DNA of 61,653 nucleotides from Caldithrix abyssi (GTDB taxonomy: Bacteria; Calditrichota; Calditrichia; Calditrichales; Calditrichaceae): positions 1-61,653 of the forward strand of contig DRQG01000161.1 of NCBI GenBank assembly GCA_011369465.1, in the 5' to 3' direction. Below, piece after piece: positions 1-61,653 of this stretch. The translations under genes were made by a program, and so were the position numbers. How positions within the stretch are numbered: position 1 is the stretch's first letter; every line of letters begins with the position of its first letter. The notes beneath the pieces were generated by a model that was not told the origin of the DNA, made no database searches, and saw only the letters and a program-made list of their open reading frames with translations.

Positions 1-141
1 AGACGGTATGTAAAAATTGGCGTAGGTAGTCTTAAATTAAAGACCGGCAGAAATACGATTAAAGTCCGGATGTATTATCTTCATATATCCGGCGTTCAAA
101 CAATGTTGCAAATTAATTACATAAAGTATATGAAATTCTAA
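1..141 (+). CDS. C-terminal fragment of a protein, possibly a carbohydrate-binding domain
   Basis: An open frame enters from the left edge and stops with TAA at 139-141, giving the last 46 residues of a protein whose start lies outside the window. The residues read as beta strands: the stretch LKTGRNTIKVRMYY, then QTMLQINYIKYMKF at the end. A 'gain-NTIKV-strand, then D/NYI at the terminus' pattern is typical of the last strands of carbohydrate-binding modules of the CBM6/malectin kind, so a secreted glycan-binding protein is a reasonable guess. No catalytic feature can be seen. A hairpin with a T-run follows about 85 bases later. It is the only plus-strand gene at this end and points toward the minus-strand gene at 392-1627. 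Confidence 0.55.
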   Translation, partial: RRYVKIGVGSLKLKTGRNTIKVRMYYLHISGVQTMLQINYIKYMKF

Positions 142-226
142 AATATTTGTCAAGGTAGAAATGGATAAGTTATTTTTTTTTTGATGTTACGGCGTATTGT
201 TTGGCCGTTAAATTAAAAAGCTAAAA

Positions 227-250
227 GCGGCTTTGAGACCGCCCTTTTTT
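227..250 (+). terminator. Probable rho-independent terminator of the fragment at 1-141
   Basis: A short G+C stem (GCGG at 227-230, CCGC at 239-242) with an 8-base loop is followed by a run of six T at 245-250. The stem is only four pairs, which is weak, but position and T-run fit termination of the plus-strand gene ending at 141. Confidence 0.45.
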
Positions 251-330
251 ATTGAACCACAAAGCACGCAGAGGGAACAGAGTTTTTTCATTCTTAATTC
301 TTAATTAATCTCTTGTCACTCGTCATTAAC

Positions 331-384
331 ATACTAAGTACTAAGTACTTTGTACTATGTACTTTTCGCAAGATGAATCTTGCG
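331..384. repeat. Low-complexity TACT repeats plus a small palindrome
   Basis: Between 331 and 364 the tetramer GTACT/AGTACT recurs four times with short A/T spacers. At 367-384 lies the palindrome CGCAAGAT-GA-ATCTTGCG, just past the 3' end of the minus-strand gene ending at 392. The palindrome may help end that transcript, but no T-run follows it on the minus strand. The remainder of 251-391 is A+T-rich and holds no gene. Confidence 0.35.
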
Positions 385-391
385 ATACATA

Positions 392-1627
392 TTACCTCTT
401 CAGCACGGCCTCCACCCGTTCCAGCCGGCCGTCTGTTTTTTGATTGGGAATGAGGTTCAGTATTTTGCAAATCAACGGATACACATCCACGTTTTGTACC
501 GTGCCCGTGCGGTAGCCCTGTTTAAACGCCGGCCCGGCCGCCACAAACAGACCGTGCATATCCAGAGAAAAATTATCGTATCCATGCATACCCAACGGTT
601 TACGGCTTTCTCTCTTCCGCTTTTGGTCCAACGTTTTTACAATGATATTGCCCAAATCGGCTACTAACACCAGATTTCCGATATAGGGATGTTTGCTGAA
701 ATGCCAGTACGGGGGCATCTCCTCGCGCATATATACACGAAATCCGTCCTCTTTTTTCTTGATCTGCTTGTACAGGTTCCGGGTTTCCCGGGCATTTTGC
801 GTATAGATATGCGCTACGGCGTCGTGTCCGTCTGCGGGATAACGGTCGATATCAAACAGTTCTTCCAAAGCGATCATTTTCTTCCCCCTGGTGGAGGTCA
901 TCCCGTGATCGGACACCACGATGATATTAACGCTGTCTGTTTTTCCGATTTGCGCCAGCCGCGAACGCAGATACCCGATAGCGGAATCCACTTTGGCAAC
1001 GGCTCGGTTTAGCTCCGGGCTGTCTGGGCCGCCGCGGTGTCCCCAGGTATCCACATCGCTAAAGTAAAGAAACAATAAACGCGGACGCTGTCCGGCCGGT
1101 AGCTGCATCCAGCGGACGATTTCATCCACCCGGCTCTTGTGGGAAACCGATCCGTCATAGTATTTGAAATAGTCGGGATGTTTGTACGGCAAATTTGTTT
1201 CCGAACCCACCCAAAAATAACTGGCCGACTTAACGCCGTTCTTACGCGCCGTAACCCATAAAGCTTCGCCTCCGTACCAGTAGTCATCACGAACTGTTTC
1301 GTTTTTGTACATGGAATACCGTTTATTATTAAAAGGATTACGAAATACATTGTCGATCAGCCCGTGATTTTGCGGATATAAACCAGTCACAATTGTATAG
1401 TGATTGGGAAAGGTAATGGAAGGGAAGGCCGGCTGCAGGGTAAGGGCGCGAACGCCTTCTTTGGCTAACGCCTGTAAATTAGGCGCTATGTCGCGATCCA
1501 GGTAATCCCAGCGAAAGCCGTCAATGGAAACAAGAATAACATAGGGCCTTTTTTCGGACTGATCCGTAGCGATGAGTTGAGCTATAAAAACAATAATGAT
1601 AAAAAGAGAACGGAAAAAGGTTTTCAT
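392..1627 (-). CDS. Secreted nucleotide pyrophosphatase/phosphodiesterase (NPP family)
   Basis: 411 residues with an N-terminal signal peptide (MKTFFRSLFIIIVFIAQLIA). It belongs to the alkaline-phosphatase superfamily, ectonucleotide pyrophosphatase/phosphodiesterase branch, which cleaves phosphodiester or pyrophosphate bonds with two metal ions. The metal ligand Asp is seen at about residue 36 in SIDGF, the Thr nucleophile at about 72 in FPSITFPNHYT, then DVDTWGH near 195, SDHGM near 240 and a late metal His in GMHGYDN near 348. Length is normal for bacterial members. It probably acts in the periplasm or at the cell surface on nucleotides or lipid head groups; the true substrate cannot be read from the sequence. 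It stands alone, with a MITE-like element upstream at 1861-2071. Confidence 0.9.
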   Translation of the reverse strand: MKTFFRSLFIIIVFIAQLIATDQSEKRPYVILVSIDGFRWDYLDRDIAPNLQALAKEGVRALTLQPAFPSITFPNHYTIVTGLYPQNHGLIDNVFRNPFNNKRYSMYKNETVRDDYWYGGEALWVTARKNGVKSASYFWVGSETNLPYKHPDYFKYYDGSVSHKSRVDEIVRWMQLPAGQRPRLLFLYFSDVDTWGHRGGPDSPELNRAVAKVDSAIGYLRSRLAQIGKTDSVNIIVVSDHGMTSTRGKKMIALEELFDIDRYPADGHDAVAHIYTQNARETRNLYKQIKKKEDGFRVYMREEMPPYWHFSKHPYIGNLVLVADLGNIIVKTLDQKRKRESRKPLGMHGYDNFSLDMHGLFVAAGPAFKQGYRTGTVQNVDVYPLICKILNLIPNQKTDGRLERVEAVLKR

Positions 1628-1816
1628 ATTAATCCTTATAATTTACATTTTTTTTACCTATCCCTTGCCAGCCGAAGGCACAGCCTAAACACTTCCCGGA
1701 CTGGAAAAGGAAAAAATATTTTTGAGTCACTAATTCCGGCACTGTGTAAAATTACAAAATGAAAACACTAAAGTCATTAATTTTGATCGAACTCTCTAAT
1801 AAACAACAGGTTAGAG

Positions 1817-1836
1817 ATTCCGACATACGTCGGAAT
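1817..1836. repeat. Perfect 8-base inverted repeat (ATTCCGAC...GTCGGAAT)
   Basis: ATTCCGAC at 1817-1824 and GTCGGAAT at 1829-1836 form an 8-base-pair stem with a 4-base loop, inside the 530-base gene-free stretch between the genes at 392-1627 and 2159-4984. It has the look of a dispersed intergenic palindrome; no second copy was found in this window. It is not followed by a T-run. Confidence 0.5.
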
Positions 1837-1860
1837 GACGTTTGATATTATATTTTCACA

Positions 1861-2071
1861 CATTGCTGTCCAAAATAAATTATTATAACAAATGCGGACA
1901 TTGTTTTTTAAGGAGTTACAACAACAATTCTCTTCATTGTCAAATCTGCCCATTCGCCAACTCTCCCCCTTGATCCCCCTCTCTTTGCGAAAGAGAGGGG
2001 GAATTAAAGGGGGTGAGTTGTCAGTTTCTTCAATCAGAATAGTGTTATATTTTCTATTTTGGACAAGTATG
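1861..2071. mobile_element. MITE-like inverted-repeat element, copy A (with 9-base target duplication)
   Basis: A 211-base non-coding element with imperfect terminal inverted repeats: the left end reads CATTGCTGTCCAAAATA and the right end, read inward on the other strand, CATACTTGTCCAAAATA. The direct repeat ATTTTCACA flanks it exactly (1852-1860 and 2072-2080), as expected for a 9-base target-site duplication. Its centre (about 1958-2019) is a nested G+C-rich hairpin beginning CAACTC and ending GAGTTG, with a CCCCCTCTCTTT/AAAGAGAGGGGG stem at its core. No transposase is encoded. Short open frames crossing it are by-products of the symmetry. Related copies are at 5967-6171 and 39756-39905. 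With the palindrome at 1817-1836 it accounts for the gene-free stretch 1628-2158. Confidence 0.75.
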
Positions 2072-2158
2072 ATTTTCACATAGTTTCTATAGCATGGAGA
2101 ACCCTTATTATTTTCGAAAAAAGTGACTGAAATATTCCAGTCGGTTGAATAATTAATT

Positions 2159-4984
2159 CTACATCCCCAACTCTTTTTTCAAAAACCGGCCGGTGTAGGA
2201 TTTTTTTATGTTGGCCACCTGCTCCGGTGTGCCTTCGGCGATAATGCGTCCGCCTTTTTCTCCGCCTTCCGGACCGATGTCAATGATCCAGTCCGCCGTT
2301 TTAATCACATCCAGATTATGCTCAATTACGATGACGGTGTTACCCTTATCCACCAGTTTGTTCAAAACATTGAGCAGCATCTTGATATCTTCAAAATGTA
2401 ACCCCGTAGTCGGCTCGTCCAGAATATACAGCGTATTGCCCGTTCCTATTTTGGACAACTCGGTAGCCAGTTTAACCCTCTGCGCCTCCCCGCCGGAAAG
2501 CGTAGTAGCCGCCTGCCCCAAATGAATATACCCCAGCCCCACATCCGAAAGCGTTTGCAGGCGGCGTTTGACCACCGGGATATTGGCCATAAACTGCAGC
2601 GCCTGATCCACGGTCATATCCAGCACGTCGGCAATGGATTTGCCTTTGTATTTGATCTGCAGGGTTTCGCGGTTGTAGCGTTTACCCTTGCACACCTCGC
2701 ACTGCACGTACACATCGGGCAAAAAATGCATCTCAATCTTCTTGATGCCGTCGCCTTCGCAGTTTTCGCAGCGTCCGCCTTTTACGTTAAAGCTGAAACG
2801 CCCCGGTTTGTACCCGCGTATTTTCGATTCCGGAAGTTGGCTGAACAGGTCGCGGATGGGCGTAAACAGGCCGGTGTACGTAGCTGGGTTGGAGCGCGGC
2901 GTGCGGCCGATGGGCGACTGGTCAAGATCGATCACTTTGTCGATATGTTCCAAACCGTCAATACGGCGGTACGGCAAAGGAATCTTTTTGGATGAATAAA
3001 ACCTGCGGGCCAGGGCCGCGTACAGGGTTTCGTTAACCAGTGTGCTTTTACCGGAACCGGACACGCCGGTAACACAGATGAACTTGCCCAGAGGAAAGCG
3101 CACTTCAACATCTTTCAAATTATTTCCGGAAGCGCCTATGATTTTCAACGCTTTGCCGTTCCCCTGCCGCCGCTGCGGAGGTACCGGGATGCTCTTTTTT
3201 CCGCTAAGATAATGCCCGGTCAAACTTTTACGCGATTTACTCACCCGAAGCGGCGTTCCGGCCACCACCACTTCGCCCCCGTGCCGGCCGGCGCCCGGTC
3301 CCAGGTCAATTACAAAATCGGCCGTTTCGATGGTTTCTTTGTCGTGTTCCACCACCAGTACGGTGTTGCCCAAATCACGCAGCTGCTTGAGGGTTTCGAT
3401 CAGTTTGCGGTTATCGCGCTGATGCAGGCCTATACTCGGCTCATCCAGAATATACAACACGCCCACCAGCTGCGAGCCGATTTGCGTGGCCAGCCGGATG
3501 CGCTGCGCTTCCCCGCCGGAAAGTGTTCCCGCCGAGCGGCTCAGGGTAAGGTAGTCCAAACCCACATTCAGTAAAAATTGCAGGCGCTGGCGGGCCTCTT
3601 TTAAAATCTGATGGGCGATCTGTTCCTGCTGGCGGGTTAGTTTAAGATTGCTTAGAAACTGAGCCGCTTCCTTGATGGACATCCGCGTTAATTCGTCAAT
3701 ATTTTTCCCGTTCAGTTTTACAGCCAGCGCTTCTTTTTTGAGCCGCGCGCCACGGCACACCGGACAGGGCACATTGTTCATAAAGCCTTCGATCCAGCGG
3801 CGGATATGGGCCGAACCGGTCTGTTTATAGCGGCGCAGCAGATTGTTGACCACGCCCTCATAATTGCTGTACCATTCCAGATGGGCGTTTTTGCGGTCGT
3901 AAATGAATTTAACCTTCTTGTCGCCCAACCCGTACAGGATAATCTGCTTGGCTTCTTCCGGCAAATCCCGCCAGGGCGCGTCCAGATCAAAGCCGAACTC
4001 CCGGGCCACGCTTTGCAGCAAGCCGTAATTCCAACCCTCACGGCGATGGCTCATCACCCGTAGGGCGCCTTCGTTAATACTTAGCGACTCGTCCGGAACC
4101 AGTAAATGGGGATCAATTTCCGTGAGCGATCCCAATCCGTCGCAATGGGGGCAGGCGCCGAAAGGGCTGTTGAAAGAAAAGGTGCGCGGAGCCGGTTCTT
4201 CGATGGAAATATTGCAGTGGGCGCAGGCAAACTGCTCGCTGAACAGCACATCTTCGCCGCTGTCCGGCTTATTGATGAAGATAATACCTCCGGATTGCTT
4301 CAGCGCCAGTTCCACGGAATCGGTCAGCCTCTTTTGCACTTCCGGCTTGATCACCAGCCGGTCAACCACCAGCTCGATATTGTGTTTTACGTTTTTATCC
4401 AACCGGATGTCTTCGTCTTCCAGCAAATGGAAGGTTCCGTCCACCCGAACGCGTACAAATCCGTCTTTTAAGAACTGCGCGAACAGATCGCGGTATTCGC
4501 CTTTGCGGCCGCGCACTACCGGTGCCAAAATCTGTATCCGCGTGCCTTCGGGCCAGGATAGCAGACTATCCACGATCTGCTGGACGGTTTGTCGTTCCAC
4601 CTTACGCCCGCATTGCGGGCAGTGCGGCTGCCCTATCCGGGCAAACAACAGACGGAAATAATCGTAAATTTCCGTTACCGTCCCAACGGTGGAACGGGGA
4701 TTGCGGCTGGTGGATTTTTGCTCAATGGATATGGCCGGAGACAAGCCGTCGATGTAATCCACATCCGGCTTTTCCATCAAGCCCAAAAACTGACGGGCAT
4801 AAGCGCTGAGCGATTCCACATAACGCCGCTGGCCCTCCGCATAAATGGTATCGAAGGCCAGACTGGATTTCCCCGATCCGGATAATCCGGTGATGACTAC
4901 CAGCTTATCCCGCGGAATTTCCACATCGATGTTTTTTAAATTATGTTCTCTGGCACCTTTTACCAGAATGGTGTTTTTTTTCAT
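2159..4984 (-). CDS. uvrA: UvrA, excinuclease ABC subunit A
   Basis: 941 residues, full length for UvrA, the damage-sensing ATPase of nucleotide excision repair that loads UvrB at lesions. Two ABC modules are visible: Walker [11 protein letters not shown] near residue 33 and [10 protein letters not shown] near 640, each followed by an LSGGEAQR signature (in [16 protein letters not shown] and [15 protein letters not shown]) and a Walker B ending in ILDEP. The zinc motifs are present: CPQCGRK near 122, CAHC...CPHC around 255-285, and CENCEGDG...CEVCKGK near 740. All key residues look intact. The universal stress gene ends only three bases upstream of this start, so the two are probably co-transcribed. 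The start is the first Met, giving the usual N-terminus [19 protein letters not shown]. Confidence 0.98.
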
Positions 4985-4987
4985 TAT

Positions 4988-5890
4988 TTAAATGAGCTGC
5001 TTCTGTTTTAAGGTTAAGATGGGCAATTTTACCGAGCGAATAACCCGTTCCGTAGTACTGCCCAGCAGAAAGCGGTCCAGCCCCACCCGTCCGTGCGTGG
5101 CCATTACCACGCCATCGGCTTCCACTTTTTTGGCGTAGGCGGCAATTTCTTTATGCGCTTTTCCTGGGACAACTTCCGTTACAACGGTAACATTTTCCGG
5201 CACATTTAATTTGGCCAGGGCTTCCTGCATTTTTTCCCGCGCTTTTTCTTTTATCTGCGGCAGTACATCAAAAATAGATTGAGCGCCCCAGGCATACCAG
5301 GCCGGATGAACGTCCTCTTCTACCACATAAACGAGATGCAGTTCCAGCCCTTGCGAATCTGCCAGAGCCAGTGCCTGTTCAAGGGCCAGTTGAGCATATT
5401 CGCTAAAATCAAAGGGGACAATCAGGCGTTGAAAAAACACTTTGCACTCCGCTGTACCCGGAACAGTGAGTACGGCGGCAGGGGCGTAACGTACCACCTT
5501 TTCCGCCACACTGCCGATTAAAAAATGCTCCAACCCGCTGCGGCCGTGGGTGCCGATAATGACCAGATCGAAGGGATTATTTTTTATATATCCCAGTATG
5601 GCCGACGGGGCGGAATAACCGCGGATGATCTCGTGCTGAATTTTTAAATGGCCGTGATTGCGCGTGGGATGCCGCAGCTTCTGCATTAACTCATCTTCAA
5701 TTTTCTGTTCCTTTTCCTGCAAGTCTTTCAGTCCGCTTTCAATACGCGAAATATCATCTTCAAACATGACCCGGGCATGCAAAACAACCAGTTCCGCTTC
5801 AAAACGATCCGCCCAGAGGAGGGCCATTTCCACAGCTTTTGTGGCCGTATCGGAAAAATCCGTAGGCACCAGAATGCGTTTTATATTCAT
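4988..5890 (-). CDS. Tandem universal stress protein (two UspA domains)
   Basis: 300 residues made of two UspA-type domains in tandem. The first covers about residues 1-145 and ends in the nucleotide-binding loop [20 protein letters not shown]; the second covers about 155-295 with [20 protein letters not shown]. Both loops match the G-x2-G-x9-G-(S/T) ATP-binding pattern, so the protein probably binds ATP. Such proteins are cytoplasmic, induced by stress or starvation, and act by binding nucleotides or partners rather than by a defined reaction. The gene is immediately upstream of uvrA (3-base gap), which suggests joint expression in stress. A good ribosome-binding site (AAAGGAACG) precedes the start. 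Confidence 0.95.
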
Positions 5891-5966
5891 ATCATCGTTC
5901 CTTTCGTAAAAGTGAATTATTGAATGGATGAATGGTTGAATTTTTGCTAAAAAAAGATTCTGAATT

Positions 5967-6171
5967 CATAGCTGTCCGAAATAATTCGTTTCTAAAAAAA
6001 TAAGCGTTGATTCTTAAAAATTAGTAAACAAATAAGTGCAAATTATTGCTCAACCTATTGTTCCACCCCCCTTTTCTTCCCCCCTTGCTAAGGGGGGAAC
6101 GAGGGGGGTGGGGGTAAGTTGCCCAAACCTAATGATCTGGTGATGTATAAATCCTATTTTGGACAGGTGTA
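5967..6171. mobile_element. MITE-like inverted-repeat element, copy B (with target duplication)
   Basis: A 205-base relative of the element at 1861-2071. The ends read CATAGCTGTCCGAAATA on the left and, inward from the right, TACACCTGTCCAAAATA. TTCTGAATT flanks it directly at 5958-5966 and 6172-6180; one further base (A) also matches, so the duplication is 9 or 10 bases. The centre again is a C-run/G-run hairpin (about 6050-6121) framed by CAACC and AAGTTG. No open frame of note lies inside. It occupies the gap between the universal stress gene (start 5890) and the gene ending at 6259; the rest of that gap is plain A+T-rich sequence. Confidence 0.72.
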
Positions 6172-6258
6172 TTCTGAATTATTTTCTACAATATATTGTC
6201 CGCTTTTGGCATTTTAATATGCCGCCGCGCACCACCCATAGCCCATCCCTTCACTCAT

Positions 6259-7530
6259 TCAATAATTCACCAATTCATCAATCGTTTTCTCTTTATTTTT
6301 CCCCAATATATAAAAGGCCAGAGAGAATCCGCAGATGATGGGCAGGATAAAACAGATCACCAAAAAATTATCCTGATCAAAAGCCGGTAATATTTTTAAC
6401 GCCAGCAGCAGCAATGCCGCGGCCAGATGGATATACCAGATGATTTGCAGCCCGCGCAGAGCTTTGGCCTTTTGCCGGGCCAGCATAAATCCATAAGGAA
6501 TAAGTAAAACGGTCAGCGGATTGGCCAGCAGCAGATTCTCGTTGTAATAGGTGACGGTATGATCCGTAAATCCGGCCATCAGGGCCAGGCCGAGACCGGG
6601 AATACCGAGGACAAGACCGATCGTGAAGTTCCAAACGCCCAACCAGGTGATTGCCCAATCATTGTTTGTACTTTTATACCACCAAACCAGCGCCAGAGCA
6701 ATCCCCCCTATAAGCAATCCCGTAATTAAGGCGCCCGGCCAGTGCACCGGAGGCCATTCGGGGACAGGCGGGCGATCCGCTTTAAAAAAGATCAGGCGAT
6801 CTGCGGCCAGGCGACGCTTTTGGCCGTCCGGCGTTTGATAGGTGAGCCGCATCACCTGCCGTTCCAGTTCGTCCGGCAGAAACATTTCCTGCCACACTTT
6901 GATCGGCTTATCGATGCTGTCGTTCATTAGGTACATGAGCAGCATTTCCATAAAAACATTGTGCCCTACATAACGCCGTGTGTGCTGGCGCAGGGTCATC
7001 CGCCCGGGCGCATCCGCCTGTCTGTACAGCGCCCCGTCCACGGCCTTATCCAACAGGTCGCGCAGCCGGGTGGCACAATTTTCATCATAATGATGATACA
7101 GATAGCGGCGATTTTCCGGCCGAACATACCAGGCCAGTTTTCGGGCCAGCTGCAACCGTTTATCCGCGGGCAAATCCAGACTTACAATGCGCACATCGCG
7201 GTTTTGCCTGCGGTACCATTCCAGATAACCGGGTACGGAAAAATCCCCGGCCGCAAAAATAAGCCGCCCCATGGCAAATTTGAACAGCATCCCGTCGTCA
7301 AAAGAGAATAAACCGAAGTTGTAAATACGCGCTTTTCGGTATTGCAGGTCTTCCACCAGCAAACCCGTATGCCCCCACCATGAGGGTACATCGTCACCCG
7401 GCCCGAAGGTTACCAGTTTAATACGCAGATTTTCGCCCTTGCTTCTACCGTCGGCCCAGGGGATATCTGCGGCAGGAAGTATGGTACAAAGGACCAATAT
7501 CCAAAGGAGAATCGATTTCACTGTAATCAT
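6259..7530 (-). CDS. DUF4105 (Lnb N-terminal) membrane protein
   Basis: 423 residues. A signal peptide (about 1-21) leads into a DUF4105 / Lnb N-terminal periplasmic domain at about 35-250. The likely catalytic pair of this papain-like fold is visible: His54 in SWWGHTG and Cys152 in YDENCATRLRDLLD. The C-terminal third carries four or five membrane spans (about 265-415, ending before the charged tail KNKEKTIDELVNY), so the N-terminal domain is anchored on the outer face of the inner membrane. In known relatives the domain is found beside lacto-N-biosidase or alone in FCB bacteria; its substrate is generally unknown. A peptidase or amidase role is an inference from the Cys/His pair. It appears to be a single-gene unit. 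Confidence 0.82.
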   Translation of the reverse strand: MITVKSILLWILVLCTILPAADIPWADGRSKGENLRIKLVTFGPGDDVPSWWGHTGLLVEDLQYRKARIYNFGLFSFDDGMLFKFAMGRLIFAAGDFSVPGYLEWYRRQNRDVRIVSLDLPADKRLQLARKLAWYVRPENRRYLYHHYDENCATRLRDLLDKAVDGALYRQADAPGRMTLRQHTRRYVGHNVFMEMLLMYLMNDSIDKPIKVWQEMFLPDELERQVMRLTYQTPDGQKRRLAADRLIFFKADRPPVPEWPPVHWPGALITGLLIGGIALALVWWYKSTNNDWAITWLGVWNFTIGLVLGIPGLGLALMAGFTDHTVTYYNENLLLANPLTVLLIPYGFMLARQKAKALRGLQIIWYIHLAAALLLLALKILPAFDQDNFLVICFILPIICGFSLAFYILGKNKEKTIDELVNY

Positions 7531-7694
7531 CCGTCATTTTTGTATCTTTGTAGAAACGCAATCCAAAGCGGAAAACATTCCGGGCACAGCATATAAAAAT
7601 AAAAGAATTAACAGACCAAATCAAACCGATTACGGGGGCTGCTTTTTGCAGGAATAATGCGGTGTTATTGGGAAGGTTTGCGTTTGTATCCTCT

Positions 7695-7805
7695 GTCATT
7701 TCGGACAAAGGAAAAATTTGTTCCTTCTCGGCAAAAGATTCTTCGCCCCGAAAAATCAGGACTCAGAATGATAACCCTGGCATATGGGCAATCCTGAGCA
7801 AAATG
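7695..7805. repeat. Probable dispersed intergenic repeat after metK
   Basis: The stretch between metK (stop at 7825) and the DUF4105 gene contains opposed motifs TCATTTCGGACAAAGG and CTCAGAATGATAA with CGCCCCGAAAAATC between them, and then GGGCAATCCTGAGCAAAATGACGAA. This TCATT...AATGA arrangement resembles dispersed intergenic elements of FCB genomes. No second copy is present in the window, so the call rests on its look alone. Otherwise 7531-7824 holds no gene; an 87-codon frame overlapping the DUF4105 start has no recognisable features. Confidence 0.3.
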
Positions 7806-7824
7806 ACGAATCCTCCGCTGTTTT

Positions 7825-8967
7825 TTATTTGGCCCGTTCTTTCAGGGCTTCGGCCATATCGGTTTTTTCCCAGCTGAAATCCGGCAGTTCACGGCCAAAA
7901 TGTCCGTAAGCCGCTGTTTTGCGATAAATGGGCCGGCGCAGATGCAAGGCCTCGATAATCCCCGCCGGTGTAAAATCAAATACTTCAGCAACAATTTCCA
8001 CCAGTTTGGCGTCGTCCAATTTGCCGGTGCCAAAGGTATCAATCATCATGGAAACCGGTTCGGCCACTCCGATGGCGTACGCCACCTGCAGCCCGCAGCG
8101 GTCGGCCAGCCCCGCCGCCACCACATTTTTGGCCACGTAACGGGCAAAATAGGAAGCGGAACGATCCACTTTCGTGGGGTCTTTACCGCTAAAGGCGCCG
8201 CCGCCGTGGCTGTACATCCCGCCGTAAGTATCCACGATAATTTTGCGCCCGGTTAGTCCGGCATCGCCCTGCGGCCCGCCGATTACAAACCGGCCGGTGG
8301 GATTTATGAAATATTCTATGGAACCGTTATTGCGCAGCCCGGCAGGAATCACCGGTTTGATCACCTCTTCGATGACGGCATCTTTAATACTTTTGTTGTC
8401 CGCTTCGTCGTTGTGTTGCGTGGAAACGACCACTTTTTCCACCCGAACCGGTTTACCGCCTTCATAACGCACGGAAACCTGCGCTTTGCCGTCCGGGCGT
8501 AAAAATGGTACTTTACCCGACTTGCGCACTTCGGCTAATTTTTGCGTTAATTTATGCGCCAATAAAATGGGCATGGGCATCAACTCATCGGTTTCGCGGC
8601 AGGCGTAACCGAACATCATACCCTGATCGCCGGCGCCGGCCTTATCCACGCCCATAGCAATATCCGGCGACTGCTGATCGATGGTGGTCATCACGGCGCA
8701 GGTATGAAAATCAAAGCCGTATTCCGCATTGGTATAGCCGATACTTTTGATGACTTCCCGGGCAATAGTGGGTATATCCACATAACAATCTGTGGTAATC
8801 TCACCGCCGATCAAGGCCAGGCCGGTGGTCACAAAGGTTTCACAAGCAACGCGGCCAAACGGGTCTTCCTGCATCACCGCATCCAGTACAGCGTCGGAAA
8901 TCTGATCGGCTATTTTATCAGGATGACCTTCCGTAACGGATTCGGATGAAAATAAAAAATCTGCCAT
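7825..8967 (-). CDS. metK: S-adenosylmethionine synthetase
   Basis: 380 residues, standard length. It makes S-adenosylmethionine from methionine and ATP in the cytoplasm. Signature segments are intact: [20 protein letters not shown] at the N-terminus, the loop [12 protein letters not shown] near residue 112, and the P-loop-like [16 protein letters not shown] near 257. The C-terminus has the usual YGHFGR motif. It lies downstream of the bifunctional phosphoglucose/phosphomannose isomerase gene with 96 bases between them. I looked for a SAM riboswitch in that gap and saw none. Confidence 0.98.
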
Positions 8968-9063
8968 AGTTTGTATTCTCTGCTTTTACGTTAAAATTAA
9001 TCGGCGAATTTAGTCAGATTGATCACCAAAAACAAATTTTGTTTGTTGGTTTGGTTATCAATG

Positions 9064-10101
9064 TTACAGCCGTGCCATTTCTTTCTTAAGAAAATCAATA
9101 TTCTTTATCTCATTGGGGTCTTTTTTATACCCCAGAGCCAGGTAGTAGCTTACCCAATCGCCCAGAACGATCAGCGAAAATACTTTTTCCAAAATTGACT
9201 TACCTGCCGTATATACCTCAATCACTTTAACGCCGCGCTTTTTGATAATCTTTTTGGACAGCTCGATGCGTTTTTTAATGCGCGGATGCGGGTCTTCATT
9301 TTCCATAAAAATAACCACAAATTCAGACATGGCTTTGGTATCCTGCTCCCAACCGACGATCTCGTTGTGATTCATCTCCGGAAGTACATTGGAAAAAGCC
9401 ATGGATTTACCGTTTTCCTGCATCTGGTTTTGCCAGCGGCGCGAAACCGTTTGCAGGTAGGGCGCCGTGGAATAAATAATAGGTACTTTGTTGCGGATCA
9501 CCCGGGCCAGATCGTAGGAAAGGACATGGCCCTTGGCCTGGGGATATTTGTTGCGTTTGGCAAGGTCGGATATAAAACGTACCAGACTTTTGAGATTAGC
9601 GGAATAAGAATCGATTAGCCCCAGATTCCCCAGCGCATGGTATAAAGGAAAAAAGAGATATCCTAAAGCCTGGCGGGGCGGTAAGCCCGGAGGAATCGTT
9701 ATAAGGGCCCATTTATTGGCCTGTGCTGTTTCGGCCAGTTTTCCCCCGGAAGTAACCGCCAACACCTGCGCGCCGGATTGCGCCGCCTGTTCCACCGCGC
9801 TGAGGGTTTCCTCGGTGTTACCCGAATAACTGGATACGACCACCAGGGTGTTTTTACCGCAAAAAGCCGGAGCATGATATCCGCGCACAACCGTCATCGG
9901 AACTTTTAATTGATCAAAAAATACATCTTTCATTAAATCGCCGGCAATGGCCGAACCGCCCATTCCCAAATACAAAATGTTGGTAATATTTTTCATATCC
10001 AGGTGAATATCGGCCGCTTTGTATAAACCTTCGCTTTCCTCAATTTGCTTATGAAAACTCAATAAAATTTTGTTGATACCTGCTTTGTCAACAGAGTACA
10101 T
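9064..10101 (-). CDS. Bifunctional phosphoglucose/phosphomannose isomerase
   Basis: 345 residues of the archaeal/bacterial bifunctional PGI/PMI family, which interconverts fructose-6-phosphate with glucose-6-phosphate or mannose-6-phosphate. A SIS domain occupies the first half, with the glycine-rich phosphate loop YLGMGGSAIAGDL near residue 44 and SSYSGNTEETLSA near 90. The second half contains the family segment LPEMNHNEIVGW, whose Glu and His are the expected catalytic residues. The gene starts 11 bases after the Enzyme I stop, so it is the last clear gene of the PTS operon. This suits a PTS that delivers mannose-6-phosphate or glucose-6-phosphate: the enzyme would feed either into glycolysis. 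Confidence 0.93.
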   Translation of the reverse strand: MYSVDKAGINKILLSFHKQIEESEGLYKAADIHLDMKNITNILYLGMGGSAIAGDLMKDVFFDQLKVPMTVVRGYHAPAFCGKNTLVVVSSYSGNTEETLSAVEQAAQSGAQVLAVTSGGKLAETAQANKWALITIPPGLPPRQALGYLFFPLYHALGNLGLIDSYSANLKSLVRFISDLAKRNKYPQAKGHVLSYDLARVIRNKVPIIYSTAPYLQTVSRRWQNQMQENGKSMAFSNVLPEMNHNEIVGWEQDTKAMSEFVVIFMENEDPHPRIKKRIELSKKIIKKRGVKVIEVYTAGKSILEKVFSLIVLGDWVSYYLALGYKKDPNEIKNIDFLKKEMARL

Positions 10102-10112
10102 AGGTATTTCTC

Positions 10113-11879
10113 CTATTTTGAAAGGTTTAATGGGGGAACCCGTTTATCTAAAAATTGGCGACATGTTTTTTCAATCGCTTGTTCATCGCTTAATTTAGCG
10201 ACGTCCCGGTACAATTCCCCGCATTCATCTTTTTTTATGGCCCGTACTACCTGTTTTATCTCCGGTACGCTGAAGGGATTCATACTGAAACTGAACAGCC
10301 CCATACCAATGAGCAGCGGAACAGCCTCGGGCTGAGCGGCAAACTCACCGCACAAAGTAACCGGTATTTTGTTCCTGTCGGCTGCCTGTATGGTTTCGGC
10401 AATCAATCGCAGCACCGATGGATTAAACGTGTTATACGATTTGGCTACCCGGTTGTTCGTCCGGTCTATGGCCAATACGTACTGCGTCAGATCGTTGGTG
10501 CCGATGCTGAAGAAATCAGCCAGCGGAGCCAATTGAGCGGCCATAAGCGCCGCCGAAGGCGTTTCAATCATAATACCGACAGCGATCTCGCGATTAAAGG
10601 CATGTCCTTCTTGTTGGAGCTCTTTCTTCACCTGTTCAATCAAATCGCGGGTTTTTTGCACTTCCTTCATATTGGATATCATGGGCAGAAGAATTTTTAC
10701 ATTGCCGAAAGCGCTGGCCCGAAGGATGGCGCGTAGCTGCTGTTTAAATATCATTGGACGATCCAGACAAAACCGGATGCCGCGCCAGCCCAAAAAGGGA
10801 TTGGCTTCTTCCTCGGCGGAATAGCCCTTAATCAGTTTATCGCCGCCCAGATCGACGGTGCGTATAACCAGTTCTGCGGGATCTAACTGTTCCGCCACCT
10901 TCTTATATATCTCGAACTGATCCTGTTCATCGGGCAGCGTTTCCCGTTCAATAAAGATACTTTCCGTACGGAACAGGCCCACGCCGTCGGCATAGTTCAG
11001 TTTTACATCGCTAACTTCCTGTATAAATTCGATATTGGCCATCAGCTCAACTTTTTGACCGTCTTTGGTACGGGCTTCTTTACGGGCCTGTTTGGTGAGG
11101 CTGCTTTCGTGGCGCCGGTATTTTTTTTGCAATTTTTCATACTGTTCCCGCGTTTCCGGATTGGGATTCAATATGATGCTGCCTTCGAAGCCATCAATGA
11201 TTAAAAAATCCTGTTTGCCGATAATCCGCGAAAGCCCCGCGCTGTTCACTACCGATGGGATGCGTAACCCTCGGGCCATAATGGCCGCGTGTGAGGTTTT
11301 CCCGCCCTGATCGGTTAAAAATCCTAAAATAAAATTGCGGTTAAATTGTACCGTATCGGCCGGCGAGAGCATTTCTGCCACAATAATAGCCGGGTTGGTC
11401 AAATGATAATCTATGCTGATGCCCAGTAAGGCATGGATCAGTTTTTGTTTCAGGTCCAATATGTCGTAAGCCCGCTCGCGGAAATATTCGTTTTCCTGCT
11501 TGATAAAATGTTCGCTTTTTTCCGATAGTATTTCGGAAACCACATAAGCCGCCGAATGATGGGTTTGATGTATTTGTTCGCGGATTTCTTCGATGAGAAC
11601 CGGATCTTCCAAAAAGGCCTTTTGGCTTTCAAAAATATCGGAAAACTGGTTACTGTAGTGTTCTTCGCTAACCTGACGTGCGTAAAGCAGCTGAGCCAAT
11701 ACTTTTCTACGGGCATTTTCGAAGTGGCGGAACTCGGCTTCCACGTTTTCGATTTTTATAGCCAGTTCGGAAAGATTGATGGTGAGCGGTTTAAAATTAT
11801 ATACAGGCCCGATGGCAATACCGGGAGAAGTCGGTGTACCGTGTAATTTCAGTTCTTTTTTAGGAAATCTATTCTTCAT
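10113..11879 (-). CDS. ptsI: Phosphoenolpyruvate-protein phosphotransferase (PTS Enzyme I)
   Basis: 588 residues, normal for Enzyme I, the soluble kinase that moves phosphate from phosphoenolpyruvate to HPr. The phospho-accepting histidine is His197 in GGKTSHAAIMAR. The PEP-binding barrel is complete, with GVGLFRTE near 300, GIMIETPSAA near 435, SIGTNDLTQY near 470 and the catalytic Cys in LCGEFA near 518. No regulatory GAF or other extra domain is attached. It overlaps the 3' end of ptsH by 11 bases, so translation is coupled. The order IIC, IID, HPr, EI, isomerase reads as one operon. Confidence 0.97.
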   Translation of the reverse strand: MKNRFPKKELKLHGTPTSPGIAIGPVYNFKPLTINLSELAIKIENVEAEFRHFENARRKVLAQLLYARQVSEEHYSNQFSDIFESQKAFLEDPVLIEEIREQIHQTHHSAAYVVSEILSEKSEHFIKQENEYFRERAYDILDLKQKLIHALLGISIDYHLTNPAIIVAEMLSPADTVQFNRNFILGFLTDQGGKTSHAAIMARGLRIPSVVNSAGLSRIIGKQDFLIIDGFEGSIILNPNPETREQYEKLQKKYRRHESSLTKQARKEARTKDGQKVELMANIEFIQEVSDVKLNYADGVGLFRTESIFIERETLPDEQDQFEIYKKVAEQLDPAELVIRTVDLGGDKLIKGYSAEEEANPFLGWRGIRFCLDRPMIFKQQLRAILRASAFGNVKILLPMISNMKEVQKTRDLIEQVKKELQQEGHAFNREIAVGIMIETPSAALMAAQLAPLADFFSIGTNDLTQYVLAIDRTNNRVAKSYNTFNPSVLRLIAETIQAADRNKIPVTLCGEFAAQPEAVPLLIGMGLFSFSMNPFSVPEIKQVVRAIKKDECGELYRDVAKLSDEQAIEKTCRQFLDKRVPPLNLSK

Positions 11880-12135
11880 AAAAATTGTTCTTTACCAGTT
11901 CCTTAATGGCCTCCAGCGCTTCCTGTTCGTCTTTGCCGTTTATCACAAAAGTCAGCTCGCTGCCCGGTTCGGCGGCAAGCATCATTACCCCCATAATACT
12001 TTTGCCGTTTACTTCCAGCCCGTCTTTAATGATTTTAATATCCGACTCGAACTTACCGGCCACTTTGACCAGATGGGCTGCCGGACGGGCGTGCAGTCCG
12101 TGTTTGTTGGTTATTTTTATAATTTCTTTAATCAT
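11869..12135 (-). CDS. ptsH: HPr phosphocarrier protein
   Basis: 88 residues, normal for HPr. The active histidine is His15 in NKHGLHARPAA, and the regulatory serine is present as Ser46 in NGKSIMGVMML, so control by an HPr kinase/phosphorylase is possible; no such kinase gene is in the window. It accepts phosphate from Enzyme I (next gene, overlapping) and passes it to a IIA protein, which is not encoded here. The start overlaps the end of the IID gene by four bases. Confidence 0.96.
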   Translation of the reverse strand: MIKEIIKITNKHGLHARPAAHLVKVAGKFESDIKIIKDGLEVNGKSIMGVMMLAAEPGSELTFVINGKDEQEALEAIKELVKNNFYEE

Positions 12136-12908
12136 AATCCTTTAAAGAAAAATCCTATTATCAGTGAAATAACTATCGGAACAACGATCGGTAAATACAC
12201 CATCTGTTTGCTCTGTCTTAGATAGGCCGCCGAAAGCAAACTGATTAAAAAGACCGCCAGATAGCTGGTATGCTGTGCGGCCGAGGAGATAAGCATGTAG
12301 CCGATAACAAATCCTAATGCACTACCGCCGATAATTTTATAAGGGTTCAGTAAAAAATTGAAATGTTCTATTTTCAGTATTTTATATACGCCAAACGATT
12401 GTTTATATCCTTCTTTTAATCCCATATATCGTATGTATAAATGCGGCGCATTATAAAGGATAAGAAATAGAGCCAAATAAATCAATTTTATCGACAGACT
12501 ATCGGTAACTATCAGCCCGGCAATGCCTGCCAGAATACTTGCCGGTTTGATACCCGCCCAAAACAGCTGATCCCCGACCAATCCCAGCGGGCCTATGATC
12601 GCATTACGAAATTTAACAATTTGTTCGGGATCATCCAGCCGGCCATTGGCATAGTTTTCTTCCAATGCAGCCAAAGAACCGAGTGCGAAAGAAGAAAAAT
12701 AGGGATGGGTATTAAAAAAACTTAAATAACGCTGCAAAAAGGCTTTGAGGTCTTCTTTTGTGTTGTATAATCGTTTTGCGACCGGAATGAGCGCATAACA
12801 CAACCCGAGTGAGACCATCCCTTTAAAATTCCACACGGTCTGTATGAAAAAGCTGCGCAGATAAATATCAATAAAGTCAATAAATTTAAGTTTTTTTTCT
12901 TCTGCCAT
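12132..12908 (-). CDS. PTS mannose-family permease subunit IID
   Basis: 258 residues from the chosen start. Family match is clear from the N-terminal segment FFIQTVWNFKGMVSLGLCYALIPVAKRLY and from GPLGLVGDQLFWAGIKP near 120. C-terminal membrane spans follow, so the protein sits in the inner membrane with IIC to form the sugar channel. An earlier in-frame start at 12953 would add 15 residues (beginning MWLCC) that overlap the end of the IIC gene and do not fit the family; the Met at 12908, which gives MAEEKKLKFIDF, is preferred and lies 13 bases after the IIC stop. The exact sugar (mannose, fructose, sorbose or amino sugar) cannot be told from this subunit. Confidence 0.9.
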   Translation of the reverse strand: MAEEKKLKFIDFIDIYLRSFFIQTVWNFKGMVSLGLCYALIPVAKRLYNTKEDLKAFLQRYLSFFNTHPYFSSFALGSLAALEENYANGRLDDPEQIVKFRNAIIGPLGLVGDQLFWAGIKPASILAGIAGLIVTDSLSIKLIYLALFLILYNAPHLYIRYMGLKEGYKQSFGVYKILKIEHFNFLLNPYKIIGGSALGFVIGYMLISSAAQHTSYLAVFLISLLSAAYLRQSKQMVYLPIVVPIVISLIIGFFFKGL

Positions 12909-12921
12909 CGAACACTCTGAT

Positions 12922-13605
12922 TTATTGAAAGAGAAAATACAGCAGAGCCACAATGGCTCCGCCCACGATCCAGGTTTTCATTTCGTTACGTTTGTATAAT
13001 GATAAGGTCAATCCGGCACCGGTACCCAATAACGCCACTTCAATAAAACGTGCTGTTTCGTTCCAGGTAACGCTCAGCTCTCTGGTGATAAAACCGATCA
13101 AAAACTCACCGAGAAGTATGCCGCTGAAAACAAGCAGGAATGCAATTATGAAATGCATCAGCAATGCCTGATAATTGATAAAGGTAATCGCCCCCACACT
13201 GCCTTTTTCCATATACCGAACCGCCTTATTAAAAAAATAAGTGTTCCAGTTGCGGTTAATCCTGACCATCCTTGCGCCAAAATAACTCAGCAACAGAGAA
13301 TAAAGAACGATAAGCAGGACGATCATAAAATGTTTTTCAGGAAAAATGCCGATCAGTTCTACTGCGACGGCTGCACTTACAATGGAGGCATAATTTCCGG
13401 CAGGCACCAGGGTCGCCCCCACCGGCAAATCGCTTAACCATAACAGTTGCAGTAACAGACCGATATGCAACCCCATTGCCGCATCGCCGCCCAGATAACC
13501 TATGATTGTACAGGCCACAATCGGCTGCGAAACCATAATTTGGAAAGTGGCCGTGGTGTCCATCATCAGTGCCGCACCGGCCAGGCTAAGCCATAGTATA
13601 TCCAT
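12922..13605 (-). CDS. PTS mannose-family permease subunit IIC
   Basis: 227 residues with six or so membrane spans. The N-terminus shows the family pattern: MVSQPIVACTIIGYLGGD, then HIGLLLQLLWLSDLPVGATLVPAGN. It forms the membrane channel with IID. It is the first PTS gene of the cluster, 37 bases downstream of the subtilase stop, so either it shares that transcript or uses a promoter inside the subtilase gene. There is no IIA or IIB gene on either side, although mannose-family systems need both to phosphorylate sugar. Confidence 0.9.
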   Translation of the reverse strand: MDILWLSLAGAALMMDTTATFQIMVSQPIVACTIIGYLGGDAAMGLHIGLLLQLLWLSDLPVGATLVPAGNYASIVSAAVAVELIGIFPEKHFMIVLLIVLYSLLLSYFGARMVRINRNWNTYFFNKAVRYMEKGSVGAITFINYQALLMHFIIAFLLVFSGILLGEFLIGFITRELSVTWNETARFIEVALLGTGAGLTLSLYKRNEMKTWIVGGAIVALLYFLFQ

Positions 13606-13642
13606 TTAGCTTATTTTACCTCTTGTACGGGATTCCATATTA

Positions 13643-16507
13643 CTAATAATCATTCAAGCTCGTATTCAACTCGAGCGGTACGGTTGTTCTGTATTTATTT
13701 ACATCCTGTTCATCCAGCCAAATTTCACCGAACACCCGAAAACCGTCCGGCGCCACCGGTATAGCGCCGTCAATTTCGAAGTCCACCTCCTTTTTCACTT
13801 TCGGATAAAACGTGTACATGGAAGAAATGATTTTGGGACGCTTAAATGTATAATACCGTTCGGTTAAACGGGCATTCCAGTCCGTAGGTTCATGCGCAGC
13901 GAAACCCGGTACCATTTTCAGAATATAGTCGCCGGATGACGGGGGGTAAAAAGTGAGTTTAATCGATTTATAAGACAGCCCGTCCGAGAGTAAAACCTCT
14001 TCATCCATATTTAGAATGTTGATAGCAAAATCGGTGAACAGATTAAACACATCGGCGTCCATTTCCAATTCAAATTCCACTTTATCGTAATCATCGGTTA
14101 CGGTAAATACATACTCGTATTCTTCCGAGTCATCGCTGATGTACCTGGTGCGTTTGATACCCATCATTTGCCCCTGCACGCGCGCGTCAACCCGGCGATT
14201 GAACACATTGCGCACTTCAAATGACCCCTGTGGGTTTTCTCCGTGGTTTATTTCCACGCGGCTTATGCGTTCGGGAGTGATCTCCAGCCCGGAAAAACTG
14301 ATTTTTATCTCGGCGTAGGCATCTTCCTCGCTGCGGAAATCATTATATAAATCCAGTTCCCAGATTCCCTGTTTTAATTCGTCCTTTAACAGGCGGACAA
14401 TATGCGCGCTCTGCTTTTCCGTGTTCAGATACAGGCTGTGGGCGCTTTCCCGACCCTGCGGATCGAAGAGATAACCCCGCAGTTTGGTGTATTTATTACC
14501 CGACTGCCCCATACGTATCGAAGCGGAAGAAGCGCCCAGCGGTACATCAAAGAAAATCCGTTTGATTTCCCCCGGCTTCAGACGAATTTGGCCCGAGCGA
14601 TAGGTATGGTTGTTTTTGTCGGTAAAACGGTGCGGTACCACCACGGTGCAAAGCAGTTCAAATTCCTTATTTTCCGGTTTATTTCCCGAAAGGAATCCTC
14701 CCTTACGATAGGCAATCACCTTGCCGTTGTACAATCCCGGCTTGTTCAACCGGCTTGCGTCATAATACACATCCACCCGCGCGGCTTTGTCGCCACGAAT
14801 ATAGGTACTGCTTTTATTTATTTTGATCCACGGAACCGTTGTTTCCAGATTAAAGGCGCGATAAAAATTATTGCGTTCATCGGCGGTAAGCCCCTGCGGA
14901 AAAACGGGACGGATGTAAAATCGCTGTTTGTGATCTTTGTCCGGGAAATACCCGCCAAAACGCCAGTAAGCCGCTTCGCCCTCTTCCGATTCGTAAACGG
15001 GACTTACGGTGGTTACCTCATAGTCGAGCAGTTTGGTCTGTTCCTTTTCTTCAATATATTTTTTGTAGTATTCGAAGGCGCGGGGAATATTCATTACTCC
15101 GCTGCCCTGTTCGAGGGGGCTATATTCTTTAAGAGGAACAGCCGCATTTTTAACGGCTTTTTTAATAAGCGCGCCCACAATCGGCAGCGGCGGATTTTGC
15201 TGGGAAGCGGCGGACATCAACAAAGCCACTCCCCCGCTGGCCTGAGGCGCGGCCATACTGGTACCCCATTTATTTTCTCTGGACGAAAAGGGTGGAACGG
15301 TTGAAGAAGCCCCGCCGGGAGTAACGATATCCGGTTTGTTCAACTCGCCGCCGCGCGAGCTGAAAGGAAACAGTAAATCCCGTTTTATATTAGCGCCATA
15401 AACATCGCGGGCTGTTTCTTTTACGTTCATTGCGCCCACGGTAAGCGCGCGATGCGCCGCAGCCGGTAAGCCGATAGTAGAAATTCCCGGCCCTTCGTTC
15501 CCGGCGCTCAAACAAAATACCAGCGATTCGTTTTCCCGAAGGAAATCATCTACAATCAGATCCATCTGTGCCTGGCCTTCAATTTCCGATCCGATACCAT
15601 AGCTCATATTAAACACCACCGGGCCGTCATATTTTTTGGCAAATTCGATGCCGTATTCATAGGCTTTGATCATGCTGCCGGTAACCGTAGCCCCTCCGGC
15701 CAGACGGGAATCGCCTATTTTAAGGCTGATGATTTTCGCTCCCGGTGCGATGCCGTTCATCCCCTTTTGACCATTGATGTTATATCCGGCGGCAATACCG
15801 GCCACGTGTGTGCCGTGATCGCCACCGGCAAAATAGAGATTAATGCGTTTTTCATCCGGAAAAATATTTATGGCAAAGGAAGCCAAATTGCGGCTTACTT
15901 CCGGGTCGCGGCCCCTAAAGGTAATGGCTTTTAACTGATCTTTATAATTCCAATAGGGTTCTTCATCCTGCAGATTGCCGTCACCGTCCAGATCGATATA
16001 GCTTATCCAGGTGGTGTCTTTTTTAAAAACGATCAACCCGAAGGTATCGTCCCTTTTACCGTTGTTGTTCACATCCGGGAGCACGGAGTTTTTAAAGCGT
16101 TTTTCTTCGATTATGCCGATGTAGTAGAGCGAATCCTTTGGCTGATCCGGTAACTTATCATATCCGAACAACCGGCTTCCCGATGAGTGCTTGAGGTACT
16201 TCTCGTTATTTTCCGTTCCTTTTTCGGCTTTTTCAAGATTCACATCCCCCTCGCCGGTGAAATCCTGCACATCGATTATCTTTACACCGCCCTGAGGAAG
16301 TTCGGTTAATCCGGGTGTCCCCAGATCTACCCCGGTATCGAGAATGATGACGACCACATTGCGGCCGTCATAAGAAGGGTGTTTTTTTATAAATTCCGCT
16401 GCTCCTATACGGGAAGTATTAAGAAAATTCCAATTTTCACTATGAAGCGGATTGTTTAAAAGAATGACCAGGAATGCCGCTATCAGGTAGAAATGTACAC
16501 GATACAT
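13643..16507 (-). CDS. Secreted subtilisin-like protease with tripeptidyl-peptidase-II-like layout
   Basis: 954 residues with a signal peptide (about 1-23). The S8 catalytic triad is complete: Asp57 in IILDTGVD, His231 in GGDHGTHVAG, Ser417 in GTSMAAPQASGG, with the oxyanion Asn337 in SAGNEGP. Asp and His are about 174 residues apart, far more than in ordinary subtilisins; such a long insertion is a mark of tripeptidyl peptidase II and its bacterial relatives. The insertion holds two calcium-loop-like Asp-rich segments (DVNNNGKRDD at 145-154, DLDGDGNLQDEE at 172-183). The 500 residues after the triad look beta-rich. It is likely an exported or periplasmic peptidase. A GAGGTC ribosome site precedes the start. 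Confidence 0.88.
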   Translation of the reverse strand: MYRVHFYLIAAFLVILLNNPLHSENWNFLNTSRIGAAEFIKKHPSYDGRNVVVIILDTGVDLGTPGLTELPQGGVKIIDVQDFTGEGDVNLEKAEKGTENNEKYLKHSSGSRLFGYDKLPDQPKDSLYYIGIIEEKRFKNSVLPDVNNNGKRDDTFGLIVFKKDTTWISYIDLDGDGNLQDEEPYWNYKDQLKAITFRGRDPEVSRNLASFAINIFPDEKRINLYFAGGDHGTHVAGIAAGYNINGQKGMNGIAPGAKIISLKIGDSRLAGGATVTGSMIKAYEYGIEFAKKYDGPVVFNMSYGIGSEIEGQAQMDLIVDDFLRENESLVFCLSAGNEGPGISTIGLPAAAHRALTVGAMNVKETARDVYGANIKRDLLFPFSSRGGELNKPDIVTPGGASSTVPPFSSRENKWGTSMAAPQASGGVALLMSAASQQNPPLPIVGALIKKAVKNAAVPLKEYSPLEQGSGVMNIPRAFEYYKKYIEEKEQTKLLDYEVTTVSPVYESEEGEAAYWRFGGYFPDKDHKQRFYIRPVFPQGLTADERNNFYRAFNLETTVPWIKINKSSTYIRGDKAARVDVYYDASRLNKPGLYNGKVIAYRKGGFLSGNKPENKEFELLCTVVVPHRFTDKNNHTYRSGQIRLKPGEIKRIFFDVPLGASSASIRMGQSGNKYTKLRGYLFDPQGRESAHSLYLNTEKQSAHIVRLLKDELKQGIWELDLYNDFRSEEDAYAEIKISFSGLEITPERISRVEINHGENPQGSFEVRNVFNRRVDARVQGQMMGIKRTRYISDDSEEYEYVFTVTDDYDKVEFELEMDADVFNLFTDFAINILNMDEEVLLSDGLSYKSIKLTFYPPSSGDYILKMVPGFAAHEPTDWNARLTERYYTFKRPKIISSMYTFYPKVKKEVDFEIDGAIPVAPDGFRVFGEIWLDEQDVNKYRTTVPLELNTSLNDY

Positions 16508-16613
16508 GGGAAGACCTCGAGAATAACAGACATATAATAATTAAATTAAAACAGTATAGGAATTTACGATATGGGCATTTTGTATGCAACCGACGAATAT
16601 CCCATAAAATAAA

Positions 16614-16652
16614 AAGGCTGTCGAAACCCGGCGGGACGGTAACGACAGCCTT
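16614..16652 (-). terminator. Rho-independent terminator after cas6
   Basis: A perfect 10-base-pair stem (AAGGCTGTCG at 16614-16623, CGACAGCCTT at 16643-16652) encloses a 19-base loop that contains its own small CCC/GGG pairing. Read on the minus strand it is followed by a T-rich tail (CCTTTTTATTTTATGGG), so it ends the cas6 transcript about 85 bases past the stop and insulates the protease gene. Confidence 0.8.
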
Positions 16653-16735
16653 AAAGGCAAGTAAATAAGCAATAACCCTTAATCACTTTAATTTTTATGG
16701 AAGAACACGAATAGAGGCCAAAAAACACCCGATCT

Positions 16736-17521
16736 TTAACTTGCACCCTGGACTTTTTCCACCATACCAAATCCCCAATTATTCAACTGACCCAGACCCA
16801 TATCGTAAATCAATCTCAAAATATCCGGTTCGGCTTTAATGGAAAGCGGAGCCAAGACACCACGAATCTGTTCCTGGTCTTCTCCTTCCAGACGGATCAC
16901 CTTGGTAATTTTATTCCTGCGCCTTCTCAGGTATTCCTTATCAAATTCAAGTTCTAAATCCAGATGATCCCTCTTCTCATTACGCAGAATATTATGTTTA
17001 TATAGTAAATCTTTCTGTAGAAAATAAATATACTCGGATTCATCGGGTAGAACACTCATACTAAAATTATTCCGTTCAAATCGATCCATAACCTGTTTTC
17101 TGTAAACTGCAACCGGGGACAAGCAGGTAAAACGGGCAGAGGAAGATGAAAAATCCGGCGACGGATAAAAGTTCACCTCACCTACCCGAAATCTTTTGTC
17201 GCTGATGCGCACGGTTTTCCTCTCCCTCAGTTCTTTAGCAAGAATACCTAAAAACTGATAAAAGGGTGAAGAGATGTACCAGTAAAATTCCGGAGAATTG
17301 ATACCGATTTCATAATCCCTGATAACCCTTTCCGGAATAATCAACTGCGAAAAGGTATAGAGATCAAATTTTTTCCACTTACTTCTGCCCGGTACAAGCG
17401 CGCTCAAATAGCGTCTGTAATCGTGTGTAAGCTCATTGATTAACTGATACAGATAGTAATTTGTATTTATGGGTAAAAATGTAGTTTGGTTACGCGTTTC
17501 GAAGGTAATTTTTATTCGCAT
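16736..17521 (-). CDS. cas6: Cas6-type CRISPR RNA endoribonuclease, without other cas genes
   Basis: 261 residues. Cas6 cuts precursor CRISPR RNA within each repeat. Family features are clear: the N-terminus MRIKITFE...LPINTNYYLYQLIN, the strand motif FDLYTFSQLIIPE near residue 50-62, and the glycine-rich C-terminal loop MGLGQLNNWGFGMVEKV near 241-257 that grips the RNA. Length is typical. A catalytic histidine could not be assigned with confidence; families vary. No CRISPR repeats and no other cas genes are in the 61 kb, and the gene has its own terminator, so it is an isolated unit. It could serve an array elsewhere in the genome or be a relic. Confidence 0.85.
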   Translation of the reverse strand: MRIKITFETRNQTTFLPINTNYYLYQLINELTHDYRRYLSALVPGRSKWKKFDLYTFSQLIIPERVIRDYEIGINSPEFYWYISSPFYQFLGILAKELRERKTVRISDKRFRVGEVNFYPSPDFSSSSARFTCLSPVAVYRKQVMDRFERNNFSMSVLPDESEYIYFLQKDLLYKHNILRNEKRDHLDLELEFDKEYLRRRRNKITKVIRLEGEDQEQIRGVLAPLSIKAEPDILRLIYDMGLGQLNNWGFGMVEKVQGAS

Positions 17522-17667
17522 GACCCTTCATCCTGGCAAGTATTAAACAGATTAAATTGACAATATTACATATGCAACAAATATGCCAGAATTATCAATG
17601 ATGGGCAAGCAACTTCTATCTTTATGTTTTATAGTAAGTTGTGTGCGATGTAAAATAAATAAATAAA

Positions 17668-17700
17668 AAAGCGAACAGGGAATATTTCCCCGTTCGCTTT
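17668..17700 (-). terminator. Rho-independent terminator after mrp
   Basis: AAAGCGAAC-A-GGG at 17668-17680 pairs with CCC-C-GTTCGCTTT at 17688-17700 around a 7-base loop. On the minus strand a T-rich tail (TTTTTTATTTATTTATTTT) follows. It lies 20 bases beyond the mrp stop. The remaining sequence up to cas6 (17522-17667) carries no CRISPR repeat. Confidence 0.85.
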
Positions 17701-17720
17701 ATCTCATATACAATATTTCC

Positions 17721-18770
17721 CTACTCTTGCTTATCCAGTTGTTTAATAACCTCATGCGCTACTTCTTTAAATGCTTTTGTTTGAGGATTGTCCGGTTTAC
17801 TGACCACAATAGGCGTCCCTTCGTCTCCGCCGGCGCGTATTGCGGGATCGATCGGTATTTCCCCTAATAACGGGACATTGAGGCGTTCACATTCCCTCTT
17901 AACGCCTCCGTAAGAAAAAATTTCACTGCGTTCCCCGCAGTGCGGGCAGATAAAATAACTCATGTTTTCCACCACACCGAGAATCGGCACATTAACCTTA
18001 CGGAACATTTGAACACCCTTCACCGCATCCAGCAAGGCCACATCCTGCGGCGTGGAGACGATTACCGCACCGGCCAGTTCCACCGATTGCGACAGAGTTA
18101 GCTGTGCATCGCCGGTGCCCGGAGGCATATCAAACAATATAATATCCAATTCCGGCCAGGCTACATCGTTCATTAATTGCTGCAAGGCCCTGTGTACCAG
18201 AGCGCCGCGCCAGATAACGGCATCATCCGTATTGACCAGAAACCCCAGCGACATCCAAAGAACACCGTGTTTTTCGATGGGATGGATTTTTTTGCCATCG
18301 TAATAGGGCTGTTCCTTAATGCCCAACATCATGGGGATACTCGGACCATAAATATCCGCATCTAACAACCCAACCTTTTTACCTGTTTGGGCTAAAGCCA
18401 GCGCCAGATTCACAGCCACGGTGGATTTACCCACGCCGCCCTTGCCGCTGGCTACGGCAATTTTATGTTTTATGGATGGCAATAAAGTCGTCTTTTGTTC
18501 GCCTGCCTGCGTATGGAACTGGGGCGGTTGCTGGTATTCCATTTTTACATCGATCTGAGCTTCTTTAAAAACTTCCGCCAAGTGTGCTTTAGCTGCCTTT
18601 TCGATCTGCTCACCTACCGATGTATCGTTACTCTTCAACACCAGCTGAACAAAAATAGCGTTATCCTGAACATCTATTTTCTGTACCAAACCAAAGGAAA
18701 CAATATCTCTGGAAAAACCGGGATAGCTGACTTCCTTTAATGCTTCTACGACCGCGTCTTTAGTGACCAT
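17721..18770 (-). CDS. mrp: Mrp/ApbC-type iron-sulfur cluster carrier ATPase
   Basis: 349 residues. An N-terminal MIP18/DUF59 domain (about 1-80) is followed by a ParA/MinD-like ATPase with the deviant Walker A ASGKGGVGKST at about 107-117, DADIYGPS near 141 and FDMPPGTGD near 215. A CxxC motif (FICPHCGE near 268) is where the family binds the bridging iron-sulfur cluster. It is a cytoplasmic scaffold or carrier that delivers Fe-S clusters to apoproteins. The start has a good ribosome site (GGGAG). A strong terminator follows, so the gene is probably monocistronic. Confidence 0.95.
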   Translation of the reverse strand: MVTKDAVVEALKEVSYPGFSRDIVSFGLVQKIDVQDNAIFVQLVLKSNDTSVGEQIEKAAKAHLAEVFKEAQIDVKMEYQQPPQFHTQAGEQKTTLLPSIKHKIAVASGKGGVGKSTVAVNLALALAQTGKKVGLLDADIYGPSIPMMLGIKEQPYYDGKKIHPIEKHGVLWMSLGFLVNTDDAVIWRGALVHRALQQLMNDVAWPELDIILFDMPPGTGDAQLTLSQSVELAGAVIVSTPQDVALLDAVKGVQMFRKVNVPILGVVENMSYFICPHCGERSEIFSYGGVKRECERLNVPLLGEIPIDPAIRAGGDEGTPIVVSKPDNPQTKAFKEVAHEVIKQLDKQE

Positions 18771-18933
18771 TGTTATACTCCCTATTATTTAAATAACATT
18801 TCCCAAAGAAATGTCGAACCGATTGAAATTATTTTTTTAATGTATATTGGATGGTGTAACCCGTGTAAGGGGACAAAAATTTCCATCCAGATACTTTGCG
18901 ACAGCAAATATACGCAGGCCGTTTAAAATAAAA

Positions 18934-18967
18934 AAGCCTTTCTCGTAACTGTCCGGGAGAAAGGCTT
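18934..18967 (-). terminator. Rho-independent terminator after the 219-residue unknown gene
   Basis: AAGCCTTTCTC at 18934-18944 and GAGAAAGGCTT at 18957-18967 form a perfect 11-base-pair stem. On the minus strand it is followed by TTTTTATTTTAAAC. It ends the recN-side transcript and separates it from mrp. Confidence 0.85.
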
Positions 18968-19000
18968 AGTAAACATCACATTCGGTGTTTTTAGAGCACA

Positions 19001-19660
19001 TCAGATCACAACTTCCAGATCGAGCACCTTATCGTTTTCCAGATTAAATTCTATCGTTTTGGGCTCATCCAGTTCAATATCATTAATAAGGCTTAATTCA
19101 ACTTTAAACGTGCGATTTTCTACATCCTTTTCTATAAGTTTGCCGGTGCCATTTATAACTCCGCCCTTATCCATATCATAATAACTGATCAATATGGATT
19201 CATCCAGATCGAGAGCATCCAGAATTTCCAGCAGTTCTTTTTCATTCATTTGCTGAATGACGATCTCATCAATATCTTCTTCGATACTCATAATATCGCC
19301 GTCTGTGTAATAAAAATCAATTGTTCCGCCTCCGCCCTTCACATACACCAGTTTATCGTCCAGGTCCTGTTTGATGCTGCGTTCCACATTGACGACTTTT
19401 CCCGTAAAATATTCATCCCGAATATCAACAATTTGTACGGTAACGGGATGTTCTTCCGGTGTTCCGTCAAATTCTACCCGGCGGATATTTACCTTTTTAT
19501 GCTTACCGATTTGCTGGATTAATTTCTTTACCTCTTCCGGCGGCATGGCCCCCGGTCGGAGAGTTACCTTTGGCTTTGATTTGAAGAATTTAAAGAAGTG
19601 GCGTGCAAATCGATCTTCCATAAAAAAAAGAGAAGAGTTTCCCGACTTTCTATTCTTCAT
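19001..19660 (-). CDS. Conserved-looking protein of unknown function (beta-rich, acidic)
   Basis: 219 residues that I do not recognise. There is no signal peptide and no membrane span. The first 40 residues are basic (KNRKSGNSS, then FFKFFKSKPKVTLRPG). The rest alternates short strands with many Asp and Glu, and reads as two or three small beta-barrel-like units, for example VTVQIVDIRDEYFTGKVVNV near 75-94 and GKLIEKDVENRTFKVELSLI near 178-197. That layout, basic tail plus strands of the RNA-binding-barrel sort, would suit a nucleic-acid or ribosome-associated protein, but this is only a guess. It starts 86 bases after the recN stop and has its own terminator. Confidence 0.7.
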   Translation of the reverse strand: MKNRKSGNSSLFFMEDRFARHFFKFFKSKPKVTLRPGAMPPEEVKKLIQQIGKHKKVNIRRVEFDGTPEEHPVTVQIVDIRDEYFTGKVVNVERSIKQDLDDKLVYVKGGGGTIDFYYTDGDIMSIEEDIDEIVIQQMNEKELLEILDALDLDESILISYYDMDKGGVINGTGKLIEKDVENRTFKVELSLINDIELDEPKTIEFNLENDKVLDLEVVI

Positions 19661-19746
19661 TGCGCCTCCAGTATAAAATTAATATGTATTGGAAAAAATA
19701 AGTATATCTGTAAGTAAAGTCAAGAAATTAAAGAACTTATAACAAG

Positions 19747-21465
19747 TTAAGAATAATTCAGCGATTCGACGATAAGATGCCGGGCATTTTCGCGCGCCTG
19801 GTCGGATATGGTTTGACCGCCTAAAAGGATCGCTATTTCCTCGATATGCTCTTCATCATTCAGTTTTATTACTTCGACACGCGTCCGTTTTTCTTCAGTA
19901 CTTTTTTGTACCCGATAGTGGGCGTGTGCAAAGGAAGCAATTTGCGGCAAATGAGTGATGCATATTATCTGGTGAGATTTTGCCAAACCAGCCATTTTTC
20001 TGCCTACTATCTGGGCGATTTTTCCGGATATACCTGCGTCAATTTCATCAAACACCAACGTAGGCGTAGCATCCGATTGAGCCATTACAGATTTGAGCGC
20101 CAGCATGATGCGTGATATTTCTCCCCCGGAGGCAATTTTTTGCAAAGGCTTAAATGCCTCGCCGGTGTTGGACGCCACCTGAAAAATCACACGGTCAAAT
20201 CCGTGCTCTATGGGCTGCACCGGCCGGCCATCCATTTCAAAAGCGCCGTTTTCTTTTTCGTTATAAACACACTCAATCCGGAACACCGCCTGCGGCATAC
20301 CGATTTCGTTGAGAATTTCGGTTATCTTATCCTGAAGCTGCAGGGCTTTCTCCCGTCGTTTACGGGTTAGTTGCGATCCTGTGTTAAGCAATTCTTTGCG
20401 AAGGCGTTCAATCTCTTCTTTTTTCTGCTCAATTTTTTCATCAAAACGATCGATGTGTCCAAGTTTCTCCGCGATTTCTTTATGCAGTAATATGAGCTCT
20501 TCTATGCTTATTTTCTGATACTTTTTTAGCAAAAACTCAATTTGCCCGATGCGGCGTTGCAGAAATTCCATCCGTTCCGGATCGAACTGCAAATCATTGA
20601 GATAGGCTTCAACCGTTCGTCCGATTTCTTCAATGTTTTGCCTGGCTTCAGCCAGAGTTTCGCCGAAGGCTTTAAACTGCTCATCAAAAGAGGTTAGATA
20701 GCGCAGATCCTCTTCGGCTTTTACCAGCATAGACCCGGCATTGGTCTCGCCGCTATACAGCAAAGAGGTCAGTTCCTGACCGTAACGATGAATGTTTTCC
20801 AGGTTGGATAGTTTTTTTTCTTCTGCTTTCAGTTCATCCAGTTCGCCTTCTTTTAATTCGGCTTTGCTTAACTCGTCGTACTGGTATCGGTACATATCCT
20901 GGCGCTGATAGGCGTGCAGCTGTTCTTCTTTCAGCTGTTCATATTCGCGCAAGGCCTGACGGTAGGCCTGTAATTGAGTTTTGAATTGTTCGGCAAGTGA
21001 AGTGAGACCGGCAAACTCATCCAGATAATGCAGATGACTATCCGGATAAAGTAAACGCTGGTGCTGATGCTGGCCGTGCAAATCGACCAGTAAAGCACTG
21101 AGTTGAGTGAGACGATTTAGAGTAACCGGCGAATCGTTGATGAAAATCCTTGAGGCTCCGTTCGCGTAAATCTCTTTACGCAATATGATGGTATCCGCTG
21201 TCTGTTGTTCAATCTGTTCATTCCGGAGGAAGTCGTTTACGCCGGCACTATCGGTTGTACGTATAAATGCCTCGATAACGGCTTTGGTTGCATCGCGTCT
21301 CACAAGATCCGGGCTGCCCCGTTCGCCGCAGAGCTGGCTCATTGCCCGCACGATAATGGATTTCCCGGCTCCGGTTTCACCTGTAAGAATATTGAATCCC
21401 TGTTCAAACTGAATTTCAATTTCATCAACGAGGATAAAGTTTTTAATATAAAGCGATTCGATCAT
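19747..21465 (-). CDS. recN: DNA repair ATPase RecN
   Basis: 572 residues, normal for RecN, an SMC-like ATPase acting in double-strand-break repair. Walker A is GETGAGKS at 29-36, the middle third is coiled coil (long runs of Glu/Leu/Lys around 160-390), and the C-terminal ATPase half has the signature IASGGEISRIMLALK near 455 with Walker B LVFDEIDAGISG near 482. The start codon lies two bases after the stop of the upstream propeller gene, so the two are likely translated from one messenger although their jobs have no obvious link. Confidence 0.96.
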   Translation of the reverse strand: MIESLYIKNFILVDEIEIQFEQGFNILTGETGAGKSIIVRAMSQLCGERGSPDLVRRDATKAVIEAFIRTTDSAGVNDFLRNEQIEQQTADTIILRKEIYANGASRIFINDSPVTLNRLTQLSALLVDLHGQHQHQRLLYPDSHLHYLDEFAGLTSLAEQFKTQLQAYRQALREYEQLKEEQLHAYQRQDMYRYQYDELSKAELKEGELDELKAEEKKLSNLENIHRYGQELTSLLYSGETNAGSMLVKAEEDLRYLTSFDEQFKAFGETLAEARQNIEEIGRTVEAYLNDLQFDPERMEFLQRRIGQIEFLLKKYQKISIEELILLHKEIAEKLGHIDRFDEKIEQKKEEIERLRKELLNTGSQLTRKRREKALQLQDKITEILNEIGMPQAVFRIECVYNEKENGAFEMDGRPVQPIEHGFDRVIFQVASNTGEAFKPLQKIASGGEISRIMLALKSVMAQSDATPTLVFDEIDAGISGKIAQIVGRKMAGLAKSHQIICITHLPQIASFAHAHYRVQKSTEEKRTRVEVIKLNDEEHIEEIAILLGGQTISDQARENARHLIVESLNYS

Positions 21466-21467
21466 AT

Positions 21468-23810
21468 TTATTTCCGTACTACTGCAATTTTTCCTGCTAC
21501 GGATTGTCCTTCTTCGTCATAAGCTGTATATAGATAAATACCGGTGGGAACCAGATTCCCCTGCTCATCCCTGCCGTCCCAGCGGGCCCGGCTCCCATCA
21601 ACGAAACCGTTTTCCGCAGTTAATTCACGTACCAACCTTCCGTTCATACTGAAAATTTTAACCGAGGAGCTCTGTTTTAAGAATTTCAGAATATAATAAT
21701 CCTGCCCGCCGTTTATCACATAGGGATTTGGGCCGCCAATGGTATTATTATAATCATCTTTGATTTGGGCAAAAGACCCACGGAAAACGGATATTCCGTT
21801 ATCGGTGGCCAGCACGGCTTGCCCGGTTCGGTTATCCACGAAGACGCTGTGTACATTGTTATTCACCAAACCGCTGTTGGCACTTGTATATCCAATCCAG
21901 GCATTGGCGTCCCAGGGACTTTTACCGGCACGTAATACGCTCAGCCCTCCGGATGTCGCAAACCAGCGATTGTTATATTTATCAACAAAAATACCATTAA
22001 TCTGATTTTCCAGCGGGCCGGTAAGGCCGTTTTTATCGCCCACGTGCTTATACACATTTACACCATCATAGGAATTTAGACCGGACGGTGTTCCGATCCA
22101 GACAATCCCGTCCTGATCTACGGCAATGGAGTTAATCTGGTTGCTGTAAAGATTATCGTTTACCACTAAATGATAGATACTGTCGTCGCTTTTATCGTAC
22201 AAAGTGTTATTATAATCGAGAATATAGACTCCATCAAGATAGGTGCCAATCCACACCCGGCCGAAGTCATCAAAATCGATTGTATTTATTCCTCCTTCCG
22301 AGGCATTGATACCGTCGGCTTTGCCAAAATAAGCCCATTGTTCCTTATCAAGAGTGATAAAACTTCCTTCATAGGGCGCCACAGCAAGAAGATGATCATT
22401 TGCCGCCCAGTAGTTTACAAACCAAAGACGGTTATAATCATCTTCTTTAAATGCCGGAATAATTTCATAGAGTTCATCTCCCGGAAATCCTTTGAAATAA
22501 CCGGTAAAAGTATATTGATTATCCATCGGTTCTATGATGCGTTCTTTATAGGTATCGGTAATCATCCGTCCGGTATCGGGAAAATCATGGAAAAAGGCAA
22601 TATCGCCGGTATTCTTATAGACCATTGCACCGCCGCCCCATGTTCCTATCCAGACATTACTATATTGATCTTCATATATGGCTACCGTGTGACTCACTTT
22701 AAACCACCGGTTGTCATTGAATACTATATTATGCCAAATACCATCCTGATATAGAAAATATCCTTCACCGGCATAACTGTGTGGTTTGCCAGTGCTGCCC
22801 CAAATGCGCTTTTTACTGTCGATCATGGCATATTTTGTGATGATGTGTTTGGGGGTGTTCAGTAAAAGAGGTTTATCCCATCCCACATAGAACAACCCGT
22901 CCTTTTCTAATCCCAGCCATATATCACCGGTCTCATCCGTACGCATAACAGATATTTTTCGAGAGAAACCCTTCTCTTGAACAGGCGTATTTTGTGAAAT
23001 GTAGCTGTAATAACGACTTCCGCTTGACACATAGTATTTCCCCGGATCGGAAGAGCGGGCGATAAAATGGGCGGCCATATTTCCCCAGGCCGACTCGCGC
23101 TGTAAATTCAATTTCCCATCCATGGTCATTAAACCCGAACCTGTGCCAATCCAGAGCAAATTATCGATAACCTGCAAATCATAAATCGTATTGTCCGACA
23201 TGCCATCGGATTTGTCGTACAATATCCAATTGGCCGGATCGTTTATGGTATATTTGTTTAAATCGGAGGGTGCGCTTAACAAGCCCTGATCGGTTCCCAC
23301 CCAAACCCTTCCGGCAAATCGCTGCACGTAACGAACCGAATTGATCAATATGGGGAAATTAACAAAATAATCTTTGAATGTATATCCGTTTCCATTCCAA
23401 AAAAAGACCGCCAATCCTTTATCTGCCGTAACCCAAAGCGTATCGTTTTTGAACAGGATATCTTCTATAAGATTGCCTTGCAGGGCGAACACCTGGCTCC
23501 AGGCATCTTCACTCTTATCGTACACTTCGATCAAACCATCAGCCCCTCCCGTAAGTACATTGCCATGGCTGTCCACAGCGACGGCACGCTTGGTAAGAGA
23601 ATACAAGCCGTCGAGATTGTTGAATTGTTCAATCTCATTCGATTGCCGATCATAGCGATACAAGCCGCCCGTCGTGGCCACCCATACAGCCTCGTTTTCA
23701 ACAACCAGGTCGGTGACGTCATTCATATTGGTAATGGTTTGCCAATCATGCACCCCTTGCGCGGACAGGATTGTAAAAAAACTGAACATAACAAGAAAAC
23801 TATACTTCAT
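21468..23810 (-). CDS. Secreted two-component-regulator-type beta-propeller protein with C-terminal sorting domain
   Basis: 780 residues from the chosen start. A signal peptide (MKYSFLVMFSFFTILSAQG) begins at the Met at 23810; an upstream frame start at 23849 would hide it and is not used. Most of the protein is repeats of the 'two-component regulator propeller' type, for example DLVVENEAVWVATTGGLYRYD near 32 and SIAVDQDGIVWIGTPSGLNSYD near 580, which usually form the periplasmic sensor part of hybrid kinases. Here there is no kinase part: the protein ends in a FlgD/NPFNP-like beta-sandwich (from GGPNPYVINGG, ending YDEEGQSVAGKIAVVRK), the type that sends proteins through type IX-like secretion in FCB bacteria. 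It may bind a surface ligand. It abuts recN. Confidence 0.85.
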   Translation of the reverse strand: MKYSFLVMFSFFTILSAQGVHDWQTITNMNDVTDLVVENEAVWVATTGGLYRYDRQSNEIEQFNNLDGLYSLTKRAVAVDSHGNVLTGGADGLIEVYDKSEDAWSQVFALQGNLIEDILFKNDTLWVTADKGLAVFFWNGNGYTFKDYFVNFPILINSVRYVQRFAGRVWVGTDQGLLSAPSDLNKYTINDPANWILYDKSDGMSDNTIYDLQVIDNLLWIGTGSGLMTMDGKLNLQRESAWGNMAAHFIARSSDPGKYYVSSGSRYYSYISQNTPVQEKGFSRKISVMRTDETGDIWLGLEKDGLFYVGWDKPLLLNTPKHIITKYAMIDSKKRIWGSTGKPHSYAGEGYFLYQDGIWHNIVFNDNRWFKVSHTVAIYEDQYSNVWIGTWGGGAMVYKNTGDIAFFHDFPDTGRMITDTYKERIIEPMDNQYTFTGYFKGFPGDELYEIIPAFKEDDYNRLWFVNYWAANDHLLAVAPYEGSFITLDKEQWAYFGKADGINASEGGINTIDFDDFGRVWIGTYLDGVYILDYNNTLYDKSDDSIYHLVVNDNLYSNQINSIAVDQDGIVWIGTPSGLNSYDGVNVYKHVGDKNGLTGPLENQINGIFVDKYNNRWFATSGGLSVLRAGKSPWDANAWIGYTSANSGLVNNNVHSVFVDNRTGQAVLATDNGISVFRGSFAQIKDDYNNTIGGPNPYVINGGQDYYILKFLKQSSSVKIFSMNGRLVRELTAENGFVDGSRARWDGRDEQGNLVPTGIYLYTAYDEEGQSVAGKIAVVRK

Positions 23811-23968
23811 TAATTGACTCCAATGTTTGGACAAAAATACACCCGGCATACACCGGCCCTGAGCTTCATTTTGCGCCTTTACTTAAACGATAAAAGAACG
23901 CACAAGAATTTCCGTTATTTACAGAGAAAAAACAAGTGATTTTTATCGCTCTTAGGGTTTCTTTGGAA

Positions 23969-23999
23969 TTGACAGACACGCTGTTTTGTAAATTATAAA
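23969..23999 (+). promoter_or_regulatory. Possible sigma-70-type promoter for the barrel gene at 24182
   Basis: TTGACA at 23969-23974 is followed 19 bases later by TATAAA at 23994-23999. The spacer is longer than ideal and 180 bases separate it from the start codon. It is the best candidate in the 371-base divergent gap 23811-24181, which otherwise shows nothing I can name. Confidence 0.3.
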
Positions 24000-24181
24000 C
24001 TTTTAGCAAGAATGATTGAAATATTTTTCAAATTTTTATTTTATCGAAATCGACATATCACCAATATGTTTCCTAAAGCCGGCTGCTTATCGCAGATCCA
24101 ACATTATTTAGCTATTTCTTTGAACAGGAAAAATCAATATATTCATTTTATCACACAGAATAAAAAACATGAGGGTGAACT

Positions 24182-25480
24182 ATGTTTTTAAGGAAGATGC
24201 TTTTTGTTCTTATCTTATCAGCTTTTGTCTCCATTCTTTTTGCGCAAGAAACAGCAGAGAACGAATACATAGAACAGGATTGGGCCATCGGTGCCTTGCT
24301 TCGATACGCCACCATTCCTTTTGCCACCGGCGACCGTACCGTGGCCAGCTTTGTACCAATGATGTTTTTTGAAGGAGAACGCTTCTTCTTAAGAGGGATA
24401 GAAGGCGGATATGCGTTTTACAAAGCGGATAACTGGAAATTGAGCGCCATGGGGCGGATGCGTTTTTTCGACTTCCCCAAAGAATATCAAAATCTGCTTA
24501 TGGCCGATAATGTTTTGTGGGGCCTTCAGTTTCATTATGAACCATTACCTTTGTCTTATATGGAGGTTGAGGCCTTAAGCGATCTGGAAGGCCATTTTCT
24601 GACTAATTTACGGGCCGGATTTTTAAAGCATTCCGGATTGTTCCACATTGAGACCTATCTTCAGGCTCAGATGAAAACCGCCGCATTTAACAATTATTAT
24701 TACGGATTGACTATAACAGATGTGGGGCCGGGTATCGAGTGGTCAGCCGGTGTTTTGACGTACTATCATTTGCTGAGCAATCTGTATCTTTTCGGAACGG
24801 CCAAACTGACTTTTTTGGATAAAAACGTACGCAGCTCCGAATTGGTTAACCGCGATTTTAATTTCGAAACCTTTGTCGGTTTCGGTTTTGCCAACGACCG
24901 CAGTTATGTGGATAAACGGGTTATTAAAACCAAAGCCTTTATACAGTTTGCCCACGGCTGGGCCACACCCTCTTCCCTGGCCGATATTATCCATTTTCGC
25001 GCCAAAAAGGATACTACCAATAATAAGCTAACCACTCTTTTTTACGGCCACCCGCTTACCGATAATTTGTTCGGCTTCCCTTTGGATTTTTACCTGATGA
25101 CCGGTTTAGGCTATCACTGGCCGGTAAATCAGGCTTATGCTTTAGAGGCGGTTGTGGCCATCAAGGCTTTTTACACCTTTAGCTGGCCTATTCGCTGGAG
25201 GCTGGGCGCCACTGAGGGTATGTCTTACGTAAACCGCATCCCTTATGTGGAAAGAGCCGAAATGCGGCGTAAAAACTATCGCCCCAGCAACCTGATGAAT
25301 TATCTTAATTTTTCACTGGATTTTAATATCGGAGATATCTTCGGAGGGAAACAGTTAAAACGACTGTGGCTGGGATATACCATCCATCACCGCTCTTCGA
25401 TTTTTGAATCGGCTCAGCAGTTCGGACGTATTAAAGGCGGCAGCAATTTTCAGCAGTTTCATTTCTTGTGGAATTTTTAA
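24182..25480 (+). CDS. Outer-membrane beta-barrel protein, MipA/OmpV-like
   Basis: 432 residues with a signal peptide (about 1-21, ending SILFAQ). The segment VPMMFFEGERFFLRGIEGGYAFY near 60 followed by LSAMGRMRFFDF is the MipA/OmpV pattern, and alternating polar/apolar strands continue to the final residue Phe, as expected of an outer-membrane barrel. The C-terminal strands (LWLGYTIHHRSSIFES...RIKGGSNFQQFHFLWNF) recall the HHxSN region of PagL-type lipid A deacylases and related barrels. A structural or envelope-remodelling role is likely; enzyme activity is speculative. A ribosome site GAGGGTG precedes the start. It is the only long plus-strand gene in the left half and converges on the Nudix gene. 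Confidence 0.75.
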   Translation: MFLRKMLFVLILSAFVSILFAQETAENEYIEQDWAIGALLRYATIPFATGDRTVASFVPMMFFEGERFFLRGIEGGYAFYKADNWKLSAMGRMRFFDFPKEYQNLLMADNVLWGLQFHYEPLPLSYMEVEALSDLEGHFLTNLRAGFLKHSGLFHIETYLQAQMKTAAFNNYYYGLTITDVGPGIEWSAGVLTYYHLLSNLYLFGTAKLTFLDKNVRSSELVNRDFNFETFVGFGFANDRSYVDKRVIKTKAFIQFAHGWATPSSLADIIHFRAKKDTTNNKLTTLFYGHPLTDNLFGFPLDFYLMTGLGYHWPVNQAYALEAVVAIKAFYTFSWPIRWRLGATEGMSYVNRIPYVERAEMRRKNYRPSNLMNYLNFSLDFNIGDIFGGKQLKRLWLGYTIHHRSSIFESAQQFGRIKGGSNFQQFHFLWNF

Positions 25481-25496
25481 ATCCTTTTTCCCGGGT

Positions 25497-26159
25497 TTAC
25501 CGAGCATTTTTAACTTCAAAATTATTGCGTTCCAGACCAAAAACAACGGAAAGGAAATTGCTGAGCAAAAATCCGGTGACGCCCCAAATGGTTTCATCAT
25601 TGAAATAATAAAAATGTACCATCCAGGTTTCATTGCCTTTTTGCCAGGGCTTTATTTCAAAATGCCTGTCCTGCATCAAATGCAGCAGGGGCGTTTCGAT
25701 CAAATGAGCAATTTCGCCGCGACTGATTTTAAAATTGTAGGGATAGGGAAAAAAACCCACATAGGGCGTTACCAGATAGTGTGTATTGGTTAAAAAGACG
25801 TCGGTTTGGCCCAGTATGGTTACGTCATCGGACTGCAATCCCACTTCCTCTTCACTCTCACGCAATGCGGTGGTCAGCAAATCCGTATCCGTTTCATCCC
25901 GTTTACCCCCCGGAAACGAAACCTGCCCTTTGTGATGTTCAACGATTTCGGTACGACGGGTAAACAAAACATGCGCCTGACCATCTTTAAAAAATATGGG
26001 AATCAATACGGCCGCTTCGGTATAGGGCGCGTCTTTATAAATATAGCGGCGCGGTTTATGGGCGGTAAGTTTGGAACGGATGTGTTTCTTTAAATCTTTT
26101 TCCGAATGGCACAGGGCATGGTAAAACCCGGAAGGATCAACTGTATTCTTCTTCATCAA
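25497..26159 (-). CDS. CoA pyrophosphatase-type Nudix hydrolase
   Basis: 220 residues. The Nudix box ends in ALRESEEEVGL near residue 116, preceded by the UPF0035 (NudL/CoAse) signature around VEHHKGQVSFPGGKRD near 87. This pairing marks Nudix enzymes that cleave coenzyme A or its derivatives into 4'-phosphopantetheine and 3',5'-ADP. Cytoplasmic. Its start overlaps the end of the sigma-54 regulator gene by 23 bases, so it is probably translated from that transcript. The exact substrate remains an inference from the signature. Confidence 0.9.
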   Translation of the reverse strand: MMKKNTVDPSGFYHALCHSEKDLKKHIRSKLTAHKPRRYIYKDAPYTEAAVLIPIFFKDGQAHVLFTRRTEIVEHHKGQVSFPGGKRDETDTDLLTTALRESEEEVGLQSDDVTILGQTDVFLTNTHYLVTPYVGFFPYPYNFKISRGEIAHLIETPLLHLMQDRHFEIKPWQKGNETWMVHFYYFNDETIWGVTGFLLSNFLSVVFGLERNNFEVKNAR

Positions 26160-27507
26160 TATTATATTCTTCTAATTTGTTGTAGAGCGAGCGGCGGCTG
26201 ATACCCAGCATTTCGGCGGCCTTTAATTTGTTGCCGCGGGCCATTTGCAGCGTTTTAATAATGGACATGCGTTCGATATCCGGAAGCGGGGTTCCGGCCT
26301 GAATGCGGATTTCCTGCCCCGGTTTTGTGCCTTTGGCCACCGCTTCCGGTAAATCTTTTTTCTTGATCACCTCGCGGGCGGAAATCATAGAGCGCAAAAC
26401 AAGGTTGCGCAGTTCCCGGATATTGCCCGGCCAAGTGTACTCGCTTAAGCAGCGCATGGCTTCTTCATCCACGCCGGCAATGCGTTTTCCATACTGACGG
26501 TTAAAACGATCGATATAATAGTCCACGATGAGGGGAATATCTTCCTGCCGTTCGCGTAAGGGCGGTAATTCGATATTATACACGTTGAGCCGGTAATATA
26601 AATCCTCGCGGAATTTTCCTTCGCCAATCAGGTCATCCAGGTTAACATTGGTTGCGGCAACGATGCGTACATTTACCGGAATGGTTCGGTTACTCCCCAA
26701 CCGTTCTATTTGATTCGTTTCCAGAACACGCAGCAGGGCAATTTGCACCTGCTCGCTCATGGAACTGATTTCATCCAGAAACAATGTGCCGCCGTCGGCC
26801 TCCTCAAATTTGCCCTTTTTGGAATCCGTGGCGCCGGTGAAAGCGCCTTTCTCATGCCCAAACAGTTCGGAGCTGATCAGGTCCCTGGCGATGGCTCCTG
26901 TGTTCACGGCTATGAACGGCCCGCTTTTACGGGATGAAGCATTATGCAGAGCGCGGGCGACCAGTTCTTTGCCCGTTCCGCTTTCACCGTAAATCAAAAC
27001 GGAAACATCAATGTTGGCAATTTCGTTAATTTTTTTCACGATCTGTTTCATCCCGCGCGATTTGCCCACCATTTCTCCAAAATAAATATAGCGTTCCGGT
27101 ATTTCCCCTGTGTCCGTTTTCAGCACGGGGACGCTCAACGCGCGGCGCACCACTTCTTTCAGCTTTACCGGATCGACCGGTTTGGGGATATAATCCAGCG
27201 CGCCCAAATGGATGGCTTTTACGGCGTCTTCGATGGAACTGTATCCCGTAACCATGATAACCTTGAGCATGGGATCGAAATCATTGATCATTTTCAGCAG
27301 TTCCATGCCGTCTATTTTCTGCATTTTATAATCGGTGATAATCAGATCGTAACTGTTTTTATAGATGAGCTTAAGGGCCGCCTCGGCGGAATCCGCCTCA
27401 TCGACCTTATAATCTTCATCTTCCAAAAGGACGACCATACCTTCCAGATGAACGCGATCATCATCGATAACGAGAATCTTTGGTTTATTCATATCTTTTT
27501 GTTTCAT
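26137..27507 (-). CDS. NtrC-family sigma-54 response regulator
   Basis: 456 residues in three parts: a receiver domain (acidic pocket Asp15-17, phospho-acceptor Asp59 in LIITDYKM, Lys near 109), an AAA+ domain with Walker A GESGTGK at 174-180 and the sigma-54-contact loop GAFTGAT at 221-227, and a Fis-type helix-turn-helix at about 415-450 (ending SRRSLYNKLEEYNI). It should activate sigma-54 promoters when phosphorylated. No histidine kinase is nearby, so its partner is elsewhere. A second in-frame Met five residues in (MNKPKILVIDDDR) has a better AAAAAGAT ribosome site and may be the real start. Confidence 0.95.
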   Translation of the reverse strand: MKQKDMNKPKILVIDDDRVHLEGMVVLLEDEDYKVDEADSAEAALKLIYKNSYDLIITDYKMQKIDGMELLKMINDFDPMLKVIMVTGYSSIEDAVKAIHLGALDYIPKPVDPVKLKEVVRRALSVPVLKTDTGEIPERYIYFGEMVGKSRGMKQIVKKINEIANIDVSVLIYGESGTGKELVARALHNASSRKSGPFIAVNTGAIARDLISSELFGHEKGAFTGATDSKKGKFEEADGGTLFLDEISSMSEQVQIALLRVLETNQIERLGSNRTIPVNVRIVAATNVNLDDLIGEGKFREDLYYRLNVYNIELPPLRERQEDIPLIVDYYIDRFNRQYGKRIAGVDEEAMRCLSEYTWPGNIRELRNLVLRSMISAREVIKKKDLPEAVAKGTKPGQEIRIQAGTPLPDIERMSIIKTLQMARGNKLKAAEMLGISRRSLYNKLEEYNIDEEEYS

Positions 27508-27559
27508 AAGATGGCCAAGAAGTTACGAAAGCAGGGAACCGATTTCCACCCGGCCGGCC

Positions 27560-28213
27560 TCAAATCCGGCGAATGATATAAATGCTAACCTGTATGGACC
27601 GGCCCTCCTGCATTACCGTCTGCGGTATCCTTTCAAAACCGTACCCTTCTTCGCGCAGTAAAGAAAAGAAGGAGCGGGCAACCGCGCGATTCGGTTCGGC
27701 TAATATAATGTGCCCGTCTGCCTTCAGGCATTGACGGAACACACGAATGAGAGGATGGAAGAACCGTTCTTCGTACACCACATCCGAGGCCGTGATGCAG
27801 TCATACAAACCGGCACACTGTGGCCGGCGCCAGTCCATCAATTGGCGCTGCGGCGCAGGCATTCCATTTAATTTAAAATTTAACGCCGTCAAATCCAGCG
27901 CATCCTGCTCATAATCGGTAACCAGCAATTCCCGCGGCTTTTGACAAGCCAGGCTGAGCGACGTTAGGCCCAGGCCGCAGCCCAATTCCAAAACCGAACG
28001 TCCCGCAACCAGATGCGGATTCTGGAACAGAAAACGACTGAGCGCCTCGGCGGACGGCCAGAGCTCCGCCCAGTAGGGCAAACGTTCATCCTCCGCAAAG
28101 TCCGCGTCGCTGACCCGATCCACCATATCATCGAGATTTTTGACCCGTTTGATGGTGAGCGTTTTTTCGCCGAATTGAAATTGTTGTTCGATCAGTTCGA
28201 TATGTTCAAACAT
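27560..28213 (-). CDS. Class I SAM-dependent methyltransferase (protein-lysine or small-molecule type)
   Basis: 217 residues. The SAM-binding motif SVLELGCGLGLTSLSLA lies near 72-88, preceded by PYWAELWPSAEALSRFL, the pattern of the METTL21/nicotinamide-N-methyltransferase-like branch. An acidic 'VTDYEQDALDL' follows at about 98-108 and TASDVVYEERF near 137. The substrate cannot be read; protein lysines are common targets in this branch. The gene overlaps the 3' end of lpxB by eight bases, so they are expressed together. Confidence 0.85.
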   Translation of the reverse strand: MFEHIELIEQQFQFGEKTLTIKRVKNLDDMVDRVSDADFAEDERLPYWAELWPSAEALSRFLFQNPHLVAGRSVLELGCGLGLTSLSLACQKPRELLVTDYEQDALDLTALNFKLNGMPAPQRQLMDWRRPQCAGLYDCITASDVVYEERFFHPLIRVFRQCLKADGHIILAEPNRAVARSFFSLLREEGYGFERIPQTVMQEGRSIQVSIYIIRRI

Positions 28214-29339
28214 TTTGAATAAACGTATTTACTTCGGTCGCCGCCCGCCGGGAAGCGCCGGTTTCTCCAAGTTTCTCGCGAATTATTAACAAATTTTCGC
28301 GGATTTCACGGTTTTTTTCCGGTATGAGCATAATCTCCAGCTCCCGGGCGGCAATCTGCGGCGTAAAAGCGTCCTGAATCAATTCCGGCGCCACTTTGCT
28401 TCCGGCCACGATATTCACGAGCGCAATACTGTCCAGTTTAACCAGTCGTTTGGCCAGAAAATAAGTGAGTTTGTTGACCTTGTACACCACAACCATCGGC
28501 ACGCCGTAATAGCCGGTTTCCAGAGTGGCCGTACCGGAAGCCACAAAAACCGCGTCATAGCGCGGCAGGCACTGATGCAGCGCTTCCTCCGTTATCCCGA
28601 TAAACGAATCCGACGCCGCCAGACAGCCGGCATACAATTCTTCCGGCAGATGTTCCACTTTGACGATTTGCGCCCGTTTGATCTTTTGTTCTTCATACAG
28701 AATACGCACCGCCCGTACCATATCGGGCAGCAGGCTCTCCACTTCCTGCTTACGGCTCCCGGGCAGCAAACCGATGGTTATATTGCGGGGATCGACGGAT
28801 TTGGGTTCCTGCGGCACACGGCCGGCGTGTTTATCCGCCAAAGGATGCCCCACATAAACGGCTTCGATGCCGTACTGACGGTAAAAATCCACTTCAAAGG
28901 GAAAAACGACCAGCATCTTGTCCACATAGCGGCGGATTTTTTTCACCCGCCCCCTGCCCCAGGCCCAGAGCTGGGGACTGATGTAATAGACAACCGGGAT
29001 GCCCATTTTTTTTAACGATCGCGCCATACGCAGGTTAAATCCCGGGTAATCGACCAAAATGGCGCAAGACGGTTTTTCTTTGCGGGCTCTTTCCAGCAAA
29101 TCGTTTTGTACCCGGCGGATAAAGGGCAGATGTTTGATCACTTCGCTGAGGCCCAGAAAAGCCATATCCTTAATATGATACAACAATTCCATACCGGTTG
29201 CGACCAGGGCCTCTCCGCCGATACCGAAAACGGAAAGACCGCCGCGCATGGTTTGCAGTTCCTTAATCAGCGCCGCGGCATGGGCGTCGCCCGATGGTTC
29301 GCCGGCGATGAGGAGTAATGTATTTTTTTGACTTTGCAT
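28206..29339 (-). CDS. lpxB: Lipid-A-disaccharide synthase
   Basis: 377 residues, normal for LpxB, a peripheral inner-membrane glycosyltransferase that joins UDP-2,3-diacylglucosamine and lipid X into the lipid A disaccharide. Signature segments: LLIAGEPSGDAHAA at the N-terminus, DYPGFNLRMARSLKK near 97, YYISPQLWAWGRGRVKKI near 117, LLPGSRKQEV near 195 and FVASGTATLETGYYGVPMVVVYK near 267. It shows the cell makes lipopolysaccharide or a lipid A analogue, so is diderm. It is the first gene of a pair with the methyltransferase. The integron-like cassette island begins about 390 bases upstream. Confidence 0.96.
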   Translation of the reverse strand: MQSQKNTLLLIAGEPSGDAHAAALIKELQTMRGGLSVFGIGGEALVATGMELLYHIKDMAFLGLSEVIKHLPFIRRVQNDLLERARKEKPSCAILVDYPGFNLRMARSLKKMGIPVVYYISPQLWAWGRGRVKKIRRYVDKMLVVFPFEVDFYRQYGIEAVYVGHPLADKHAGRVPQEPKSVDPRNITIGLLPGSRKQEVESLLPDMVRAVRILYEEQKIKRAQIVKVEHLPEELYAGCLAASDSFIGITEEALHQCLPRYDAVFVASGTATLETGYYGVPMVVVYKVNKLTYFLAKRLVKLDSIALVNIVAGSKVAPELIQDAFTPQIAARELEIMLIPEKNREIRENLLIIREKLGETGASRRAATEVNTFIQNV

Positions 29340-29468
29340 ACAGTATATGTGTTATTTTGTTATTGTAGGTTAAGCAGCTTTACTGCACGGCATTCTAATT
29401 TAATGAAGAAATGGCTATGTGGCTAATAAAAGCTTTCTGCAATTTATAAACATCAAAGCGTACACCAA

Positions 29469-29627
29469 TCACGTATAAAATAAATCACAACCGGTCAAGT
29501 TGCTTGTTTCGATGATTATTTTATCAATCTTTGCCGATTTGTTAATTGAGTTATTTGAATGCAGGAAAATGAAAAAACCCACTGTTGCAATTATCAAACT
29601 TGATACGATGAACAATCTATTTTTCAT
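29469..29627 (-). CDS. Small membrane-anchored ORF (52 residues) at the array's end
   Basis: A short frame from ATG at 29627 to TGA at 29469 encodes 52 residues starting MKNRLFIVSSLIIATVGFFI, a positively charged start plus one strong hydrophobic span, then a short polar tail. It has the shape of a signal anchor or of the beginning of a longer exported protein cut short. It lies just beyond the last attC-like site, in the same orientation as the cassettes, and could be a broken last cassette. No family is recognised. The remaining sequence of the 29340-29730 gap shows nothing else. Confidence 0.4.
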   Translation of the reverse strand: MKNRLFIVSSLIIATVGFFIFLHSNNSINKSAKIDKIIIETSNLTGCDLFYT

Positions 29628-29730
29628 TCACGGGTCAAATCCTTAAATTTTGACTCTATAGATTGTGTATTTGCCCTGAAAAAGATTGAGAATAAAATTA
29701 GCGATATGAAGAACCATTTTAATTTAACGA

Positions 29731-29857
29731 CAGCTACGGTGAGTATAAGCGTAGTGCGGGTTTTCGGAGCACTTCAATTTCTCCAATTGATTAATTATAG
29801 TTAACTCGTTCATTTTTAGTATTTAATCCCGCATTGCGTATAGCTATTGTTACCTGC
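29731..29857 (-). other. attC-like site e (3' end of the RidA/SRPBCC cassette)
   Basis: Read on the minus strand the site begins with GCAGGTAAC (29849-29857), which overlaps the SRPBCC stop codon, continues AATAGCTATACGCAATGCGGG, and ends AACCCGCACTACGC...CTCACC before GTAGCTG (29737-29731). The two arms pair imperfectly, as in attC sites. Its left box is complementary to the 5' end of its own cassette (GTTACCCGC at 30710-30702) at eight of nine bases. The right box GTAGCTG departs from GTTRRRY, so this is the degenerate end of the array. Confidence 0.75.
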
Positions 29858-30266
29858 CGGCTTTATTCATTTCATTCGTTAATTTCTTTATTATTTCTGT
29901 CCAATATTCTTTCATTTCCGTTCGCTGTTCCGAGTTCAATAATTTTTCTTGATGGATTGCAATTGTAGTTTTATTTTCATTTCCAATTACTCGAATTTGA
30001 ACCGTTGACATATTTTCCCAAGTTTTCGGTTTCCAATTCAGGCGAATATGTGAATTTGGTTTAAAAACTCGAACAAGTCCTGTTATTCCATTTTCAGTTT
30101 CAAATTCCTTTTTCAATTCGAGTTTAGTATATAAATTTCCAAGCCAAATTTTCAAACCGTTTTCCGAAAATAGAAAATCCCATACTTTTTCAGTCGAAAC
30201 AGATATTGTTTTCCTAATTCCGAATTGAAATCCTACGTCTTTTGTTTTTCCTATTTGATTTTCCAT
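29850..30266 (-). CDS. SRPBCC (AHSA1/START-like) domain protein, cassette gene
   Basis: 138 residues from the chosen start at 30266 (MENQIGKTKDVGF), four bases after the RidA stop and preceded by AGAGATTAAG; a longer frame from 30302 would overlap RidA. The sequence fits the AHSA1 branch of the SRPBCC fold: FGIRKTISVSTEKVWDFLFSENGLKIWLG at the start, a central strand region with SHIRLNWKPKTWENMSTVQIRV, and a C-terminal helix with YWTEIIKKLTNEM. Such domains bind hydrophobic ligands or chaperones. It shares one cassette with RidA. Codon use is A+T-rich, unlike the flanking chromosome. Confidence 0.8.
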   Translation of the reverse strand: MENQIGKTKDVGFQFGIRKTISVSTEKVWDFLFSENGLKIWLGNLYTKLELKKEFETENGITGLVRVFKPNSHIRLNWKPKTWENMSTVQIRVIGNENKTTIAIHQEKLLNSEQRTEMKEYWTEIIKKLTNEMNKAGR

Positions 30267-30270
30267 TTTC

Positions 30271-30669
30271 TTAATCTCTCGGTAAAAACGCAATTGCGTC
30301 AATTTCTAATAAAAAATCCGGATTGATTAATCCCGCAACATATAAAACAGTAATTGTCGGTGGTTTACTATTCTGACCTAAAAATTTTTGTGAGACTTGA
30401 AACGCGCCATAAGCATTTTGTCCTTGAACGATATGAATATTCAGTTTTACTAAATTATCAAAATTTGCTCCGCAAGATTGAAGTGCAATTTCGAGATTTT
30501 TCATTACTTGTTCTGCCTGTTTCAATATGTCGCCTTTTCCAACAATTTCACGTTTTTCATTTACCGCATTCTGCCCACCGATATAAATTGTTTTCCCCTT
30601 TCCTTCTGTTGTAACGATTTGAGAAAATGCAGGATTTTTAATCAATCCATCTGGGTTTATATGTTCCAT
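30271..30669 (-). CDS. RidA-family (YjgF/UK114) protein, cassette gene
   Basis: 132 residues from the start at 30669 (MEHINPDGL), chosen because GGAG lies six bases upstream; the Met four codons earlier would place that site inside the gene. The RidA fold is shown by KNPAFSQIVTTEGKGKTIYIGGQNAV, the segment ILKQAEQVMKNLEIALQSCGANFDNLVKLNIHIV, and the end LINPDFLLEIDAIAFLP. Family members hydrolyse reactive enamine/imine intermediates; the usual catalytic Arg near residue 105 is not obvious here (PDFLLEIDA), so the activity may be different. It is the first gene of a two-gene cassette. Confidence 0.85.
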   Translation of the reverse strand: MEHINPDGLIKNPAFSQIVTTEGKGKTIYIGGQNAVNEKREIVGKGDILKQAEQVMKNLEIALQSCGANFDNLVKLNIHIVQGQNAYGAFQVSQKFLGQNSKPPTITVLYVAGLINPDFLLEIDAIAFLPRD

Positions 30670-30701
30670 TTTATTCTCCATTATTTTCGGTTATTATGCT
30701 T

Positions 30702-30835
30702 GCGGGTAACGGTTGGTATAAGAAAAGTAGGCGATTTCGAAGCACGAAACTTTCAATTTACAAGAAAGCTCGAACGGGCTACAAGCCCTGATATTACTAC
30801 TATCTCGCCTATTTTTTATATACATTGTTGTTTAC
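30702..30835 (-). other. attC-like site d (3' end of the alpha/beta hydrolase cassette)
   Basis: On the minus strand: left box GTAAACAAC (30835-30827), then AATGTATATAAAAAATAGGCGA, a central spacer, TCGCCTACTTTTCTTATACCAACC and right box GTTACCCGC (30710-30702). The arms fold back with typical attC mismatches. The left box matches the complement of its own cassette's 5' end (GTTGTGTGC at 31704-31696) at seven of nine bases. Confidence 0.82.
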
Positions 30836-30842
30836 TGGCATT

Positions 30843-31676
30843 TTATTCTTCAATAAATTCAATTGTTTTTTCTATCGACTTTTTCGAGTCTGTTCCAATC
30901 CAAAATAAGTGTCCCCATTCATTATTTAATTCAATAAGTTTTGTATTCTCAATCATTTTTTTTGAATATAAAGCGTGCTCAAATGGAACACTATTATCAT
31001 TTTTACTATGAATTATTAAAGTTGAACATTTAATATTTTTAAGTATTTCAACATTAATATTTTGACTAATATCATTTAAAAACCCCATCTTAGAATTGTA
31101 GTGTTTCATTGATAAGAGCAGTTCTTGTATGTCTTTCATCTTTAGTTTATGAATCGGATTTTTTGAGAATTGTGTATAAAAACTCTTTGCTATCATATAC
31201 GGAAAAATCTTTGAAAATATCCTCACAATTCCCCATGTGATTCTTTCCGTTTTGGGATTGAAAATTATTTGAGTTATTTTATAAATCTTCTCATCTTCAT
31301 CGAGCCATCTTTTGGAAACAGCCGAGGCTAGAATTAATTTTTTCACTCTATCAGGATAATTTGCAGCCAATTCTATTGCTGTTAAACCACCAGCAGATAT
31401 TCCATAAACAATCACATTGTCTATTGATAAATGGTTTAATAATTCTATAATTAAATTAGCTGCCTGCTTTGGGGTTTTAGTATTATCCAATGGCGTTCTA
31501 CCGTATCCGGGACGAGAAGGAATAATCAAATGAAATTTTTCTAAATCAAATCCTTTCTTGCAAAGAAATTCATGGCAATTTGAATGTCCCCCATGCACAA
31601 ACAAAACCGGAACACCTTTTCCTTCTGAATAGTATTCAATTTTTCCAAGTTTTGTATTTATAATTTCACAACTCAT
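30843..31676 (-). CDS. Alpha/beta hydrolase, cassette gene
   Basis: 277 residues from the start at 31676 (MSCEIINTKLGKIEYYSEGKG); a frame start at 31712 lies inside the preceding attC site and is not used. The hydrolase fold is clear: oxyanion loop FVHGGHSN near 26-33, the nucleophile elbow YGISAGGLTAIELA with Ser94, the acid Asp in HSKNDNSVPFEHA near 235, and the catalytic His in EWGHLFW near 257. A proline-iminopeptidase or lactone/ester hydrolase-like activity is possible; the lid region does not fix the substrate. It fills one cassette alone, in the same orientation as the others. Confidence 0.88.
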   Translation of the reverse strand: MSCEIINTKLGKIEYYSEGKGVPVLFVHGGHSNCHEFLCKKGFDLEKFHLIIPSRPGYGRTPLDNTKTPKQAANLIIELLNHLSIDNVIVYGISAGGLTAIELAANYPDRVKKLILASAVSKRWLDEDEKIYKITQIIFNPKTERITWGIVRIFSKIFPYMIAKSFYTQFSKNPIHKLKMKDIQELLLSMKHYNSKMGFLNDISQNINVEILKNIKCSTLIIHSKNDNSVPFEHALYSKKMIENTKLIELNNEWGHLFWIGTDSKKSIEKTIEFIEE

Positions 31677-31695
31677 TATTTCGTTTCTTCTGCTT

Positions 31696-31794
31696 GCACA
31701 CAACATCCGCAATTTAACGAAGTTTTCGGAGCGTAGCGAAGAGAATTTGGGTGGAGCGTATGTAATAAGCGGAACCGTTAAATTGCTGTTATGC
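31696..31794 (-). other. attC-like site c (3' end of the RusA-like cassette)
   Basis: On the minus strand: left box GCATAAC (31794-31788), then AGCAATTTAACG, a loop, CGTTAAATTGCGGAT and right box GTTGTGTGC (31704-31696). Complement of the cassette's 5' end (GTTATAC at 32252-32246) is GTATAAC, a match at six of seven bases. 99 bases long. Confidence 0.78.
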
Positions 31795-31863
31795 TCTCCC
31801 GACAGGGATTAATTTTTAGTGCGACGATGTCGAAGGCAAAAAATCAAAGTTGAATTGTGGACG

Positions 31864-32241
31864 TTATAGAAAAGTTACATCTACCCCTTCATTCTTAGTA
31901 TTATCAACTAATATTCTTTCTATCTTTATAGATTTCATTTTATGTTCTTCTATAACTGATATCTCGTTTAGTGCATCAATAATCGGTTTTAGAAAATTAT
32001 CTAGATCATTCCTATTCTTGCCAACTCTTGACTTATCAAGAAATAATTTTATTTTAATTCCAAATTCTGAATTTAATTTCTTGTGATTTTTGAAAGCCTC
32101 TTTTATATCTTTTTTAAATGTCCAATAAGGGCTTCCCTCTTTTGTTGAGCCTCCAAAAGTTTTAGGTTTTGTGTATATTCGAGTCATATCTTTTATTAAT
32201 AAATCAATGAAATATTTAATACTTTCTAGCCCACAATTCAA
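31864..32241 (-). CDS. RusA-like Holliday-junction endonuclease, cassette gene
   Basis: 125 residues if the TTG at 32241 is the start, or 107 from the ATG at 32187; the longer form gives the fold its first strand but lacks a clear ribosome site, so the start is open. The RusA core is visible in VGKNRNDLDNFLKPIIDALNE, with the paired catalytic Asp (DLDN) and the following Lys. Where Escherichia coli RusA has a further Asp (WEDDS) this protein has VIEEH, so the third acidic ligand would be Glu. RusA resolves four-way DNA junctions and is normally a phage gene. No phage gene is near. An 11-base inverted repeat brackets the frame (31850-31860 and 32231-32241). Confidence 0.75.
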   Translation of the reverse strand: MNCGLESIKYFIDLLIKDMTRIYTKPKTFGGSTKEGSPYWTFKKDIKEAFKNHKKLNSEFGIKIKLFLDKSRVGKNRNDLDNFLKPIIDALNEISVIEEHKMKSIKIERILVDNTKNEGVDVTFL

Positions 32242-32243
32242 TT

Positions 32244-32379
32244 AAGTATAACGGTGAGTATATGAGGCGTTGGGCGTTTTATTGCACTGACTTTTCAACT
32301 TACTATGCCTTTTATTTATGTTCATAATGTTTAATTTAACTATCACTTGCCCAATGCCTTATATACATTGTTCACTTCC
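32244..32379 (-). other. attC-like site b (3' end of the nuclease cassette)
   Basis: On the minus strand: left box GGAAGTGAAC (32379-32370), then AATGTATATAAGGCATTGGGC, a 70-base spacer, GCCCAACGCCTCATATACTCACC and right box GTTATACTT (32252-32244). The left box is the exact complement, ten of ten bases, of the cassette's own 5' end (GTTCACTTCC at 33235-33226), which is the hallmark of an integron cassette. Right arm and left arm pair over more than 15 positions with gaps. Confidence 0.88.
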
Positions 32380-32388
32380 GTTTTATTT

Positions 32389-33210
32389 TCAGGTAAAATC
32401 AAATAACATTAATTCAATCTTTATTGTTCGTTTATTATCTTCTGGATGCTTGAATAAGTAAGAAAAAGAAGTACTATTTCTTTCTCGAATGAAACTGTGA
32501 AAGTTTGGATGATTTTCCATTGCTTCTTTTGCTTTTTCAATTACATCAGTAAAATTTTGAACGGTTTTGTTAAAAATCATTAGAGCAATTTTTTCATCCC
32601 TCCAATTCACATATCTATCAAGAAGTTGATTTATTGCGTCTGTAAATTGTGCTTGACCTCTCCAAATTTTACACTCGCCAATAAACACATTTTCTCCATG
32701 TTCGTTTTGAATTAGGATGTCCGTTCTTCCAATTCCATTGAATGTTTCGCCAGTAGCAACATGATTTCTGGATATCGAATTTAAAAATGGAAGAAAATAA
32801 TCTCTACTTCTTTCTTCGTCAAAATTCACTCTTAAATCTCTTGACTTTTCTAAATTTCGTCCAAGTAAATTTATATAATCAATTATTTGAGAATATGCAT
32901 TATCGCTAATTGAGGATATTCCTTCTTCGACAAAATCAGGGTCAACTGGACTTCCTGTAAAATAACTTTCCAAAGCAACGGTTACTTCTCTTTGTACTTC
33001 TTCAATATCATAAACTCTTGAAGGGTAAACAGTCAAATTTTGATGTGGACTACTTCTACTTGTACTGTTTGAAATATTTACAGTTCTTGTGCAATTCAAT
33101 CCTTCCAGAAACGCTTGGATCTCATTTATTCGAGTTAGGTCTCTAATAAATACTTTCAAGTATTTTTTGTTAAATACTTCTCTTATTTCTGTATCAAAAT
33201 TTCTTGGCAT
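32389..33210 (-). CDS. PD-(D/E)XK nuclease-like protein, cassette gene
   Basis: 273 residues from the Met at 33210 (MPRNFDTEIREVF). A longer frame from 33237 begins with an ATG whose G is the cassette crossover base and is less likely. The C-terminal half carries a restriction-endonuclease-like core: Asp164 in NGIGRTDILI, then Glu179 and Lys181 in VFIGECKIWRG, followed by QFTDAINQLLDRYVNWRDEKIALMIFN. The Asp...Glu-x-Lys spacing fits PD-(D/E)XK enzymes. The N-terminal half is not recognised and could bind a partner or target. A defence role is plausible because such enzymes are frequent in cassettes, but there is no direct proof. No methyltransferase accompanies it. Confidence 0.7.
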   Translation of the reverse strand: MPRNFDTEIREVFNKKYLKVFIRDLTRINEIQAFLEGLNCTRTVNISNSTSRSSPHQNLTVYPSRVYDIEEVQREVTVALESYFTGSPVDPDFVEEGISSISDNAYSQIIDYINLLGRNLEKSRDLRVNFDEERSRDYFLPFLNSISRNHVATGETFNGIGRTDILIQNEHGENVFIGECKIWRGQAQFTDAINQLLDRYVNWRDEKIALMIFNKTVQNFTDVIEKAKEAMENHPNFHSFIRERNSTSFSYLFKHPEDNKRTIKIELMLFDFT

Positions 33211-33227
33211 TTTTTCTTTTTTAATGG

Positions 33228-33324
33228 AAGTGAACATCCCGATAAACGCATTGCGTTTATTCGGAATATATGTTAATTCTCTACTACGTTTAATGCGCTG
33301 GTTTGCACGTATAGCGGGTTAAAC
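33228..33324 (-). other. attC-like site a (first site of the array)
   Basis: On the minus strand a left box GTTTAAC (33324-33318), an exact RYYYAAC match, starts one base after the stop of the TPM gene; the right box GTTCACT (33235-33229) opens the nuclease cassette. A strong inner stem (CGAATAAACGCA with TGCGTTTATCG) lies next to the right box. A shorter reading, with left box AATTAAC at 33278-33272, is also possible. In either case the left box belongs to the sequence before the first cassette and need not match it. Confidence 0.7.
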
Positions 33325-33325
33325 C

Positions 33326-33766
33326 TTATTCGCCAAAAGAAATATCGTCGGACAGCTCGTTTACGTCGTCGGTTTGGTAGGGGAAGTACTCTTTCAGTTT
33401 TTCGCCAACGCGCCGGATACCTTTTACCACGCCATCGGCAAAAGCGCCTTTTACAAATTCCTCGCGCATCTCTTCCTTAACGTCTTCCCAAAAATTTTCC
33501 GGGACGACTTCGTTAATGCCCTTATCGCCGTAAATGGCGAATTTACGGTCTTTTACCGCCAGGTAAATAATCACGCCGTTGCGTTGTTCGGTTTGGAACA
33601 TTTTGAGTTTTTGGAATAACTTCATAGCCCGCTCCAGCGGATCGCCTTTGCAGACTGTTTCCAGATGCAGGCGGATTTCGCCCGAGGTCTCTTTTTCCGC
33701 CTCCCGAATGGCTTCAACAATGTGTTCTTTTTCTTCTTTTGTAAAAAACTTTTTTACCGATATCAT
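33326..33766 (-). CDS. Cytoplasmic or secreted small TPM-domain protein
   Basis: 146 residues from the Met at 33766 (MISVKKFFTKEEKEHIVEAI). The open frame extends upstream to 33928, but those extra residues are Arg-rich out-of-frame read-through of the glycine-rich end of the next gene and are not real. The TPM fold is seen in IREAEKETSGEIRLHLE, RNGVIIYLAVKDRKFAIYGDKGI and the end ADGVVKGIRRVGEKLKEYFPY. There is no signal peptide. It resembles the short TPM proteins that accompany a longer TPM protein and LemA; all three are here in a row. The molecular role of TPM domains outside photosystem II repair is not settled. Confidence 0.85.
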   Translation of the reverse strand: MISVKKFFTKEEKEHIVEAIREAEKETSGEIRLHLETVCKGDPLERAMKLFQKLKMFQTEQRNGVIIYLAVKDRKFAIYGDKGINEVVPENFWEDVKEEMREEFVKGAFADGVVKGIRRVGEKLKEYFPYQTDDVNELSDDISFGE

Positions 33767-33813
33767 ATCATCAATCCATCCATTCAAGTATTCAATTAAT
33801 TTAGCCCCGCTTA

Positions 33814-34566
33814 TTACCAGCCCCCGCTGGCCCCGCCGCCGCCGGACATACCGCCGAAACCTCCACCAAAGCCGCCGCCGCCAAATCCGCCTCCACCGCC
33901 GGAAGAACCGCCGCCAAATCCGCCCCAAAAGACAATCGGCCCGGCCAGGCCGCCGCGCCGCCGCGTACCGATACCGCTGGAACGCCCGCGGCGAAGGAAA
34001 AGAATGAAGAAAATAATCAGGAAAACGATGAGCGGAAGGACGCTGCCCGAATTTTTCTTTTTCTTTTTGCTTTTAACGGGTATCTTATATTTGCCTTCCG
34101 CCGCGGGAATCAACACTTCCAGAGCCGCCTTTATCCCGCCATAATAATCGCCCTTGCGAAAATAGGGCGCCATGTACTCGCGTATCACCGTCCCGGATTG
34201 GGCGTCCGTAATCACGTCCTCCAGGCCGTAACCCACCTCGATGCGGATCTTGCGATCTTCGATAAAGACCAGCAGCAGGACGCCGTTGTCTTTACCCGGC
34301 AAACCCGGCTTCCATTTTTCAAACAGTTTTACCGCATAATCTTCCAGATAATAGTCCTCGGGTAGTTTGGAAAACAGCGCGACAAAAATCTGGTTGGAAG
34401 AGCGCTGCTCCAGCCCGGACAGCATGGCGTCCAGTTCGTTTTCCTGCGCCGGGGTCAGCACATCGGCGTAATCGTTTACCCAGGATTGCGGCTTTTCGGG
34501 CAGGTCGCCGGCGGCAAAAGCAAACAAAACCGGTATTAAAATCACATAACACAATTTGTACATCAT
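33814..34566 (-). CDS. Membrane-anchored TPM-domain protein (YgcG family) with Gly-rich end
   Basis: 250 residues: signal peptide (about 1-20), a TPM domain at about 24-150 with WVNDYADVLTPAQENELDAML, GVLLLVFIEDRKIRIEVGYGLE and the C-terminal YYGGIKAALEVLI, then one membrane span near 175-192 (SVLPLIVFLIIFFILFL), and a tail of about 40 residues that is almost all Gly, Phe and Ser. This layout is typical of YgcG-like proteins in which the TPM domain faces the periplasm. The tail's repetitive sequence gives false open frames on both strands. It precedes the short TPM gene by 47 bases, and LemA lies upstream. Confidence 0.92.
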   Translation of the reverse strand: MMYKLCYVILIPVLFAFAAGDLPEKPQSWVNDYADVLTPAQENELDAMLSGLEQRSSNQIFVALFSKLPEDYYLEDYAVKLFEKWKPGLPGKDNGVLLLVFIEDRKIRIEVGYGLEDVITDAQSGTVIREYMAPYFRKGDYYGGIKAALEVLIPAAEGKYKIPVKSKKKKKNSGSVLPLIVFLIIFFILFLRRGRSSGIGTRRRGGLAGPIVFWGGFGGGSSGGGGGFGGGGFGGGFGGMSGGGGASGGW

Positions 34567-34682
34567 AATATTCTTTCCAGTGTCTCTTATTAGTCATTTA
34601 CCTCTGTCAAGGCTTTCGCGCAGCGGCCTTTCGGATTAAAGCGAAGGGGGCTTGCAATAGATTATGAATACATCAGATAATT

Positions 34683-34742
34683 TTACACCCCCCTAACCCG
34701 CCCGCCGCTGCGGGACAGGCGCTTTTCTAAGGGGAATTTTAG
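34683..34742. repeat. C-run/G-run hairpin element in the LemA-TPM gap
   Basis: The 247-base gap between the LemA gene (ends 34814) and the TPM gene (starts 34566) holds ACACCCCCC at about 34684-34692 opposite AAGGGGAATT near 34730-34739, with an inner CCCGC/GCGGG-type pairing (CGCCCGCCGCTGCGGGACAGGCG region). It resembles the hairpin core of the elements at 1861-2071 and 5967-6171 but lacks their ends and direct repeats. No gene lies in the gap. Confidence 0.5.
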
Positions 34743-34813
34743 CAAGTACTCTTGATTGTATGGTGAACTGCCGCAATAATTCAACAATTCATCAATCCAA
34801 CAATTCCCCGTTC

Positions 34814-35410
34814 CTAAAACTTCACCTTGGGCGCTTTTTCCGCGCCGGCTTCGGCCTGAAAATACATTTTCTTTTCGAAGCCGAACATGGCCGCGATAAT
34901 GTTGGAAGGGAAACGACGGATGGATGTATTATATTTTTGCACCGCTTCATTGAAGCGTTTACGTTCCACGGCAATGCGGTTTTCCGTACCTTCCAGCTGG
35001 GTTTGCAGATCGCCAAATCGTTTATCGGCCTTTAAATCGGGATATCGCTCCACGACCACCATCAGACGCTGCAAGGCCGAACTAAGGGCGGATTGGGCCT
35101 GCTGGAATTTGGCAAAAGCCTGCGGATTGTTGAGGATTTCCGGTCCCACATTGATTTGGCCGCCTACTTTAGACCGGGCTTCCACTACCCCCTGCAGGGT
35201 TTCTTTTTCGTGTTTGGCGTAGCCCTTTACCACCTCCACCAGATTGGGAATCAGATCGGCGCGGCGTTGATAAACATTTTCCACCTGCGCCCAGCGCTGG
35301 TTGACTTCCTCTTCCATGGTAACAAAATTATTGTAAGCATTTTTGAACGTAACAAAAACGATGACCAGCAGCAGAACAATAATTCCGCCGACAATGTAGC
35401 TTTTTTTCAT
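34814..35410 (-). CDS. LemA family protein
   Basis: 198 residues from the Met at 35410 (MKKSYIVGG), chosen because GGAG lies nine bases upstream; the Met three codons earlier is too close to it. One N-terminal membrane span (about 4-23) is followed by a four-helix LemA domain: YNNFVTMEEEVNQRWAQVENVYQRRADLIPNLVEVVKGYAKHE at about 26-68 is diagnostic. The end (GFEKKMYFQAEAGAEKAPKVKF) is also typical. LemA proteins are inner-membrane anchored with the helices outside; function is not well known. Adjacent TPM genes are a frequent partner set. Confidence 0.95.
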   Translation of the reverse strand: MKKSYIVGGIIVLLLVIVFVTFKNAYNNFVTMEEEVNQRWAQVENVYQRRADLIPNLVEVVKGYAKHEKETLQGVVEARSKVGGQINVGPEILNNPQAFAKFQQAQSALSSALQRLMVVVERYPDLKADKRFGDLQTQLEGTENRIAVERKRFNEAVQKYNTSIRRFPSNIIAAMFGFEKKMYFQAEAGAEKAPKVKF

Positions 35411-35493
35411 TCTATGCATCTCCGTATTATTTTAACTGTAAGATAACCGAATTATAGAAAACGTTTCCAGCCGGGAATTGTTTCGTAAAAGAT

Positions 35494-36327
35494 TTATTTA
35501 TATATCATCGCCGAAAGGTAACCCACCACCTGACTGCGCTCGCCGGTAACATCGCCGGAGTTGCGATAAATGAGCACTTTGGATTTATTGGCGCCCAGGT
35601 TGCGGCAGGCTTTCATCATCGCGATGACCGGACCGCCGCCGCACATTTCGCACAGCCCGCGCTGCAGGTCCTCCTCCAGCCTGTCCTCGTCAAAATTATT
35701 GATGTGTTCAACCACCACATTATCCAACACGTTAGCCTTATCGCTGCTATGATAGTGCGATAAATCGGAGCTGGCCACAATGAGCGCCTGTTTGCCTTTC
35801 AACAGCTCCGTTAGAGCATCAGCCAGAACCATGATATTGGCATGATCCTGATTACCCATCACAATCGCTATCAGGCGGAAATCCCCAAGCACATGCTGTA
35901 AAAAAGGCAGCTGCACTTCCAGAGAATGCTCGTCGCCTTCGTGACCGATAGACGAATAAATCAGATTGGGATGTTTATTGGCCAGTTCCCGGGCCAATTC
36001 TTTATGAACGGGAATATCCCCCAGCGGCGTTCGATAGGCGTCGCCGTCATAGACCGATATTTCTTCGAAATAAACGTGATGGCTGGGCGCAATGACCACC
36101 ACTACCTCAAATTCACGATCTACAATCTGTCTGTATGAACGCGCAGCCACGCCTCCGGAATACATATATCCGGCGTGCGGCGACACCAGGCCGTAAACCC
36201 GGTTTACAATTTCCATTTGTGTCGCTGATTCCAGATAAATGGCCACTTCCCGTTCCAGGGTTTCCTTCTTACCGGAGTAAAACAAACCGGCTACGCCGGG
36301 CTTTCTTATGGTTAGTGCTTTCTGCAT
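35494..36327 (-). CDS. MEMO1-family protein (AmmeMemoRadiSam system protein B type)
   Basis: 277 residues of the MEMO fold, related to class II extradiol dioxygenases. The metal-site histidines seem present: SPHAGYMYSGGVAA near 48, IAPSHHVYF near 78, and DEHSLEVQLPFLQ near 131, with SSDLSHYH near 186. In bacteria this protein usually occurs with AMMECR1 and a radical SAM protein; neither of those partners is here, although an unrelated radical SAM gene lies next to it. The reaction is unknown. Cytoplasmic, no signal peptide. Confidence 0.93.
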   Translation of the reverse strand: MQKALTIRKPGVAGLFYSGKKETLEREVAIYLESATQMEIVNRVYGLVSPHAGYMYSGGVAARSYRQIVDREFEVVVVIAPSHHVYFEEISVYDGDAYRTPLGDIPVHKELARELANKHPNLIYSSIGHEGDEHSLEVQLPFLQHVLGDFRLIAIVMGNQDHANIMVLADALTELLKGKQALIVASSDLSHYHSSDKANVLDNVVVEHINNFDEDRLEEDLQRGLCEMCGGGPVIAMMKACRNLGANKSKVLIYRNSGDVTGERSQVVGYLSAMIYK

Positions 36328-36383
36328 CTCTAAAATCTCTTAGGGTTTAAAATGAAATTTTTTAATAGTTTAATCTAAAAACT

Positions 36384-37700
36384 TTAGTATTGCAATATTT
36401 CATTCAGAATCCTATGACCTTTGTCAATTTTGCTCATACAATGGCGCATCATATCCGCTTCAAAATCTTCATTGGTCTCATAAACCCGACCGAAAACGGC
36501 TTTCCAGATAGCGGCTTTTTCCATACATAGATAAAAAAACACCTTGTCATGCCACTGCGTAAAAGAATGGTACATCTGTCGGAATTTACGGATTTTTATG
36601 TCGTCCGAATACGTCAGTTTACCGTGCGGATCGGTAACAAAATCCATCTGCAATATTTTTGACGTTATACCCCTTTTACGAATTTTCTTAATCACCGGTT
36701 TAATAAAAGTGACCGAGCCAAAAGAAATGAACAGAACGTCCTGTGGTCGAAACATCTCTTGCAAACGCCGGGCTATATCCGGATAATCCCGTTCCCATCC
36801 GTCATAATAAATGATAGGATGGAAATGAAAAGCCACTTTTATACCCCGTTCGGCTACGGCTCGCGCGGCGTTTAAACGTTCATCGAGGCCGGCAGTAAAA
36901 TGCTCCTCGCGATCGATGATGATTTGCGGATTGAGCGACCAGCTTAATACTATGTTGGGCGGCACCCGGTTTTGCAGAAAATAATCCACCTTATCCGATT
37001 TGGTTTTAAACTCCAACAGCACGTTCGGATGTTTGCGGGCAAAAACCGTCAGATCATCCAACATGCCGTTACGGTTGCCCCACACCAGGGAGTCCGATGA
37101 CTGCCCCGTACCGATGTGGTAAAACCGGCCGGGATCGATGGGAATCTGTTCCAGTTTTTTGGCCAGTTCCGCGTCAAACACGTAACGGTCGCTATAAAAC
37201 GTTTGGATGGTGCAATAGCTGCATCCGAAGGCGCAGCTTTCTACGGCGTCGATCGTGCGCAGATTGCAGCACACCGTTTTTTCCGAGGCCACCGGACACC
37301 AGCCGAAAATCTGTTTATCGCTTTTTTCCAAAACCAGCGGTTTCTTTTCTGCATGCGGTTTGGGCAGGAAAGTTACATCGGAATAGTGTTTCGGTCGGTT
37401 TTTAAGCTCCGTCATATAGCTGCGCAAGACCTTTAGAAACGCCTTTTTATCGGTTTTGATCGTATCATCAGACCACTTTTTGCCAAACTGATTTTCCACC
37501 CACAAACGGAAAGCGTCTTTATTCCCGTTCCACATTTCCAGGTCGCGGCAGGCCTCTACCGTTTGACGAAATTCCTGAAACGTAAAACGAAAACGATGGG
37601 CCAGGTCCAATAAAAATTCCCGCTGCGTTTCATCCAGATATTTATATAAGGAAAGAGAGGTAAACCGTTCTGTTTTTTCTTCATACCGCACTGTCTTCAT
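36384..37700 (-). CDS. Spore-photoproduct-lyase-like radical SAM protein
   Basis: 438 residues from the ATG at 37700 (GGAG eight bases upstream); a GTG nine bases earlier is less likely. The radical SAM cluster motif is C-x3-C-x2-C in ESCAFGCSYCTIQ at about 156-163, as in the SPL family, and three further Cys precede it (GWCPVASEKTVCC, 135-145). The barrel continues through NVLLEFKTKSDKVDYF, PNIVLSWSLNPQ and KVAFHFHPIIYYDGWE. SPL proper repairs the thymine spore photoproduct and needs a Cys about 43 residues after the cluster; none is found there (the next Cys is in FYLCMEK). So a different or altered reaction is likely. Confidence 0.85.
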   Translation of the reverse strand: MKTVRYEEKTERFTSLSLYKYLDETQREFLLDLAHRFRFTFQEFRQTVEACRDLEMWNGNKDAFRLWVENQFGKKWSDDTIKTDKKAFLKVLRSYMTELKNRPKHYSDVTFLPKPHAEKKPLVLEKSDKQIFGWCPVASEKTVCCNLRTIDAVESCAFGCSYCTIQTFYSDRYVFDAELAKKLEQIPIDPGRFYHIGTGQSSDSLVWGNRNGMLDDLTVFARKHPNVLLEFKTKSDKVDYFLQNRVPPNIVLSWSLNPQIIIDREEHFTAGLDERLNAARAVAERGIKVAFHFHPIIYYDGWERDYPDIARRLQEMFRPQDVLFISFGSVTFIKPVIKKIRKRGITSKILQMDFVTDPHGKLTYSDDIKIRKFRQMYHSFTQWHDKVFFYLCMEKAAIWKAVFGRVYETNEDFEADMMRHCMSKIDKGHRILNEILQY

Positions 37701-37880
37701 TAAACACACTCCGATTTTGACGTGTGCAAATATAACAGAAACGGCAGGCTAAATAAAGAGTTTTGAAAATTATATCCGGCTCAAAGGTATTCTGAAAAGA
37801 CAAATATGGTGTAAACGCCTCAAAACCCGCAGGGCTCCAACCCGGCAAAGCTAGAGCATATCCGTACATTACATCCTGTT

Positions 37881-38366
37881 TTATTTATACTTATAAAAAT
37901 ATAGCGTTGCCGCTGAGAAAACTGTCAGGGTCTGGAAAAAGAACAGCAAAAACCAGACGCCGCCGCTCAGATTTCCATTCTGATACTGGCTGAAAACCAA
38001 TCCCATAAAAACAATGGAAACACACCAGGAAACGACCGCGCCCCCGGACATGTTGAATTCCTGTTTTTCATCAAGCACTTGTTCCTTTTTTTGAGCGTCG
38101 GCTATCATCAGCCAGTACATATAAATAAGAGCAAATGGCAAAATGATCAGTTCCCATAAATGCAAACGGATAACGGTTGCCGGCATTATAATGGAAAGTA
38201 CGAGGCCGGCCAGGCCGCAGATCGTACCCAGCACATTGGTGGTTACGAACAGAGTCTCGTTCATTCTTAAGTATTTCCTTAACCCACTTCGGGGAATGAT
38301 AATTGCCGCGATAACCGCCGCCAGTATAACGACAATCAAAATGATTTTTATAGTCTTCTCTTCCAT
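37881..38366 (-). CDS. Four-span membrane protein paired with an XRE regulator
   Basis: 161 residues with about four membrane spans (near 7-24, 42-65, 70-90 and 110-160 as two helices). I recognise no enzyme motif. It starts 12 bases after the stop of the XRE regulator gene with a strong AAGGAGT ribosome site, so the two form one operon. Such small regulator plus membrane-protein pairs occur widely and are thought to sense membrane or antibiotic stress, but that is an inference from context. Confidence 0.8.
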   Translation of the reverse strand: MEEKTIKIILIVVILAAVIAAIIIPRSGLRKYLRMNETLFVTTNVLGTICGLAGLVLSIIMPATVIRLHLWELIILPFALIYMYWLMIADAQKKEQVLDEKQEFNMSGGAVVSWCVSIVFMGLVFSQYQNGNLSGGVWFLLFFFQTLTVFSAATLYFYKYK

Positions 38367-38378
38367 TTGGGGACTCCT

Positions 38379-38600
38379 TTATGATAAGGGTTGCTCTTCA
38401 TCAATGATAAAAAAAACATCTTCCAGCGGTTTGTTAAAAAAACGCGCCAGACGCAGGGCCAGCAAAGTGGAAGGCATGTAGCGGCCGCGTTCCAGTGATA
38501 TGATGGTCTGCCGCGAAACGCCAATCGCTTTGGCCAGGGCCTCCTGTGTCATATTGCCATTTTGAATGCGTAATATTTTAAGATTATTACCCAATTTCAT
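38379..38600 (-). CDS. XRE-family transcriptional regulator (short Cro/CI type)
   Basis: 73 residues, almost all helix-turn-helix: NLKILRIQNGNMTQEALAKAIGVSRQTIISLERGRYMPS, then a short C-terminal helix (LALRLARFFNKPLEDVFFI). This is the small YgzD/YozG-like type. It is probably the repressor of its own operon: two palindromic sites and a sigma-70 promoter lie directly upstream (38627-38708). AAGGAAATC serves as ribosome site. Confidence 0.93.
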   Translation of the reverse strand: MKLGNNLKILRIQNGNMTQEALAKAIGVSRQTIISLERGRYMPSTLLALRLARFFNKPLEDVFFIIDEEQPLS

Positions 38601-38626
38601 CGCTTTTGATTTCCTTGTTTTGTTTC

Positions 38627-38644
38627 TGTAAAGCTTGCTTTACA
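38627..38644. promoter_or_regulatory. Operator 1, perfect palindrome TGTAAAGC-TT-GCTTTACA
   Basis: An 18-base perfect inverted repeat placed between the -10 box (38648-38653) and the start of the XRE gene, covering the expected transcription start. A regulator bound here would block transcription. The likely binder is the XRE protein encoded just downstream. Confidence 0.7.
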
Positions 38645-38647
38645 TGA

Positions 38648-38675
38648 AAGATACGAAATTATTTTTGTATGTCAA
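38648..38675 (-). promoter_or_regulatory. Sigma-70-type promoter of the XRE operon
   Basis: On the minus strand: -35 TTGACA (38675-38670), 16-base spacer, -10 TATCTT (38653-38648). The predicted start of transcription is near 38641, inside operator 1, and about 40 bases before the XRE start codon. Confidence 0.7.
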
Positions 38676-38690
38676 GTGTTTTTTACATTT

Positions 38691-38708
38691 TGTTTAGCGT
38701 GCTTTACA
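38691..38708. promoter_or_regulatory. Operator 2, TGTTTAGC-GT-GCTTTACA
   Basis: An imperfect copy of operator 1 centred 64 bases upstream of it, about six helical turns, on the far side of the -35 box. The half-site GCTTTACA is identical to that in operator 1. The spacing suits co-operative or looped binding. Confidence 0.55.
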
Positions 38709-38741
38709 TATATCAAAAAATAGTTTTTTTCATAAAGGGAA

Positions 38742-38774
38742 AAACCTTCCTGGTCTCTTAGACCCGGAAGGTTT
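38742..38774. repeat. Strong hairpin in the divergent XRE/lipoprotein gap
   Basis: AAACCTTCC-T-GGTCT at 38742-38756 pairs with AGACC-C-GGAAGGTTT at 38760-38774 around a 3-base loop: a nearly perfect stem. It lies upstream of both neighbouring genes, so it is not a simple terminator; it may be a dispersed palindrome or part of the 5' leader of the plus-strand lipoprotein gene. With the operators it is the whole visible content of the 306-base gap 38601-38906. Confidence 0.6.
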
Positions 38775-38906
38775 AAGGAGCCGTCCAACAGGATGGAATC
38801 ATTCAAAGAAAGCCACCACATCTTAATTTTGTCTTAACAATTATTTCCAACTTCAATCGTTATGAAGTAAATTGTATTAATCACTTTCTTGAATAAGGAT
38901 CGCATC

Positions 38907-39734
38907 ATGTCACCCAAAATGTTTTTCATTCTTTTTATTGTATTTTATTTATTCGCCTGTAAACCGCAGCAACCGTCCAACTGGCTAGTGCTCAGCAAAG
39001 AAGATGTCTCCGCCGGTGCCTATCATACCCGTCACGCGGAAATTTTCGGTAAATACGCCCCCGGGTACAACAAATTTATTTTACAGGGCATCGATAAAGC
39101 CCAGTCCACGGCACCCGACGGCGGCGGCTATTTTACGGGTATCAAAGCAGTGCCTACGGAATCGCCCATCGGCTACACGCTTAAGCTGGGAAATCATGCC
39201 CTGCTCGATCCCCCGCGCACCACCAGCTATTGCAGCGGTTCATCGTATGCAGCGTTTATCGAAGGATTGAATCTGATCTTTGGTGATTCACTTGTTCAAC
39301 TGGATTCCACCCGTTACGAGGCGCTGCGCATGCAGGAAGCGGACGGCGGACGGCGTGAGGATCACGTTAAATTTTGGGGCTGGTGGAATGCCGACGGATA
39401 CGGCAATCATTTCGCGCTGGTACAGTACAGCGGGATGGGCGAAGTGGTTAAGCCGCAGGAGGCTCGTTCCGGAGACTTTATGAATATTTCCTGGAAAAGC
39501 GGCATAGGGCATTCGGTGGTTTTTCTGGGATGGTACAAAGCAGAGGACGGCACAAAAAACGTGGTGTACTGGTCCAGTCAAAAGGGAACCAACGGCATGG
39601 GTGATCAGATTGTACCTCTCAGCCGCATCAAGGAAGTGATGATCGTACGGTTGACCAAACCGCAGAAGCTGTTTACCTTTGATGTGGATGCACCGGTGAA
39701 TACAGAGGTGAAGGGATTTGAGATCGACTGGTAA
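38907..39734 (+). CDS. Lipoprotein with a possible Cys/His (NlpC/CHAP-like) catalytic pair
   Basis: 275 residues from the ATG at 38907, which has AAGGAT six bases upstream; a TTG 18 bases earlier is rejected. A lipoprotein signal ends in LFAC (Cys18). No family is certain. Cys109 in TTSYCSGSSYAAFIEGL and His202 in SGIGHSVVFLGWY are arranged as in papain-like amidases of the NlpC/P60 or CHAP kind, where a Cys on a helix start meets a His on a following strand. A role in cell-wall or peptide cleavage is therefore possible. It stands alone, between the XRE pair and a MITE-like element. Confidence 0.72.
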   Translation: MSPKMFFILFIVFYLFACKPQQPSNWLVLSKEDVSAGAYHTRHAEIFGKYAPGYNKFILQGIDKAQSTAPDGGGYFTGIKAVPTESPIGYTLKLGNHALLDPPRTTSYCSGSSYAAFIEGLNLIFGDSLVQLDSTRYEALRMQEADGGRREDHVKFWGWWNADGYGNHFALVQYSGMGEVVKPQEARSGDFMNISWKSGIGHSVVFLGWYKAEDGTKNVVYWSSQKGTNGMGDQIVPLSRIKEVMIVRLTKPQKLFTFDVDAPVNTEVKGFEIDW

Positions 39735-39755
39735 AAAATATAAATAAGGAAAGGT

Positions 39756-39905
39756 CGCACCTATCCAAAATAGTAATTTTATTTTCCTGTTCCTTTTTGT
39801 TACAGCGACGAAAAAGAAATTGCCTGTCCGCAATAGCGCAAATAAGATAAGTTGACAAATAGTGTTATTAAGATGAAAAGATAATTCCTATTTTGGACAA
39901 GTAAA
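39756..39905. mobile_element. MITE-like element, copy C (short, no target duplication seen)
   Basis: A 150-base relative of the elements at 1861-2071 and 5967-6171. The left end reads CACCTATCCAAAATAG and the inward right end TACTTGTCCAAAATAG. It shares AATAGTGTTAT near its right end with copy A. The central C/G-rich hairpin is missing and the flanks do not repeat, so it is an older or deleted copy. It fills the gap between the convergent lipoprotein and ABC ATPase genes. Confidence 0.6.
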
Positions 39906-39917
39906 TAGTTAATTCAT

Positions 39918-40973
39918 TTATAATCTCTTGCCGCTTTTTTTATCAAAAAAATATATTTTGTCTTCTTTAAAGCCGATAAAGATGCGCTCGCCCGGGTGTA
40001 TCGCCTCTGTGGAAGGGAAACGAGCCGTAATATGACAGGTTTTAATTTTTAAGCGGGCAAGTACATGATCTCCTAAAAGTTCTACCAACTCCACATAGGC
40101 CGGTAATCCGGATTGCGAATCTGCCATATAGATATGTTCCGGCCGTACGCCCATAATTAACTGTTTCCCTGTTGATTCGGAAAGCGGATATTGTAGAACG
40201 GTTTCCATCCCGTCTATGATCACCCGACCTTTTTCGGAATACACATCCATAAAATTCATAGCCGGGCTGCCGATAAAACCCGCCACAAACATATTTTTAG
40301 GATAATTGTACACTCGTAATGGCTCATCGGCTTGTTGTATGTAGCCCTTATTCATCACAACTATGCGCTGGCCCATGGTCATCGCTTCTATCTGATCATG
40401 GGTTACATAGACCATCGTTGTCTCCAACCTTTGGTGCAGTTTTTTTATTTCAATGCGCATCTGTACTCGTAGTTTGGCATCCAGATTGGACAACGGTTCA
40501 TCAAAGAGAAATACTTTGGGTTTACGCACAATGGCTCTTCCCAAAGCCACCCGCTGCCGCTGGCCGCCGGATAGTGCTTTCGGTTTGCGGGAAAGCAACT
40601 CTTTCAAACTTAGTATTTCTGCCGCTTCTTCCACACGTTGTTGTATTTCCGGTTTGGAAAATTTCCGCATTTTCAAACCAAAAGCCATGTTCTCAAAAAC
40701 CGTCATGTGCGGATACAAAGCATAATTCTGAAATACCATTGCTATGTCGCGGTCTTTGGGCGCAATATCGGTAACATCCTTTTGGTCGATAAACACGCGA
40801 CCGGATGTGGGCATCTCCAGACCAGCCAGGATTCGCAAAGTAGTTGATTTTCCACAACCCGACGGCCCGACAAACACACAAAATTCACCATCCGCAATAT
40901 CCAGAGATATGTCTGTTAATACTTCGGTTTGACCAAAAGTCTTTGTTATATTCTGAAACTGAACTTCTGCCAT
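39918..40973 (-). CDS. ABC sugar-transporter ATPase (MsmK/UgpC/MalK type)
   Basis: 351 residues from the Met at 40973 (MAEVQFQNITKTFGQ), with AAGG five bases upstream; a longer frame from 41018 overlaps the parvulin gene. Walker A GPSGCGKST near 37-45, signature LSGGQRQRVALGRA near 132, Walker B VFLFDEPLSNLDAKLR near 153, and the C-terminal TOBE/MalK regulatory domain with GVRPEHI near 285. These ATPases drive binding-protein-dependent uptake of oligosaccharides and are often shared by several permeases. The matching permeases are about 20 kb upstream at 60419-61653. Confidence 0.95.
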   Translation of the reverse strand: MAEVQFQNITKTFGQTEVLTDISLDIADGEFCVFVGPSGCGKSTTLRILAGLEMPTSGRVFIDQKDVTDIAPKDRDIAMVFQNYALYPHMTVFENMAFGLKMRKFSKPEIQQRVEEAAEILSLKELLSRKPKALSGGQRQRVALGRAIVRKPKVFLFDEPLSNLDAKLRVQMRIEIKKLHQRLETTMVYVTHDQIEAMTMGQRIVVMNKGYIQQADEPLRVYNYPKNMFVAGFIGSPAMNFMDVYSEKGRVIIDGMETVLQYPLSESTGKQLIMGVRPEHIYMADSQSGLPAYVELVELLGDHVLARLKIKTCHITARFPSTEAIHPGERIFIGFKEDKIYFFDKKSGKRL

Positions 40974-40998
40974 GTTGCCTTTTACCTGTTGTACATTA

Positions 40999-42498
40999 TC
41001 AAAACCGAGCCGGTACAAACATCCGTATCGGATGTTCCCATTCGATCCTTTTCGCTTCTGCGGTTATCAGCGAATCATTCAAGATGATTTGCAGCTGCGG
41101 ATTATGTTGCAGTAAATCGGCGTGCAATTCCCTGGCCGCGTAATACAGTTTATAATGATCCGGACTGATCATTCCCGGAAGAACGCTTGACGGTTTGGCC
41201 GCTGAGGAACGTGTATTACCGGTCTGTTTATAATATTCTTCTACATCAGAAGGTAGAACGAACGTTTTATAAGCTTTCTCCAAGTAGTAATTATAGGCCC
41301 GCTCCCTCAGATAGGCAAGCACAACCGAATCCGCATAAGCGGTTTGATGGTAATTGTGCTGCACTGCCATTTCAAAAAGGAAATCATCGCGAATCATCCT
41401 GCCAACGTCTTCTTTAAAGCGATTTATAGAGGATATCCGCGGTCGTTTTTCCGGTGGTAGTATTTCCAGACGCTGAACAAAATCGCCTACTGTCCAGTTT
41501 TGATCATAGCTTTCCATAAAAGAACGTTGTAATAATTTATCGTTCAGGTTGGCTAAAATATCTAAATAATCATCCGTTAAGTACCGTTCTGTAAAAGTAT
41601 GCCTGTTTCGTGCTTCACTGTCCAGTCCCAGTTTTTCGGCTACAATGAGAAAGGTTCCGCTTTTTACACGAATATCCAGCGGTTCCAGCAACTTTTTAAG
41701 ATATGCACCCGCGGCTTGCCGCTCTTTCCGTCTTAGCAGCTTTTTTTTGATTTGTGAACCCATGGATGCAAAAACGGTTTCGTTAGGGATAAAATTGTAA
41801 TACGCCGCTTCCACTTTAAGCAAATGAAATCCGAAACGGCTCTGTACGGGCTGCGATACGCGTCCCGGCGATAAGGCCCAGGCCGCTTGTTCCAATGGTT
41901 CTTCAAGTTCACCCCAATTAACCAGCCCAAGGTTGGCCGGCCGGCCGGTTTTCGGATCGTATTCCGGAAAAATGCGCATAGCCAGCGAGTCAAAATCCGC
42001 TCCTGCTTCCAACTCTTTATAAACGCGGCGGGCTTCCTGTTCCGAAGAGAAAAACAGATGCTTTACCTGTAAACGGCGGGACATTTTTGCAAAAGCATTA
42101 CGTAATTCAGACTCGCTAACCCGGATGGCGTTTTTTACCTTGCTTACATAAAACTGACGAATAGCCGCTTCCCGTCGTTTGTAATTTAGCTCCCGGGCAA
42201 AGGGATTGCGCCTATCCAGGCCTTCCTGCTGCGCCCGCTTTGCTGCCAGTATTTTATCCAGGAGCTCTGTTACATATTCGTGCAGGCCTTTCCGACCCTT
42301 TTTATATGAGGGGAAAGCCGGATCGAGCGAATAGGCAATTCGCAACTGCCCTAAGGTGATCCGCTCATCTTCCACCTGCGCAACAACATTTTGCGATGGA
42401 AGATTTTTTTGGGATTGAGTACAAGCAAACAAAACAGCCGCCGTAACCAGCGTTAGATACAGAGGACCTGCTTTTTTTATTCGAAACAAATGAAACAT
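40999..42498 (-). CDS. Parvulin-type peptidyl-prolyl isomerase lipoprotein (SurA/PrsA-like)
   Basis: 499 residues. Lipoprotein signal ending LFAC near residue 26. A SurA-type N-terminal helical region (about 35-145) is followed by a parvulin domain at about 140-235: LQVKHLFFSSEQEARRVYKEL, then DFDSLAMRIFPEYDPKTG, LGLVNWGEL and FGFHLLKVEAAYY. The last half is helical and not recognised. It would fold exported proteins at the inner face of the outer membrane. It sits inside the glycan locus, one base after the GH2 stop, which suggests help for the large secreted enzymes or barrel proteins of the operon. Confidence 0.88.
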   Translation of the reverse strand: MFHLFRIKKAGPLYLTLVTAAVLFACTQSQKNLPSQNVVAQVEDERITLGQLRIAYSLDPAFPSYKKGRKGLHEYVTELLDKILAAKRAQQEGLDRRNPFARELNYKRREAAIRQFYVSKVKNAIRVSESELRNAFAKMSRRLQVKHLFFSSEQEARRVYKELEAGADFDSLAMRIFPEYDPKTGRPANLGLVNWGELEEPLEQAAWALSPGRVSQPVQSRFGFHLLKVEAAYYNFIPNETVFASMGSQIKKKLLRRKERQAAGAYLKKLLEPLDIRVKSGTFLIVAEKLGLDSEARNRHTFTERYLTDDYLDILANLNDKLLQRSFMESYDQNWTVGDFVQRLEILPPEKRPRISSINRFKEDVGRMIRDDFLFEMAVQHNYHQTAYADSVVLAYLRERAYNYYLEKAYKTFVLPSDVEEYYKQTGNTRSSAAKPSSVLPGMISPDHYKLYYAARELHADLLQHNPQLQIILNDSLITAEAKRIEWEHPIRMFVPARF

Positions 42499-42499
42499 T

Positions 42500-45400
42500 T
42501 TATTCCAGTTCCAATTCCCAAATGGAGTATCCCCAACGGGTACCCCGTTGAATAAAATCTATTTTCAAGTAACGGGTTCGAATCCCCTGTAGATCGATGA
42601 CGTCCTTCGCTCCGTCGGAATTATCCTCTTTATAGACCGTTTCCCAATGTGTATTATCATCGGAAATGGAAATTTTGTATTCCTTGCCGTAAGCCGTTTC
42701 CCAGTGAAAAATTATTCTGTTCAATTCGGTCGGACGACCTAAATCGATCCAGGCCCATTGAGGGTCGGAAGCATCGCTGGACCAACGGGTTTCAAACTTA
42801 CCGTCCAGCGCATCATAAATCTGACCTGAAGAAGCACGTGCCCTGGCAATATATATTTTTTTTTCGTTTAACTCTTGTCTGAAGGATGCAAAATATTTGT
42901 CGTTATCCAAATAAGCGCATAACAGATTGTATAAATAGCTCTCGGCAACCGGATCGTAGCGCCGCTCATATAATCCCTTCGCGCTACTTTTGTTGGCAAG
43001 CAGGCGTCCCCGCACCTGGATACGTGAAAGGACGACCCAGCCTTTTCCATAGGGAATTTCCAGCACTGCCGGGACTTTTAGACTCAGGTTACAAACCGCC
43101 GCGGCATGGAATGGCCGGGTGGGATGCAGATTATGCTGACTCACTATTTCCCCGCCCAGCGCACCGTTGAACATTTTCAGGTGATCATCCTCTATTCCGC
43201 GCCATAAGGGATGACTGTTGTCGGTTTTGAAAACATAAGAATCGTACCCGCCGCGATCCCGGTCCTCACGCCGGACGATATGCACAGACAAATCATCCAG
43301 TAAAGAAACTTCCCTTTCCTCTTTCACTCCGTATTCCGCTTCCTGAATTATCAACACGCCGCCATTACGGACAAAAGAACTTAAATCCGATTTTTTGGCA
43401 GCGTACAGGCTGTCCAGCCCGCTGTGATTGATCAGAACCACCCGTGCCCCATTCAACGGATCGTTTAAGGTGTGGAACTTTAACTTCTTTTGTTCAAACA
43501 AATCCGTTATTTCTTTATGCGGATCGTGTATCACCAATCCTTTAGGCAGATCCGGCGGTATTGACGGCGCTGCAAAGACGAAAGCCGGTTTACGGCTGTA
43601 AGCCAAAACCCGACCGCTCTGATCTTCGAGGGTAGCCGTAATATCGTACTTTCCGGTCAGCTGTGGAAAAATGATAGGCGCGCTTACCCGAACATGCCGA
43701 CCCGATGCAGCGCTTATGGTTTCCTTGAAAACCTCACGTTCTTCGTCGATCCCGCTGAGTACAATGCGAGCTGTTAAACGGGTGTCTTTATTCGTATCGT
43801 TAAACAAGTAAAGCGGGATTTCACGCTGTTCGGAAATCAGAAAATGACGATCCCACAGTTCCAGGCTGACCCCCAAAGGCGCAAAGGCGTTTTTAAGAGT
43901 GGTTAACACCGGCTTAGGCCGTAAATCTTTAAGCGGTCCGAAAAACCAATTGGCCGTGGCTCCCTCGCCCACACTTAAATACACAAAGGGTAAAATTGCG
44001 TCGATATCCAAACGCCGCCATAACTCGGTGAGCTCCTGCGCCAAAAATGCCTGATGCTCCAATAAAGCGTCTTTATTGTAGGAATTACCCAGCCAGCGTT
44101 CCACCACAATTTGCGTTAGCGGAGTGGGGTTGCCTTCCCTGTCCAGCCACCACCATATATACTCATTAATCATGGTTGCCTGTTTGCTTTTCTGCAAATC
44201 GAAAACGGAACGGGAAAAGCCGAACTTTTCTCCATTGAGCACCGGACCCAGCGAATAAATATACGGATGGTCCTCGCCGAAATCGACCATTTCCCACGGC
44301 CGGCCAGGGTCTATTTTTTTTAGTTCAGGAATCAGCTCACCCGTAACCCATTCGTCTTCCGATTCGTTGAGCGGATCCCAAATAACGATGGAAGGATGGT
44401 TTATATTTTCCCTGATCCAGGCGGTAAATTCTTTACGGATTTGCTCCCTGCTGCCACCGGACGTCCAAAACATCCATTCATCCTGGAGCAGAATACCCCC
44501 CTCATCGGCAATGTCGTACCATTTATTGTACGCATGGCCTAAATGAAAACGGAAGAAAAACATATTGTGCGCTTTGGGGATTTCTACCAAGGCCTTTCTA
44601 ATCCATGAAGTATCCCAGGGCAGTAAACCGCGCGTCGTATCCGAAAGCATACGGTGGAAGGGAATGTTGCTGCCCAATAAAACACGACGCCGTCCGTTCA
44701 AATAAAAACTTCCGTTACGGATCGCAAATTCGCGCAACCCAAACGGAATAATCCGCCGATGCGCCAAACCTTTTGAATCCCGCAACTCAACTTCCAACTC
44801 ATACAAAAAGGGCTTCTCGGGCGACCAGAGCTGAAAACCTTTTAATCGCAAGCGGCAGGAATGTTCAGTGTTAGCCTTTTTACTGACCTCAATTGAAAAA
44901 ACCGGGCTTTCGGCCACAATGCGTTGTGATTCCTTTTCGCGAACAACATACCGCAGGTGAAAAGGCTGTTTTATTGTCTTTTGCCAGGACTCGATTTCCG
45001 AATAGATATCCACTGTTCCGTCAGTGATGTCGCTGTTGATACGCGTCCATTTAACCCTGCCCCCGCCATACAGGTGCAGCCACACATCTCCCCAGATGCC
45101 GGGTATCCATGATATTTTCTCGAAATCCGATCCGACGGCGCTGTGCTCCGGTAAAGATTCTTTTCGTCCGACGCGCACCAATAGTTCATTTTCCGCATCA
45201 AAGCGTATATATGGCGTCAAGTCAAATTCTTGTGAAGTGTAACAGGCAATATCGCCTCCTATATTGTGTCCGTTAATCCAGACCTGGGTTCCATATTTCA
45301 CCTGTTCTATCTGTAGAATGATTTTATCGCTCTTTTCTGATGGAGCAAGCTTAAACGATTTATGATACCAAAAAAAATTGTGTTCGGACCAGTTCAATGC

Positions 45401-45634
45401 CGGTTCGGCTACATCAACAAGCGCCGGAACAGCGATGTGATAATCAAACCGCTCCGGCATATCCGTTCCCGGTTGCAGTTGCCAGGTTCCGTTTAATGCC
45501 ACACGCTTATAATCCATTCCGAATCCTTGCTTAAACAATAAAACAATATATATTAAAAGAAAGAAGCGCCCCAAAGTCCATACCCCGTTTTTAGCTGCAA
45601 GAAAAACACAACATTTAATCACACTGGTTGCCAT
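42500..45634 (-). CDS. Glycoside hydrolase family 2 enzyme with C-terminal discoidin-like domain
   Basis: 1044 residues. An N-terminal hydrophobic segment (about 22-38) serves as signal or anchor. The order is GH2 sugar-binding jelly roll (about 45-190), Ig-like domain, TIM barrel (about 310-600), accessory beta domains, and an F5/8-type (CBM32-like) domain in the last 120 residues (ARASSGQIYDALDGKFETRW...). Acid/base Glu424 lies in WDPLNESEDEW and the nucleophile Glu491 in MINEYIWWW. GH2 members are beta-galactosidases, beta-mannosidases, beta-glucuronidases and others; which one is unclear here. A discoidin domain suggests binding to an insoluble or polymeric glycan. It follows the GH144 gene after 66 bases. 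Confidence 0.88.
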   Translation of the reverse strand: MATSVIKCCVFLAAKNGVWTLGRFFLLIYIVLLFKQGFGMDYKRVALNGTWQLQPGTDMPERFDYHIAVPALVDVAEPALNWSEHNFFWYHKSFKLAPSEKSDKIILQIEQVKYGTQVWINGHNIGGDIACYTSQEFDLTPYIRFDAENELLVRVGRKESLPEHSAVGSDFEKISWIPGIWGDVWLHLYGGGRVKWTRINSDITDGTVDIYSEIESWQKTIKQPFHLRYVVREKESQRIVAESPVFSIEVSKKANTEHSCRLRLKGFQLWSPEKPFLYELEVELRDSKGLAHRRIIPFGLREFAIRNGSFYLNGRRRVLLGSNIPFHRMLSDTTRGLLPWDTSWIRKALVEIPKAHNMFFFRFHLGHAYNKWYDIADEGGILLQDEWMFWTSGGSREQIRKEFTAWIRENINHPSIVIWDPLNESEDEWVTGELIPELKKIDPGRPWEMVDFGEDHPYIYSLGPVLNGEKFGFSRSVFDLQKSKQATMINEYIWWWLDREGNPTPLTQIVVERWLGNSYNKDALLEHQAFLAQELTELWRRLDIDAILPFVYLSVGEGATANWFFGPLKDLRPKPVLTTLKNAFAPLGVSLELWDRHFLISEQREIPLYLFNDTNKDTRLTARIVLSGIDEEREVFKETISAASGRHVRVSAPIIFPQLTGKYDITATLEDQSGRVLAYSRKPAFVFAAPSIPPDLPKGLVIHDPHKEITDLFEQKKLKFHTLNDPLNGARVVLINHSGLDSLYAAKKSDLSSFVRNGGVLIIQEAEYGVKEEREVSLLDDLSVHIVRREDRDRGGYDSYVFKTDNSHPLWRGIEDDHLKMFNGALGGEIVSQHNLHPTRPFHAAAVCNLSLKVPAVLEIPYGKGWVVLSRIQVRGRLLANKSSAKGLYERRYDPVAESYLYNLLCAYLDNDKYFASFRQELNEKKIYIARARASSGQIYDALDGKFETRWSSDASDPQWAWIDLGRPTELNRIIFHWETAYGKEYKISISDDNTHWETVYKEDNSDGAKDVIDLQGIRTRYLKIDFIQRGTRWGYSIWELELE

Positions 45635-45647
45635 TTAATACAAGGAA

Positions 45648-45672
45648 GGGGAAAGCCCTCAGGCATTTCCCC
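45648..45672 (-). other. Intercistronic hairpin between GH144 and GH2 genes
   Basis: GGGGAAAGCC at 45648-45657 and GGC-A-TTTCCCC at 45662-45672 pair around CTCA. No clear T-run follows on the minus strand, so this looks like a messenger-stabilising or partially attenuating stem rather than a full terminator. Confidence 0.5.
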
Positions 45673-45700
45673 TGCGTTTTGACATTATGTATTACATCGT

Positions 45701-48115
45701 TTATTTCAATAATGTCATTTTACGCTGTCCTACTCTGTCGCCAGCTTTCAAACGGTAAATATACACGCCGCTTGGAAGATCAGCAACAAAGAAGTTAACC
45801 GAATATTTGCCCGCCGACTGGTGCTGCTTTACCAGTACCTTAATCTTCTGTCCCAATAAATTGTAAACGGATAATTCCACGTTACCGGCCACGGATAGCT
45901 GATAGTTGATTGTTGTTACAGGATTAAAAGGATTGGGATAATTTTGCTTTAGTTCAAAAGTTAGAGCCAGCGCCGGATTTTCATCCTCTATTCCCACCAC
46001 CCAGCCAATGGAATCGAGCATGGCCGGAATTTCTTCATTAGCCATAAACATATTCCAGGGCAGTTGGCTCAGATGGTTCTCAATCATCGGTACTATGGTG
46101 CCCTGATCAATGGCCAGATAACTGGTAGCAAACCAATTTTCATCCAGATTGAAAGCATCCCTAAAACCGAATTCACCCCACAAATCCGGCCCGTAAGTAA
46201 AATAGAAGTGTTTTAAAGTGGCAATGGATTCCTCCGGAACATACGGCATGGCGCTGATGGCTGCCGTGGGAGTAATGGTACCATTGTCCCGTCCTGTTTG
46301 GGGTTCATGTGCGGAATAGCCCCAGGGGTCATCACTGGAGGTTAACCCCCACACCAGCTCGCTGTAACCCGTATGCCGGCCCGGATTATCGATGCAGTAG
46401 GCGCGGTTAATGAGCGAGATATTGCGGTTATTATCAAAATAATTACAGTAGGCGTCCGATTTATTACGAGGATCAAATCCTAAAAACGAATACTGGGTGA
46501 AAAACAACGGCCCGCCCAACGGCCAGCCCACCCATTGCTTATAACCATAGTACTCATTACCGTTTGCATAACTGGAAGAAGAAGCCCAGCCATCGTAATA
46601 CAAGGAAGCCGGCACCGGATGCGTTGGCGAGGCAATGGCCAATAGATAAGTAATCATCGTTTCGTTAAAACCCTGCAAAGGGAAATTCATGGCCCAACCG
46701 TAATTGGGCGACCAGTGCCAGTACAGATGATTCCCGTCCGTATCATCCATTCTACGGTACCAGTCCCATTCCACATCTTCCCACATCTGAGTGGCTCGGG
46801 TGCGGATTTCGCTTTCCACCGGATTATCGGAATCAAAGTATTGCCTTATGGCCAGAAGCCCCTGCACAAGATAGGCTGTTTCCACAAGGTCGCCGCCGTC
46901 ATCCTGCGCGCTAAAAGGTATGGTTTCGCCCGTAGAACCGTTTATCCAATGCGACCAGGCGCCGTGATAACGCGGCGTAACATCCTGCAGAAAGGTTAAT
47001 ATTTTCAAAATGCGGGAAGCAATGGAATCGCGCGGTTCAAAGCCCCGCTCGGCGCCCACCATCATCGTCAGCAACCCCATACCGGTACCGCCGGAAGCGC
47101 ATACATCTCCGGACCCTTTTCGTTCTAAGGCAAGTCCGCTCACCGGGTGACCGTAATCGTAAAAATAGCGGAATGTGGCTTCCTGTACAGAAACCAGTAA
47201 TTCCTCATCGGTCATCGCAAATGAAGCGGCGGAAACCGTATCGGAAGGGTCCGATTCAAGAAAGTTAAAATTTACTGCGGTAACGTAATACGAATAGGTT
47301 TGATCATTATGTCCCAGAAAATCGCTATAAACGGGAGAAGTATGTACCACGGCATTTACCTTTTCAAAAGGGCCTTCTGCCGTAGAAGCGCGGTAAATAT
47401 AGTAACCCTGCAAATCAGATTCTCTATTGGGACGCCAATGCAGGTCTATACGGCTGTCGCTCCCTTTTGCTATTAAGCCGGTGGGTGTAGCCGGCTTTTC
47501 ACTACCATTCGAACCAGCTTTAATGGCTTTTATCTCATCCAGCCAGGCGAGATGTTCCTGACCGTCCGCCGTATTTTGATAATGAAAAATGGTCTTGATA
47601 CGCGTGAAATCACAATTCTCTGTTCCCGGTTGCAAATCGCTTATGGGAATCAACACTTCTTGCCAGGTGGTCGTGTCGCCATCCACACCGCCGGTCAGAT
47701 AGTCCCCCACATTCACGCGGGTACTCTTATTATTGGATAAATCTTCCAACGCCAATTGAGGCAGATGTTCAGCGCTGATAGCCTGCGGAGCGTTTATCCA
47801 GTAAACAATGCTATCCAATTGGGTAAAGTCGTGTCCCGGCCAACCCGGTGAAGCTACGGCTATTCCCCAATCACCGCCGCTTTGCGATGTCCAGTGCAAG
47901 CGCAGACTGTGAGCACCTTTATACGGATGTTGCGCATCCACCGGAAATTTGTCATTGCCGCCGGCGAGTTCCAGTTCACTGGGAGACTGTTCAAAACCCC
48001 AGGAAGAATCATATAACTCATCTCCGTCCGGGGAATCTGAGAAAAAAATTGCATCATTTTGCGCCCATAAAGGAAGGGCAAGCAAAAATATAAAAATTAT
48101 AGATAAATACTTCAT
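45701..48115 (-). CDS. Secreted GH144-type glucanase (glucoamylase-like, PF10091) with Fn3 and sorting domain
   Basis: 804 residues from the Met at 48115, chosen because AAGG precedes it at a proper distance. A signal peptide (MKYLSIIFIFLLALPLWAQ) leads to a beta-sandwich binding domain (about 30-200), an Fn3 domain (about 205-300, PTGLIAKGSDSRIDLHW), then the alpha/alpha barrel at about 305-715 beginning DEELLVSVQEATFRYFYDYGHPVSGLALER. This 'glycoamylase' domain is the GH144 type, whose characterised members are endo-beta-1,2-glucanases. The C-terminal 80 residues are an NPFNP sorting domain (LKQNYPNPFNPVTTINYQL...). It is flanked by GH94 and GH2 genes. Substrate is inferred, not proven. Confidence 0.85.
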   Translation of the reverse strand: MKYLSIIFIFLLALPLWAQNDAIFFSDSPDGDELYDSSWGFEQSPSELELAGGNDKFPVDAQHPYKGAHSLRLHWTSQSGGDWGIAVASPGWPGHDFTQLDSIVYWINAPQAISAEHLPQLALEDLSNNKSTRVNVGDYLTGGVDGDTTTWQEVLIPISDLQPGTENCDFTRIKTIFHYQNTADGQEHLAWLDEIKAIKAGSNGSEKPATPTGLIAKGSDSRIDLHWRPNRESDLQGYYIYRASTAEGPFEKVNAVVHTSPVYSDFLGHNDQTYSYYVTAVNFNFLESDPSDTVSAASFAMTDEELLVSVQEATFRYFYDYGHPVSGLALERKGSGDVCASGGTGMGLLTMMVGAERGFEPRDSIASRILKILTFLQDVTPRYHGAWSHWINGSTGETIPFSAQDDGGDLVETAYLVQGLLAIRQYFDSDNPVESEIRTRATQMWEDVEWDWYRRMDDTDGNHLYWHWSPNYGWAMNFPLQGFNETMITYLLAIASPTHPVPASLYYDGWASSSSYANGNEYYGYKQWVGWPLGGPLFFTQYSFLGFDPRNKSDAYCNYFDNNRNISLINRAYCIDNPGRHTGYSELVWGLTSSDDPWGYSAHEPQTGRDNGTITPTAAISAMPYVPEESIATLKHFYFTYGPDLWGEFGFRDAFNLDENWFATSYLAIDQGTIVPMIENHLSQLPWNMFMANEEIPAMLDSIGWVVGIEDENPALALTFELKQNYPNPFNPVTTINYQLSVAGNVELSVYNLLGQKIKVLVKQHQSAGKYSVNFFVADLPSGVYIYRLKAGDRVGQRKMTLLK

Positions 48116-48129
48116 AAGATACATCCTTT

Positions 48130-50514
48130 TTATTTTCCAATTCCTCGCAAAACGCGTACTTCAACTTCATTTTGCTTTTTTACCACAGGGATCATATCTC
48201 CCGGCAATTCTTCATTCTCTAAAAATATCTTCAACCCGCCCCGGCCTATTTGCTTATCGTTCTGTATGGTAATGCGATACGAAACGCCGCGAAAATAACG
48301 CTTAATAAAAACGGAATCCCACTCCTCGGGGAAACAGGGTCGCAATCGTAGTCCATCATAATCGGATTGTAAACCTATCAGGTAATCGAGAGTCACGCGG
48401 AAGAACCAGCCGGCCGATCCTGTATACCAGGTCCATCCTCCTCGCCCGTATCTGTCCGAATCCCGGCCATCAATATTACCCGGCATAACGTAGGGTTCGG
48501 CCTGGTAGCGGTCCGGATGCATACCATTATACACGGGATTGACTTTTTTGAAAATCCTGTAAGCCAGATCGATGTCATTCATTCGGTTAGCGGCCCAGAT
48601 CGTCCAGGTTGCGGCGTGGGTATAAACACCGCCATTTTCGCGAACGCCTGGAGCATACCGCGAAAGATAACCTATCCGGTCATCCGGAGTTTGGTAAGCG
48701 GGCGCGAACAACTGCATGCCCACCTCACATTCCAATCGTTTAACCGCCTCGTACATGGCGGTTTTTTGTCGTTCTTCATTGGCAATGCCGGAAATGACTG
48801 CCCAAACCTGCGGATTCAAAAAAATCCGTTCCGGTTTGGATGAAGCGCTGCCTATCAGCTCACCATCATCTCGGCTGGCGCGCCAGAACCAGTGCCCGTC
48901 CCACCCGATCTCATTTACCGCGCGGCCGAGTTCTTCTTTTCGAGAACGGTAGTGACGCAATTTTTCCGTGTGCTTCATGCGCTGAAGAACCGTTTCTATT
49001 TCACTCAGAACATAATACAGAAATTGGGCCAACCAGACCGATTCCCCCTTACCATTCAATCCCACGGCACTCAAACCGTCATTCCAGTCGCCGGCCAAAA
49101 TAAGGGGCAGCCCGCGGCTGCTGAAACGGGACAAAACGAGATCGATGGACTTAAGGCAATGTTCCAAGATAGTTTGCTCTTGCTGATCGTCATAAAAAAC
49201 AACTTTTTCCCGCAGAATATCCCAATCGTTGGTTTCTTTAAGATATTGTATTACAACAAAAGGCAGCCATAACATATCGTCACTCATACGGGCATCCAAT
49301 CCTTGTTCGGAAAGCGGATGCCACCAGTGCAGTACATGGCCCGCTTTAAACTGGTGCCGGGCATGTAAGAGAATTTGTTCTTTTGTTTTTTCAGGCTTTA
49401 CATACAAAAACAATTGACTGTCCTGTAACTGATCACGGAAACCAAAGGCCCCGCTTTGCTGATAGTAGGCTGCCCGGGCCCACATTCGTCCGGAAATCGT
49501 CTGATATTTAAGCCAGTGGTTAGTCATAAAATTAAGCGCTTCGTCCGGTGTGTCCACTTGTGTTTTATCTATCAATTCCGCCCAACGCTTCCGCATCGCC
49601 TCAAATTCGGATTCTACTGTATTTCTCTTTCTCATTTTATCTGTCAGGCTGGAGATGCGCTGCTGGTCTTTTTCGGCGCCTAAAAAGAAATGGATGGTCT
49701 GTTCTTCGCCGGAATTCAGTTCTACGGTGGTGTGTAAGGCAGCAATGGAATCGTTCCAACGCCCGCTTTTCCCGCTCAAACGGCCCCGTTTCAGAGCCTG
49801 CGGAACGGTAAGCGATCCGTATTGTCCTATAAAACTTTCTTTATCACCCTCGTATCCGATCAGGGGTGCGCTGCTAAAAAAATAGGCCGTGTAAGGCCAA
49901 TTTGTGTTCCAGTGTCCACGCTGGGTCGGTATTTCCCACAAGCGCTTATTCGCTAATAAAAGCTGTTTCTTTTCATCAAAATGTGTTTCGATAAAAGTTT
50001 TGTGAAACTCGCGGTGACTGTCCGGTGCGGCTCCTAACAGCCATTCCAAATATGTGAACAACGACAGGCGTCTTTTTTGCGAGGAAAGATTTCTTAAACG
50101 CAGTGTCCATATTTCCATATTATCCGAAGATGAAACAAAAATACGGAAACGGGTTTCTATATTATGGTTACGACAGGTTATATGCGTATAGCCGATACCG
50201 TGCACACATTGATAATAATCTGCTTTTAAACTTACCGGTTTTAATGTAGGGCTCCAAATTACTTTGCTGTCTTCGTCGCGAATGTAAATGTATTTGCCCC
50301 AGTCATCCATTATTAAATCCTGGTTCCAGCGGGTTAATCTATTCAGGTTGGAATTGCCCAGCCAGCTAAACCCGCCGTTCACCTGAGAAACGACCAAACC
50401 ATAGTCGCCGTTAGAGATCACATTAACCCAAGGCTTGGGAGTTTGCGGGTTAGTTATCACATACTCACTGCCATCCTCGGTAAAATATCCGTATTTGGTT
50501 GCAAATTTTTTCAT
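48130..50514 (-). CDS. GH94 beta-glucoside phosphorylase (ChvB/oligoglucan-phosphorylase-like)
   Basis: 794 residues, no signal peptide, so cytoplasmic. GH94 enzymes split beta-linked glucosides with inorganic phosphate to give glucose-1-phosphate. The N-terminal beta-sandwich shows YGYFTEDGSEYVITNPQTPKPWVN and FSWLGNSNLNRLTRW; the barrel shows FGFRDQLQD (357-365), HWWHPLSEQGLDARMSDDMLWLP (396-418) and the acid-carrying DWND at 476-479. The 'HWWHP..SDDxLWLP' form is that of cyclic beta-1,2-glucan synthase and related phosphorylases, not of classical cellobiose phosphorylase. Next to GH144 this suggests phosphorolysis of beta-1,2-gluco-oligosaccharides taken up by the ABC transporter. It is 14 bases upstream of the GH144 start. 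Confidence 0.9.
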   Translation of the reverse strand: MKKFATKYGYFTEDGSEYVITNPQTPKPWVNVISNGDYGLVVSQVNGGFSWLGNSNLNRLTRWNQDLIMDDWGKYIYIRDEDSKVIWSPTLKPVSLKADYYQCVHGIGYTHITCRNHNIETRFRIFVSSSDNMEIWTLRLRNLSSQKRRLSLFTYLEWLLGAAPDSHREFHKTFIETHFDEKKQLLLANKRLWEIPTQRGHWNTNWPYTAYFFSSAPLIGYEGDKESFIGQYGSLTVPQALKRGRLSGKSGRWNDSIAALHTTVELNSGEEQTIHFFLGAEKDQQRISSLTDKMRKRNTVESEFEAMRKRWAELIDKTQVDTPDEALNFMTNHWLKYQTISGRMWARAAYYQQSGAFGFRDQLQDSQLFLYVKPEKTKEQILLHARHQFKAGHVLHWWHPLSEQGLDARMSDDMLWLPFVVIQYLKETNDWDILREKVVFYDDQQEQTILEHCLKSIDLVLSRFSSRGLPLILAGDWNDGLSAVGLNGKGESVWLAQFLYYVLSEIETVLQRMKHTEKLRHYRSRKEELGRAVNEIGWDGHWFWRASRDDGELIGSASSKPERIFLNPQVWAVISGIANEERQKTAMYEAVKRLECEVGMQLFAPAYQTPDDRIGYLSRYAPGVRENGGVYTHAATWTIWAANRMNDIDLAYRIFKKVNPVYNGMHPDRYQAEPYVMPGNIDGRDSDRYGRGGWTWYTGSAGWFFRVTLDYLIGLQSDYDGLRLRPCFPEEWDSVFIKRYFRGVSYRITIQNDKQIGRGGLKIFLENEELPGDMIPVVKKQNEVEVRVLRGIGK

Positions 50515-50531
50515 GTAATTCCTATTGCGTA

Positions 50532-51557
50532 TTAGAAGTTGATTTCAATCGAAAAACGGTGCACTGCGGTAAGCCGATTCCAATCGGCGTAAGCGTAATC
50601 CAGATGTAGCGGCATTTGCGGGGACAGATAATAAACAAATCCTGCACCGGCGGTAATTCCTTTTTCCGAGTCCTGTTCGAAAAGGGCCTGATAGCCCATC
50701 CGTAAATAGAAACGTTTCAAAAAGCCATATTCCACGCCTAAACTAACGCTTTCGGTGTTGTCGTTTGGGTGGCGCATTTCCAAAGCAGCGGTAAAAGCAT
50801 GATACTCATCGTTGATAATTTCCGCAGCCAGACCGAAACGGAATATGAGCGGCAATTCCCATTGGTCCGTTTGCAGATTGGCAAAAATATGTTCGCTGTC
50901 ACCATATTGATCCGGCATAAAATCATAATACACGAAGGCATCTTTACCGGTATATTTCATTTTAGAGCCAAAATTGGAAACGCTGATGCCCAACACCAGC
51001 CAGTCGGCGCTGGTTTGAAATAACAATCCTATGTCAAACGCAAACGTAGAAGCGGACATGTGCCAAATTTTTTCTAAAATATATTTGGCGTTAAAACCCA
51101 TAGAAAAACGATCCGTTAATTTCCGGGCATAACTTATCCCTAAGGCCATATCCATCGCGCTGAAGTATTCGCCTGTTCCTTCCGGCTCGAACTCATTGCG
51201 CACTTCCATATCAGGCATGGTCAGAGCGGTGATGCTTACGCCTATGGTGCCAAAATCGCCCGCTTTCAAAGCGCTTGCGGCAAAGTTGAATTTGGTATCA
51301 GCCAGCCAGTTACTGTACACAAAATTGATGGCGCCCTGTCCTTCCAATCGGGCCAAACCGGCCGGATTCCAGTAAATGGAAGATATATCATCAGCCAGAG
51401 CCACATAAGCTCCCCCCATACCGACAGCGCGCGCTCCTACCTGGATTTTCAGGAACTGTGCCGAGGTAGTACCGGTTTTGGTCAGAGAACCGCCGAGTAA
51501 AGCTGCGCTCCAGACTAATAAAATAAGTAAAGGAGATATCTTCAAAAAACGCCGCAT
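50532..51557 (-). CDS. PorV/PorQ-family outer-membrane barrel protein
   Basis: 341 residues, signal peptide about 1-23. The family mark is at the N-terminus: FLKIQVGARAVGMGGAYVALADDISSIYWNPAGLA. Fourteen or so alternating strands end in RFSIEINF, a typical outer-membrane terminus. In FCB bacteria PorV shuttles cargo of the type IX secretion machinery. The gene sits between a large secreted protein (12 bases upstream) and GH94, in a TonB receptor / large secreted protein / PorV-like set that probably works as a unit. Confidence 0.9.
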   Translation of the reverse strand: MRRFLKISPLLILLVWSAALLGGSLTKTGTTSAQFLKIQVGARAVGMGGAYVALADDISSIYWNPAGLARLEGQGAINFVYSNWLADTKFNFAASALKAGDFGTIGVSITALTMPDMEVRNEFEPEGTGEYFSAMDMALGISYARKLTDRFSMGFNAKYILEKIWHMSASTFAFDIGLLFQTSADWLVLGISVSNFGSKMKYTGKDAFVYYDFMPDQYGDSEHIFANLQTDQWELPLIFRFGLAAEIINDEYHAFTAALEMRHPNDNTESVSLGVEYGFLKRFYLRMGYQALFEQDSEKGITAGAGFVYYLSPQMPLHLDYAYADWNRLTAVHRFSIEINF

Positions 51558-51569
51558 AATCCGATCTCT

Positions 51570-54500
51570 TTATTTAATGATAGCAAAACGGCCTATTTTT
51601 TCGCCCAACTCGCCCGCATCCACATGAAAAATATAGATACCCGCCGCTATATCCAATCCGTCTTTACTGCGTAAATCCCACGACTGCGCGCCATCCAGAA
51701 TGGTACTGTTATGGTGCAGGGTTTGCACCAGCTCGCCGCTTATCGTATAAATTCGAATGGTACAGGTTTGCGGCAGGTGAATGAAAAAGATACGTCTTTC
51801 TCCCCGTCCCGTAGCATAGAGGCGTGGCGGCTCCCAACGGGCAGCGGCTACGTAAGGATTAGGCACCACGGCAATGTTGTCCAGATCCCGGGCCGCCCGC
51901 TGAAGATTAACCTTTGCCCCTTTAGTAGTAAAACGGTACACATCGCCTGAGCGAAATGGGGTTTTTATCTGTATCTTTAAAACATCGCCGTCCTGTGGTA
52001 GTACGGCTTCCGTACCGGCGGGTGGATCGAGGAAATTAACCCGCCAGACTTCCTTGGGTAAATTACCTTTTTTAAGAATAATACGTACATAATCGCCGGG
52101 TGATATCATACTGTCGCGGGTGGCTGGATTTGGTTCTTCCAGGGCAAAGAGCACTTTTTGGTTTTCATAGGTGTCCCACACCGTAAAGTTAACCGGAAAG
52201 CGAGGAACATACCACCAACTTGTATCCGGCACACCTATACGGATTTCATAACTGGAAGGATACCCCGGTCTGCGTTGTTCAAAATGATAATAGTGGTCAA
52301 CACGGATAGGTAAGTTACAATCACCGGCTATCCAGCCGCTCGCCGCACCGTCCCATTCCACGCTGTCGGTAAAAACAAACAGACGCATACCGTCAAAAAC
52401 CGGATTGGTGTCTTCGGCCCGAACAGCAAACGAACCGGCAATGATTGTATCCGGGCGGGTATCGTCGCTTATATTGATCAGATTATAGCTGATGGTATCC
52501 TGATGGGTAGTATCATCAAAGGCTATCTGAAAAATTTCTCCATCCCTGATTTTTAGAGGGTCCAAAATATCCAACCAAACATTACCCGTGCCAACACCCG
52601 TCACATGTTGTATAGAATCCTGTACCCCGCCATCGCTGTAACCGGCTGCCGGCGCCTGCGGAGTTACTTCCACCGTATTTTTGTCCAACGTTACGTTGCC
52701 ATTGATATCGCGAACAATAATACGCGAGCATTCCGAGGGCAGCATGTTCAATTCGGCATTCCCGCGATCGTAAGAAACCACCGCATAGTAGTAGGTTTTT
52801 CCATTGATCACATTGGTATCCACCCATGCATGCCGAAGGCCTTTATTCTCCCCCATAAAAATTTTGATCCCCTGGTAATCCAAGGGGAAGAAACCCTTTA
52901 CATCGTTACGTAAATCGAATTGAGCCACAGGCTTGAGAAAAGTTTTTTCTCCAAAGGAATTGGTTACAATGCGGGCATCCAGAAACCCGGGATCTGTGGA
53001 TTTGTATATTTTATACCCCTCAAAATCATTGGGTGGATCGGAGAAAGGATCGTAGCTGCTTTCGGCCAGATCATCCCAATAAAGTGTAACTTTTTTATTA
53101 CCGGCAACAGCCCAGACGGTTGGCTTTTCCGGCGGACGGGCAAAATTGTAATTATTGTTATAGATTTGCTGAACCGTTTGTTTATTGCGCTTAATATCCT
53201 CCAGATTTTCACCGAAAACCAGGCACACCGAAAAACGCTCGGTTTGCAGCGGCTTAAGGGGGAACAAACCGGAACCGTACAAAAAGGCAATATTGCCGTT
53301 TTGCAATTTGGTATCAAAATGGCTGTAGGACACCCGATCCCAGATTTCGTTGTCCTTATAAAAAGCCACGCCCGTACCGATATAGAAAACATCGAAGGCG
53401 GTAAGGCCGATCTGATCGGATTCGTCCTTATCGGTAGCGTCAAAATTAGGTTCGCCCGGTGTGGGAACGCCGTCCCCTTCGCCGGTATCTCCTGTTCCGG
53501 CTACCCCGTCGGCTCCAACATCATCATGTTCGATATCCCAATCCCCATCGTTATCGATCAAATCGTTGCGAGCTTCGTCAATCATTTCATCAACAAGACC
53601 ATTGTTATTGTTGTCGATACCATCCGCATATTTAAAACCGATATGCAATGAGGCTTCATCGATAAGACCGTTATTGTTGTCATCGATACCGTTGTCGGGA
53701 ATCTCGCCGATAATCATATTTTCCGTGATCACCGGGCTTCCTTCCTCACCATCGCCGTCGTCATCGATACGGTTGAACGGGTTGCCGGGACTTTCCAGAA
53801 AAGCATAACCGCAGTAGCCCGTCGGGCCCCATCCGCCTTCACCCAGCCCGTTGGTATCCCAGGAATACGTGATGTCGTTATTCAGATCAAAAGATGCATT
53901 ATCGTCGTTGGAATCGAACTGTCCGCCCACGCCCACGTCCACGTACATTCCGAAAATCATTTTATTATATTGAGTTGTACCTTCGTTTGTGATGTCGTAG
54001 TGCCAAAATATAAGATCCTCGGCCAGTACATTAGACCACTGAAAGCCGCGTACGCCCACCTTCAAAGCCAGGCCGCGTCGCGTGCGATCGGTAGAATCCG
54101 GGTAAAAATTTTGTGCATCATCCGCGTCATCATCCATTACAAAATAGCTTTCCTGGTCGGCATTGGTGCGTTTACCAAAGTATCCGTTCCAGTAGCCATC
54201 CCAGGCGTCATTCTTATCGGCCCAGGATTCCGGCCAGGAAATAGGCAAATCGCTCATGGCGATAAAATCCTGTGTAGGATTGGCATATCCAGGCCTTGGT
54301 TGCCAGCCTCGTTCCACTCCCTCCGGGGATATATCCATTAATTCGCGATAACCCGCTTCACAGATATGAATGGTCTGTCCGTTTTCATCTTTCACTTCAG
54401 TGACAACTAACGGCGTTATGCCGTCCATATACGAATGGTTGGTACCCTTGGGCCAAACCCCCGATGGCTGGCGCCCCCACCAGGCTACCTCGCCGAAATT

Positions 54501-54671
54501 GTAAAACAGGGTTTCTACCAAATTACCGTTGTGTTTGCCCTCTTTACGGTATTTACGGTTACCGCGTTCTTCTTTGGGAACGCTGCCGGCAAAAACCACA
54601 GCTGCAACCAGCATTGCAATACCCAAAACCGTAATTTGAATGCCTTTAATTTTTTGTCTCTTTCCTGCCAT
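51570..54671 (-). CDS. Large secreted protein with Asp-rich calcium repeats and FlgD-like C-terminal domain
   Basis: 1033 residues with a signal peptide (about 1-29). I recognise no enzyme family. Residues about 290-400 contain repeated Asp/Asn-rich units: NRIDDDGDGEE, NGIDDNNNGLIDE, DGIDNNNNGLVDE, LIDNDGDWD. These resemble thrombospondin type 3 or dockerin-like calcium loops. An Fn3-like domain follows near 505-620 (PPEKPTVWAVAGNKKVTLYWDDL), and the end (VVPNPYVAAARWEPPRL...GRFAIIK) is a FlgD/sorting beta-sandwich. It may be a surface glycan-binding or adhesion protein that works with the TonB receptor upstream and the PorV-like protein downstream. A long plus-strand open frame over the repeats (52920-53651) is an artefact of their composition. 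Confidence 0.75.
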   Translation of the reverse strand: MAGKRQKIKGIQITVLGIAMLVAAVVFAGSVPKEERGNRKYRKEGKHNGNLVETLFYNFGEVAWWGRQPSGVWPKGTNHSYMDGITPLVVTEVKDENGQTIHICEAGYRELMDISPEGVERGWQPRPGYANPTQDFIAMSDLPISWPESWADKNDAWDGYWNGYFGKRTNADQESYFVMDDDADDAQNFYPDSTDRTRRGLALKVGVRGFQWSNVLAEDLIFWHYDITNEGTTQYNKMIFGMYVDVGVGGQFDSNDDNASFDLNNDITYSWDTNGLGEGGWGPTGYCGYAFLESPGNPFNRIDDDGDGEEGSPVITENMIIGEIPDNGIDDNNNGLIDEASLHIGFKYADGIDNNNNGLVDEMIDEARNDLIDNDGDWDIEHDDVGADGVAGTGDTGEGDGVPTPGEPNFDATDKDESDQIGLTAFDVFYIGTGVAFYKDNEIWDRVSYSHFDTKLQNGNIAFLYGSGLFPLKPLQTERFSVCLVFGENLEDIKRNKQTVQQIYNNNYNFARPPEKPTVWAVAGNKKVTLYWDDLAESSYDPFSDPPNDFEGYKIYKSTDPGFLDARIVTNSFGEKTFLKPVAQFDLRNDVKGFFPLDYQGIKIFMGENKGLRHAWVDTNVINGKTYYYAVVSYDRGNAELNMLPSECSRIIVRDINGNVTLDKNTVEVTPQAPAAGYSDGGVQDSIQHVTGVGTGNVWLDILDPLKIRDGEIFQIAFDDTTHQDTISYNLINISDDTRPDTIIAGSFAVRAEDTNPVFDGMRLFVFTDSVEWDGAASGWIAGDCNLPIRVDHYYHFEQRRPGYPSSYEIRIGVPDTSWWYVPRFPVNFTVWDTYENQKVLFALEEPNPATRDSMISPGDYVRIILKKGNLPKEVWRVNFLDPPAGTEAVLPQDGDVLKIQIKTPFRSGDVYRFTTKGAKVNLQRAARDLDNIAVVPNPYVAAARWEPPRLYATGRGERRIFFIHLPQTCTIRIYTISGELVQTLHHNSTILDGAQSWDLRSKDGLDIAAGIYIFHVDAGELGEKIGRFAIIK

Positions 54672-54698
54672 AAATACCTTTTCATTTTCCGCTGTAAT

Positions 54699-57359
54699 CT
54701 ATCGAATGGTAAATGTAAAACCGAGCAAAATTTTACGCGGTTCGGAATAAAAATCCGGACGTTTCAGCCAATCGTCCAGTGTGTTAACCACGGTTTGACG
54801 GTTGCCCAAAAAATGTTTAACCAGTGAATAGCCGGCCCGGCCGGTATCGTTGTACACTGTTACCTCATTTTGCCGGTCAAACAGGTTGTAAATCTTTATA
54901 AAAAATATAAGAGAGTGCCCCCATGGTTTCCACTCTTTGGAAAAGCGCAAATCCACATTATAGTTAAAAGGTTTGCGTCCGCTGTTTTCGAAAGTAGCCT
55001 CCAAATTCTGGATGGCCGGCGTATAGGGCAGTCCACTCTGAAACTGGCCGATCAAACCCAGGGTAAACCAATCCGGATGGTTGAAAGAGAACGATGCGTT
55101 GAGGGTGTGCCGCTGATCCCAATCCAAAGGTACCACCTGTATGTTGGATTGACGCGGGGGATCGGCCTGATTGTTATAGAATACGGTATTGGGATCGGAA
55201 GCGTTACCCTCAGCGATCTGAAAAGTATAGTCGATGGAAGCGTAAAAATAATCGGACGAAGTGGCCCGTTTTTTAAAGGATACTGTCACACCCTTGATGT
55301 TGCCATAGTCACGGTTTTCGTAGCGGGCGTAACGGTCTCCCAATACATAGGTTTCGTATATATTGGTTCCCAAAAGGTTGCGCACATCCTTATAAAAACC
55401 TGTTACATGAAGGGCAAACTGTCCCATAAATTCCTGCTGCAAGCCCAATTCATAGATGGTGGTGGACTGTGGTTTGAGTTCGGCGTTGCCCATTAATGTA
55501 TTCAAACCTCCGGGAGCCACGGCAAAACGCGGGTTCAAATACAGATACTGCAAATCCGGTATCTGAAAAAAATGCCCGTAGGAAGCATGAATCACACCCT
55601 CAGCTGAGATAGGGAACGCCAGCCCCAATCGTGGGCTGAATTGATGCTGAGGCTGTGCATCTCTATAGGCGTTTTCTCTCGGTCGGTAGGTATTGCCGGG
55701 ATCGCGCAGGTCGAGCGGCACCTTTCCTTTGGAATCAAAATAATCGTACCGCAAACCGACGTTTACGGTTAAGTTTTGCAACTCTATTTTATCCTGTACA
55801 TAGGCCGCTAATTCCAACGGTGTATGTTTATACTGCCCTTTGTTAAAAAATGCCGCACTGCTGAAAATACCGCTTTCCCTGCCCTTGTATCTGGCTTCCC
55901 TGTTTTCCACCTTAATCTCGTTAAATTTCACTTCCAGGCCGGCTTTTACCAAATGCCGCTTGGTAACCTGCGAGGTGATATCGAAACGACCTGCCGTAAC
56001 TGCGGTGTTACGATAAAAGTGTTCCATATTGGTTCCGCCGGTGAGAAAGCTGTAAGCATCCTCACGATTGCGCAGTAACTCGGGATTTTGGTATCTGGGA
56101 TCATCCGGGTCTTCATACAAATAAGAACGCAGGTCGAAAGCGTAGCGGGAAAATTTCAGGGTGTAAAAGGTCTGCGCCGAAAGGGTATGGTTAACGGACA
56201 AAATATGCGTATAACCGTATTCATGATTCGTCAAATCGCCATCGGGATTGTATTTGTACAAATGATTGTAGTAGCGGCTGTCCTTCATATTGCCTAAAAA
56301 ATTGTATGCCAGGTTGAGAGTTGGCGTAATTTTAAAAATCAGCTTAAAATTTGCATAGTACTGATCGATAAAATTCATAGGTACGGGCGCGTAATCCCCG
56401 GTTTCTTCATAATAGAAGGCGTTGGGAGTAAAGACCGACGAATCCGATGTATTAAAGCGACGGATGCCATACATCCATCCTTCGTTATAATATTTTCTCA
56501 GAGAAGTATAGAAACTTAATCGATCTTTGAAAAAGGGGATTGGCCCGGTTACATGGATTTGTACATTATAGATATCTTTGGGACTATGTTCGTCCAAATG
56601 TGGATATAGCTCGATGTTGTCGCTGAAGTAATCACCGGTGTACATGGTAATGCCGGCATTTAAAACCGGCTCGGGGTTTTTTGTCACCACTTCAACCACA
56701 CCGGACATCACTTTACCATACTCCGCGTTGAAAGTGCCGCTGATCACTTTAAGTTCCTGGATGGCTTCCTGATTCACATTAACGGCCAAACCGCCGTTAA
56801 AGGGATCGGAAACCGAAACGCCGTCTATCATATAGGCCACCTCGTTGGCCCGGCCGCCGCGAATATGAAAGCCGCCTCGGCTGTCCACAACCACACCGGC
56901 CTGTAATTGCAGAACATCCTGCATACTTTCCACCGGAATCGTTTTAATTTCCGTTGCCGTAACCGTGGACGAAGAAGCGGTCAAATCCTTTTGGATAAGC
57001 GGTTGTTCGGCCTCCACCACAATAGTCTCCGATTCCAATATAGCCGGTTCCAGTTTAAAATCGATACGGGTGGTCTTATCTAATGAAACGCGCACATTAG
57101 TGATTTCAACTTCGCGGTATCCCACCATCAAAGCATGAAGCGTGTACACACCTGGGGCTACGTTAAGAATTATATAATCTCCTTCGGCATCACTGGCCGC
57201 GCCAAGCGGCAGTTCATTCAGGAAAATATTGGCCCCAGCCAATGGATTACCGTTAGCTGCGTCCGTAACCCGGCCGGCGATTTTACCTGTTTGTCCGCCG
57301 TACAGCGAAACCGCAAAAAGAAAAATGAGTATGATAGAAAATCGACTTCTTTGTATCAT
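54699..57359 (-). CDS. TonB-dependent outer-membrane receptor with carboxypeptidase-like N-terminal domain
   Basis: 886 residues, signal peptide about 1-22. A CarboxypepD_reg-like domain (about 25-110, KIAGRVTDAANGNPLAGANIFL) precedes the plug (about 120-235: TIPVESMQDVLQLQAGVV, GFHIRGGRANEVAYMIDGVSV) and the 22-strand barrel that ends FYSEPRKILLGFTFTIR. It takes up a ligand in a TonB-dependent way across the outer membrane; given the neighbours, an oligosaccharide is likely. No SusD-like partner is present. A strong hairpin (57397-57423) lies in the 84-base gap upstream. Confidence 0.9.
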   Translation of the reverse strand: MIQRSRFSIILIFLFAVSLYGGQTGKIAGRVTDAANGNPLAGANIFLNELPLGAASDAEGDYIILNVAPGVYTLHALMVGYREVEITNVRVSLDKTTRIDFKLEPAILESETIVVEAEQPLIQKDLTASSSTVTATEIKTIPVESMQDVLQLQAGVVVDSRGGFHIRGGRANEVAYMIDGVSVSDPFNGGLAVNVNQEAIQELKVISGTFNAEYGKVMSGVVEVVTKNPEPVLNAGITMYTGDYFSDNIELYPHLDEHSPKDIYNVQIHVTGPIPFFKDRLSFYTSLRKYYNEGWMYGIRRFNTSDSSVFTPNAFYYEETGDYAPVPMNFIDQYYANFKLIFKITPTLNLAYNFLGNMKDSRYYNHLYKYNPDGDLTNHEYGYTHILSVNHTLSAQTFYTLKFSRYAFDLRSYLYEDPDDPRYQNPELLRNREDAYSFLTGGTNMEHFYRNTAVTAGRFDITSQVTKRHLVKAGLEVKFNEIKVENREARYKGRESGIFSSAAFFNKGQYKHTPLELAAYVQDKIELQNLTVNVGLRYDYFDSKGKVPLDLRDPGNTYRPRENAYRDAQPQHQFSPRLGLAFPISAEGVIHASYGHFFQIPDLQYLYLNPRFAVAPGGLNTLMGNAELKPQSTTIYELGLQQEFMGQFALHVTGFYKDVRNLLGTNIYETYVLGDRYARYENRDYGNIKGVTVSFKKRATSSDYFYASIDYTFQIAEGNASDPNTVFYNNQADPPRQSNIQVVPLDWDQRHTLNASFSFNHPDWFTLGLIGQFQSGLPYTPAIQNLEATFENSGRKPFNYNVDLRFSKEWKPWGHSLIFFIKIYNLFDRQNEVTVYNDTGRAGYSLVKHFLGNRQTVVNTLDDWLKRPDFYSEPRKILLGFTFTIR

Positions 57360-57396
57360 CCGTTATTCTGATGTAATTATTGGATATTTTAAAGAA

Positions 57397-57423
57397 TCGT
57401 CCGGCGGGTTATCCGCCGGACGA
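57397..57423 (-). terminator. Strong hairpin between the CBM9 gene and the TonB receptor gene
   Basis: TCGTCCGGCGG at 57397-57407 and CCGCCGGACGA at 57413-57423 form a perfect 11-base-pair stem with a 5-base loop. It lies upstream of the TonB receptor start as read on the minus strand, 20 bases downstream of the CBM9 stop, and is followed by a weak TTCTTT tail. It could partly terminate the transcript or protect the 3' end of the CBM9 messenger. Confidence 0.6.
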
Positions 57424-57443
57424 CATTATCCGCACAGAAACAT

Positions 57444-59204
57444 TTATTTGAGAAGCATCATTTTCCGCGCCTGCGTAAATTCGGGTGTACTCAATTTGTA
57501 AAAATACACGCCGCTTACCACCGAATTCCCCCGGCTATCTTTACCGTTCCATACAATATTATGCTCGCCGGCTTTCAGTTCATCTTGTACTAAAGTAGCA
57601 ATCTTTTTCCCCAATATATTGTAAATTTCCAGAGAAACGTTGGTTTTTTGGGGGATGTAAAACGAAACCGTGGTCGAGGGGTTAAAAGGATTGGGATAAT
57701 TCTGATCCAGACGATAGGCGTTTATCAGTTCCGGATTATTATCCTGCCCGATTGCCGTTTTTGTGGAAAGCACCACATCACGATAGAGATAATACTTTTC
57801 GAAATTCACATCAGCCCATTGCGTGCCCCACCAGTTGGGAGCGTAATCGGAAATATGCTCATCATAAGCATCGGCGGAGGCATAATCCATATCCCAGATA
57901 ACCACGCTCAATTTCACCGTATCCCCTACGCTGTACCCATAATAATCCGTATGCACTACCACTTCAAGCGAATATCCGGCATCCGGACCGTTCGTTTCGG
58001 TATGGGTTACGGTACCTTCCGGCTCGTATGATGCGCCTTCGGCTGAACCGGTGGGTGCGCTGCCGCCTAATTGAAATTCGGCCCCGGCACCCTGTGTATT
58101 GCCAAAATACATATTCTTTATTTCCATTCGATTCGTCGGACGCGATTCGCCCTTATTGGTCATCCATAAAAACAATCCGTCCGCTTCCCAACCCGGCGAC
58201 CATTCGCAAACCGAAGAATCGTTGGATTGAACACCGATATACAAATCTGTTCCTTTATGACGAAATTTCACGACAGCCTGGCTTTGATCGGTGTAACCGT
58301 TGGCTGTATCGCCCCATTGCATGTACCAGCCGCCGCTGGAAAGATAGGAACCCTTTCCTACAACAACTGAATCCGCGCCGCTCCAGAAGTCTTCCGTAAG
58401 CTGTCCGTCCAAAGTGATATCTGTATCGGTAGCAAAGGCATTTTTAAGGGGAGGATCGGCCAAACGCAGATAACGGTAAACACCGCCCCATTCGCTGCCC
58501 CACCAGGATTTATAATAGGAACCAATATTCCATTCTTCTCCTGAAGTACCGGTCTGTTTATCGGGATCGAAAATATTAATGATTAGCCGTACATCAAGAT
58601 CATCTTCGGTAAAGCCCAACTCCGCCAGATGCACAACCAGTTCGGCTGTATAGCCGGCGTCGATTTGTGAGGTGTCGTTAACCACCGTTCCGGCTTTTTT
58701 AGTGCCCGCACCTTCCCCGGAGCCAGCCTGACTTTCCTCATATACAATATCCGGGTCGGTGCCGCTGGCGTTAAAATACAGCTTAAATTCTTTATCGGAG
58801 CCTGTGGCGTCGGTTATTTTCATGAATAAACCATCGCCTTCCCAGCTTCCGCCCCATTTGTTAACATATTTGTCGTCCGAGTCGATTAGAAAATACAAAT
58901 CGGTGCCATAGTGTAAAATCTTTACGATGGTAGTAGTAGTATCCACATAATCGGGATGACCGTCTACCAGCAGATGGTCAGTTACGCCATATTCCACATC
59001 GCCGGGCTCAAAACCGCTGCGGAACACAAGAAAATCAAAACGGCGCTGCCAATCGGTTTCATCCGCCACACCATCTACCGTTATCGGATGTTCCGCCGAT
59101 TGAATTTGCAGATAGGGCGGATCGATGTGCCCCTGTGCGTACAGGCCGGATACAAGCAGTAAAAGAATTGCGGCCAACAGAAAACTTGTAAATGAGTTTT
59201 TCAT
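57444..59204 (-). CDS. Secreted protein with two CBM9-like domains and NPFNP sorting domain
   Basis: 586 residues, signal peptide about 1-23. Two similar halves each look like a family 9 carbohydrate-binding fold: about 30-250 (HPITVDGVADETDWQRRF, then LYFLIDSDDKYVN and DGLFMKI) and about 260-480 (DITLDGQLTEDFWSGADS, LYIGVQSNDS, DGLFLWM). They share the same order of strands and may have come from duplication. The end (YRLDQNYPNPFNPSTTVSFYI...ARKMMLLK) is a sorting domain. There is no catalytic domain, so it is a binder, perhaps of the same glycan. It is the first gene after lacI (36-base gap). Confidence 0.85.
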   Translation of the reverse strand: MKNSFTSFLLAAILLLLVSGLYAQGHIDPPYLQIQSAEHPITVDGVADETDWQRRFDFLVFRSGFEPGDVEYGVTDHLLVDGHPDYVDTTTTIVKILHYGTDLYFLIDSDDKYVNKWGGSWEGDGLFMKITDATGSDKEFKLYFNASGTDPDIVYEESQAGSGEGAGTKKAGTVVNDTSQIDAGYTAELVVHLAELGFTEDDLDVRLIINIFDPDKQTGTSGEEWNIGSYYKSWWGSEWGGVYRYLRLADPPLKNAFATDTDITLDGQLTEDFWSGADSVVVGKGSYLSSGGWYMQWGDTANGYTDQSQAVVKFRHKGTDLYIGVQSNDSSVCEWSPGWEADGLFLWMTNKGESRPTNRMEIKNMYFGNTQGAGAEFQLGGSAPTGSAEGASYEPEGTVTHTETNGPDAGYSLEVVVHTDYYGYSVGDTVKLSVVIWDMDYASADAYDEHISDYAPNWWGTQWADVNFEKYYLYRDVVLSTKTAIGQDNNPELINAYRLDQNYPNPFNPSTTVSFYIPQKTNVSLEIYNILGKKIATLVQDELKAGEHNIVWNGKDSRGNSVVSGVYFYKLSTPEFTQARKMMLLK

Positions 59205-59240
59205 AACATACCTCCAGGTTGGTTAATGGTTTTGGTTTAT

Positions 59241-60275
59241 TTAAGCGATTATCTTTGATGTAGTACCATTGGAACAACCGCAGGACCCCCCGATAATCAG
59301 TGCGGTTGACAACACTTCTTTGTATGGTTGCCGGGGATCGACTTCACCTTTAATCATTTTTAACAAGTATTCCGCGGCTTTGCTGCCGAGTTCCATAATG
59401 GGTATGTTGACCGTGGTCAGGCGCGGATCAATGATTCTGCCTGAAAAAATATCGTCAAATCCGGTTATGGCCACATCCCCTGGGATATTAATACCCGAGC
59501 TGCGGGCAGCATCGTAGGCGCCCAGAGCCATCATATCATTGGAAAAAAATATGGCCTCCGGTTGTTCTTTATTACCCATTAAGCGTAAAAAGCCGTAATA
59601 TCCGGATTTAAAAGAGAAATCACCGGAAACAACCAGTGCATCTTTTAAGCCAAGCCTATTGTCACGCATAGCATCCGAAAATCCCTGAAAGCGGTCGATG
59701 GCTTCCGTATTCTGTTCCGGTCCTTTAACGATGGCGATTTTTCTGTATCCGTGGCCAATCAGGTGCTCTGTCATCAAATAGGCACCGCGGTAATTATCCA
59801 CACCAAAGCTAACAATATCTTTAATTCCCTTACCGCAATTGAGCAACACCAGAGGGTAGCGGCTTTTTGTTTTCAGTTCGATAACGGATTCGCAAATACC
59901 GGGCGCTAAGAGAATGATACCGTCCACCCGTCCGCTGCCCATAAAATCCAGCATAGTTTCCACATCATTGCGTCGACTGTGCGAACTGGATACCAACAGA
60001 TACTGCTTATTCCTGTTGGCCACCTCATCAATGCCGTGGATAATATTCATAAAAAATTCATCGTTCAATTCGGGTAAAATAACACCAATGGTGTCGGTTT
60101 TTCTGCGTGACAAGCCGCGAGCGGTATAGTTGGGATGGTAATTTAATTCGCGTGCCACCTGCAATACCTTTTGGCGTGTGGATTCTTTGATGGGCCCTTT
60201 ATTGTTAAAAACGCGCGAAACCGTAGCGATCGATACGCCGCAACGTCGGGCAATTTCATTGATATTGGTTTGCAT
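59241..60275 (-). CDS. LacI-family transcriptional regulator
   Basis: 344 residues. Helix-turn-helix INEIARRCGVSIATVSRVFNNKGPIKESTRQKVLQVA at about 4-41, hinge ARGLSRRKTDTIGVILPELN, and a periplasmic-binding-like effector domain to the end (typical segments FFSNDMMALGAYDAARSSGI and GDVAITGFDDIFSGRIIDPRLTTV). It likely represses the glycan operon until a sugar binds. Its own promoter overlaps an operator (60353-60383), so it should autoregulate. The tail GGSCGCSNGT is slightly longer and Cys-containing compared with usual members. Confidence 0.95.
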   Translation of the reverse strand: MQTNINEIARRCGVSIATVSRVFNNKGPIKESTRQKVLQVARELNYHPNYTARGLSRRKTDTIGVILPELNDEFFMNIIHGIDEVANRNKQYLLVSSSHSRRNDVETMLDFMGSGRVDGIILLAPGICESVIELKTKSRYPLVLLNCGKGIKDIVSFGVDNYRGAYLMTEHLIGHGYRKIAIVKGPEQNTEAIDRFQGFSDAMRDNRLGLKDALVVSGDFSFKSGYYGFLRLMGNKEQPEAIFFSNDMMALGAYDAARSSGINIPGDVAITGFDDIFSGRIIDPRLTTVNIPIMELGSKAAEYLLKMIKGEVDPRQPYKEVLSTALIIGGSCGCSNGTTSKIIA

Positions 60276-60287
60276 GGCTTTTTACCC

Positions 60288-60300
60288 TGTAAGCGGTTTA
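60288..60300. promoter_or_regulatory. Weak second LacI operator (TGTAAGCGGTTTA)
   Basis: A half-conserved copy of the main operator, 12 bases before the lacI start codon. Its centre is about 66 bases from that of the main site, a distance that allows looping. Confidence 0.4.
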
Positions 60301-60352
60301 TTGTTCTATATTGTGTTTTTTCAAAATGTTAGGTCGCTATAAACATCCTTTT

Positions 60353-60368
60353 ATGTAAGCGTTTACAT
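60353..60368. promoter_or_regulatory. LacI-type operator ATGTAAGCGTTTACAT
   Basis: A near-perfect 16-base palindrome with the central CG typical of LacI-family operators (ATGTAA-n-CG-n-TTACAT). It begins two or three bases after the predicted transcription start of lacI, so a bound repressor would block the promoter. Confidence 0.8.
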
Positions 60369-60377
60369 TTTTTTCCG

Positions 60378-60406
60378 AATATAGACCTCTTTTTTTTCCA
60401 TGTCAA
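60378..60406 (-). promoter_or_regulatory. Sigma-70-type promoter of lacI and the downstream glycan operon
   Basis: On the minus strand: -35 TTGACA (60406-60401), 17-base spacer, -10 TATATT (60383-60378). It sits immediately after the end of the permease gene (stop at 60419) and before the operator, about 95 bases from the lacI start. Confidence 0.8.
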
Positions 60407-60418
60407 GGAAAAAATTTT

Positions 60419-61237
60419 TTAACCCTTAATACCGCCGGACATGATGCCCCGGATATAGTATTTTTGCAATGCTAAAAACACAACGATCACCGGAAGAACG
60501 GTAAGAACGGATCCGGCCATCATTAACTCCGGATCTTTGCTATGCTCGCCCATCAAATTTGCCAAAGCCACCGGAAGCGTGTAGAGGGTATTGTCGGTAA
60601 GGGCAATCAACGGCCAAAGAAAATCATTCCATGTACCCAAAAAGGTGAAAATGGCCAGGGTTATCAAAACAGGCTTGGCCAGGGGTAAGATAATAGTCAA
60701 ATAGATTCGGAATTCACCCGCTCCGTCTATCCGCGCTGCTTCTACCAGACTGTCCGGTATTGACTGCACATATTGCCGTATCAAAAAAATACCGAAAATA
60801 TTAGCCAGACCCGGGATAATCACAGCCAGATATGTGTTGAGTACGCCCATATATTTTAGCATTAAAAACAGAGGCAGCATGGTTACCTGGGCCGGTATGA
60901 TCATGGAGGCCAGCAAGAAAGTAAACAACTTGTCCCGCCTGTGGAATCTGAATTTTGCGAAGGCGTATCCGGCCATACTGTTCAAAAAGAGGGAAACCAG
61001 AGTGATGGTAACCGACAAGAACAGACTGTTAAAAAAATAGGTAACCATATCCAGTCGAAAAAAAAGCGCTTTATACTGAGCAAATGTAACGGTATCCGGA
61101 AACAACCGGGGCGGAAAAACAGAAGAATCACCCGTGGGCATAAAAGACGCCGAAAGCATCCATACAAACGGCATGACCGTAATCAGGCTGGTAACAACCA
61201 GAAAAAGATACAGTGCGGTTTTTTTTGCGGTTTTCAT
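60419..61237 (-). CDS. ABC sugar-transporter permease (MalG type)
   Basis: 272 residues from the Met at 61237 (MKTAKKTALYLFLVV), whose ATG overlaps the stop of the upstream permease (ATGA) and has GAAGAAGG before it; the longer frame from 61336 starts with out-of-frame read-through. Six membrane spans and the cytoplasmic EAA loop VEAARIDGAGEFRIYLTIILPLAKP near 175-200, which docks with the ATPase, mark it as a carbohydrate uptake permease. The end GIMSGGIKG is usual for the family. It pairs with the partial permease at 61234-61653. Confidence 0.94.
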   Translation of the reverse strand: MKTAKKTALYLFLVVTSLITVMPFVWMLSASFMPTGDSSVFPPRLFPDTVTFAQYKALFFRLDMVTYFFNSLFLSVTITLVSLFLNSMAGYAFAKFRFHRRDKLFTFLLASMIIPAQVTMLPLFLMLKYMGVLNTYLAVIIPGLANIFGIFLIRQYVQSIPDSLVEAARIDGAGEFRIYLTIILPLAKPVLITLAIFTFLGTWNDFLWPLIALTDNTLYTLPVALANLMGEHSKDPELMMAGSVLTVLPVIVVFLALQKYYIRGIMSGGIKG

Positions 61238-61653
61238 CCTTCTTCGGCCTTTCGGATCTTTAACTGAATGGCGGTAAAAATAAAAATGACACCGAACAAC
61301 ACAAAAGCGATAGCGGCGCTGTAACCCATATTCCACCAGCGAAACCCTTCCTGATACATATACAGAACGATACTCAAGGTTTTATTCACAGGCCCGCCCT
61401 GAGTCATTACATAGGGTTCGGCAAAGAGCTGGAAGAAACCGATCATGGTAATAACCGAAACAAAAAGTGTAGTTGGCGCCAAAAGAGGAAGAGTTACGTA
61501 TTTAAACTGCTTCCAGGGGCTGGCCCCCTCGATCTGTGCCGCTTCATACAACTCATCCGAAATATTCTGTAACCCGGCAATAAAAATGATCATATTATAG
61601 CCGAAGTTCTTCCACACAGCCATAAGAATTATCGCCGGCATGGCCCAACGCGG
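61234..61653 (-). CDS. ABC sugar-transporter permease (MalF type), partial
   Basis: The last 139 or so codons of a permease that continues past the window's right edge; the frame is open to the end of the window, so an internal Met at 61641 is not the true start. It shows the EAA loop LYEAAQIEGASPWKQFKYVTLPLLAP, then GGPVNKTLSIVLYMYQEGF and a final membrane span. It forms a heterodimer with the MalG-type permease that overlaps it by four bases. The binding protein is presumably upstream, outside the window. Confidence 0.92.
   Translation of the reverse strand, partial: PRWAMPAIILMAVWKNFGYNMIIFIAGLQNISDELYEAAQIEGASPWKQFKYVTLPLLAPTTLFVSVITMIGFFQLFAEPYVMTQGGPVNKTLSIVLYMYQEGFRWWNMGYSAAIAFVLFGVIFIFTAIQLKIRKAEEG

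Follow-up and report, generated by a model that had tools for sequence, protein, structure and literature searches.

A probable integron cassette array, with no integrase close by, at the TPM–lpxB junction of a Calditrichota chromosome

The window, that is, the whole stretch of 61,653 nucleotides that was analyzed, corresponds to contig C161 of a 4.31-Mb Caldithrix abyssi genome (G000) assembled into 161 contigs, with a completeness of 98.5% and an estimated contamination of 3.7%. The phylum, proposed in a first-pass annotation from the sequence alone, is confirmed by the DPP III of relative G005, which matches the Caldithrix abyssi structure PDB 6EOM along its full length (residues 1–558; PMC5805324) and identifies G005 as Caldithrix abyssi; G000 belongs to the same family. 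A TPM-domain gene and lpxB enclose four cassette units, each encoded on the minus strand (table 1). The first-pass annotation had described four gene units: these stand, and the ORFs number five, as the L-PSP and AHSA1 ORFs occupy a single unit. Both the common strand and the A+T richness of these units are borne out by the ORF list and the composition, the G+C content of the array being 0.315 (31.5%), as against 0.456 in the window, 52.6% in lpxB, and 45.7% in the TPM gene.

Table 1. Features of the TPM–lpxB region, ordered along the minus strand (positions are those of the window)
Feature	Coordinates	Strand	Evidence
TPM-domain protein, host gene upstream of array	33326..33769	-	Pfam TPM_phosphatase 86 bits; relatives' orthologues 57–76% identical
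Site e, ORF-less element, array 5' border	33233..33323	-	Pattern and profile family, 6 Calditrichota genomes
Cassette gene 1, PDC-S54-related protein (phage-defence candidate)	32389..33210	-	PADLOC PDC-S54 199 bits, residues 108–281
attC site d	32246..32376	-	R1 63.4 bits, E 3.5e-12; R2 84.8 bits, E 8e-18
Cassette gene 2, RusA-like, start codon uncertain	31864..32241	-	Pfam RusA 24.6 bits, cut-off 22.8
Site c, probable attC of another type	31698..31794	-	11-bp perfect inverted repeat between AAC and GTT
Cassette gene 3, alpha/beta hydrolase	30843..31676	-	Pfam Abhydrolase_1 60 bits
attC site b	30704..30833	-	R1 60.8 bits, E 1.3e-11; R2 96.3 bits, E 1.5e-20
Cassette gene 4a, RidA / L-PSP family	30271..30681	-	Pfam Ribonuc_L-PSP 66 bits
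Cassette gene 4b, AHSA1 / SRPBCC-type protein	29850..30268	-	Pfam AHSA1 34 bits
Site a, degenerate attC, array 3' end, right box GTAGCTG	29732..29854	-	R2 37.8 bits, E 1.1e-6
A+T-rich (31%) stretch up to lpxB, 52-aa ORF inside	29340..29731	-	Composition
lpxB (lipid-A-disaccharide synthase, name by resemblance), host gene downstream of array	28206..29339	-	Orthologues in 21/21 genomes searched

The predicted cargo is accessory, comprising a defence candidate, a RusA-like product, a hydrolase, and RidA and AHSA1 proteins. The product of cassette gene 1 had no match in a Pfam search and looks PD-DExK-like by eye only; its start codon was set at 33210 because the listed ATG at 33237 falls in the site e junction. 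The hydrolase encoded by cassette gene 3 shares 28% identity with EstT across 224 aa. No relatives of the L-PSP cassette gene were found in viral contigs, and a search of a phage collection gave no match. The 52-aa ORF downstream of site a had no Pfam match, and the stretch that holds it is either host spacer or a cassette remnant.

attC sites are delimited by the boxes R'' (RYYYAAC) and R' (GTTRRRY), of which attCaadA7 and the VCR type are canonical examples, and two extrahelical bases direct their recombination through the bottom strand. The first-pass annotation described five sites, each with an AAC-type left and a GTT-type right box. This is true of b, c, and d, in which both cores are present and the outer box letters are partly off, but not of site a, which has GTA, nor of site e, which is a different element. 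Canonical GTTAGGC boxes are found at some relatives' sites of the b/d type. As had been noticed, b and d share their arms, AACAATGTATATAA...TATACyMACCGTTA. Two covariance models free of window sequence, R1, built from five relatives' sites, and R2, built from 39 R1-found matches and hence not an independent second test, place these sites far beyond chance. R1 recovered d, b, and, at 17.4 bits, a; R2 matched the same three sites, all in one orientation, with minus-strand scores far above the 35, 32, and 19 bits that b, d, and a reach on the plus strand, so the polarity of the sites follows that of the genes. Even a simple scorer of AAC/GTT arms put d at 14.6 and b at 12.5, where the best of 60 shuffles of the 3.7 kb scored 10.x. 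In the stem of the five relatives' sites, 10 of 17 pairs show double-sided changes (none of 500 shuffles reached any measure of this covariation), and the arms of the window sites conform to the same pattern. Nearly every ungapped site of this type carries A.C stem mismatches at arm positions 7 and 12.

Site a, with broken outer L'' pairs in addition to its altered right box, is a degenerate attC that R2 still recognizes, and part of the array may therefore be frozen. Its 3' arm is 94% identical over 35 nt to that of the site following lnu(I) on a Riemerella plasmid. Site c had no match in the R1 and R2 searches of the window. Its 11-bp perfect inverted repeat (31702–31790), of a kind found in one of 300 shuffles, is the sole AAC-to-GTT inverted repeat of at least 10 bp on the minus strand of the window and suggests a plausible, probably genuine, attC of another type; a longer alternative fold extends to 31869. 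An Rfam search of the window at gathering thresholds returned no matches.

This attC type is not confined to the window. The exact arm TATACTCACCGTTA is found in 5 of 40 Calditrichota genomes (the reversed-pattern control gave one match), and several of these matches are full hairpin sites. AACAATGTATA alone, tried as a genome-wide marker, was dropped, its matches being mostly coding; likewise, pattern matches L172, L176, L180, and L181 showed no hairpin on inspection and were discarded. By blastn, site b is 75–81% identical over about 130 bp to sites of Riemerella, Myroides, and Persicobacter plasmids. The plasmid sites are spread through series of genes that mostly share one strand, among them blaOXA, tet(X), estT, blaMYO-1, and aadS. 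The closest sites in named records border antibiotic-resistance genes of Bacteroidota. On plasmid pPP2 of Persicobacter psychrovividus (L199), R1 identified 15 coding-strand sites across 20 kb in which most ORFs share one strand, with one site in each gene gap. The viral-contig matches L193–L196 had no R1 match.

Contigs C89 and C32 of the G000 assembly also carry attC-type sites. On C89 (L227, 9807–11967), an AAA/OLD-like gene, so named by visual inspection, and an 83-bit attC-type site follow an e element. On C32 (L246), about 11 kb of A+T-rich DNA with mostly plus-strand ORFs contains three attC-type sites and two e elements. The ygfZ-like region of C32 (named by resemblance) is 85.8% identical at the DNA level to G020, a member of another family; this suggests mis-binning or transfer, and C32 was therefore set aside as evidence for G000.

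Relatives of the same family show what the locus looks like without the array. Their TPM–lpxB gap measures 8 bp in G009, 79 bp in G011, 85 bp in G006, 88 bp in G007, 208 bp in G001, and 301 bp in G004, as against about 4 kb in the window genome. None of these junctions contains such cassette genes, and a profile search for element e found nothing there. The six genomes thus present the empty site that characterizes an attG-type chromosomal insertion, and the situation that would have spoken against the first-pass annotation, the same genes at this place in relatives with unrelated spacers, was not encountered. We rejected one further gap as cassette bearing: in G008, from another genus, the junction holds an unrelated radical-SAM-like gene (L152, 2675–4156).

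Site e had been taken for a site like the others; its sequence says otherwise. It starts 2 bases after the TPM stop codon, ends in ...GCGTTTATCGGGATG^TT, and carries AACATATAT where sites of the b/d type carry AACAATGTATA. On these sequence grounds, it belongs to a separate family of ORF-less elements and does not qualify as a canonical attC. Six Calditrichota genomes contain its end, TAAACGCAATGCGTTTATyGGGATG^TT; the reversed-pattern control gave no match. In G007, about seven copies of an ORF-less unit of roughly 200–250 bp, alike up to the GTT at both ends and mostly starting at a GTTAGC box, are interspersed with attC sites and genes (L228, L229, L230); units of G011 and G018 start with GTTATAAGC and likewise have GTT boundaries. 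The G007 unit contains a promoter-like match, TTGTCA-17-TAAATT, and a promoter scan of a single copy found 2 where 0.9 were expected. For the 14 copies outside G007, we compared the G+C content of 800 bp on each side. It falls from 0.42–0.56 upstream to 0.28–0.37 downstream in nine, among them the window copy (0.51 to 0.31) and copies on C32 (doubtful), C89, and C117 of G000. Composition and the nearest upstream ORF suggest that these nine stand at host/array borders. Two copies (the second ones on C32 and C117) lie inside arrays by composition, and the remaining three (G018 C116, G019 C163, and G019 C77) have less than 100 bp downstream, too little to judge a drop in G+C. Upstream of two e copies on C117 (L226, around 3700–4100), we observed an inverted repeat, CTAAAAAGG...CCTTTTTAG(AGTGGACTC), which is possibly a MITE. 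Element e was found neither in plasmids nor in viral contigs. As no copy occurs at any intI locus examined, we rejected the idea that IntI in this phylum uses it as attI; element e may be a first cassette, a promoter cassette, or an attI-like start.

A TIGR02249 search detected no IntI on C161. The first-pass annotation's statement that there is no integrase therefore holds within the 61 kb but not genome-wide: contig C104 of G000 encodes a full-length IntI (455.9 bits for a cut-off of 265), next to which lie three ORFs, TIR-type or hypothetical, and an attC that differs in type from the array sites. The ORFs beside intI include divergent TIR/ThsB-like ones (L006, 1277–2924; PADLOC ThsB 206 bits), and the attC (L006, 1170–1271) has bulge-type unpaired bases and arms unlike those of the array sites, so that C104 looks like an integron whose first cassette resembles defence genes. 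A BatA-like gene of C104 is closest to those of same-family genomes (79%). Among 60 relatives, 18 encode an IntI above the cut-off, all inside the class; the closest named relative of the C104 enzyme is that of Calditrichaeota J004 (78%). Sites of the array attC type stand beside intI in Calditrichota G016. In J004, an R2-type attC of 53.7 bits (L015, 209–340) abuts intI codon 59 with a G^TC junction, which is either an insertion in intI or an assembly join.

CALINs are defined by at least two attC sites in one orientation, less than 4 kb apart, with no integron integrase nearby. Here, R2 identifies a, b, and d, all on the minus strand, on a contig without IntI; a complete integron would have intI and attI adjoining the array, and the window contig carries no intI. 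We therefore interpret the locus as an integron cassette array without a local integrase, inserted between TPM and lpxB on a Calditrichota chromosome, with a probability of roughly 0.85. The CALIN reading, already advanced in the first-pass annotation, gains from covariance models trained elsewhere, from compensatory changes, from near-identical sites in other arrays, and from flanking genes that are adjacent in relatives. Each cassette would have been captured as a circle, its attC folded into a single-stranded hairpin that an integron integrase supplied in trans, either the C104 IntI or an earlier one, cut at G^TT. Neither a cassette in circular form nor a difference between strains was observed. 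We infer an action of the C104 IntI on the array sites with some reserve, since its own attC differs in arms and unpaired bases. With an integrase acting in trans, the array would have been assembled here and would not be the remnant of an integron that lost intI. Element e at the 5' border could act as a leader providing a promoter and/or an attI-like insertion point, a role proposed because members of its family also occupy the host/array border in other arrays.

A rival account, possible though in our view on the unlikely side, has the cassettes entering singly at ordinary attG sites via IntI in trans, with e a coincidental neighbour or a first cassette of no special role. Integration at attG has been described, at least as Loot et al. 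(2024) are cited in PMC12901181 and PMC11023631, and the J004 sequence that ends in a site of the array type and abuts intI codon 59 at G^TC fits it; but an element that precedes arrays at several host borders with a conserved end exceeds what a random neighbour would offer. Less probable still is that a once complete integron at this junction lost intI and attI and left decaying cassettes. Although the degeneracy of site a could be so explained, the distance from the TPM stop codon to the first gene-bearing cassette is only about 90 bp, no intI remnant was found on the contig, the relatives lack an integron between TPM and lpxB, arrays with different neighbouring genes open with the same border element, and the genome keeps intI elsewhere. 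An ordinary genomic island derived from another element, with chance inverted repeats between its genes, would account for the foreign A+T-rich composition but is very hard to reconcile with the compensatory changes, the cross-genome covariance matches, and the Persicobacter array with its single site per gene gap.

Beyond the window, we put forward a wider and decidedly doubtful proposal: that Calditrichota genomes hold several dispersed arrays with a conserved attI-like element, devoid of ORFs and apart from intI, at the head of each, so that one IntI serves many entry points in trans, and that their attC type with two fixed mismatches is shared with the resistance cassettes of Bacteroidota. 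We found no paper mentioning integron, attC, and Calditrich- together in the literature searched (further points were drawn from PMC9024848 and PMC9668308). The present data document integron cassettes and integrases in Calditrichota, link their attC type to cassettes of resistance genes in Bacteroidota, and provide a case of chromosomal cassette insertion with empty sites in relatives. If e is indeed a landing site apart from the integrase gene, this would bear on how CALINs arise.

Like known CALINs, the array alternates small accessory genes with several attC sites of one orientation and has no intI nearby; it differs in opening with an ORF-less element common to the phylum's other arrays and in belonging to a genome that encodes IntI on another contig. 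With the attG sites of Loot et al. (2024), as far as the citing papers describe them, it shares chromosomal cassettes away from the attI beside intI, whereas here IntI is the putative maker of the TPM–lpxB insertion and element e could be a specialized entry point. Gene-less promoter cassettes are known from Vibrionaceae and oral integrons (PMC11014356, PMC6557892). Element e likewise has no ORF, and its G007 copies have a GTT boundary on either side, but outside G007 it stands mostly at the host/array border and its promoter role is putative. The sites resemble canonical attC in their R''/R'-like boxes, with AAC and GTT cores at b, c, and d and outer letters partly off, and in their imperfect stem and variable terminal loop; in place of one-sided extrahelical bases, they show the A.C mismatches at positions 7 and 12 (G.T on the bottom strand). 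The plasmid arrays of Riemerella anatipestifer, Myroides odoratimimus (p63039), and pPP2 share this stem geometry, both fixed mismatches included, but their cargo includes antibiotic-resistance genes, whereas the array described here is chromosomal and carries other accessory genes.
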